Source: an uncultured Lachnospiraceae bacterium
GTDB taxonomy: Bacteria > Bacillota > Clostridia > Lachnospirales > Lachnospiraceae
Direction: 5' to 3'
Assembly (NCBI GenBank): GCA_944382125.1
Contig: CALWMV010000011.1
Coordinates: 1 to 34,291, forward strand
Length of the DNA stretch: 34,291 bases
Position numbers and translations under genes: made by a program. Positions 1-34,291 of this stretch are shown piece after piece. The first letter of the stretch is position 1. Every line of letters begins with the position of its first letter. Under the pieces are notes generated by a model. The model did no database searches and was not told the origin of the DNA. It was given only the letters and a program-made list of their open reading frames with translations.

Positions 1-802
1 AGCAGGGCTGGCAGTAATTGCATCTGCGGCAGAAGTTCTCTCCCAGCTCTCCTCTTACCTTGTCAAAGCCCTGCTTTTCCTCCTCGGTAAGGGGTGACTC
101 ATCCAGCACTGCCTCTATGTTCTGCTTTGCCTCCTCAACGCTGTACATGCCCGGGATGACTATGGTCACATCAGGATTGGCGCAGATATATCTGAGGGCC
201 AGCCTGCCGTCCTCTATGGCTCCTCCTGCCAGAGGCTTCATGTCTATGAAGCCCACATTCTTCTCTGCAGCCTTCCTGATGAGCTCGGTTCCCTGAAACT
301 CTACTATGTTGTAGGGGAACATGATGGTCTCTATCTCGTCAAGGGAAAGGCCCTTTTCAAATACTTCAGTAGAGTGAGCAGTAAGTCCGATATGGCCTAT
401 CTTTCCTTCGGCCTTTGCCTCCCTGAGAGCCTCCATGGCTCCTCCCTCTGAGAGTATCTTCTCAAGATTCTCCATGCTGGGGTTATGTATCTGATAAAGG
501 TCAATATAGTCTGTTTTGAAATTCTTAAGGCTTGTGTCTATGTCCCGTGCCATGTCCTCCTTTGTCACGGACATGCTCTTTGTGGCTATGATGAAGCGAT
601 CCCTGTGACCCTCCATGGCCTCTCCCAGCAGGGCCTCACTTACGGTATATCCTCTGGCGCTGTCCACATAGTTGACTCCCTGTTCCATCAGATACATCAG
701 AAGCTCCTTTACCTCCTCAGCACTGTTCTTCTGGATGGGGATACCGCCAAGTCCTATTTTTGATACCTTAAGCCCTGTCTTTCCCAAAGTAACATACTTC
801 AT
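1..802 (-). CDS. Aldo/keto reductase with C-terminal Fe-S cysteine cluster (3' end outside window)
   Basis: A NADPH-dependent (beta/alpha)8-barrel oxidoreductase of the aldo/keto reductase superfamily; the substrate is unknown. The frame starts at an ATG (800-802) with TAGGAGGT about 10 bases upstream (813-820) and runs off the window edge, giving 267 visible residues. It begins MKYVTLGKTGLKVSKIGLGG. The family tetrad is visible as the Asp and Tyr of NYVDSARGYT, the Lys of IATKS and the His of LYQIHNP. The visible end carries four cysteines in a C-x2-C-x2-C-x2-C arrangement (residues 258, 261, 264, 267). This fits the subfamily of these reductases that carries a C-terminal 4Fe-4S-type cluster. 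The gene is separated from the ABC transporter upstream by a terminator, so it is probably transcribed alone. The family call is secure; the reaction is not. Confidence 0.9.
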   Translation of the reverse strand, partial: MKYVTLGKTGLKVSKIGLGGIPIQKNSAEEVKELLMYLMEQGVNYVDSARGYTVSEALLGEAMEGHRDRFIIATKSMSVTKEDMARDIDTSLKNFKTDYIDLYQIHNPSMENLEKILSEGGAMEALREAKAEGKIGHIGLTAHSTEVFEKGLSLDEIETIMFPYNIVEFQGTELIRKAAEKNVGFIDMKPLAGGAIEDGRLALRYICANPDVTIVIPGMYSVEEAKQNIEAVLDESPLTEEEKQGFDKVRGELGENFCRRCNYCQPC

Positions 803-849
803 ACAGTCACATACCTCCTACATTTATTTTCAGGTCCCTTTTACGGGCT

Positions 850-870
850 TATCTGCCCATGGGACAGATA
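850..870. promoter_or_regulatory. Near-perfect 21-base palindrome in the leader of the aldo/keto reductase gene
   Basis: TATCTG and CAGATA arms flank a self-complementary CCCATGGG core with a single unpaired base. It lies between the putative -10 element and the ribosome binding site of the reductase gene, where an operator or an mRNA hairpin would act. No known regulator site was recognised. Confidence 0.4.
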
Positions 871-876
871 CTTTGC

Positions 877-907
877 TTTATACATATCTCTTCATCTATG
901 CCGTAAA
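877..907 (-). promoter_or_regulatory. Possible promoter of the aldo/keto reductase gene
   Basis: Minus-strand TTTACG (902-907) and TATAAA (877-882) are separated by 19 bases, in the only space between the upstream terminator and the gene. The -35 match is poor and the spacer is long. A long spacer occurs at MerR-type activated promoters, but nothing else supports that here. Confidence 0.3.
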
Positions 908-909
908 TC

Positions 910-950
910 AAAAAACCGCCGACATACTCTATAAATAGTACGCCAAGCGG
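910..950 (-). terminator. Rho-independent terminator after the ABC transporter operon
   Basis: On the minus strand an imperfect stem of about 12 pairs (arms 937-950 and 916-928, loop 929-936) is followed by six Ts (plus-strand A run 910-915). It lies about 90 bases past the last permease stop codon and ends the four-gene operon. Confidence 0.75.
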
Positions 951-1038
951 CTTTTTACGTCAATGAAAAATACTCAATATTTCAAGCTGAAGATCTGACA
1001 GCTCAAAATCTTATGACCGTAAGATCGATGCCAGGGCA

Positions 1039-2541
1039 TCAGGGCCAGATGACTGACTTTACGGCATCAGTATTTTCTTCGTCACCGGCTGTCTTCTTTA
1101 CGACCTTCTTATCCTTTTTCTTCCATGCATGCATGGCCAGGGATACCGCGATGACACCGTAGCATATGAACATACGGATGTACTCACTTATCGCAGAGTC
1201 TCCGATGATCTGGGTGGCCGCAAGGGGTGCGACCACAAACAGGGTGTGGAACAGCACGACGCCTATGATCGCCTGTCTGTTATTGGCCTTCTGCACGCTT
1301 GCTCCGCCGACCAGCAGGGCTGCAACCGCATAAAGTCCTACGTTGGACTGCTGCTGCACAGTGTTGAAAGTACCCAGGTTCTGAAGATATATGAGCTGTC
1401 CCCAGGCAGCAAGCACTGTGGATATGCAGGTAGCCGTGATACGTATCTTGTCCACATTGATACCTGCGGAACCTGCCACTATACGGTTCTGTCCCACGGT
1501 CCTCATGTCCTGTCCGAGCTTGGTATCAAGTATCCAGTTATTAAAGAAGCAGAACAGGCAGATGACTGCATAGGTACATGCAGAGATGCTTACGCTCTTA
1601 AGTATGTCCCTGATGGCAGGTATATAGCTGAGAGCAAGGACTGCGGCGGTAAGCACTGCCGTCTTAACGAGCTTGTCCTTCGTTATGTCCCTCTTAAGGG
1701 CAAACTTCCTTATAACGAGGGAAAGAAGGTAAACTATCATGGCTATACGGAGTGTATCGCTCAGTATAAGCCTTGTGCCTCCGATCATGGCGCTTATGCC
1801 GGGCACTGCCATGAGCACGAAGGAAAGTACCAGACCTATGGCTGAGGCAATGATCTTGCCCATGCTCTCCTTCTTATCAACAGTCATGTTCTTTTTGCTT
1901 CCGAAGACGATATTGATAAGCTGAACAACTATTATGAACAGCATCAGTATGCGGAATACCGTTACAAAGCTTATATCATCCAGAGCATACTTTATGCTGT
2001 CTGAAAGATCAAAGGCATTTCTGAGTCCGAAGCCTCGATCCAGCAGGTTGGGATCATCGTAGGGGATAAGTCCTCCTATGATGTAGAGGGTGAACAGTCT
2101 GTATACTCCGTCTGCGAAGAATCCGAGCACCAGACCGGTGATCATCTCTGATCCCTTGGTCTTGTTGAAGAGTATACCCAGAAGCCATCCGAAAAGTATG
2201 GCCATGGGTGTTGCAAACAGGGCGCAGAGCATGAAGCCTCCGATGCCCGTAAAGCCCCAGTGTACCACAAAAAATATGGCGATCTGGGCTGCTATCGCAC
2301 CTACTACTATACCGAAGTTCATACCCAGTCCTGCAAGGCAGGGGATGATCAGGGCAAGTACCAGGCAGGCGTTCCTTCCGAATCTGGAAAACACCTCTGA
2401 GGCGATATAGTTGAGGGAGGTGTTCGATGCGGCTATACAGCCGATGCAGAGCACCGTAAAGAGTATTATGACCTTGTTCTTGAACAATACGTTCTTAGCG
2501 TAGCTGCCGAAGGAGATCTTTTTCTCTGTATTATTCTTCAT
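1039..2541 (-). CDS. ABC importer permease (RbsC/BPD_transp_2 type), second permease of the DUF3798 system
   Basis: Integral membrane permease of about 500 residues, longer than the usual 320-370 for this family. It is almost entirely hydrophobic helices, with a charged C-terminal tail (KKKDKKVVKK). The family-type glycine-rich stretch is seen near the N-terminus (GLGMNFGIVVG). The cytoplasmic coupling region (AGSAGINVDKIRI, then LYAVAALLVGGAS) closely matches the partner permease encoded just upstream, so the two probably form a heterodimeric channel. The ATG at 2541 is chosen over the longer frame (to 2589) because AGGGAGG lies about 8 bases upstream. With this start the gene overlaps the preceding permease by 11 bases, which suggests translational coupling. 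It is the last gene of the operon, before a terminator at 910-950. The substrate is unknown. Confidence 0.9.
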   Translation of the reverse strand: MKNNTEKKISFGSYAKNVLFKNKVIILFTVLCIGCIAASNTSLNYIASEVFSRFGRNACLVLALIIPCLAGLGMNFGIVVGAIAAQIAIFFVVHWGFTGIGGFMLCALFATPMAILFGWLLGILFNKTKGSEMITGLVLGFFADGVYRLFTLYIIGGLIPYDDPNLLDRGFGLRNAFDLSDSIKYALDDISFVTVFRILMLFIIVVQLINIVFGSKKNMTVDKKESMGKIIASAIGLVLSFVLMAVPGISAMIGGTRLILSDTLRIAMIVYLLSLVIRKFALKRDITKDKLVKTAVLTAAVLALSYIPAIRDILKSVSISACTYAVICLFCFFNNWILDTKLGQDMRTVGQNRIVAGSAGINVDKIRITATCISTVLAAWGQLIYLQNLGTFNTVQQQSNVGLYAVAALLVGGASVQKANNRQAIIGVVLFHTLFVVAPLAATQIIGDSAISEYIRMFICYGVIAVSLAMHAWKKKDKKVVKKTAGDEENTDAVKSVIWP

Positions 2542-3625
2542 TTGAGGAACCTCCCTTCGCCTTTGTAAGTGCATAGAGGATAACGCCATTCTGTATTATC
2601 TGACGCATCGTATCTGATATATCCGTACCTGCAAGGAGCTTATTGGATACGGGAGGTGTGAACATCAGGAGTCCCTGGAACAGGAAGGTTCCTATGATCA
2701 CGTGGCTTATCTTGGCCTTGGATGTGGTTGCTCCTCCGATGAGGATGGCTGCCACGCACTGGAAGCCCATCTGAAGAGGCGCAGTATAGGCCTGAAGTAT
2801 GCCGAAGCCCTGGGTATATACGACTATTCCGATGGCACCGAGGACTGTGGAAATGGCTATGCCCTTTATACGCATCTTATCCACGTCTATGCCGTTGGCC
2901 CTTGCAAAGCTGGGATTGGATCCTGCTGCAGTCATGGCCATACCTGACTTGCTTCTGAAGTAAAGGAATATAACCAGACAGCAGAGCAGGAAAAAGATAA
3001 CCAGTCCCGTAGGGATGTATACTCCGCCTTCTCCTCCGAGGGAGAATCCGAGGAAGTCATTAAGGACTCCTCCGAAGCTTGAATCCATGCTAAGTGAGTT
3101 ACGCACTCCCGATGCGCCTATGGGCCACTTTATCTCACTGTTTGTGAAGGGTGCCCTGAACCATACTATACACATAAGATATATGAAGGAATATCCTATG
3201 TATGTGGTCACGGTCATCTCAGAGCCCTTGACGCTGTTAAGTATCTTTCCGTAGGCCACACCCACGAACCAGGCAAAGAAAGCACTGCTTATCATGGCAA
3301 AGATGATCGCTGCCCAGGGTCCGAGCCCGGGGATGATGGCATTGAACATATCGGTTATGCCGAACTCTATTGCCAGCAGGCTTCCCAGAAGTCCGCAGAC
3401 TATACCAAGGCTTATACCGAAGTTGGGTCCGATACCGCACTTTATCGAAGGGACCATGGCAAGCACCAGTATGCCCCACATTCCCCAGTACTTTATCGTA
3501 CTTCCTATGTAGGAATTGACATTGATGTCATTGACATATGCCAGTAAAACTATAAAAAGGAAGAACAGGATTATGATAAGGCGGGGCAAATTGACACGCT
3601 TTAAACTGTCCTTAAGCTTCTCCAT
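2531..3625 (-). CDS. ABC importer permease (RbsC/BPD_transp_2 type), first permease of the DUF3798 system
   Basis: Membrane permease of 364 residues, a normal family length, made of successive hydrophobic helices. It has the motif GIGPNFGISLG near the N-terminus and a conserved cytoplasmic segment (AAGSNPSFARANGIDVDKMRI, followed by CVAAILIGGATTSKAK). This is the family pattern for permeases of sugar- or nucleoside-type importers that work with a tandem ATPase. The ATG at 3625 has GGAGG with an 8-base spacer; the in-frame GTG at 3634 is only 3 codons further out and has no spacing to that site. The gene overlaps the ATPase gene by 14 bases upstream and the second permease by 11 bases downstream, so the three are read as one coupled unit. 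The substrate cannot be told from sequence alone. Confidence 0.92.
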   Translation of the reverse strand: MEKLKDSLKRVNLPRLIIILFFLFIVLLAYVNDINVNSYIGSTIKYWGMWGILVLAMVPSIKCGIGPNFGISLGIVCGLLGSLLAIEFGITDMFNAIIPGLGPWAAIIFAMISSAFFAWFVGVAYGKILNSVKGSEMTVTTYIGYSFIYLMCIVWFRAPFTNSEIKWPIGASGVRNSLSMDSSFGGVLNDFLGFSLGGEGGVYIPTGLVIFFLLCCLVIFLYFRSKSGMAMTAAGSNPSFARANGIDVDKMRIKGIAISTVLGAIGIVVYTQGFGILQAYTAPLQMGFQCVAAILIGGATTSKAKISHVIIGTFLFQGLLMFTPPVSNKLLAGTDISDTMRQIIQNGVILYALTKAKGGSSNEE

Positions 3626-5219
3626 TATCCGCACCTCCTACTTTTACTCCGGACATGGCCAGGCCGAAGTCCGCATCGCTGTCCTCAGGCTTAAGTATAC
3701 CTGAGATCTTGCCGTCAGAAACTATAGCTATCCTGTCGGAGAGGCTGCGGAGCTCATTGAGCTCAGAGCTTACAACTATGATGGTCATGCCGTTCTCACG
3801 ATTAAGCTTGACCAGGAGCTCAAGCACAAGCTTCTTTGCTCCGATATCTATACCTCTTGTAGGCTCGGATACCACCAGAAGCTTGGGAGCAAGGGTCAGG
3901 GCCCTGGCCAGACATACCTTCTGCTGATTTCCTCCTGAAAGGCTTCCAACCAGCTGCTCAGGACCGACACATCTGATATCGAGTTCCTTTATCATGTCCT
4001 CTGCATGTTTCTTTGCAGCAGCGGCATCATACTGGGTGAAGAAGCCTACCTTCTTCATGAATTTATTCTCCACCTGGGTGGCAGTGAAGATGATGTTCTG
4101 CTCTATGGACTCCTCAAGGAGCAGGCCCACGCCCTTCCTGTCTTCGGACACGAAGACCATGTGCTTTGAAAGAGCATCGCCGAGCTTCTCGGGATCTATC
4201 CTCTCCCCATCAAATTCGATGGTACCTGAGGTTTCATAAAGTCCCTGTATACCATTGGGTATGCCTATCTTGCCCTGTCCGGCAAGTCCTCCGATGCCGA
4301 GGATCTCTCCTCTTATAACATCCAGATCCACACCTCTTACGGTCTCTCCTGGCATATCCACATGATAGTCACGGAGCTTCAGGATAATATCATCCTTATC
4401 AAGCTTCCTGTCTCCGCCGGCGTTGTCCACCAGCTTCTCCACCTTTCTTCCGATCATCATCTCTGCGATCTTTGCGGCGGTGGTATCCTTGGTCTCAAGC
4501 CTGTCTATGAAGGTTCCGTCACGAAGGATAGTTATGCTGTCAGCCACCTCGATGACCTCGTCTATACGATGGGTTATGAAGATGATGGCTATGCCCTTTC
4601 CTGCTATGACCTTCATGGTACGGAGCAGTCTCTCGGCCTCAGACTCCGTAAGCACGGCTGTGGGCTCATCAAATATGAGGAGCTTCATGCCGGTCTTGTC
4701 TATCTCCCTGGCGATCTCGATGAACTGCATGTAGCCGACGGGAAGGCCTCCAACCATGGTGTTCTCATCTATGCCGAGGCCTATGGTATCCATGGCACGT
4801 CTCGCATCCTTTGCCATGGTCCTGCGGTCCAGCTCCTCCAGGGACTTTCCAAGTATGGCACTTGCCACAGTAGGAGTGGTTACCTCTCTTCCAAGCTTGA
4901 TGTTTTCAGTTGCGGTGAATCCCGGTATGAGCATGAACTCCTGATGTACCATGCCTATGCCGCACTCCATCGCCTTCTGGGGTGAGTCGATCTTCACGGG
5001 CTTTCCATCGATCTCGATGGTTCCCTCATATCCTCCCGTATTCCATATGGCCGGCATACCGAAGAGTATGTTCATCAGTGTTGATTTGCCGGCGCCGTTC
5101 TCTCCCATAAGAGCATGGATCTCTCCCGGCTTTACCTGCAGGCTGACATTTTTCAGCACCTTATTGCCGGAAAACTCCTTGGAGATATTATCCATTTTAA
5201 CTACGTATTCCGAACTCAA
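3612..5219 (-). CDS. ABC importer ATPase with two nucleotide-binding domains (RbsA/MglA-like)
   Basis: Cytoplasmic energy-coupling subunit with two ABC domains in one chain (535 residues). Domain 1 has a Walker A (GENGAGKST, residues 39-47), a degenerate signature (GGLPVGYMQFIEIARE) and Walker B (LLIFDEPTAVL). Domain 2 has a weak Walker A (GLAGQGKIGI), a canonical signature (LSGGNQQKVCLARAL) and Walker B (LLVVSEPTRGID). One good and one degenerate site is usual for the RbsA/MglA family. Start choice: a TTG at 5219 has GGAGG five bases upstream and gives the N-terminus MSSEYVVKMDNISKEF. An in-frame ATG at 5231 overlaps that GGAGG and has no good site of its own, and the frame stays open to 5300. 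A strong hairpin separates this gene from the upstream lipoprotein gene. The family is secure; the exact start is uncertain. Confidence 0.92.
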   Translation of the reverse strand: MSSEYVVKMDNISKEFSGNKVLKNVSLQVKPGEIHALMGENGAGKSTLMNILFGMPAIWNTGGYEGTIEIDGKPVKIDSPQKAMECGIGMVHQEFMLIPGFTATENIKLGREVTTPTVASAILGKSLEELDRRTMAKDARRAMDTIGLGIDENTMVGGLPVGYMQFIEIAREIDKTGMKLLIFDEPTAVLTESEAERLLRTMKVIAGKGIAIIFITHRIDEVIEVADSITILRDGTFIDRLETKDTTAAKIAEMMIGRKVEKLVDNAGGDRKLDKDDIILKLRDYHVDMPGETVRGVDLDVIRGEILGIGGLAGQGKIGIPNGIQGLYETSGTIEFDGERIDPEKLGDALSKHMVFVSEDRKGVGLLLEESIEQNIIFTATQVENKFMKKVGFFTQYDAAAAKKHAEDMIKELDIRCVGPEQLVGSLSGGNQQKVCLARALTLAPKLLVVSEPTRGIDIGAKKLVLELLVKLNRENGMTIIVVSSELNELRSLSDRIAIVSDGKISGILKPEDSDADFGLAMSGVKVGGADNGEA

Positions 5220-5278
5220 GTTTACCTCCATCTTTCTGGGTACAAAAGCAGAACTACTGTGTCTCATTAAACGCATAT

Positions 5279-5311
5279 AATGCGCCCGCCGTTCTGCCAC
5301 GCGGGCGCATT
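5279..5311 (-). promoter_or_regulatory. Strong intercistronic hairpin between the binding protein and the ATPase
   Basis: Perfect 11-base GC-rich arms (5279-5289 and 5301-5311) surround an 11-base loop, between the lipoprotein stop codon and the ATPase start. There is no T run after it on the minus strand, so it does not look like a full terminator. Hairpins in this position in binding-protein operons commonly protect the upstream mRNA and raise the amount of binding protein relative to the membrane subunits. That role is inferred here. Confidence 0.7.
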
Positions 5312-5347
5312 AGCTTAAGCCTTATATGACTCTGTTCTGTTCAGATA

Positions 5348-6547
5348 TCAGAAATCATAGAACGGGCAAAGTATCAGATAGAAGTTATCAAGCTCTCCGT
5401 TGGAATCGGAATAGTTGGTTATCTGAGTCTCCTCGCCGCCGATCTTCTTGATCTCCTCAAACAGGGCTTCCTCGTTGTAGGTGGATCCCTCGTCAGGAGT
5501 GATCTCGCCCTCGCAGTACTTGATACCGTACTCAACGCCGGCCTCGATCATAAGCATGTTGATGGGAACTGCCCATGATGACATCCTTCCGGTATTGCCT
5601 GCCTCTGCAACTGCTGCAGTGATCTGATCAAGCATATACTGTACATCACCCTCGTGTCCCTCTGTTGAGATGTTGAAGGCTGACGGATATCCGTGATAAG
5701 GGCTCGGGCAGCACTGCTGAGGATATATAGCTCCGGTCTCAGCAACCTGCTGGATGAGCGGTGTCTGCATTGAGCAGTTGGTTGCGAAGAATGCTGTATC
5801 CTTGCCGTACTGCTCTACAAGTACAGGGATGTTCTCTGTGATCCATGCCTGTGCTCCGGTAACGCCTGCGTCTCCTGTAGGATCGGGAGCTGTTGCATCA
5901 ACGAACTCAATTCCGAGCTCCTCACAGGTCTGCTTCATAAGGTCACGGCGGGCACCGATGGTAGCATATCCAAGGTGACGCTCGAAGGATATATGAACGA
6001 AGGTCTTTGCACCCTGCTTAGCTGCCTGCTCGGGAACTGTGCGTCCCATGGAGAGCTCGTCTACCAGCAGACAGATATCAGCTGCCTCAGCGATAACGCC
6101 GGGATCCTCTGCGCAAACTCCGCAGATGAACAGGATATCGTCACGGGTCTCCCTTACTCTCTCTATAGCAGCGGTAGCACCGGGAACTGCCTGAACGAAT
6201 ACTATAACCTTAACTGCAGGATCTGCAGCCATACTTGTAACTACGTTGATGGTCTGCTCGGTCTCAGTTGAGAAGTTGTCAGGATATGTAGCGGTAACTA
6301 TCATATCTCCGTACTTTTCCTTCATCTGAGTAGCCATCTGGTACTCTTCCTCACCCTGAGATACCGTACCGGTGATGATACCGATCTTGTAATCTCCGGC
6401 TGCTTCCGCACTGTCGCCCTCGGCGGAAGTCTCAGCTGCTGCCTCGGTAGCTGCTGCCTCGGTCTCTGTGGAAGCTGAGCTGTCACATCCTGCAAGCAGG
6501 CTGAGAGACATCGCAGCTATAAGAGCGATACTGAGAAACTTTTTCAT
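5348..6547 (-). CDS. DUF3798-type substrate-binding lipoprotein of an ABC importer
   Basis: Lipoprotein of 399 residues with a signal peptide and a lipobox (SLLAGC, lipidated Cys21), followed by a low-complexity Ala/Glu/Thr linker to about residue 50. A periplasmic-binding-protein-like fold then begins at YKIGIITGTVSQGEEEY. The mature part resembles the poorly characterised DUF3798 family, recalled from general features rather than a search. Several cysteines (ICGVC, ATNCS, QQCCP) and a Cys-Pro-Phe-rich C-terminus are visible. Start: ATG with AGGAGGA 6 bases upstream. It is the first gene of the operon, ahead of a tandem ATPase and two permeases, so it should capture the substrate outside the membrane. 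The ligand is unknown; sugars, nucleosides and other small polar molecules are all possible. Confidence 0.85.
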   Translation of the reverse strand: MKKFLSIALIAAMSLSLLAGCDSSASTETEAAATEAAAETSAEGDSAEAAGDYKIGIITGTVSQGEEEYQMATQMKEKYGDMIVTATYPDNFSTETEQTINVVTSMAADPAVKVIVFVQAVPGATAAIERVRETRDDILFICGVCAEDPGVIAEAADICLLVDELSMGRTVPEQAAKQGAKTFVHISFERHLGYATIGARRDLMKQTCEELGIEFVDATAPDPTGDAGVTGAQAWITENIPVLVEQYGKDTAFFATNCSMQTPLIQQVAETGAIYPQQCCPSPYHGYPSAFNISTEGHEGDVQYMLDQITAAVAEAGNTGRMSSWAVPINMLMIEAGVEYGIKYCEGEITPDEGSTYNEEALFEEIKKIGGEETQITNYSDSNGELDNFYLILCPFYDF

Positions 6548-6570
6548 AATCTGTCCTCCTTGTTATTGAT

Positions 6571-6592
6571 GGCGGCCGGCAGATATGCCGCC
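6571..6592 (-). promoter_or_regulatory. Leader hairpin just upstream of the lipoprotein ribosome binding site
   Basis: GGCGGC and GCCGCC arms enclose a short centre, about 10 bases from the AGGAGG of the lipoprotein gene. It could modulate initiation or protect the 5' end of the mRNA. No riboswitch consensus was recognised. Confidence 0.4.
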
Positions 6593-6600
6593 TATTGATC

Positions 6601-6612
6601 AAAGGATCCTTT
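6601..6612. promoter_or_regulatory. Perfect 12-base palindrome downstream of the importer promoter (possible operator)
   Basis: AAAGGATCCTTT is a perfect palindrome, extended imperfectly by GA/TC at the ends. It lies roughly 25-35 bases into the predicted transcript of the importer operon. The position suits a repressor operator, but the cognate protein is not in the window. Confidence 0.35.
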
Positions 6613-6641
6613 CGTCTCCCCAAATCTCAATATAGTAACTT

Positions 6642-6669
6642 ATTTTACGTCAATCCCCCGAAAAGTCAA
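6642..6669 (-). promoter_or_regulatory. Promoter of the DUF3798 ABC importer operon
   Basis: Minus-strand TTGACT (6664-6669) and TAAAAT (6642-6647) are separated by 16 bases. Each is one mismatch from the sigma-A consensus. It lies between the rlmB terminator and the lipoprotein gene, giving a leader of about 90 bases. Confidence 0.65.
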
Positions 6670-6679
6670 TAAAAATCTC

Positions 6680-6718
6680 AAAAAAATATGCCTGATATAT
6701 CAATCTTATATATCAGGC
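6680..6718 (-). terminator. Rho-independent terminator of rlmB
   Basis: Perfect 11-base arms (6708-6718 and 6690-6700) with a 7-base loop. On the minus strand the stem is followed by ATA and seven Ts (plus-strand A run 6680-6686). It starts about 37 bases after the rlmB stop codon. Confidence 0.9.
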
Positions 6719-6754
6719 TGCTTTATCATAGTAAAACATTGCTGTAAAAATACT

Positions 6755-7501
6755 TTAAAACTCTGATCTCTGTCTCACTATCTCATAGCAGAGCACTCCG
6801 CAGGCGACTGAAGCATTGAGGGAGTCTATGTCTCCTTTCATGGGAATGGAAGCGATCATGTCGCATTTCTTCCTCACAAGCTCTGACACGCCACGGCCCT
6901 CGTTGCCTATGACAAGGCCGATGGGGCCCTTTAAGTCCAGCTTATACATGATCTCCCCGCCCATATCCGCACAGGCGAACCAGAGGCCCCTCTTTTTGAG
7001 CTCTTCTATGGTCCTGGAGATATTCCTGACCTTGGCGACAGGAGTATAGTTTATGGCTCCCGCAGAGGCCTTGGCAACCACCGGCGTCAGCCCCACTGCC
7101 CTGTCAGCCCTGATGATGACTCCATGGGCTCCGCAGAGATTGGCCGTACGTATGATGGCACCCAGATTGTGAGGATCCTCTATCCCGTCAAGTATGATGA
7201 GGAAGGGGGGCTCTCCCTTCTTTTCCGCCTCCGAAAGTATGTCCTCCACCGAGGCATAATCATAGGCAGCACAGAGGGCTATGGCTCCCTGGTGCTTTCC
7301 TGTCTCCGACATGGCGTCAAGCCGTTCTTTCCTGACATAGCTCAGTTTAGTCTCAGGATGCTTCCGAAGTTCCCTCAGTATGGTATCAAAGGCATGCTCT
7401 CCGCCGCCCTCAAGAAGAAAGAGCCTGTCCACGCTTCTTCCTGATCTGAGGGCTTCGGTGACCGCATTCTTTCCTTCCAGCTTCTGTTCCGTATATCTCA
7501 T
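6755..7501 (-). CDS. rlmB: 23S rRNA (guanosine-2'-O)-methyltransferase RlmB (TrmH/SpoU family)
   Basis: SAM-dependent SPOUT-class RNA 2'-O-methyltransferase of 248 residues, the usual length. The N-terminal substrate-binding domain begins with EGKNAVTEALRSG. The catalytic knot domain shows the three family motifs: ILDGIEDPHNLGAIIRTA (about residues 103-120), IGLVIGNEGRGVSELV (about 198-213) and IPMKGDIDSLNASVACGV (about 219-236). The ATG has AGGAG about 7 bases upstream. By analogy with E. coli RlmB it would methylate a conserved guanosine of 23S rRNA; close relatives in Bacillota can have other RNA targets, so the exact site is inferred. The gene is flanked by a terminator downstream and a 140-base gap with a possible promoter upstream, so it is probably a single-gene unit. 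Confidence 0.9.
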   Translation of the reverse strand: MRYTEQKLEGKNAVTEALRSGRSVDRLFLLEGGGEHAFDTILRELRKHPETKLSYVRKERLDAMSETGKHQGAIALCAAYDYASVEDILSEAEKKGEPPFLIILDGIEDPHNLGAIIRTANLCGAHGVIIRADRAVGLTPVVAKASAGAINYTPVAKVRNISRTIEELKKRGLWFACADMGGEIMYKLDLKGPIGLVIGNEGRGVSELVRKKCDMIASIPMKGDIDSLNASVACGVLCYEIVRQRSEF

Positions 7502-7523
7502 AAGATCTCTCCTCTGTGTGCAG

Positions 7524-7529
7524 ATTATA
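7524..7529 (-). promoter_or_regulatory. Possible -10 element of the rlmB promoter
   Basis: A perfect minus-strand TATAAT lies about 25 bases upstream of the rlmB start codon in the 140-base gap after the TrkA-like gene. No convincing -35 element sits 16-18 bases away, so this is tentative. Confidence 0.35.
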
Positions 7530-7641
7530 TCCTATGGTAGCATATTTTCCGCCGAAAAAGAAGCCGATATCATCAAAGGGGAGCCGCGTCATTTCATCTG
7601 ATCTGCTTTCCGGTGCTGCCGCTGCTCCCGTCTTTTCCTCT

Positions 7642-8307
7642 TCAGCCTCCGAATATACGGTTCAGCTCTTTTATGGATTCCTCATCCGCAAAGGCAAGTA
7701 TATACTGTCCGGCTCTTATCACGGTCTCACCGTGGGGGATCATCATGGTCTCATCCTCATAGACCGCTATCAGCAGGGACTCCGCAGGGAGCTTGATCTG
7801 GGACAGGGGCTTATCCACGCATTGCGAATGATAATCCACGTGTATGCGCACTATGGAGTATTCTCCCTTTGAAAGCCTCATGAGGGTCATGATGGACTGA
7901 TAGTTCATCTCATCGGCTATCATGTGTCCGATTATATCAGCCTGATTTATCTTCACGTCCACTCCCATACCTGAGTTGAAAAGCCACTCATTCCTGGGAT
8001 TATTGACACGGGCGATGACCTTCGGCACATCATATTCAAATTTGGCCATCATGGCCGCCGTCAGATTGACTTCGTCAAGACCTGTTGCACATACCAGGGC
8101 ATTGCAGTTCCTGGTGCCGGCCTTTTCCAGCACGGATACGTCAGTACCGTCCCCTATGAGGATATTTTCCTCCTTAAGGCCGTTTTTCCTGAGGGCCTCA
8201 AGGGCCCTGTCCTTATTTTCTATAACTGTCACACTGTGTCCGTTCTCAAGGAGCAGCTCGGCTATGTATCCGCCTATCTGTCCTCCACCTACTATGATTA
8301 TCTTCAT
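7642..8307 (-). CDS. TrkA/KtrA-type RCK protein (NAD-binding regulator of cation transport), copy 2
   Basis: Cytoplasmic protein of 221 residues with a TrkA-N Rossmann domain (MKIIIVGGGQIGGYIAELL, glycine motif at residues 7-12, acidic VIENKD at the second strand). A TrkA-C-like domain follows from about residue 140. This is the size and layout of KtrA/KtrC proteins, which bind nucleotides and gate membrane K+ (or Na+) transporters. No TrkH/KtrB-type channel is encoded in the window. It follows a second RCK gene by 12 bases and the cation ATPase before that, so the three are probably one operon. The partner channel may be elsewhere, or these proteins may act on the ATPase; the sequence does not decide. 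Confidence 0.85.
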   Translation of the reverse strand: MKIIIVGGGQIGGYIAELLLENGHSVTVIENKDRALEALRKNGLKEENILIGDGTDVSVLEKAGTRNCNALVCATGLDEVNLTAAMMAKFEYDVPKVIARVNNPRNEWLFNSGMGVDVKINQADIIGHMIADEMNYQSIMTLMRLSKGEYSIVRIHVDYHSQCVDKPLSQIKLPAESLLIAVYEDETMMIPHGETVIRAGQYILAFADEESIKELNRIFGG

Positions 8308-8319
8308 ACTGTGGCCTCC

Positions 8320-8970
8320 TTAAAGCTGCAGCTGTGCCCTGGCCTGAGCCATGTATGATCTGCTCACGGTCAGATAGAGTACGTCGTTGTATTCACATCT
8401 CATACCGGCCTCCGGCATCATGGAATGACCTCCCCGCTCTATGGAAACGGGCTGCATCTTCCCATCCACGATAAGTGAGGAAAGCTCCGTACCGTCCAGG
8501 GCTGCATTGACCCTGATCCTGATGAGCTCCACATCGTCATTTGCCATCTTCCTGATCACTCTGATGCTCCTGTTATCCTCCAGGAAATCCATCACATTCT
8601 CCACTCCGAGCCTTGTGATGGATACGGTATAAACACCCATGGATTCAAACATCCTGGCCCTTATGGGATCATACATCCTGGCCACCACGGTGGGCACATG
8701 GAACACATTTTTGGCCACTATGACCGTGACGGCATTGATGGCATCGCTGTTGGTGCAGCTTATAAGCACATCCGCCGTGGCTACTCCGGCTTCTATCAGC
8801 ACATCCTTGTCATAGCCCATGCCGCAGATGGTGCGTCCGGTAAATTCCTCGCTCAGGGCATGGAAGCTCTCCCTGTCCGTGTCCACTATCGTAACATCAT
8901 GATTCTTCCTCGTCAGATCCTCTGCGGCCCTCACTCCGAATTTGCCGCAGCCTACGATTATTATCTTCAT
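8320..8970 (-). CDS. TrkA/KtrA-type RCK protein, copy 1, translationally coupled to the cation ATPase
   Basis: Protein of 216 residues with an N-terminal nucleotide-binding Rossmann motif (MKIIIVGCGKFG, then VTIVDTD) and a C-terminal TrkA-C-like region. It is only distantly similar to the RCK protein encoded next to it, so the pair is not a recent duplication. The ATG at 8970 is chosen over the longer open frame (to 9069). It forms an ATGA overlap with the TGA of the ATPase gene, has GGAG upstream within the ATPase coding region, and matches the family N-terminus exactly. RCK proteins normally assemble as rings that sense NAD(H), ATP/ADP or c-di-AMP and control K+ or Na+ flux. Here the tight coupling is to a P-type ATPase instead of a channel gene. 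Confidence 0.87.
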   Translation of the reverse strand: MKIIIVGCGKFGVRAAEDLTRKNHDVTIVDTDRESFHALSEEFTGRTICGMGYDKDVLIEAGVATADVLISCTNSDAINAVTVIVAKNVFHVPTVVARMYDPIRARMFESMGVYTVSITRLGVENVMDFLEDNRSIRVIRKMANDDVELIRIRVNAALDGTELSSLIVDGKMQPVSIERGGHSMMPEAGMRCEYNDVLYLTVSRSYMAQARAQLQL

Positions 8971-11807
8971 TTGCCTTGCTCCTTTCCTGCCATATGCCTG
9001 CGAAGAAAATGCTTCCTTGCCTCTTCGATACCGAAGCTTATGAAGGGAACACATATCAGGTACAGCCACTCCAGCCCTCCTATGGGTGCCGTATTGAACA
9101 CCTCATTGAGGAAGGGGATGTACATGAGTGCAAGCAGTATGAGCACCTCTATAACAAGTCCGAGATTGATATAATGGTTGGTGAAAAGTCCTCTCCTGAG
9201 CACTGACTCAGTATCGGTCCTGTTGTTCATGACCATGCCCATCTGGGAAAATACCACTCCGGCAAGGGCCATGGTCGTAGCCTGGGCATAGACCAGACTT
9301 CCCTCTGCGGCTATGGGGCCTGCGGGCCAGCCATTAAGGATATTTGCCAGGAAATAGCCTCCCAGTGAAAATACCGTTCCGATAAGACCATACCATATAA
9401 ATCCTACGAAGAACACATTTTTATTGAGCAGCCTCTCATTTCTGGATCTGGGAGGACGCTTCATGACGCTTGCCTCCGAGGCCTCTGCTCCGAGTCCCAG
9501 GGCCGGCACCATATCCGTGCCTATGTCTATGGTGAGGATCTGAAGTATGGTAAGGGGAAGGGGTATGGCTCCTCCTGACAGCAGATATACCACTGAGGCC
9601 GCTGCCTCAGGAGTGTTGCTGTCGAAGATATATCTGAGAAATTTTCGTATGTTGTTATATACGCTCCTTCCCTCCTCTATGGCCCTGACGATGGTGGCAA
9701 AGTTATCATCGCTGAGTATCATGTCAGCGGCCTCCTTGGCCACATCCGTACCGGTGATGCCCATGGCTATGCCTATGTCGGCCTTTTTCAAAGCCGGTGA
9801 GTCATTGACTCCGTCCCCCGTCACTGCAACTATGTTGCCCATATCCTGAAGCATGCAGACTATACGGTACTTCTGTTCCGGAGCCATACGGGCAAACACC
9901 ACCTCTCCCATAAGGGCCTTCCTGAGTTCCTCATCCTTCATATCGGCAAGCTCAGCTCCTGATATGACTCTTGCGTTCCTGCTCTCTATTATGCCTATCT
10001 TCCTTGCTATGCTTTCCGCAGTCAGGCCATAGTCTCCGGTGATCATGACCACCTTTATGCCGGCACTGCGGCAAAGGGCCACCGCATCCTTCACCTCTGC
10101 CCTGGGAGGATCCTGCATGGCCACAAGGCCCATAAAGGTAAGCTCCCTTTCTATATTTTCATTGTTGTATTCCCGCAGTGCCTGGGGAAGGGATCTGTCG
10201 TCCTTTCTGAGGGTGCGATAGGCCACTGCCAGTACCCTGAGTCCTTCTCTGGCATATCTGTCATTGGCAGCCATGATACGCTGCCTGTCCTCCTCTGTCA
10301 TGGTACGGGCACTGCTTCCCTCAAAGCAGTTTTTGCAGAGCTCCATGACCTCCTTGGGCGATCCCTTTACGAAGGCTATCCTTCCGCCGCCCTCAAAGTT
10401 TCCCCGGAGCTGATGGATGGTGGTCATCCTCTTCCTTCTCGAATCAAAGGGAAGCTCCATGATACGGGGATATTCCATGGATACGGCTGCGGGATCGAGC
10501 CCGCCCTTTCTGGCCACTACGGAGAGGCAGGCCTCAGTAGGATCACCCAGTACCGTATATCTGTCTCCGCCCTTCTCCTTATCAGGAGGTATGAGCCTTG
10601 CATTGGAGCAGAGAGTGGCTCCGGAAAGCAGCATCCTTAAGATATTACTGCTCTTTGCCGTCACCGTCCTTCCCTGATCCGTTATCTTTCCCTCAGGGCC
10701 GTAGCCCTCACCGCTGACCTCCATCTCAGCCTGCATGGTCCATATATGGTTGACCGTCATCTCATTCTGGGTCAGGGTACCTGTCTTATCAGAGCAGATC
10801 ACATTGGTGCAGCCCAGGGTCTCCACGGCAGAAAGCTTCTTTACCAGAGCATTTTCCTTTGCCATCTTCTGGACCGCAAGGGCCAGGGACAGGGTCACTG
10901 CAGGGAGCAGGCCCTCAGGGATGAAGGCCACTATCATGCCCAGTGAAAAGAGGAAGGCCTCCATCACCGGATCCTTTACTAAAAATACCGCAACCAGCAG
11001 TATAAGTATGCCTATGCTGATGGCTATGACTGCGATCTGCTTCGTAAGTATGTCCAGCTCCTTCTGAAGGGGCGAAAGGGATTTCTCCGTGGTCTGGGTA
11101 AGATCGGCTATCTTTCCGAACTCACTCTGCATGCCAGTGGAAATCACCAGGGCCCTGCAGGTACCGGCGGCTGCCGAGGTACCGGAAAATATCATATTTT
11201 CCGCCTCCAGATAGCTGACCTCCTCCCTCAGTCCGTCCGCACTCTTCCTTATGGGATTGCTCTCGCCCGTAAGGGTGGACTGATCAGCACTGAAGTCGCT
11301 GCTGCGGAGTATCCTGGCATCGGCACTGATCTTATCCCCTTCCTCGATGATCATGATGTCGCCGGGAACTATCTCAGCAGCCTCGATCTTGACCTCTTCA
11401 CCGTCCCTCAGCACCCTCGCCGTGGCAGGAAGCATCTTACTCAAAGCCGATGTAGCCTTCTCTGCCTTGAATTCCTGGAAAAATGAAAATGCGCCGTTTA
11501 TCAGGTTCACGCAGAATATGGCAATTCCCAGCTCCGGTGCTCCGGATATGATGGCCATTATGCCTCCTATCCAGAGGAGCAGGGCCATCAGACTCGTGAA
11601 ATTGGCGATGAGCTTTTTTAGCATGCTGTCCTTTTTCTTTTCGGCAAGCTCATTTCGTCCGTATCTTTTCAGCCGCTCCGCAGCCTCCTCTGAGCTCAGG
11701 CCCTTCATTCCGGAATGAAGAAGTGTGCAGGCCTCCACGGGATCCGCTTTGAGTATCCTCTTTTTAAGCTCCTCCGGGGCAAGCTCTCCCTTTATCCTAT
11801 CTTCCAT
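8967..11807 (-). CDS. P-type cation ATPase of class II, with Na,K-ATPase-like (IIC) ion-site signatures
   Basis: Membrane ion pump of 946 residues. Landmarks in order: N-terminal cation-ATPase domain; actuator TGES (residues 180-183); M4 PEGLL (297-301); phosphorylation motif DKTGT (Asp340); N-domain KGSPKEV (481-487); hinge MITGDYGLTAESI (588-600); TGDGVNDSPALKKADIG (663-679); and six C-terminal helices. PEGLL in M4, SNTPE in M5 (730-734) and DIGTDMVPA in M6 (Asp761, Asp765) resemble the VPEGLL, SNIPE and DLGTDMVPA of animal Na,K-ATPases rather than the PEGLP/NLVTDGLP of Ca pumps. An automatic annotation would probably call it calcium-transporting. No beta subunit is seen. The ATG has AGGAG 6 bases upstream. 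It overlaps the first RCK gene by ATGA, pointing to alkali-cation homeostasis. Confidence 0.9.
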   Translation of the reverse strand: MEDRIKGELAPEELKKRILKADPVEACTLLHSGMKGLSSEEAAERLKRYGRNELAEKKKDSMLKKLIANFTSLMALLLWIGGIMAIISGAPELGIAIFCVNLINGAFSFFQEFKAEKATSALSKMLPATARVLRDGEEVKIEAAEIVPGDIMIIEEGDKISADARILRSSDFSADQSTLTGESNPIRKSADGLREEVSYLEAENMIFSGTSAAAGTCRALVISTGMQSEFGKIADLTQTTEKSLSPLQKELDILTKQIAVIAISIGILILLVAVFLVKDPVMEAFLFSLGMIVAFIPEGLLPAVTLSLALAVQKMAKENALVKKLSAVETLGCTNVICSDKTGTLTQNEMTVNHIWTMQAEMEVSGEGYGPEGKITDQGRTVTAKSSNILRMLLSGATLCSNARLIPPDKEKGGDRYTVLGDPTEACLSVVARKGGLDPAAVSMEYPRIMELPFDSRRKRMTTIHQLRGNFEGGGRIAFVKGSPKEVMELCKNCFEGSSARTMTEEDRQRIMAANDRYAREGLRVLAVAYRTLRKDDRSLPQALREYNNENIERELTFMGLVAMQDPPRAEVKDAVALCRSAGIKVVMITGDYGLTAESIARKIGIIESRNARVISGAELADMKDEELRKALMGEVVFARMAPEQKYRIVCMLQDMGNIVAVTGDGVNDSPALKKADIGIAMGITGTDVAKEAADMILSDDNFATIVRAIEEGRSVYNNIRKFLRYIFDSNTPEAAASVVYLLSGGAIPLPLTILQILTIDIGTDMVPALGLGAEASEASVMKRPPRSRNERLLNKNVFFVGFIWYGLIGTVFSLGGYFLANILNGWPAGPIAAEGSLVYAQATTMALAGVVFSQMGMVMNNRTDTESVLRRGLFTNHYINLGLVIEVLILLALMYIPFLNEVFNTAPIGGLEWLYLICVPFISFGIEEARKHFLRRHMAGKEQGK

Positions 11808-11874
11808 ATGATTCTCCTGTATCCTTCAAAAATAATAGGACCGAGGAAGTATATCCATCCCCCGATCGTCGGAG

Positions 11875-11883
11875 ATTATATCA
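11875..11883 (-). promoter_or_regulatory. Extended -10 promoter of the cation ATPase/RCK operon
   Basis: Minus-strand TGATATAAT combines a TGn extension with a perfect TATAAT. There is no good -35 element, which is typical of extended -10 promoters. The start of transcription would fall about 60 bases before the ATPase ATG. Confidence 0.6.
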
Positions 11884-12124
11884 TCATGGGATTAAAGAGC
11901 AGATTAAGATTAAGGTGAGAAAATAAAGACGGGATAAAGATATAGATGCTGCTGCGGCTCCCTTTGCAGTTCTCAGAAGGCCATAAAGACTGACTTTCCC
12001 CTGCAGGACTTCCGCTCCGGACTGCCGCTGTGCAATGTTCGCAGCAGAAGCTCTGCAAGAAAGTGCTTCGTAACTGAATGCTTTTTGAAGCGAGGGTTTA
12101 TTGTAAGCAGTATTTTATATATGC
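11884..12124. other. Intergenic stretch with no recognisable gene
   Basis: About 240 bases between the tRNA terminator and the ATPase promoter. Short open frames on both strands cross it, but none has a ribosome binding site or a recognisable domain, and some run into the tRNA. Nothing functional was identified. Confidence 0.6.
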
Positions 12125-12154
12125 AAAAACTCGGAGCTATATTAAGCTCCGAGT
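12125..12154 (-). terminator. Terminator of the tRNA-Thr gene
   Basis: Perfect 10-base arms (12145-12154 and 12129-12138) with a 6-base loop, followed by five Ts on the minus strand. It begins 13 bases after the tRNA 3' end. Confidence 0.9.
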
Positions 12155-12167
12155 CATCTTTTATGAG

Positions 12168-12240
12168 AGCTGCTGACGGGAATCGGACCCGTGACCTCCG
12201 CACTACCAATGCGACGCACTACCGACTGTGCTACAGCAGC
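12168..12240 (-). tRNA. tRNA-Thr (anticodon GGU)
   Basis: A 73-base cloverleaf reads on the minus strand. The acceptor stem is GCTGCTG/CAGCAGC. The D arm has stem GCAC/GTGC. The anticodon loop TTGGTAG gives anticodon GGT on a TCGCA/TGCGG stem with one wobble pair. The T arm is ACGGG/CCCGT with loop TCCGATT. The CCA end is not encoded, so it must be added after transcription. It has its own consensus promoter upstream and a terminator downstream, so it is a single-gene unit between two protein operons. Confidence 0.95.
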
Positions 12241-12249
12241 ATGTTTTCA

Positions 12250-12269
12250 AAAAGAAAGCTCTTTCTTTT
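12250..12269 (-). promoter_or_regulatory. Leader hairpin immediately upstream of tRNA-Thr
   Basis: Nine-base complementary arms (AAAAGAAAG/CTTTCTTTT) with a two-base centre end about 10 bases before the tRNA 5' end, inside the predicted precursor. It probably folds in the 5' leader removed by RNase P; any further role is unknown. Confidence 0.4.
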
Positions 12270-12282
12270 CAAAAGCTTTATA

Positions 12283-12311
12283 ACTATATCATAAGCTTAT
12301 TTTGATGTCAA
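12283..12311 (-). promoter_or_regulatory. Strong sigma-A promoter of tRNA-Thr
   Basis: A perfect TTGACA (minus strand, 12306-12311) and TATAGT (12283-12288) are separated by 17 bases. This is the best promoter match in the window and fits a stable-RNA gene. Confidence 0.85.
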
Positions 12312-12389
12312 CTTATATTTTGGCTTTTCTCCATGTCCTGCCTGGGCTTTTCCCTCCGCCCGATATCCGGTATTTTCCCTTTGTCCGAT

Positions 12390-12416
12390 AAAAATGCGCC
12401 TGCCTGAGCAGACGCA
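12390..12416 (-). terminator. Terminator of the murB-hprK-rapZ-whiA-HPr operon
   Basis: Nine-base arms (12408-12416 and 12395-12403, one wobble pair) with a four-base loop, followed by five Ts on the minus strand. It starts about 38 bases after the HPr-like stop codon. Confidence 0.85.
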
Positions 12417-12453
12417 GATCATATCTGTATGATTTTATGTATCGGACGGTCCC

Positions 12454-12717
12454 TCAGGCTACCCTGTCACCGTTTTCAAGAAATAACGTTATCGCCCTTA
12501 CAGCCTCTTCCTCATCGCTGCCCTCTGCCTCTATGCGGATCTCATCGTTCTGATCGAGGGGAATGGTCATCATGCCCATTATGCTCTTGGCATTGACCTT
12601 CTTTGTGCCGCATATAAGATGTATCCTTGAATCATACTGGCTGGCTACCTGCACGAGTATGGCCACCTTGCGATCCATCTCTTTGGGGAGATTCACAATA
12701 ACGTTATTGCTTGTCAT
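12454..12717 (-). CDS. HPr-like protein lacking the catalytic histidine (Crh-like)
   Basis: An 87-residue protein with the HPr fold signature (ILVQVASQYDS, then KVNAKSIMGMMTI). Aligned by eye with Bacillus HPr, the active-site block HARPA becomes MDRKV. Met14 therefore replaces the phosphorylatable His15, while Arg is kept. The regulatory serine is intact (Ser45, in KSIMG). This is the pattern of Crh, which cannot pass phosphate in the PTS but is phosphorylated on Ser by HPr kinase and acts with CcpA in carbon catabolite control. HPr kinase is encoded three genes upstream in the same operon. The ATG has GGAGG with an 8-base spacer inside the end of whiA, and the two genes overlap by 14 bases. 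Family is secure; the Crh-like role is inferred. Confidence 0.88.
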   Translation of the reverse strand: MTSNNVIVNLPKEMDRKVAILVQVASQYDSRIHLICGTKKVNAKSIMGMMTIPLDQNDEIRIEAEGSDEEEAVRAITLFLENGDRVA

Positions 12718-13417
12718 TACATGTTCCTCCTAGAATTAAACTCGATGCGGGTCCCGCACCGCAGGCTTCCCTGAGTCCATCTGCTATCCGGGAAAGCTTT
12801 CTGAGCCTGTGGTTGACTCCTGATCGGCCTATGTTCTCCGAAAGCTCCTCTGAAAGCTCCTTCAGCGACGCCGAAGGTCTTTCCAGCCTGAGCCTTGCAA
12901 TCTCCTGCAGATTCTCCGGGAGTCCCGACAGCCCGATCTTCGATCTTATAAGCTCGATATCCTCTATCTGCCTTACAGATGCAGACACAGTCTTGGAGAT
13001 ATTGGCGGTCTCACAGTTCACCTGGCGCTGGATATTTTCCCTCATCTCCTTGAGTATCCTGACATTTTCAAACTTCATCATGGACTGATGGGCCGAAAGT
13101 ATGCTGAGCATTGAAGATATGGCTTCACTGTCCTTCAGGTATACTACATAATGAGATTTTCTTTCAGTGATCTTAGGGATGATATCAAAGCTTCTGATTA
13201 TGGCGCTCAGATCCTCTGCCTCCTGCTTTGTGCCGCACACAAACTCCAGGTGGTAGAACTTTTCCGGATTGCTCACAGAGCCCGAATCCAGAAACATGGC
13301 CATCAGATATTCTTTTCTGTATTCCGCCTCAATTCCATTTGCGATTTTACTATGCCTGTTTTTGAAAGTAAAGCACTTTTTTCTGATTTCTTCCTTAACC
13401 TCCGAAGAAAACGACAT
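12704..13417 (-). CDS. whiA: WhiA-family DNA-binding protein, shortened (first LAGLIDADG-like half missing)
   Basis: WhiA homologues have two degenerate LAGLIDADG repeats and a C-terminal helix-turn-helix, usually about 310-325 residues; they affect cell division and chromosome segregation in Bacillota. This one has 237. It keeps the usual N-terminal SFSSEVKEE. By residue 33 it is already at the second repeat (YLMAMFLDSGSVSNPEKFYH), which normally comes after about residue 105, so some 75-80 residues are absent. The rest is complete: NVRILKEMRENIQRQVNCETANI, IARLRLERPSASLKEL and the HTH core SGVNHRLRKLSRIADGLR. There is no room for missing sequence: rapZ ends one base before the start codon and the HPr-like gene overlaps the 3' end. 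The truncation therefore seems real rather than a gene-calling error. Whether the protein still works is unknown. Confidence 0.9.
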   Translation of the reverse strand: MSFSSEVKEEIRKKCFTFKNRHSKIANGIEAEYRKEYLMAMFLDSGSVSNPEKFYHLEFVCGTKQEAEDLSAIIRSFDIIPKITERKSHYVVYLKDSEAISSMLSILSAHQSMMKFENVRILKEMRENIQRQVNCETANISKTVSASVRQIEDIELIRSKIGLSGLPENLQEIARLRLERPSASLKELSEELSENIGRSGVNHRLRKLSRIADGLREACGAGPASSLILGGTCNDKQ

Positions 13418-13418
13418 T

Positions 13419-14276
13419 TCAATTCCTCTTGATATCCCGATGTTCTATTTTGATGCCAAAGGAGGCATCCCTGCGCAGATGTCCGTAAAGCTGTTCCGCA
13501 AAGGTTACAGAACGGTGCCTTCCCCCTGTGCAGCCTATGGCTATCACCAGCTGATTCTTTCCCTCCGAGATATACCTCGGTATCAGGAAATCCACCATAT
13601 CCTCCAGTTTTTTTTCAAAGGCGGGACCATCCTCAAAACGGAGCACAAAATCCCTTACCTCCTTGTCAAGGCCCGTCTTTTCTTTGAGCCCCTCCACATA
13701 GAAGGGATTCGGCAGAAATCTGACGTCAAAGACCAGGTCCGCATCCTCCGGGATGCCGTACTTGAATCCGAAGGACATGACAGTGACATAAAGGTTCTTG
13801 AAGGTCCGGTCCTCAGTGTATATCTCCATGAGCTCGGCTCTCAGATCCCTGGTGAGGAGCATGGAGGTATCCAGCACATAATCGGCCCGGTCGCGAAGCC
13901 AGGTAAGCTCCCTCCGTTCCTCCCTTATGCCGTCTTCTATCCTGCCATCCCTCGCCAGAGGATGGGTGCGCCTTGTTTCCTTGTATCTCTTAAGCAGGAC
14001 CTTGTCGGAAGCATCGAGGAAGAGGATCTCATAGCTGATCCTCTTCCCGTCAAGCTCTCTGAATATATCCCTGAGTCCCGGAAGTTCCTCTCCGCTCCTG
14101 ATATCCACACCTATCGCGATCTTCCTTTTATCGCTTTCGGAAGTTACGGCACCTGCAAATTTGGTTATAAGAAATATGGGCATATTGTCCACGCAGTAAA
14201 AGCCCATATCCTCCATGGATTTGAGGGCTACGGTCTTTCCTGCTCCGGACATCCCGCTTACTATGACAAGCTTCAT
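13419..14276 (-). CDS. rapZ: RapZ/YvcJ-family nucleotide-binding protein
   Basis: A 285-residue P-loop protein of normal length. The Walker A motif GMSGAGKT lies at residues 8-15, followed by MEDMGFYCVDNMP, and the C-terminal signature IGCTGGRHRSVTFAEQL is present. In E. coli RapZ is an RNA-binding adaptor for RNase E in the control of glucosamine-6-phosphate synthase. In Bacillus YvcJ is a GTPase/ATPase linked to competence. The Bacillota role is therefore not settled. The gene overlaps hprK by ATGA upstream and is one base from whiA downstream. In many Bacillota yvcK lies between rapZ and whiA; here it is absent. Confidence 0.93.
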   Translation of the reverse strand: MKLVIVSGMSGAGKTVALKSMEDMGFYCVDNMPIFLITKFAGAVTSESDKRKIAIGVDIRSGEELPGLRDIFRELDGKRISYEILFLDASDKVLLKRYKETRRTHPLARDGRIEDGIREERRELTWLRDRADYVLDTSMLLTRDLRAELMEIYTEDRTFKNLYVTVMSFGFKYGIPEDADLVFDVRFLPNPFYVEGLKEKTGLDKEVRDFVLRFEDGPAFEKKLEDMVDFLIPRYISEGKNQLVIAIGCTGGRHRSVTFAEQLYGHLRRDASFGIKIEHRDIKRN

Positions 14277-15208
14277 AATTTGTTTGCTATATTGGCGTTT
14301 ACTCTCTTGAACAGTTCATCGGCTGCATTATGGCCCATCTTCTTTGCCCTGTTATTGACAGCCGCACACTCGACTATGATGGCCAGATTACGTCCGGGGC
14401 GTATGGGGATCTCATGGCAGATGACCTTATTTCCCAGATATTCTGTATAATTCTCCGTAAGCCCCAGCCTGTCATACTCCTTATCTTTGTCCCAGTCTTC
14501 CAGCTTTATGACCATGTCTATGGGCTGGGTATCCTTTATGGCTTCAAATCCGAACAGGGTGCGGATATTGATTATGCCTATGCCCCTGAGCTCGATAAAG
14601 TTCTTGGTCACCGCAGGGGCAGAGCCCACCAGGGTCTCATCGGAGACCTTTCTGATCTCCACCACATCATCAGATACCAGCCTGTGGCCTCTCTTTACAA
14701 GCTCAAGAGCCGACTCCGACTTTCCTATACCGCTGTCTCCCACTATCAGTACTCCCTCGCCGTATACATCGACCAGTACCCCGTGTATGCTTATGCAGGG
14801 AGCCAGCTGCACCTTCAGCCAGCGGACGATCTCGCTTGAAAGGTCTGAAGTGGTCTTGGCCGAATTGAGGCAGGGAACATTATGCTTCCTGCAGCTCTCG
14901 AGTATGGCGGCACTGGGCTGATAAGATCTGGAAAATATTATGCACGGCACGCCGAAGGACGCTATGCGTTCAAAGCGCTCCGACACAGTCTCCTTATCCA
15001 GATGGCCATCGATATACTGCTGCTCCACATTTCCAACGATCTGGACCCTTGTCACGTCAAAGTGTTCAAAAAAACCCGTCAGCTGCAGCGCCGGCCTGTT
15101 TACATCATAGAAGCTTATGATTTTGTCTGACAGCTCGATCTCAGGCGTGAGATTTGTAAGCCCCATCTTCTCCACCAGTTTTTCTACAGTAGTTGTTGCC
15201 CCGCTCAT
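14273..15208 (-). CDS. hprK: HPr kinase/phosphorylase
   Basis: Bifunctional enzyme of 311 residues that phosphorylates and dephosphorylates the regulatory serine of HPr and Crh, the central switch of carbon catabolite repression in Bacillota. It has an N-terminal domain to about residue 130 and a C-terminal kinase domain with the P-loop GDSGIGKS (157-164), the following RGHRLVSDD, and the HPrK signature ELRGIGIINIR. The ATG has AAGGAG 7 bases upstream. It sits 57 bases after murB and overlaps rapZ by 4 bases. Finding its gene in one operon with a Crh-like HPr that retains only the target serine strongly suggests that the two act together. Confidence 0.95.
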   Translation of the reverse strand: MSGATTTVEKLVEKMGLTNLTPEIELSDKIISFYDVNRPALQLTGFFEHFDVTRVQIVGNVEQQYIDGHLDKETVSERFERIASFGVPCIIFSRSYQPSAAILESCRKHNVPCLNSAKTTSDLSSEIVRWLKVQLAPCISIHGVLVDVYGEGVLIVGDSGIGKSESALELVKRGHRLVSDDVVEIRKVSDETLVGSAPAVTKNFIELRGIGIINIRTLFGFEAIKDTQPIDMVIKLEDWDKDKEYDRLGLTENYTEYLGNKVICHEIPIRPGRNLAIIVECAAVNNRAKKMGHNAADELFKRVNANIANKL

Positions 15209-15265
15209 AACTTTTCTCCTTTATGATTTTATACGGCAGCTCCTTACATCCTCTCCGGGACAGTC

Positions 15266-16195
15266 TCAGAATCTGCCAAGCATCTTCACCTCGGGCTCAA
15301 GCATGACCCCGCTGTGTTCAAATACCCTCTTCCTGACCTCCTCTATCAGTTCATATATGTCTCTGGCTGACGCATGGTCATAATTGATGATAAAACCGCA
15401 ATGCTTTTCGCTCACCATGGCTCCGCCCAGCCTCAGCCCCCTGAGTCCGGCCTCATCAATGAGCCTTCCCGCAAAGTCCCCCTCAGGCCTTTTAAAGGTG
15501 GATCCCGCCGATGGGTATTCCAGAGGCTGTTTTTCCCTGCGCCTTTCCGTAAGCTCCTTCATCCTTGCCTCTATCTCCCCGGTCTCACCCTTTTTCAGCA
15601 GAAATGAAGCTCTCGCCACAGTATAACCTTCAGTAAGAAGGCTTGAAGTCCTGTAGCCGAAGCTCATCTCATCCCTGCCAAGTTTCTTCATCTCTCCGTT
15701 TTTCGTTATGACCTTTGCTTCAAATATGACATCCTTTATCTCTGAACCAAAGGCTCCGGCATTCATTATGCAGGCCCCGCCTACGCAGCCCGGGATCCCT
15801 CCAAGGGCTTCGAAGCCTGCAGCAGAGAATTTGAGGGCATAGCTGCCTACTGCCGAAAGCAGGCATCCGGCTCCGCAGTCAAAAAGTATGCCGTCCTCCC
15901 TCTCATCATCTATGCCAAGCATGGTAAAGCTGGTCCCATCATTCCTTCCCAGATCTATGACGGCTCCGTCAAAGCCCTCATCTGAAACAAGAAGGTTGGA
16001 TCCGTTCCCGATAACGAAATAGGGTATATCATTATTATGAAAATATCTTATGAGTCCGGCAGCCTCAGTCTCATCCTCTGGTATGAAATAGTATGCGGCA
16101 GGCCCCCCTGTCCTGAAGGTAGTGTGAGCCGACATGGGCTCATTCTTAAGGATGTGCCCTTTCCTGATTATTTTTTTCAGATTATTTATATTCAT
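15266..16195 (-). CDS. murB: UDP-N-acetylenolpyruvoylglucosamine reductase (MurB)
   Basis: FAD enzyme of peptidoglycan precursor synthesis that reduces UDP-GlcNAc-enolpyruvate to UDP-MurNAc in the cytoplasm. It has 309 residues. Visible motifs are HTTFRTGGPAAYY, the FAD-binding VIGNGSNLLVSDEG, GIPGCVGGACIMNAGAFG and the catalytic-serine block PSAGSTFKRPEGD, then HCGFIIN. The pattern fits type II MurB, common in Bacillota. No Shine-Dalgarno sequence precedes the ATG. The best promoter upstream would start transcription only about 3 bases before it, so the mRNA may be nearly leaderless. It is the first gene of the murB-hprK-rapZ-whiA-HPr operon. Confidence 0.95.
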   Translation of the reverse strand: MNINNLKKIIRKGHILKNEPMSAHTTFRTGGPAAYYFIPEDETEAAGLIRYFHNNDIPYFVIGNGSNLLVSDEGFDGAVIDLGRNDGTSFTMLGIDDEREDGILFDCGAGCLLSAVGSYALKFSAAGFEALGGIPGCVGGACIMNAGAFGSEIKDVIFEAKVITKNGEMKKLGRDEMSFGYRTSSLLTEGYTVARASFLLKKGETGEIEARMKELTERRREKQPLEYPSAGSTFKRPEGDFAGRLIDEAGLRGLRLGGAMVSEKHCGFIINYDHASARDIYELIEEVRKRVFEHSGVMLEPEVKMLGRF

Positions 16196-16204
16196 ATCTT
16201 TTGC

Positions 16205-16233
16205 AGTATAGCATAAAAGCTCCGTATATGCAA
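16205..16233 (-). promoter_or_regulatory. Promoter of the murB operon (extended -10)
   Basis: Minus-strand TGCTATACT (extended -10, hexamer 16205-16210) has a weak TTGCAT (16228-16233) 17 bases upstream. The predicted start site falls about 3 bases before the murB ATG. The -35 overlaps the T run of the preceding terminator. Confidence 0.6.
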
Positions 16234-16286
16234 AACTGCCGGGACTGACTTTGGAGGGCCTTCGTCCTCCGGGATCAGCCCGGCAA
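16231..16286 (-). terminator. Probable terminator of the ACT/UPF0210 operon
   Basis: A two-part stem: outer arms TGCCGGG/CCCGGCA (16279-16285 and 16237-16243) and inner arms GGAGG/CCTCC (16266-16270 and 16253-16257). A short T run follows on the minus strand (four Ts). It lies about 60 bases past the UPF0210 stop codon. The short T run makes it less certain than the others. Confidence 0.6.
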
Positions 16287-16343
16287 AATGGATCATCTAT
16301 ATTATCTGTCTTATCTGCATTTTCAGAGCTTATGCCGCTCTTA

Positions 16344-17708
16344 TCAGTTTTTGAAGCTGTGTATGGGTGCGGGTATCCTGCCCTTCCTGCTTATGAATTC
16401 CTCACAGGAGTATCCGTTCACCGGCATGACGGGTGCATAACCGAAAAGCCCTCCGAATTCCACGGTATCGCCTACCTTTTTCCCGACTGCAGGGATTATC
16501 CTGACCGCAGTGGTCTTCTGGTTGATCATGCCTATGGCAGCCTCATCGGCTATTATGCCGGAAAGGGTCGCGGCCGCGGTATCTCCGGGGACAGCTATCA
16601 TATCAAGTCCGACGGAACATACACAGGTCATGGCCTCCAGCTTCTCAAGGCTGAGGGATCCCCTTTCTACCGCATTTATCATACCCTGGTCCTCACTGAC
16701 AGGTATGAAGGCTCCTGAAAGGCCGCCCACATAGGAGGAAGCCATGATACCGCCCTTCTTTACCTGATCGTTGAGCAGGGCCAATGCCGCCGTGGTTCCC
16801 GGAGCTCCGGTAGACTCAAGGCCCATGGCCTCAAGGATATCTGACACACTGTCTCCTATCGCCGGTGTAGGGGCAAGGGACAGGTCTATGATGCCGAATG
16901 GCACTCCCAGTCTTTCGGAGGCCTCCTTTGCCACCAGCTGTCCAACTCTGGTTATCTTGAAGGCAGTCTTCTTGATGGTCTCACAGAGCACCTCAAAGCT
17001 CTCCCCCCTGCAGCCCTGCAGGGCAGCCTTTACCACTCCCGGGCCGCTGACACCTACGTTTATGACCGCATCGGGCTCGCTTACTCCGTGGAAGGCTCCC
17101 GCCATGAAGGGATTGTCATCGGGTGCATTGCAGAATACCACAAGCTTTGCACAGTGGGGGAATTCTCCGTCCTTTGTATTGGCAGCGATCTCCTTTATGA
17201 TCTCGCCGCAGAGCCTTACCGCATCCATGTTGATGCCGGTCTTTGTGGAACCCACATTGACCGAGGAGCAGACCCTCTCGGTTGCGGGGAGGGCGTATGG
17301 AAGGGAGCGTATAAGAAACTCCTCTGCTTCAGTCATGCCCTTTGATACTATGGCTGAAAAACCGCCGATATAATTGACTCCCACTTCTTTGGCAGCCCGG
17401 TCCAGAGTCTTCGCCACCTCCACATAATCCTCAACGCTCCTGCAGGCTCCGCCTGCTATCAGCGATATGGGAGTCACGGAGATACGCTTATTTACTATAG
17501 GCACGCCGTAGTCCTTCTCGATCTCATTGCCGCAGGATACCAGATCCCTGGCCTTCGCAGTGATCTTATTGTAAATATTATCGCAGAGCACGGAGAGATC
17601 TCCATCCGCACAGTCCAGAAGGCTTATGCCCATGGTGATGGTGCGGACATCCAGATTTTCCTGCTCTATCATCTGATTGGTCTCATGGACCTCATAAATA
17701 TTTATCAA
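16344..17708 (-). CDS. UPF0210 (DUF711, PFL-family) protein
   Basis: Conserved protein of about 454 residues with the family hallmarks: [17 protein letters not shown] near the N-terminus, [36 protein letters not shown], and a long glycine/alanine-rich second half ([21 protein letters not shown]). Its biochemical function is not established. It is almost always encoded directly after an ACT-domain (UPF0237) protein, as here (spacing about a dozen bases), so a sensor-effector relationship is likely. Start: TTG at 17708 is preferred because AGGTGG lies 5 bases upstream and the product then begins MINIYEV, like family members. The ATG three codons upstream (17717) has the site too close. Confidence 0.9.
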
Positions 17709-17720
17709 TTCATCCACCTC

Positions 17721-17993
17721 TCAGACTCTGTGCATGGAGGTAAATATCTCCTCACGCTGGCACTTTATGTTCACTCCCTTTTCCTCTCCGACAGCATCAA
17801 GGCCATCAGAAAGCTCATCAAAGCTTATGTCCGCCTTGCTCACATCCACGATCATCATCATGTTAAAGATGCCCTGGAGTATGGTCTGGGAGATGTCCAG
17901 TATATTGATCCCATGACTCGCAAGATAGGTGCATATCCCTGCTATGATGCCGACCGTATCCTTTCCGACTACAGTGATTATTACTCTGTTCAT
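17721..17993 (-). CDS. ACT domain protein (UPF0237)
   Basis: A 90-residue stand-alone ACT domain (RVIITVVGKDTVGIIAGICTYLASHGINI), a small-molecule-binding regulatory fold often sensing amino acids. It is the classic partner of the downstream UPF0210 gene. The ATG has GGAGG 4 bases upstream. The two acyltransferase genes lie only about 50 bases upstream without a clear terminator, so read-through from them is possible. Family assignment is strong; ligand and target are unknown. Confidence 0.93.
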   Translation of the reverse strand: MNRVIITVVGKDTVGIIAGICTYLASHGINILDISQTILQGIFNMMMIVDVSKADISFDELSDGLDAVGEEKGVNIKCQREEIFTSMHRV

Positions 17994-18040
17994 AATTCCT
18001 CCAATTTGTTTATTCCCCGGAAAAACTTAAGTCTGATATT

Positions 18041-19234
18041 CTAATTCTTCCAGGGTATACTAAAATCAGCCCGGTATCCCTTTATGATACTTGTGCCGAT
18101 ATTTTTTGCAATATCATATATATTGCGAAGCTCCTTTATGAGCAGGCTGTCATAAAAATCCGAAAGCTCTTTTCTGGTCCATCTTCCGGTCAATAACCTT
18201 GTTATCTTATAATCTCCAAGAAGCTTCCACATCATAAGCGAGGCAGCTACTGATATCGCCGTTATAAAGATGATATCCGTCATGTAATAGATATCAGGCG
18301 GTACAGCCAGGTTAAACTGGCTCCAGTTCATCCTGCCAAAGGCTATCATTATAAGATAAGCCGGTTTGAATCCCAGGAAATGAAGGCACATGACGCTCAT
18401 CGTATTCCTTCCAAGATAGAGAAGGGGCTGTTTTATCCGCCCAAGGGCTGCCAGTGCCTGAGATATATGGATCAGGATCAGGATCCCGAACAGGGGCATG
18501 ATCATATCAGCCATACCGTTGAACTTAAATGTAGGCCAGTTCATGGTATCGCAAAGTCCCATGTTCGTCATGATAACCCATATAGCGGCAATTATACAAG
18601 CCTTTAATACAGTCCATGACAGTTTTCCTTCTTTCAGCACATTTTTAAACATCCAGCCCAGGGCCATGTAATACTGCGCCTTCAGTGCCTGTACCCAGGT
18701 CGAAGGATCCATGGAAAGGGAAAGGAGGAACAGACAGATGCTCATGAGCATCAGGCAGGCTTTATTCCTTTTTGCAAGCCTGATCTCAATGTCAAAAAGG
18801 CAGGCAGCCCAGAACATCACCACCAGATACCAGGTAGCGCCGAACCACTCACAGTTAGTTCCTCCAAGGCGAAGCGCCTCCATTATCTTCCACTGAAGAT
18901 CGGCATGATAGACACCGCTGCAGATAAAGCCTGCAATGCCAAGCTTCTCCAGTATATCTATCACTGCCAGTCCCGCAAGATTAAGGAAATAATAGGGAAG
19001 CAGCAATGTCAGTGTTTTTTTTATCACTGCCTCAAAGAGGCTCCCCTGCCCCTTGTTGGTATATCCTGATATAAAGAAAAATGCTGCTACATGAAATTGA
19101 TAAACATAATCATTGAACCTTCCGGATACATGGGCGATAACGATCAGCAATATGGCCATCCCCTTGAAAATATCGCACCACTCTATCCGCTTTGTTCCAT
19201 TCTTCAGCATCTGATCTAAAGTTTCCTTTGCCAT
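18041..19234 (-). CDS. Membrane acyltransferase (acyltransferase 3 family)
   Basis: Polytopic membrane protein of 397 residues with about ten hydrophobic helices. Its N-terminus (KRIEWCDIFKGMAILLIVIAHVSG) carries the family motif with the conserved histidine (His35). Such enzymes transfer O-acetyl or other acyl groups to extracellular sugars, peptidoglycan or teichoic acids. The subgroup resembles fucose-O-acetylase-like proteins. The C-terminus is a soluble tail of about 60 residues. The ribosome binding site is weak (AAGGA about 17 bases upstream), so the start could be a few codons further in. It follows another acyltransferase by 18 bases, suggesting joint action on a surface glycan, but no glycosyltransferase gene is nearby to name the substrate. 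Confidence 0.88.
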   Translation of the reverse strand: MAKETLDQMLKNGTKRIEWCDIFKGMAILLIVIAHVSGRFNDYVYQFHVAAFFFISGYTNKGQGSLFEAVIKKTLTLLLPYYFLNLAGLAVIDILEKLGIAGFICSGVYHADLQWKIMEALRLGGTNCEWFGATWYLVVMFWAACLFDIEIRLAKRNKACLMLMSICLFLLSLSMDPSTWVQALKAQYYMALGWMFKNVLKEGKLSWTVLKACIIAAIWVIMTNMGLCDTMNWPTFKFNGMADMIMPLFGILILIHISQALAALGRIKQPLLYLGRNTMSVMCLHFLGFKPAYLIMIAFGRMNWSQFNLAVPPDIYYMTDIIFITAISVAASLMMWKLLGDYKITRLLTGRWTRKELSDFYDSLLIKELRNIYDIAKNIGTSIIKGYRADFSIPWKN

Positions 19235-19252
19235 GACCGTAAATGATATCCT

Positions 19253-20326
19253 TTAACCTTCCATATGCCCATCAATATACTTTATGGCCCCCCTGCCTGC
19301 ATCTTCAATAAATACATGAAACAGCAGCGCCATGACAGCTGTCACCAGTCCTGACAATATCAGATCGATCAGGACTGCAGGCCCTAAGCGCAGCCCTGCA
19401 GAAAGAAGCTTTATATAGAGCCATGAGGAGAAGCTGATGATGACCGGCCAGTGCAGGACATAGAAAGGATACGCCAGCTTTCCGCCGAAAAGCATCAGTT
19501 TATTGCCAAGTATCTTTTCACTGATGGGGCTTCCTAAAACGGTAAGAAAGAATAATTCCAGATATACCGCAAACAGCATCCTCATGATCTTATTTGCATC
19601 ATCGATATCCATCATGCTGATGCCGATAAAGGAGATCAGGAACAGGATGAAAGCGATAAACTTCCTGGCTTCAAGCCATCGGATCATGGCTCCGTCAGCA
19701 TAGAGCTCTCCTGCTATCATGCCAAGGATAAAATAATTATAGTATGTATTAAAGACGAAAAGTATTATCAGGTATACGATGAAGCGCAGGGTGCGATCCC
19801 CCCTGCAGAGGCCTATGATGGCAAGCACCAGCAGACTACCAAGAAACATATATATCATGATCCGGAGCGGGCCTATATAGATGCTGTCTCCAGTAAGATA
19901 ACAGGTAAATAAGGCCTCTTTGATGCATCCGGAAAGGCTGGGGACAAAATTATTGAAGGCCGCAAGGAATCCCTGTGAACCGCTCAGGGCTGCTGCTTCT
20001 GCATTGAAGAGAAGTCCGCAGGACATAAGGCCATATACCAGCAGATTGGCTGCAAGAACGGTGGGAACAAGCCTGAAGTAAAGCTTCAGCATATCCTGCC
20101 TTACATCATATGATCCCTTTTTGAAATACCTGCAGCTTATCAGGATCCCGCTGATTACAAAAAGTATCCTCACTGCGATATCCCCGGATGAAGTAAAGAG
20201 CCTCAGCGGAGTACTGTCTGTCCATAATTCAGTGTTCGGGAAAAAGGCGAGTCTGAAATGGCTCAGAAATACGCTTATGCATGCCAATATTCGAATACCT
20301 TCAAGACTTTTAAGCCTTTTGTCCAT
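19253..20326 (-). CDS. Membrane acyltransferase (acyltransferase 3 / OatA-like family)
   Basis: Polytopic membrane protein of 357 residues. It starts MDKRLKSLEGIRILACISVF and carries the family Arg12 and His23 (FLSH) motif, then AVRILFVISGILIS and a C-terminal helix with FYVLHWPVI. These are typical of acyltransferase 3 enzymes that O-acetylate cell-surface polymers. The ATG at 20326 is chosen because GGAG lies 9 bases upstream; an in-frame ATG 5 codons further out (20341) has no such site. Its own extended -10 promoter lies upstream. It is similar in fold but clearly different in sequence from the next acyltransferase, so the two are not a recent duplication. Confidence 0.88.
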   Translation of the reverse strand: MDKRLKSLEGIRILACISVFLSHFRLAFFPNTELWTDSTPLRLFTSSGDIAVRILFVISGILISCRYFKKGSYDVRQDMLKLYFRLVPTVLAANLLVYGLMSCGLLFNAEAAALSGSQGFLAAFNNFVPSLSGCIKEALFTCYLTGDSIYIGPLRIMIYMFLGSLLVLAIIGLCRGDRTLRFIVYLIILFVFNTYYNYFILGMIAGELYADGAMIRWLEARKFIAFILFLISFIGISMMDIDDANKIMRMLFAVYLELFFLTVLGSPISEKILGNKLMLFGGKLAYPFYVLHWPVIISFSSWLYIKLLSAGLRLGPAVLIDLILSGLVTAVMALLFHVFIEDAGRGAIKYIDGHMEG

Positions 20327-20354
20327 AACTAAATTCTCCATGATTCGTTCGGAT

Positions 20355-20363
20355 ATTGTACCA
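20355..20363 (-). promoter_or_regulatory. Extended -10 promoter of the acyltransferase pair
   Basis: Minus-strand TGGTACAAT combines a TGn extension with TACAAT, about 30 bases before the acyltransferase ATG and just after the rpsO terminator. The -35 is weak. Confidence 0.55.
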
Positions 20364-20404
20364 TGTCTGGCCTTAGAATAAAAGCAGATCAGCTATTACA
20401 GTAT

Positions 20405-20434
20405 AAAAAAATCCCCGGACATTGGTCCGGGGAT
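20405..20434 (-). terminator. Terminator of rpsO
   Basis: Perfect 10-base GC-rich arms (20425-20434 and 20411-20420) with a 4-base loop, then a run of at least six Ts on the minus strand. It lies about 25 bases after the rpsO stop codon and closes the translation-gene block. Confidence 0.95.
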
Positions 20435-20457
20435 TGATACAGCTCTTTCTGAGCCTG

Positions 20458-20724
20458 TTACTTTCTGATTCCAAGCCTTGCGATAAGTGTTCTGTATCCC
20501 TCAAGGTTCTTCTTTGCATAGTAGTCAAGAAGTCCTCTTCTGCGTCCTACCATCATCAGAAGTCCTCTTCTGGAGTGGTGATCCTTGGGGTTCTTCTTAA
20601 GGTGCTCGGTAAGCTCGTTGATCCTCTCTGTAAGTACTGCGATCTGTACCTCGGGTGATCCTGTGTCGTGCTCGTCACGGCCGAACTCCTTCATGATCTG
20701 CTGCTTCTTCTCTTTTGCTATCAT
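20458..20724 (-). CDS. rpsO: Ribosomal protein S15
   Basis: An 88-residue 30S subunit protein of normal length that binds 16S rRNA in the central domain. The family blocks [22 protein letters not shown] and [21 protein letters not shown] are intact. The ATG has AGGAGG 7 bases upstream. It is preceded by its own promoter and a structured leader of about 100 bases, so its level can be set separately from the truB-ribF gene upstream. S15 commonly represses its own translation by binding the leader. Confidence 0.98.
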
Positions 20725-20825
20725 TGTTCTTCCTCCTAAATATTATCGGGCTCCGCCCTTACTTACCTCCGACCATGTATGCGCAGGAGACGCGTCATAC
20801 CCTGCCGGGGCGTATCTCACAAAAC
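20725..20825 (-). promoter_or_regulatory. rpsO leader, possible S15-binding autoregulatory RNA
   Basis: About 100 bases of leader between the predicted start site and rpsO contain several inverted repeats: a GTATG/CATAC-based helix with inner GC pairs (20777-20800) and GGGC/GCCC (20748-20758) close to the ribosome binding site. S15 leaders in several bacterial groups fold into such structures that mimic the rRNA site. The position and hairpins fit, but I did not recognise a specific consensus. Confidence 0.4.
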
Positions 20826-20831
20826 ATACGG

Positions 20832-20860
20832 ATTGTATCATCTATCCGCCGAAAATACAA
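20832..20860 (-). promoter_or_regulatory. Promoter of rpsO, overlapping the end of truB-ribF
   Basis: Minus-strand TTGTAT (20855-20860) and an extended -10 TGATACAAT (hexamer 20832-20837) are separated by 17 bases. The elements overlap the last codons of the upstream fused gene. Confidence 0.6.
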
Positions 20861-22484
20861 GTGTTTTTTCGTCAGCATGCCTCCTGCCTTCCTGATAAAC
20901 AGCGAGGAACTGCCTTGCTTCCTCCACATCTTTCCCGAGCAGCTGCTCCCTGAGCTCCTCTATGCCGGCAAATTTCTTTTCAGGCCTTATGAAGCGAAGG
21001 AGCTTCACCCTTATCTCGCGCCCATAGGCATCGCCCTCGTATCCGAAGACAAATGTCTCAAGCCATATCCTGCCCTTATAGATATCATCGGCGCTGACCG
21101 TGGGCTTCAGTCCCAGGTTGGCTATGCCGTCATAGGTCTCAGTTTCGCCTCCATCACGATCAAGGAAGGAAAGCCTCACTGCATAAACTCCGAAGGGCGG
21201 ACAGATAAGCTCCTTCGGCATCTCCAGGTTCATGGTGGGGAATCCAAGCACCGAGGTGCCTATGTGCCTTCCATGCACCACGGTCCCTGTCACGCTCCAG
21301 GGCTTTCCGAGAAGCTGCTCTGCCTCCTCCATGCCTCCTACGGTAATGATGCGCTTTATCAGGGTGGAGCTTATGGCTTCTCCGTTTTTCAGTCTCAGCT
21401 TCTCCACCGGGATGAAATTATAACCGTACTTTTCCTTATTAGCCTCCAGGAAATGTACATTGCCCTCCTTCTTATATCCGAAGGTCACATCCTCACCGGC
21501 CACCAATACCTTCATGCCATAGCGGTCCATCAGCATCTTCTTAAGGAAATCATCGGCGCTGACCGCCATAAGCTCCTTTCCGAGCCTGAGCCTGATCACA
21601 TAGTCCATGCCCATGGAAAGAAGCTCTCTCTTTACCTCATCGCGCTGGATTATATATCCGTCTCCCAGGTCAAGCATTATGACACAGGTCCTGAGCCTCC
21701 TTCGCTGGGCTTCGGTCATCAGCTTCCGGAATATCCTCTCATGTCCCATATGGGCCCCGTCAAATTTGCCCAGGGCTACCGCACAGTCAGAAGCTATCCA
21801 GAGGACTTCCCCTATCCTGCCCTCATCTCTGAGCCTCTCGACATCAGACAGCTTCAGCGCAGTATCTATCCTGATATCTCCCACGGCAAGCCTTGTGAGC
21901 TCCTCCATACAGGCGCCGGGCCCAAGCCTGTCTCCCATATCACTGCAGAGGGTACGTATATAGGTGCCCTTTGTACAGGTCACTGTAAATGTGACTCTGG
22001 GAAGGCTTATGTCCTCGATAACTATGCTGAGGATCTCCACTGCTTTTTTCTTCCGCTCAACCTCTATGCCCTTTCTGGCATATTCGTAAAGCTTCTTCCC
22101 AGCCACCTTTCTGGCGGAATACATGGGCGTAAGCTGCATATATGTGCCGAGGAATGAATCGGCTGCAGCCCTTATCTCCTCATCGGAAAATGCCGGCACT
22201 TCCTTCTCCACTATGATGGTGCCGGTGATATCCTGAGTATCCGTGCTGACTCCCAGGAGCATCACGGCCCTGTATACCTTGGTGCCGTTCCCTATCCTGT
22301 CTATATCCTTGGTGGCTCTGCCGAGAGCCACGGGCAGCACGCCTTCAGCCATGGGATCCAGGGTTCCTGCATGTCCGATCTTCCGCATGCCGAGTATGCC
22401 CCTCAGCTTGGCGCAGACATCCATGGAGGTAAAGCCCTGTTCCTTATATATATTTATAAAGCCGTTGTAGGGGTTTTTATTCAT
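20838..22484 (-). CDS. truB-ribF: Fused tRNA pseudouridine-55 synthase (TruB) / riboflavin kinase-FAD synthetase (RibF)
   Basis: One open frame of 548 residues joins two enzymes normally encoded by adjacent genes. Residues 1 to about 228 are the TruB catalytic domain (GHAGTLDPMAEG with nucleophile Asp43; TKGTYIRTLCSDMG), but the usual C-terminal PUA-like domain is missing. RibF follows directly from about 233: nucleotide-binding GKFDGAHMGH (239-248), GEDVTFGYKKEGN, ISST (371-374), and the flavokinase domain with GFPTMNLE (414-421), GVYAV and LETFVF (Glu476). Near residue 271, where a DPHP-like motif often occurs, this protein reads LDLGDGY. Predicted roles are U55 modification of tRNA and conversion of riboflavin to FMN and FAD. 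It overlaps nrnA by 8 bases upstream. Both domains look largely intact. Confidence 0.93.
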   Translation of the reverse strand: MNKNPYNGFINIYKEQGFTSMDVCAKLRGILGMRKIGHAGTLDPMAEGVLPVALGRATKDIDRIGNGTKVYRAVMLLGVSTDTQDITGTIIVEKEVPAFSDEEIRAAADSFLGTYMQLTPMYSARKVAGKKLYEYARKGIEVERKKKAVEILSIVIEDISLPRVTFTVTCTKGTYIRTLCSDMGDRLGPGACMEELTRLAVGDIRIDTALKLSDVERLRDEGRIGEVLWIASDCAVALGKFDGAHMGHERIFRKLMTEAQRRRLRTCVIMLDLGDGYIIQRDEVKRELLSMGMDYVIRLRLGKELMAVSADDFLKKMLMDRYGMKVLVAGEDVTFGYKKEGNVHFLEANKEKYGYNFIPVEKLRLKNGEAISSTLIKRIITVGGMEEAEQLLGKPWSVTGTVVHGRHIGTSVLGFPTMNLEMPKELICPPFGVYAVRLSFLDRDGGETETYDGIANLGLKPTVSADDIYKGRIWLETFVFGYEGDAYGREIRVKLLRFIRPEKKFAGIEELREQLLGKDVEEARQFLAVYQEGRRHADEKTLVFSADR

Positions 22485-23544
22485 GTCCGAGCCTTGCCCC
22501 TATCTCCTTTACAAGTTTTTCGATATTGCCTCTGAGATCCGGTCCCATGAAGCAGCCGGCAGCCCTTACATGGCCTCCGCCTCCGAAAAGTGCAGCCACC
22601 TCTGCCACATTGAGTTCGTCCGTATTGGATCTCAGGCTTACCTTATATGTCCTGTTTTTGCACTGATACATAAATACTGCTCCCAGAGCCCCTCTCGTGG
22701 TCCGGAGCTGATCTATGAATCCGTCCATCTCCTTTTTTGTCACTCCGTAAAGATCCATGGCAGCAGCATCTATATGTCCGATGACCAGCTTTCCGCAAAG
22801 AGCCGTCTCCATCTCCGAGAGCACCCTGCCCAGGGCTTCCTTCTGGTTTTTGGTCATGGAAAAGAAGGAATCATCTATGATCTCTCCGAAGTCTATGCCC
22901 TTTGCCATGCACCTTCCTGCCACCTCCATGGTGTGAGGTGAAGTGCAGCTGTATCTGAATACTCCCGTATCATGCACAAGTCCGGTATAGACCGCCTCTG
23001 CCGTCTCCCTGTCTATATATGACTCATCAAAAAGATCATATACAAGCTCAGAAGTCGAGGAGGCCTGAGGCACGATCAGGGATTCCTCTGCAAAGCCCTC
23101 ATTGGTGACATGATGATCCACGCAGAGGGTCCTGCCCGCCTTTTTGAGCATGGGAAGGAACTTTCCAAGCCTTGAAGTATCTCCGCAGTCCAGGACTATG
23201 GCAAGATCGCAGCTTCTCTTCTCATCAGGCTCATGGCAGATCCTGTCGAAGCCGCAGAGATAGGCAAACTTCTCCGACGCCTCATCAAGATATACCCTTA
23301 TATCGGTGGCTTCCCTGTTATTTTCATCTATCTTCTCTGCCGGGTCCTTTTCAGCTGAATTCTTTTCATCTGAAGGCAGACCTGCTGCGGACTTCCTGTT
23401 TTCTATATATCTTCTTACGGAAAGAGCAGAGCCCAGACAGTCTCCGTCCGGGCTTATATGTCCAAATATACAGACAGATGAGGCCCTGTCTATGGCCTCA
23501 TTGAATATCTGTCTGAATTCAGTTCTGTCAGAATAATTCCTCAT
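22477..23544 (-). CDS. nrnA: DHH/DHHA1 phosphoesterase (NrnA-like oligoribonuclease / pAp phosphatase)
   Basis: Metal-dependent phosphoesterase of 355 residues. Motifs are GHISPDGD (28-35), VLDCGDTS (about 117-124), VDHHVTN (Asp143-His144-His145) and the DHHA1 GGGGHVRAAG near the C-terminus. NrnA degrades very short RNAs and dephosphorylates pAp; it usually lies between rbfA and truB in Bacillota, as here. An extra hydrophilic stretch of about 30 residues, rich in Lys, Glu and Asp, interrupts the domain at about residues 51-80, between the first helix and the second strand. The start overlaps the rbfA stop by 4 bases, and the 3' end overlaps truB-ribF by 8 bases. Confidence 0.92.
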   Translation of the reverse strand: MRNYSDRTEFRQIFNEAIDRASSVCIFGHISPDGDCLGSALSVRRYIENRKSAAGLPSDEKNSAEKDPAEKIDENNREATDIRVYLDEASEKFAYLCGFDRICHEPDEKRSCDLAIVLDCGDTSRLGKFLPMLKKAGRTLCVDHHVTNEGFAEESLIVPQASSTSELVYDLFDESYIDRETAEAVYTGLVHDTGVFRYSCTSPHTMEVAGRCMAKGIDFGEIIDDSFFSMTKNQKEALGRVLSEMETALCGKLVIGHIDAAAMDLYGVTKKEMDGFIDQLRTTRGALGAVFMYQCKNRTYKVSLRSNTDELNVAEVAALFGGGGHVRAAGCFMGPDLRGNIEKLVKEIGARLGHE

Positions 23545-23921
23545 TCCTCACTCCGGGTCTCTTCACTGCTCTTAAGCAGCTCGTCTATCTTTCTGGACAT
23601 CTCTATGGCATATTCTATGCTTCTGTCCGGTACGAACTGAAGCTCCGGGGTCTTCCTGAGATTGACGGTATGCGCCAGTTCTCTCCTTATGTAGCCCTCG
23701 GCATGCTTAAGTCCCTCAATGGTACGGTCAAGGCTCTGCTCGTCCTCTGACATGGTGGATATATGCACCTTGCAGAACTGCAGATCAGGAGTGACCTCCA
23801 CCTTCGTTATGGAAAACAGAGGGTCTATCCTGGGATCCTTGACACCGTCTCTTATGATCACGGAGAGGGCACGCATGACCTCTCCGTTTATCCTGTTGTT
23901 CTTTATGCTTCCTTTTTTCAT
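23541..23921 (-). CDS. rbfA: Ribosome-binding factor A
   Basis: A 126-residue KH-like 30S maturation factor. The family pattern is seen in NRINGEVMRALSVIIRDGVKDPRI, then ITKVEVTPDLQFCKVHIS and RRELAHTVNLRKTPELQFVPDRSIEYA. It helps process the 5' end of 16S rRNA and supports growth in the cold. It lies 7 bases after infB, with AGAGG before the ATG, and overlaps nrnA by 4 bases. Confidence 0.96.
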   Translation of the reverse strand: MKKGSIKNNRINGEVMRALSVIIRDGVKDPRIDPLFSITKVEVTPDLQFCKVHISTMSEDEQSLDRTIEGLKHAEGYIRRELAHTVNLRKTPELQFVPDRSIEYAIEMSRKIDELLKSSEETRSEE

Positions 23922-23928
23922 ATTCCTC

Positions 23929-26727
23929 TTACTCAGATCTCTGGGGAGTCCTGGGGACCTCTACCATCTTATAGATCTCTATATTATCGTCCACCTCAAG
24001 ATCTCCGAAGCCGTCAAATACCATACCGCACTCGAATCCGGTCTTGACCTCCTTGACCTCATCCTTGAATCTCTTAAGGGAAGCGATGTCTCCGTCAAAT
24101 ATCTGCTTGTCTCCTCTGAAGATCCTGGCCTTGGAGCCTCTCTCAACCACACCGTCGGTTACATAGCATCCAGCTATGGTGCCTACGCCCGAAGCCTTGA
24201 AGAGCTGACGCACGATGGCACGTCCTGTATTGCGCTCCTCGTAAACGGGAGCCAGCATGCCTGTAAGAGCTGCTTCCAGATCCTCGATGGCCTGGTAGAT
24301 GACCTTATAAAGTCTGATATCCACATGCTCTCTCTCTGCCGTGGACTTTGCCACCGCATCGGGCTTGACATTGAAGCCTATGATGATGGCATTGCCTGCT
24401 GAAGCAAGGCTGACATCAGATTCATTGATATTTCCTACGCCTGCATGGATGACCTTGACAGCGACCTCTTCATTGGAAAGCTTTCCAAGGGACTGCTTTA
24501 CGGCCTCAACAGATCCCTGCACATCAGCCTTGATGATGATGGGCAGTTCCTTGATATTGCCTGCCTTGATCTCGTCAAAGAGATCATCCAGGTTCATCTT
24601 CTGCTTGGTCTCCTCAAGCATGCGGTTCTTCTGCTCAACGATGAAGGTCTCGGCAATGTTCCTTGCTTCCTTCTCATCATCGCAGGCCATGAATACCTCA
24701 CCTGCATTGGGCACATCATTAAGTCCGAGTATCTCAACGGGAGTTGAAGGGCCTGCCTTCTTTATCCTTACACCCTTGTCATCGATCATGGCACGTACTT
24801 TACCATGGCAGGCACCTGCCGCTATATTGTCTCCTATCCTTAAGGTACCCTTCTGTACAAGCACGGTCGCCACGGGGCCTCTGCCCTTATCAAGCTCTGC
24901 CTCTATGACTATACCCCTTGCCTTACGGTTGGGATTGGCCTTGAGTTCCAGCACGTCAGCCTCGAGAAGTATCATCTCAAGGAGATCCTGTATGCCCTCG
25001 CCGGTCTTTGCGGATACGGGCACCATGGTGGTGGAACCGCCCCACTCCTCGGCTATCAGGCCATACTCGGTAAGCTCCTGCTTTACCCTTGCTATATCGG
25101 CACCGGGCTTATCTATCTTGTTGATGGCAACTACTATCTCTACCTCTGCAGCCCTTGCATGGTTTATAGCTTCTATGGTCTGGGGCTTTACGCCGTCATC
25201 AGCTGCTACCACAAGCACTGCTATATCCGTAGCCTGGGCTCCGCGCAGACGCATGGCGGTAAATGCCTCATGTCCGGGAGTATCAAGGAAGGTTATCCTG
25301 CGGTCTCCCACCTTTACGACTGAAGCACCTATATGCTGAGTTATGCCTCCGGCCTCATGACTGGTGACATTGGTCTTCCTTATGGCATCGAGAAGGGAGG
25401 TCTTACCATGGTCTACATGTCCCATGACACAGACGACGGGGCTGCGGAGCTCCATCTTGCTCTCATCCTCCTCGTCCTCCTTGAGAAGCTCGGCGATGAC
25501 ATCCACCTTCTCCTCCTTCTCGCAGAGGATCTCATACTCCATGGCGATCTCCTCGGCCTCTTCATAGCTGAGATCAGTGTTGGGAGTCACCATCTTGCCC
25601 TGAAGGAAGAGCTTCTTTATGATCACTGAAGGCTGAAGCTTGAGCTTGTCTGCAAGATCCCTGATGGTAAGGGTCTCAGGTATGGTGATGACCTTGATAT
25701 CATCCTCAGGCTTCTCCTGCTTGGGTTCGGGCCTGATAAATGCACCCTTCTTCTGAACTACTGCCTCGTCCTTATACTTATCCCTCTTATCGTATCTGTC
25801 CTTCTGATGGGCATTCTTATTTCTGCTTCCGGCATTTTTATTGGGAGCGGTATCAAAGGCAGGAGCCATGCCCCTTCCGCTGTCTCTGCTTCCGGGCCTC
25901 TGGCCGCCTGTACGTCCTCCGCCCTGATGCTGATCTGCACCGGGTCTTCTGTCAGAACGCTGTCCATCTCTCTGAGGCCTGCCCTGTCCGTTCCTGTCAG
26001 TCCTCTGTCTCTGGCCCTGGGCACCGCCTGCTGCGGCTCTTGCCTTCTTGTCTGCAGCCTGCTTTGCCTTGTTTGCCGCCGTAGCCTTGGCTATGATGGC
26101 AGCCACGTTATAATCAGCATAGGACTTTACTATCCTGATCTGAGGAGTCGCTGAAGGCACCTTGCCCACATCACTGAGGGTAGGTCTCTTCTCAGGCTTC
26201 TTCTCTTCAGAAGCTGCCTCCTTGGGCTTTACTTCAGCAGAAGTCTCTGCAGCCGAAGCTGCAGCTTCCTTTGATACCTCGGGAGCTGTCTCCTTCTTTG
26301 TCTCAGCCGGCTCTGCAGGTGCTGTCTTTACGGCTTCTTCTGCAGCGGGCTTTATCTCAGCCGCGGTCGCCTTTGCCTTTGTCTCTGCTGCCGCAGCCTC
26401 TGCAGGCTTTACTGCCGGCTTACTGTCCTCGCTGTGATCTGTTCCGAATACAGCGGGCTTGACGGGCTTGGTACCTGCAGGCAGGGGCCTGGGGCCCTTC
26501 CTGCGGAGCTGCTTTTCAGGCTGAGCCTGTCTTTCAGCACTTCCCTTTTCTCTTCTTGCAGCGGTCTCTGAGGCCACTCCTCTCAGTCCTCTCGGGAGTT
26601 CCTTGAGTCCCTGTGCATTCTGGGATCTGAAAACCACGCTGACCTTTTTCTTGCGGACAGGAGCCTGCTGCTCAGGTGCAGCTTCTCCATTTCCCTGTAT
26701 ATTCTTCTCGTTGTTTTCGTTACTCAT
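23929..26727 (-). CDS. infB: Translation initiation factor IF-2
   Basis: GTPase of 932 residues that places initiator tRNA on the 30S subunit and promotes subunit joining. The first 340 or so residues are low-complexity: Ala/Lys/Glu-rich to about 190, then Gly/Arg/Gln-rich to about 310. An IF2-N domain follows near 350-400 ([20 protein letters not shown]). The GTPase shows G1 GHVDHGKT (436-443), G2 [10 protein letters not shown]3 DTPGHEAF, G4 NKID and G5 SAK. C-terminal domains end in a short [10 protein letters not shown] tail. The ATG has GGAGG 8 bases upstream and overlaps ylxQ by 8 bases. The long disordered N-terminus is common in Clostridia. Confidence 0.97.
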
Positions 26728-27061
26728 TCACATTTCCTCCCTCGATCAGCTGTGATATCTTCCCGGCAAATCCTGCATCCTCCACCGATGCCGAAGACCT
26801 GAGCTCCTTGCCAGCCGTATGTCCTAAGGTCTCCTTGTCAAAATCACATATAAGCACAGGTACCTTCCTCAGTCTGCACATATCCATAAATCTCTTTCTG
26901 GTAACTTCAGATGCATCAGAGGCTATTAGGCAAAGCTTTGACCTTCCGCTCTTTACGGACTTCTCAGTCATAAATTCACCGGTCCTTAGCTTCCCCGCCC
27001 TCTGGGCAAGTCCGATCATCCCAAAAAGCTTCTTTTCTCTATCCTCTGCGGCCTTCGTCAT
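26720..27061 (-). CDS. ylxQ: L7Ae/L30e-family RNA-binding protein YlxQ
   Basis: A 113-residue small K-turn-type RNA-binding protein with [39 protein letters not shown], a clear L7Ae/L30e-fold signature. It is a conserved companion of nusA and infB, and its cellular role is not settled. Its ATG lies inside the TAATGA that ends nusA, so translation is probably coupled. The tiny ylxR gene usually found between nusA and ylxQ is absent. Confidence 0.93.
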
Positions 27062-28332
27062 TATTCGTTATCCGTGTCCTCCGGAAATCCCTCTTCCTCT
27101 GTATCCTCTGCGGCCTCTTCCATCTCATCAGCAGCTTCCTCATCTGCATACTCTTCATCTGCAAATGCCTCCGCATCCTCATCATAGGCCTCGTCATAAT
27201 CCTCATCGTACTCCATCTCTCCGGAGCCTTCCATGATGATATTTCCGTTCTCGTCATATACAGGAGCGGATATGCCAAATTCATCAAAGAGTCCCAGTTC
27301 CTCAGCCTGAGTCTCTGACTTGATGTCGATCTTGAAGCCTGTAAGCTTTGCTGCAAGCCTTGCGTTCTGTCCTTCCTTACCTATGGCAAGGGAAAGCTGG
27401 TTATCGGGAACTATGACCTCTGCCTCTCTTGCATCTTCATCTGCAACTACGACTATTACCTTGGCAGGACTCAGGGCATTCTCTATAAGATATGCAGGGT
27501 TATCATCCCAGTTGATTATGTCTATCTTCTCTCCTCCGAGCTCATCAACGACGGAGTTGACCCTGGTTCCGTTAACGCCAACGCAGGCTCCGACAGGATC
27601 TACATTTTCATCATGGGAAAGGACTGCCATCTTGGTCCTTGATCCGGCCTCTCTTGCAATGGCCATGATCTCCACTATGCCGTCCCTTACCTCAGATGCC
27701 TCCTGCTCAAAGAGCTTCTTCACAAGATCAGGATGGGTACGGGATACGGATATCCTGGGCCCTCTGGGGTTGTTCTTGACCTCGAGCACGTATACCTTGA
27801 TCCTCTGGTTGGGCTTGAGCACCTCGGTCTTTATCTGCTCATTCTCAGCAAGAATGGCATCTGCCTTGCCAAGATTGACGGATACGTTCTTTCCAAGGAA
27901 TCTCTGTACCACTCCGGTCATGATGTCATGCTCATGCTCGAAGAAATCACGATAGAGGGAATTACGCTCCTCCTCCCTGATCTTCTGAACTATCACTCCC
28001 TTTGCGTTCTGAGTGGCTATACGTCCGAATTTCTGGGAATCTATGGGGATATCCACCTCATCTCCCAGCTTTGCATTTTTATCTATCATGCAGGCATCCG
28101 GAAGACTGATCTCCATAACCGGATCAGTTACCTCCTCGACCACGGTCTTCTTCTGGATGATGTTATATTCGTAAGTGTCCCTGTCTATATTTACTATGCA
28201 GTTATCAGCCTTGCCGAAGTGATTCCTGCATGCCGTAAGGAGTGAATCCTCTATGGCCTTAAGCAGTGCCTCCTTGGGGATATTCCTCTCCTTGCCCAAA
28301 AGCTCCAAAGCTTCCTTAAGTTCGTTGTTCAT
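27061..28332 (-). CDS. nusA: Transcription termination/antitermination factor NusA
   Basis: RNA polymerase-associated factor of 423 residues. The N-terminal polymerase-binding domain is followed by an S1 domain (about 130-200), KH1 with GACVGVNGTR (248-257) and KH2 with SLAIGKEGQNARLAAKL (314-330). From about residue 370 a very acidic Asp/Glu/Ala-rich tail of some 50 residues extends to the end. It stands where some other bacteria have extra acidic repeats. The ATG has GGGAGAGG 6 bases upstream. It comes 19 bases after rimP and abuts ylxQ. Confidence 0.97.
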   Translation of the reverse strand: MNNELKEALELLGKERNIPKEALLKAIEDSLLTACRNHFGKADNCIVNIDRDTYEYNIIQKKTVVEEVTDPVMEISLPDACMIDKNAKLGDEVDIPIDSQKFGRIATQNAKGVIVQKIREEERNSLYRDFFEHEHDIMTGVVQRFLGKNVSVNLGKADAILAENEQIKTEVLKPNQRIKVYVLEVKNNPRGPRISVSRTHPDLVKKLFEQEASEVRDGIVEIMAIAREAGSRTKMAVLSHDENVDPVGACVGVNGTRVNSVVDELGGEKIDIINWDDNPAYLIENALSPAKVIVVVADEDAREAEVIVPDNQLSLAIGKEGQNARLAAKLTGFKIDIKSETQAEELGLFDEFGISAPVYDENGNIIMEGSGEMEYDEDYDEAYDEDAEAFADEEYADEEAADEMEEAAEDTEEEGFPEDTDNE

Positions 28333-28351
28333 CTCTTACCTCTCCCTGATA

Positions 28352-28732
28352 TCAGTCGCTTGCTCCTTCATCCTTAAGAAAGCCCCTTGAGCAGACCTCA
28401 AGCATATATGCTTCCTTGATGAAGTCCTCTTTATCCAGCCATTTACTGAGACGTCTGGAGACCTGAGCACAGTCGTTTATGCTTATCTCCCTTGTGTTTT
28501 CCATGGCCTCATCTGAAGCCTGATCAGACTCAGCCTCCTTTGCAGGATCCGAAGCGGCCTCCGCAGCTTCATCTCCGGCAGTCTCAGAGCCTTCCTTATC
28601 CAGAAGATCTATATAGACCCTCAGATAAAAATTGCCGTCTTCCTTTACAAATTCGGTCTTTAAAAGCTCATAGCCCTCTTTTGCAAGGAAGGTGTCCAGA
28701 TAAGCGTTCACACGCCTGACATAATTATCCAT
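28352..28732 (-). CDS. rimP: Ribosome maturation factor RimP, C-terminally truncated with an acidic insert
   Basis: 30S maturation factor; family members are about 150-160 residues with an N-terminal alpha/beta domain and a C-terminal SH3-like domain. Here only 126 residues are encoded. The N-terminal domain is recognisable (YELLKTEFVKEDGNFYLRVYID, then ISINDCAQVSRRLSKWLD, EDFIKEAYMLEV). An acidic, Ala-rich insert of about 34 residues (49-82) interrupts it. The usual SSPGL motif reads CSRGF, and the protein stops 10 residues later, without the C-terminal domain. Only 19 bases remain before nusA, so no hidden 3' part exists. The ATG at 28732 has GAGG 6 bases upstream; a longer TTG frame to 28765 is less likely. 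Function may be reduced. Confidence 0.85.
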   Translation of the reverse strand: MDNYVRRVNAYLDTFLAKEGYELLKTEFVKEDGNFYLRVYIDLLDKEGSETAGDEAAEAASDPAKEAESDQASDEAMENTREISINDCAQVSRRLSKWLDKEDFIKEAYMLEVCSRGFLKDEGASD

Positions 28733-28771
28733 CCGTGACCTCGCAGATATACTGACTTTTTGCAAACATTT

Positions 28772-28797
28772 GGGAGTGGACCTCTCGGCCCACTCCC
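28772..28797 (-). promoter_or_regulatory. Stable hairpin with GNRA-type loop between topA and rimP
   Basis: Eleven-pair arms (one wobble) close a GAGA tetraloop on the minus strand. Only three Ts follow at a distance, so it is not a convincing full terminator. It may attenuate read-through from topA into the rimP-nusA block, for which I found no separate strong promoter. Confidence 0.5.
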
Positions 28798-28815
28798 TTA
28801 TCTTTGCTTATACTA

Positions 28816-30834
28816 TCATTGTTTTTCGCCATTTGCAAGTTTTTTTTCTATCGCCACGCCGTTTTTATCGCCCTTCGGCTTGGTAAAGCTTACGTACTCA
28901 CATTCCTGGTTCTCACAGGCATAGAAAAGCCTTCCCTTTTTGGATCTTCTGACCACTATATCAGATCCGCATCTGGGGCACTTAAGCCCTATCTTTTCAA
29001 CGAAGGGCTTGGTGTTCCTGCACTCCGGAAATCCCGGACAGGCAAGGAACTTGCCATGAGGACCGTACTTGATGACCATATTGCGGCCGCATTTGTCACA
29101 GATAACATCCGTGACCTCATCTGCGATCTTTACCCTTCCCAGATTTTTTTCCGCCTCATCCACCGCTGTCCTGAGATCAGGGTAGAAATTCCTTATCAGG
29201 GACTTCCAATCCGTCTTGCCCTCGGCCACGGAGTCAAGCATGTACTCCATATTGGCGGTGAACTGCTCATCAACTATCGAAGGGAAGGATCCCCTCATCA
29301 GCTCATTGACCGCAGTTCCAAGCTCGGTAACGAAGAGGTTCCTCTTTTCCTTGGTGATGTATCGCCTTGCCAATAGCGTTGCTATGGTAGGTGCATAGGT
29401 GGAGGGTCTTCCGATGCCGTCCTCCTCCATCTTCCTTACTATCGAGGCCTCAGTGTAATGAGCCGGAGGCTCCGTCTGATGCCTTACGGCCTCAAGCTTG
29501 TCAAACCTGAAACTCTTTCCTTCCTCCATAAAGGAAAGATCCTGACCATTCTCCTCTTCTTCTGAATTCTTATAAACTGATAAAAATCCATCGAATCTGA
29601 GCTTTGATCCTGAAGAAGTAAAGGTATGGGTGCCTGAGCTGAGCCTGACATTGGTGGTGTCATATCTGGCAGGAGTCATGCGGCTTGCGATGAATCGGTT
29701 CCATATCAGCTGATAAAGCCTGAACTCATCCCTCTGAAGCTGATCCTTGAGCTCCGTGGGCGTAAGGTCCAGATATGTGGGCCTTATGGCCTCGTGGGCA
29801 TCCTGGACGTTCTGGGTATTCTTTCCAACGGGTCTTGTAAAGGATACGTACTCCTTGCCGTATCTTGAGGCTATGAAGCCCTTTGCGGCCTCAAAGGCCT
29901 CATCCGATATCCTGACGGAGTCCGTCCTGAGGTAAGTGATAAGACCTATGCTTCCGTGCCCCTTGACTTCAACTCCCTCATAGAGCTTCTGGGCTATGCG
30001 CATGGTCTTCTGGGGAGGCATGTTAAGTACCCTTGAAGCCTCCTGCTGCATGGTCGAGGTCGTGAAGGGAAGGGGTGCGTTCCTGAGTCTTTCAGAATTC
30101 TTCACCTCATCCACGGTCACCTCTCCCGCCTTTACCTCTTCGACTATGCTTTCTGCAAGCTCCCTGTCCGTAAGCTCGGTCTTCTTCCCGTTCTCGCCAT
30201 AATACTGCACCTTTACGGACTTTGATTTATTCTTTATAGTGCCGTCGATAGTAAAATACTCTTTGGGGATAAAAGCAGCGATCTCCTCTTCCCTCTTGCA
30301 TATGATATTGAGGGTGGCGGACTGGACCCTTCCTGCCGAAAGGCCCTTCTTTATCTTCTTCCAGAGCACCGGGCTTATGGTATAGCCCACAAGTCTGTCC
30401 ATCACACGCCTTGCCTGCTGGGCGTCCACCAGGTTCTGGTCTATATCCCTCGGAGACTTGATGGCAGCTTTGACAGCATTTTTCGTGATCTCATTGAAGG
30501 TGATGCGATATACCTTCTTGTCCTGGGCCTTATCCAGTCCCAGAGCAGCCATCAGATGCCAGCTTATGGCCTCCCCCTCACGGTCCGGGTCGGTCGCAAG
30601 ATATATCTTGTCAGCCTTCTTGACTTCCTTTCTGAGGGAGCTTATAAGATCTCCCTTGCCCCTTATGGCTATGTACTTAGGCTCAAAGTCATTCTCGATG
30701 TCTATGCCCATGGTGGACTTGGGAAGATCCCGTACGTGTCCCATGGATGCAGTCACGGTATATGTATTGCCTAAAAATTTCTTTATCGTCCGCATCTTGG
30801 CAGGCGACTCAACTATAACCAGATTCTGTCCCAT
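28816..30834 (-). CDS. topA: DNA topoisomerase I
   Basis: Type IA topoisomerase of 672 residues that relaxes negative supercoils. The Toprim domain shows VIVESPAKMRTI and the acidic DPDREGEA; the active-site tyrosine is Tyr301 in GLITYLRTDS. The central domains are complete (PPAHYTEASIVRKMEEDGIGRPSTYAPTI). Two C-terminal zinc ribbons follow: CDKCGRNMVIKYGPHGKFLACPGFPEC and CPRCGSDIVVRRSKKGRLFYACENQEC. The ATG lies 3 bases after dprA, so the two genes are co-transcribed. The two-zinc-finger length is usual in Clostridia. Confidence 0.97.
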   Translation of the reverse strand: MGQNLVIVESPAKMRTIKKFLGNTYTVTASMGHVRDLPKSTMGIDIENDFEPKYIAIRGKGDLISSLRKEVKKADKIYLATDPDREGEAISWHLMAALGLDKAQDKKVYRITFNEITKNAVKAAIKSPRDIDQNLVDAQQARRVMDRLVGYTISPVLWKKIKKGLSAGRVQSATLNIICKREEEIAAFIPKEYFTIDGTIKNKSKSVKVQYYGENGKKTELTDRELAESIVEEVKAGEVTVDEVKNSERLRNAPLPFTTSTMQQEASRVLNMPPQKTMRIAQKLYEGVEVKGHGSIGLITYLRTDSVRISDEAFEAAKGFIASRYGKEYVSFTRPVGKNTQNVQDAHEAIRPTYLDLTPTELKDQLQRDEFRLYQLIWNRFIASRMTPARYDTTNVRLSSGTHTFTSSGSKLRFDGFLSVYKNSEEEENGQDLSFMEEGKSFRFDKLEAVRHQTEPPAHYTEASIVRKMEEDGIGRPSTYAPTIATLLARRYITKEKRNLFVTELGTAVNELMRGSFPSIVDEQFTANMEYMLDSVAEGKTDWKSLIRNFYPDLRTAVDEAEKNLGRVKIADEVTDVICDKCGRNMVIKYGPHGKFLACPGFPECRNTKPFVEKIGLKCPRCGSDIVVRRSKKGRLFYACENQECEYVSFTKPKGDKNGVAIEKKLANGEKQ

Positions 30835-30837
30835 CTG

Positions 30838-31956
30838 TCAGTAAACCTTTCTGTAATATGCTCCCTGGGATGATCGTGCCAGTCCCTTCGTCTCAAGTCC
30901 AAACAGAGCCTTCAGCAGCTCTCCCGCAGGCATATCCGCAAGCTCCATTATCTCATCTATGTGCTTTGCGTTAAAATCCAGACGACTATACACCATTTTC
31001 TCATTTCTTGCAAGATTGGACAGATTTTTTTGTTCCGGGCGAATCTTTTCGGCTTTGCTCCCCGCCATTTCACAGCCCGATCCAAGGGCCGAAAACAGGT
31101 CATCCATATCTGTCAGTATGTTTGCTCCATCCCGTATAAGCCCGTTGCAGCCTTCTCCCAGCTCATCCGTTATCCTGTGAGGCACGGCAAATACATCCCT
31201 GCCATAGGTCAGGGCATATTCCACCGTTATGGCAGTTCCGCTCTTCTTTCTGGCCTCGCAGACTATCACCATATCCGAAAGACCTGCGATGATCCTGTTC
31301 CTCGACACGAACCTCCAGGCTTCCGGAGGAGTATATGGCGGAAATTCCGATATGACCCCGCCTCTCCCTCCTGCCATAAGCTCATAGATGTCTCTGGAGG
31401 CTCCCGGATAGCAGACCTCCACTCCGCTTCCCAGCACCGAGAAGCTGTCATGGCCTCCTGCAAGGGCTGCCCGCTGGGCTGCCGAATCTATGCCCAGGGC
31501 CATGCCGCTTATGATCTGTACTCCCCCTGCAGAAAGCAGACCTGCTGTGTGCTCCGCCGCATAGACCCCATATCCGCTGCAGCGTCTTCCTCCTATGATC
31601 GCAGCCGAAGGGATCTCATCGGAAGGAAGCCTGCCCTTCACATAAAGCAGGCAGGGAGCGTCCGGAAGCCCTTCAAGTCTTTTTGGATAGTCCCCGTCAA
31701 GAAAGCTGATAAGTCTTATGCCCTTTCTCTCAAAGCCAGCGAGTTCTTCGATAAGTCTCCCTTCCCTCTCCTTCCTGCCATCAAAGTCAAAGCTCTTTTC
31801 CAGAGAATCAAAGCCATCAAGACTCACAAGCTCCTCTGCTTCCATAGCATAGGCCTCTGCAAATGAACCTGCTGCCTGATAAAGCTTCATAAGCCTGTTA
31901 TTTGTCATGCCGGGAAGACAGGAAAGAAGATACAGGCAGCGTTTTTCCTCATTCAT
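30838..31956 (-). CDS. dprA: DNA-processing protein DprA
   Basis: A 372-residue protein that loads RecA on incoming single-stranded DNA during natural transformation. An N-terminal helical (SAM-like) domain precedes the Rossmann-like core with ISGMALGIDSAAQRAAL and the signature SRNRIIAGLSD (about 218-228). A winged-helix C-terminus ends the protein. Some core positions differ from the usual consensus (IIGGRRCSGYG; VCYPGASR). The start overlaps the comM stop by 4 bases. DprA is widespread in species not known to be competent, so its presence alone does not show transformation. Confidence 0.94.
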   Translation of the reverse strand: MNEEKRCLYLLSCLPGMTNNRLMKLYQAAGSFAEAYAMEAEELVSLDGFDSLEKSFDFDGRKEREGRLIEELAGFERKGIRLISFLDGDYPKRLEGLPDAPCLLYVKGRLPSDEIPSAAIIGGRRCSGYGVYAAEHTAGLLSAGGVQIISGMALGIDSAAQRAALAGGHDSFSVLGSGVEVCYPGASRDIYELMAGGRGGVISEFPPYTPPEAWRFVSRNRIIAGLSDMVIVCEARKKSGTAITVEYALTYGRDVFAVPHRITDELGEGCNGLIRDGANILTDMDDLFSALGSGCEMAGSKAEKIRPEQKNLSNLARNEKMVYSRLDFNAKHIDEIMELADMPAGELLKALFGLETKGLARSSQGAYYRKVY

Positions 31957-33644
31957 AGTCTTGCCTCCAGATCCCTGAGATTGACAGCCTCCATCACCTG
32001 TTCTTCACCTATGTTTTCCTTTCCATCAAGATCAGCTATGGTCCTGGCAACTCTGAGTATCCTGTGGTAGGTCCTTCCAGAAAGCTCCCTGATCCTGAAT
32101 ACCTCCCGGAGGAGCTCTGCTGCCGATCTTTCCGGCACACAGAAGCGTTCTGTCTCTTCTATGCCCATCCTTCCGTTAAAATCCACTCCCGGTATGTCCT
32201 TAAACCTTTCCTGCTGTATCTGCCTCACTATCTCCACCCGCTCCCGTACCTTTTCTGAATCCTCCTCACTGTCCTCTCTCCTGTCTGCTCCTGCAATATC
32301 CTCAAAGCAAAGGGGCCTTGCCTCAGCAAATATATCTATCCTTTCCAGTATCGGCTTTGAGAGCCTGCTTCTGTAAGCTCTGATCTGGGCCTCTGTGCAG
32401 GTACATCTGTTCTTAAGTCCCTTCAAGCCGGCCCTTCCGCAGGGACAGGGATTCATGGAGGCCACAAGGCAGAAGTCTGCCGGATACTCGAAGGTCCCTC
32501 TCAGGCGCCTTATCCTTATCCTTCTTTCTTCAAGAGGCTCCCTGAGCCCCTCCAGGACCTCTCTTCTGAAAAGGGGAAGCTCATCAAGGAAAAGTATCCC
32601 TCCAGTGCTCAGGGATATCTCTCCGGGTACGCCATTCATGCCTCCGCCAAGAAAAGCAGCCATGCTTATGCTGTGATGAGGAGCCCTGAAGGGCCTTTTC
32701 CCTAGGAGGGGCCTGTCCCTTGGGAGAAGTCCTGCCACACTGTAGACCATGGATATCTCTATATCCTCCTCTCTTGAAAGCCTGGGCATTATCCCCGGGA
32801 GGCAGCTTGCAAGCATGGTCTTCCCGGTCCCTGCAGGCCCGGAGAAAAGTATGTTATGTCTGCCTGCAACAGCTATCTCCGCAGCCCTTTTAAGATGCCT
32901 CTGTCCCCGCACAAGGGAAATGTCGGGAATACCTGTATCATTATCCTCAGGATTCAATAAAGAAAAGCCGTCTTCTATCGGATATCCGTCCCGGAATATA
33001 CGGCTCTTAAGCTTTTTTTGTAGAAAAAATGTCTTTTCCGGTGAGTTCTTTGATTTCTTATCATTTTTTGACCCGTTCTTTTCCGGATCGATCCCAGATG
33101 ATCCAGTCCTGGCCGGAGCAGTTCTTTCTGATCTTGTTTTTTTCAGAAAATCACAGACCTTACGAAGGTCTGAAAAGCCATAGATATCCACGCCTTCTGT
33201 TACTGCTGCCTCAGTGATATTGGCTTCAGGAAGCACAACTCCCTTTATACCCGTCTTTTTAAAAAAGCTGACTAAGGGAAGTACACCATTTACGGGCTTA
33301 AGACTGCCATCAAGGCCAAGCTCGCCCATAAAGGCAAGCTCATCACAGGCTCCCTGTTCCAGCTCTCCAAGACTTTCAAGCACTGCCATGGCTATCGGCA
33401 GATCAAAAAGCGTCCCGTGCTTTCTGTTTGATGCCGGTGATATATTGACAGTTATCTTCTTGGGTTTTATCTGAAAGCCGCTGTTTTTAATTGCATTTAG
33501 CACCCTGTACTGGGCCTCTCTGGTCTCAGAGGAAAGGGCTCCCGTCAGAAAAAATCCGGGGATACCATTCTGCACATCAGACTCCACCTGTGCAGCAAAG
33601 CCCTGCATGCCGATAAGGCCTGCACATCTTACACTTGCAAACAA
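31953..33644 (-). CDS. comM: ComM/YifB-family Mg-chelatase-like AAA+ ATPase
   Basis: A 563-residue ATPase; in transforming bacteria ComM is a helicase that promotes branch migration during integration. The N-terminal Lon-protease-like domain (about 1-170) begins MFASVRCAGLIGMQGF. The Mg-chelatase-type AAA+ module has Walker A GPAGTGKT (269-276) and GGILFLDELP, with the C-terminal domain after it. Between the two modules, about residues 172-232, lies a Lys/Ser/Asp-rich linker longer than usual. The TTG start at 33644 has AGGAG 5 bases upstream and gives the family N-terminus. A consensus-like promoter lies about 165 bases upstream. It is first in comM-dprA-topA. Confidence 0.93.
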   Translation of the reverse strand: MFASVRCAGLIGMQGFAAQVESDVQNGIPGFFLTGALSSETREAQYRVLNAIKNSGFQIKPKKITVNISPASNRKHGTLFDLPIAMAVLESLGELEQGACDELAFMGELGLDGSLKPVNGVLPLVSFFKKTGIKGVVLPEANITEAAVTEGVDIYGFSDLRKVCDFLKKTRSERTAPARTGSSGIDPEKNGSKNDKKSKNSPEKTFFLQKKLKSRIFRDGYPIEDGFSLLNPEDNDTGIPDISLVRGQRHLKRAAEIAVAGRHNILFSGPAGTGKTMLASCLPGIMPRLSREEDIEISMVYSVAGLLPRDRPLLGKRPFRAPHHSISMAAFLGGGMNGVPGEISLSTGGILFLDELPLFRREVLEGLREPLEERRIRIRRLRGTFEYPADFCLVASMNPCPCGRAGLKGLKNRCTCTEAQIRAYRSRLSKPILERIDIFAEARPLCFEDIAGADRREDSEEDSEKVRERVEIVRQIQQERFKDIPGVDFNGRMGIEETERFCVPERSAAELLREVFRIRELSGRTYHRILRVARTIADLDGKENIGEEQVMEAVNLRDLEARL

Positions 33645-33712
33645 AGCTGCTCCTTTCTTTGAATATCACTTAGATCATTGCATGAAATCAAAATCCGAAA
33701 ATAATAAGAAAA

Positions 33713-33752
33713 CAGATTTAAGAAAAGCAGATTAACGAAAGATCAGATTTAA
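33713..33752. repeat. Three short CAGATTTA-like direct repeats in the comM leader
   Basis: CAGATT followed by TAA or AA occurs at 33713, 33728 and 33744, spaced 15-16 bases. The copies are imperfect and sit in AT-rich DNA between the promoter and the comM start. They might be a binding site but could be chance. Confidence 0.3.
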
Positions 33753-33808
33753 TACAGGATCTCGGCCAAGAGCCGAAAAGAATATAAGACACCAAGAAAA
33801 TCAGCATC

Positions 33809-33837
33809 ATTTTATCATGTTTATCAAGCCTGTACAA
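33809..33837 (-). promoter_or_regulatory. Promoter of the comM-dprA-topA operon
   Basis: Minus-strand TTGTAC (33832-33837) and extended -10 TGATAAAAT (hexamer 33809-33814) are separated by 17 bases. The predicted leader to comM is about 155 bases and holds a small hairpin (TCGGC/GCCGA) near its 5' end. Confidence 0.6.
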
Positions 33838-33857
33838 CGAAGCCTCACCTGCATCCT

Positions 33858-34094
33858 TCATGGGGGATCAAAGCAAAGCCATATGGAACAGGCCTTATTC
33901 AGCCCTTCGTAATTGGTCTCCCTGCTTACAGTCTTGAGCTGAGAGTATAAAAGTCTGGCGCAGTAATATACAGCCCGCATCTCCAGGGGATATCCGGGGT
34001 AAATATCATTCTGAGCTTCAATATTGATATAAAGTCCGATCTCACCGCCATCGCTGTCAGTTTCAGAGATAATCAGCTTCTTGATATTCGGCAT
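33858..34094 (-). pseudogene. Remnant of a PD-(D/E)XK nuclease/transposase-family protein
   Basis: A 78-residue open frame resembles the middle of the Rpn-like nuclease/transposase proteins abundant in Lachnospiraceae: ISETDSDGG, IEAQNDIYPGYPLEMRAVYYCARL, then NYEGLNKACSIWLCFDPP and a stop. In complete relatives about 15 residues with a conserved Asp-containing strand lie between the first two blocks; they are missing here. The N-terminal domain and the C-terminal half are also absent. No ribosome binding site precedes the ATG. It is best read as a decayed, internally deleted fragment. The family call is from memory of the motif pattern. Confidence 0.6.
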
Positions 34095-34291
34095 GGGTAT
34101 TTCCTTCAGAAAATGTTTTGAGAATAAAGAGTTCTGCCGCCGCAGATCAGATGATGAAAAGAACAGATCATAATTAGAATTCCAGAATGATCAGATATGT
34201 CCTGTTCCTATATCTTATCAGAGCCTCATCTCTTTGTTAATATCGGAAATACTTACAAATATCCGAAGCAGATTTTCGGCATAATCACAAA
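34095..34291. other. Window-edge intergenic stretch, no recognisable gene
   Basis: AT-rich DNA upstream of the nuclease remnant. One minus-strand frame stays open for about 35 codons before the fragment, but the residues do not resemble the missing part of the family. Nothing else was identified. Confidence 0.5.

Follow-up and report, generated by a model that had tools for sequence, protein, structure and literature searches.

A truB-ribF gene fusion in Lachnospiraceae that lacks the PUA-like C-terminal part of TruB

The genes truB and ribF are joined into one in the window, by which we mean the whole stretch of 34,291 nucleotides analysed here from an uncultured Lachnospiraceae bacterium (contig CALWMV010000011.1). 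The gene is a single uninterrupted ATG frame of 548 codons on the minus strand (20838-22484); the fusion is confirmed as real, and a single chain of 548 residues is predicted from the frame. The fusion is not a local oddity, as it is common to the genus of the window (g1) and to a second genus of the same family (g202). We consider it probable that this is an old, stably inherited TruB-RibF fusion in which the PUA-like part of TruB was lost and the halves most likely act independently. The architecture appears to be new, both families are known, and the activities are predicted.

Results

One frame carries TruB and both RibF modules

The original prediction, made from the bare sequence, of a single-frame TruB-RibF gene was borne out by Pfam and NCBIfam matches to both families in the 548-residue frame, which also contained all the motifs quoted in it. 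The TruB catalytic domain (residues 1-216; 21837..22484, minus strand, as for all features of the window given below) includes Asp43, Tyr71, Tyr175 and Arg177 and was assigned from TruB_N (residues 28-176, E 9e-52) and from the TruB equivalog TIGR00431, whose cut-off was passed (210.8 bits against 151.45). A TruB_C_2 match at residues 177-217 covers 41 of the 66 profile positions. The junction (residues 217-231; 21792..21836), defined as the gap between the TruB and RibF models, lies where the C-terminal part of TruB and the start of RibF would otherwise be. The FMN adenylyltransferase module of RibF, with GxFDGxHxGH and ISST, was matched by FAD_syn (PF06574) at residues 231-374 (21363..21794; E 2e-28), and the riboflavin kinase module, with GFPTMN and Glu476, by Flavokinase (PF01687) at residues 392-527 (20904..21311; E 5e-35). 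The cut-off of the ribF equivalog TIGR00083 was passed as well (194.3 bits against 184.35), and six other RibF models (PRK05627) matched the protein, each below its own cut-off. In the window genome, which is about 90% complete and in 89 contigs, TruB_N, FAD_syn and Flavokinase have one match each, all in the fusion gene.

Upstream, the start of the fusion gene is overlapped by an open reading frame for a DHH phosphoesterase (22477..23544) that we take to be NrnA-like, and the downstream neighbour is a further open reading frame (20458..20724), presumably rpsO-like as recognized from its sequence. Beside the latter lie two proteins (18041-19234 and 19253-20341) described from sequence reading as membrane acyltransferase-like, for which no NCBIfam match was found at E 0.001.

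An AlphaFold model of the fusion, built with 22 aligned sequences, reached a mean pLDDT of 91.4 and a pTM of 0.85. Parts of this model matched TruB and FAD synthetase structures with Foldseek, and none of the 50 viral fold matches listed spanned both halves. The best solved TruB homologues align to residues 6-220.

The fusion is conserved in the genus of the window

A search of 25 genomes of the genus with the window protein gave the junction in a single frame in 21, the window genome counted in (20 of the 24 others), and 20 of these 21 span TruB through the kinase; in G019 the junction is in frame and a contig end cuts the gene soon after. Unknown residues run over the junction in G020, so that the candidate loss of the FMN adenylyltransferase module in that genome was rejected. 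Only a RibF fragment was found in G012, and no match to the window protein in G015 and G016 (59% and 78% complete). A congener contig named Candidatus Avilachnospira avistercoris (L034) is also fused, with domain rows identical to those of L005 (G009). Inside the genus, identity to the window protein falls from 72% to about 50%, which argues that the fusion is old. A subgroup of the genus (L019-L024) carries inserts of variable length and sequence just before the SST (ISST) motif of the adenylyltransferase.

Distribution beyond the genus

The family survey covered 397 genomes with the window protein as query, and the order, class and phylum surveys 392, 291 and 299 genomes, in overlapping samples, with a profile of 17 fusions. 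Fusion counts from these surveys hold among the best-matching rows listed, where a weak, low-ranking fused protein could escape and the fusions found rank at the top. The search for other single-chain TruB-RibF proteins proposed in the original prediction returned them from the genus itself, from g202 and from one further genome, G653. In g202, one match ran across both halves in all 17 genomes searched, and the ten that were opened were all fused. One of the 17 matches is cut at a contig end and four (G1306, G1309, G1315 and G1316) were flagged with an internal stop; in the two of these four that were opened, G1306 and G1316, a single frame holds both halves. G225, used in several of the analyses below, is a fused member of g202.

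G653, of family f5, is fused; it is a single genome, 70% complete and in 350 contigs, and the other 18 genomes compared from its family give two or three matches each. In G403 (genus g358), TruB and the FMN adenylyltransferase form a single chain without the kinase module. The adenylyltransferase module has no riboflavin kinase module adjoining it both in this fused locus (L080 3529-4797, plus strand) and in the unfused locus of G467 (L169 1678-2319, plus strand). In the phylum survey, the window genome was the sole fused case among the matches listed.

In other genera truB and ribF occur as two genes in the same order. As far as the source goes in its accessible part, truB lies directly upstream of ribC in Bacillus subtilis; another paper uses truB and ribF as marker genes in mycobacteria. 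Separate genes in the same surroundings in related genomes had been named beforehand as a finding that would speak against the fusion; they do exist in other genera, but the fusion, common to two genera, is not undermined by them. Apparent open frames of about 600-700 residues, which would have joined a full-length TruB to RibF, were rejected on the basis of those opened among L025-L033 and L085-L110, each of which proved to be split by a stop codon into two genes that share a frame.

RibF stands in the place of the TruB C-terminal part

Most bacterial TruB proteins have a PUA-like C-terminal part, which the window protein lacks. Only 15 residues separate the TruB and RibF models in this protein, in agreement with the short junction noted originally, and 15-22 residues do so in 33 of the 33 fused frames opened, which leaves no room for such a part. 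Its loss, also claimed in the original prediction, was upheld by comparison of lengths: six unfused TruBs extend 67-85 residues past the point where the catalytic domain of the window protein ends. The loci opened were tallied with one entry for each genome or record name, and 13 loci were excluded because their TruB match was partial or unknown residues were present. At least 40 residues occupy that place in 76 unfused comparison genomes or records but not in nine other unfused ones, and 35 entries are fused. Two of these 35 duplicate G009 and G003 as named records, leaving 33, and one of the nine (G933) is a frameshift, leaving eight; these short TruBs were opened since they looked short, so that eight of 84 is no frequency.

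The tail of unfused TruBs is presumably PUA-like, a name that we take mainly from general knowledge of TruB. Of the two unfused TruBs scanned with Pfam, that of L038 gave TruB-C_2 and PUA_3 matches just under the cut-offs, and that of L036 gave neither. The TruB_C_2 match covers 60 of 66 positions in the fused G225 and 44 of 66 in the unfused L038, and a partial match to this profile is therefore no proof, on its own, of tail loss.

The original prediction that RibF had lost its first residues agrees with the alignment, which puts the loss at an estimated six to eight residues, so that it would be small. In the window genome, no in-frame ATG, GTG or TTG was found in the 37 codons preceding the RibF motif, and separate translation of RibF is unlikely there. 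The same holds for the start codons of six of the 21 g1 frames, the window counted in; the other 15 have at least one possible start within 37 codons of the motif, and so does each of the ten opened frames of g202, where an ATG or GTG at -15 is frequent. Separate translation of RibF from such near-junction starts is conceivable in these other g1 and g202 genomes.

Active-site residues are invariant and a flavin-side motif is missing

Asp43, Tyr71, Tyr175 and Arg177 of TruB, which we take to be its catalytic residues, do not vary across the 17 fusions aligned, a set that takes in G225 and leaves out G653 and G403. The set is likewise invariant at Thr417, Asn419 and Glu476 in the kinase and, in the adenylyltransferase, at the HxGH histidines and the SS. 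The alignments show the nucleotide-side motifs GxFDGxHxGH and SS[TS] to be present, and the window protein also contains PTxN and the catalytic Glu, which are described as riboflavin kinase motifs in the part of PMC2573891 available. The original prediction had raised the worry that loss of the PUA-like part might disable TruB. The loss itself stands, and the worry is weakened by the invariance of the catalytic residues and by the TruB domain of human TRUB1, which has been solved alone. According to the accessible text of PMC7912444, human TRUB1 forms Psi55 in the majority of cytoplasmic tRNAs other than PUS10 targets, and the same text reports that a 17-base T-arm analogue is accepted by TruB and its eukaryal orthologues.

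The flavin-side motif FxP[HQ]P is absent from the window protein, where its expected site (about residues 266-277; 21654..21689), placed by eye in alignments, is a shortened loop, and from all 21 fused g1 frames. Its last Pro is kept in nine of the ten g202 frames opened, and the G653 fusion keeps FDPHP. Among 75 unfused RibF rows compared, 20 lack the looser motif F-x(2,3)-P, a pattern that scored the fused L021 positive by chance (FGKP). That fusion caused the loss of FxPHP was therefore rejected, since unfused rows lack the motif and a fused protein keeps it. The unfused RibFs without FxPHP (L029, L031, L066, L071, L073, L074, L076, L077, L082, L099-L103, L105, L107, L108, L113, L117 and L120) come mostly from the window's own family, f1, and L082 duplicates L029.

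In the FAD synthetase of Corynebacterium ammoniagenes, substitutions of P56 and P58 abolish FMN adenylyltransferase activity, and the authors describe P58 as conserved throughout the species that they evaluated (PMC6829536, as far as the part consulted goes). FAD formation by the fusion is thus not assured, because the motif whose two prolines are essential in that enzyme is absent. The window genome encodes MnmG and MurB, both of them flavoenzymes with FAD as cofactor, so FAD is presumably needed. We favour the reading that the flavin site would work differently in these RibFs over a supply of FAD from elsewhere.

Short unfused TruBs and the origins of the fusion

Eight genomes (G373, G354, G539, G864, G755, G815, G467 and G618) have a short TruB that is not fused to RibF, and in several of them it abuts or overlaps ribF. 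The stop of truB overlaps the start of ribF as ATGA in G354, the TAA of truB is followed at once by an in-frame ribF ATG in G539, and a single in-frame stop parts the two frames in G864 and G755. G467 and G618 belong to the same family as the fused G653. In G373, the 8 kb examined on either side of and including truB showed no ribF. G933 (L121) was rejected as a short TruB, since its matching sequence continues in another frame through a frameshift or assembly error. The short TruB of G539 is joined instead to the upstream DHH protein, and the locus (L111) reads as an NrnA-like DHH-short TruB fusion (720-2402, plus strand) and then, from 2406 onward, a short RibF with a seemingly degenerate kinase part.

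Because these short, still separate TruBs abut or overlap ribF or are parted from it by one stop, they suggest loss of the TruB C-terminal part first and fusion to RibF second as the simplest path. The single deletion proposed in the original prediction, removing the stop of one gene and the start of the other, is a possible history, but the short separate TruBs favour the two-step order.

In a tree of TruB plus RibF (100 rows), the 22 g1 rows form one starred branch; G225 groups with G403 (support 96, starred, both on long branches), apart from g1, and G653 is placed beside G539. The label 'fused' changes three times on this tree. The upstream NrnA-like homologue was used from 98 of the 100 loci, L039 being without one and L082 skipped as a duplicate, and its tree places G225 next to g1 (support 90, unstarred) with two label changes. 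The starred branches of both trees force at least two changes, and a single clade for all fusions was not rejected by the AU test in either (p-AU 0.504 for TruB plus RibF, 0.738 for NrnA-like). In a tree of InfB (23 rows), nine g1 and g202 rows are united (UFBoot/SH-aLRT 89/91, in 90% of bootstrap trees). Our reading is that one fusion would have arisen in the ancestor of g1 and g202, against which the TruB plus RibF tree speaks, and that a second, separate one probably arose in f5; the long branch of G403 keeps it from being placed.

Discussion

We propose that two neighbouring housekeeping genes have fused and that the product would have been stably inherited since long ago. The TruB catalytic domain would make pseudouridine 55 in tRNAs and, after the 15-residue linker, the two-module RibF would make FMN and FAD from riboflavin, occupying the place of the lost PUA-like part. 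If translated as one uncut chain, as the frame predicts, the halves would most likely act independently, with co-expression at a fixed ratio as the main gain.

We give practically no credence to an assembly or sequencing error, be it an indel or a missed stop, that would have merged two separate genes. The window genome is in 89 contigs and the two genes exist in the same order in other genera, but the same in-frame junction recurs in 20 further members of the genus among those searched and in the ten opened g202 genomes, some with few contigs, and a missed stop would leave the TruB C-terminal part in place. The congeners in effect refute it. A fusion in which one half is a degenerate passenger, either a tail-less inactive TruB or an adenylyltransferase without FxPHP that only holds the kinase, deserves more weight and is still unlikely. 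The absence of FxPHP from all 21 fused g1 frames speaks for it, together with the need for P56 and P58 in the C. ammoniagenes enzyme (PMC6829536, in the portion seen). However, the residues of all three active sites are invariant in 17 fusions, the motif is also missing from 20 of 75 unfused rows and its loss is thus not tied to fusion, and the genome encodes FAD enzymes and has no other FAD_syn match.

RibF might also have replaced the lost PUA-like part in holding RNA, in which case tRNA modification could respond to the binding of flavin or ATP. RibF does sit at the place of that part in all 33 fused frames opened, and the three-domain model has a pTM of 0.85, but short unfused TruBs exist and no substitute is therefore required; we regard this takeover as very improbable. 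The related conjecture that RibF holds tRNA in place of PUA and that flavin or ATP status tunes Psi55 formation or tRNA folding strikes us as quite improbable. If RibF did hold tRNA, the short TruBs of several Clostridia lineages would be stepping stones. An old fusion with independent halves is the reading that we prefer.

The fusion offers a natural experiment on the PUA-like part of TruB, as two genera keep the catalytic residues without it, and it outlines a likely route from two operon neighbours to one gene through domain loss, overlap or an in-frame stop, and fusion. A tRNA chaperone function has also been reported for TruB (PMC13270999, in its accessible part), and a short TruB with invariant active-site residues could be a way to split this role from Psi55 catalysis. 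In our view, annotation risks naming such proteins after one half only. No published report of a TruB-RibF fusion was found in the literature searched; subscription papers and protein-database annotations, which lay outside that search, may list one.

Among known systems, the bacterial TruBs of E. coli (1k8w) and Thermotoga (1r3e) share with the fusion the catalytic domain, aligned over residues 6-220 and 8-217 with the conserved residues kept, whereas the window TruB stops at the end of that domain, without the PUA-like C-terminus, and continues into RibF. The RibF/FAD synthetases of C. ammoniagenes (2x0k) and Thermotoga (1mrz) have both modules in the same order, with GxFDGxHxGH, SST, PTxN and the catalytic Glu, and differ in that the window RibF is joined at its N-terminus to TruB and that FxPHP is absent in the window genus. 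Human TRUB1 is, as a whole protein and to our knowledge, without a PUA domain. Its structure 8jfx ('TruB domain of TruB1') resembles the fusion as a TruB catalytic domain solved alone, and differs in that the solved chain has no RibF part. Human TRUB2 is described as a relative of TruB whose PUA domain was lost, and an altered role and mutations in the catalytic domain have been proposed for it (PMC12716993, in the part available). It is thus, like the fusion, a TruB-family protein without PUA, but in the fusion the active-site residues are kept.
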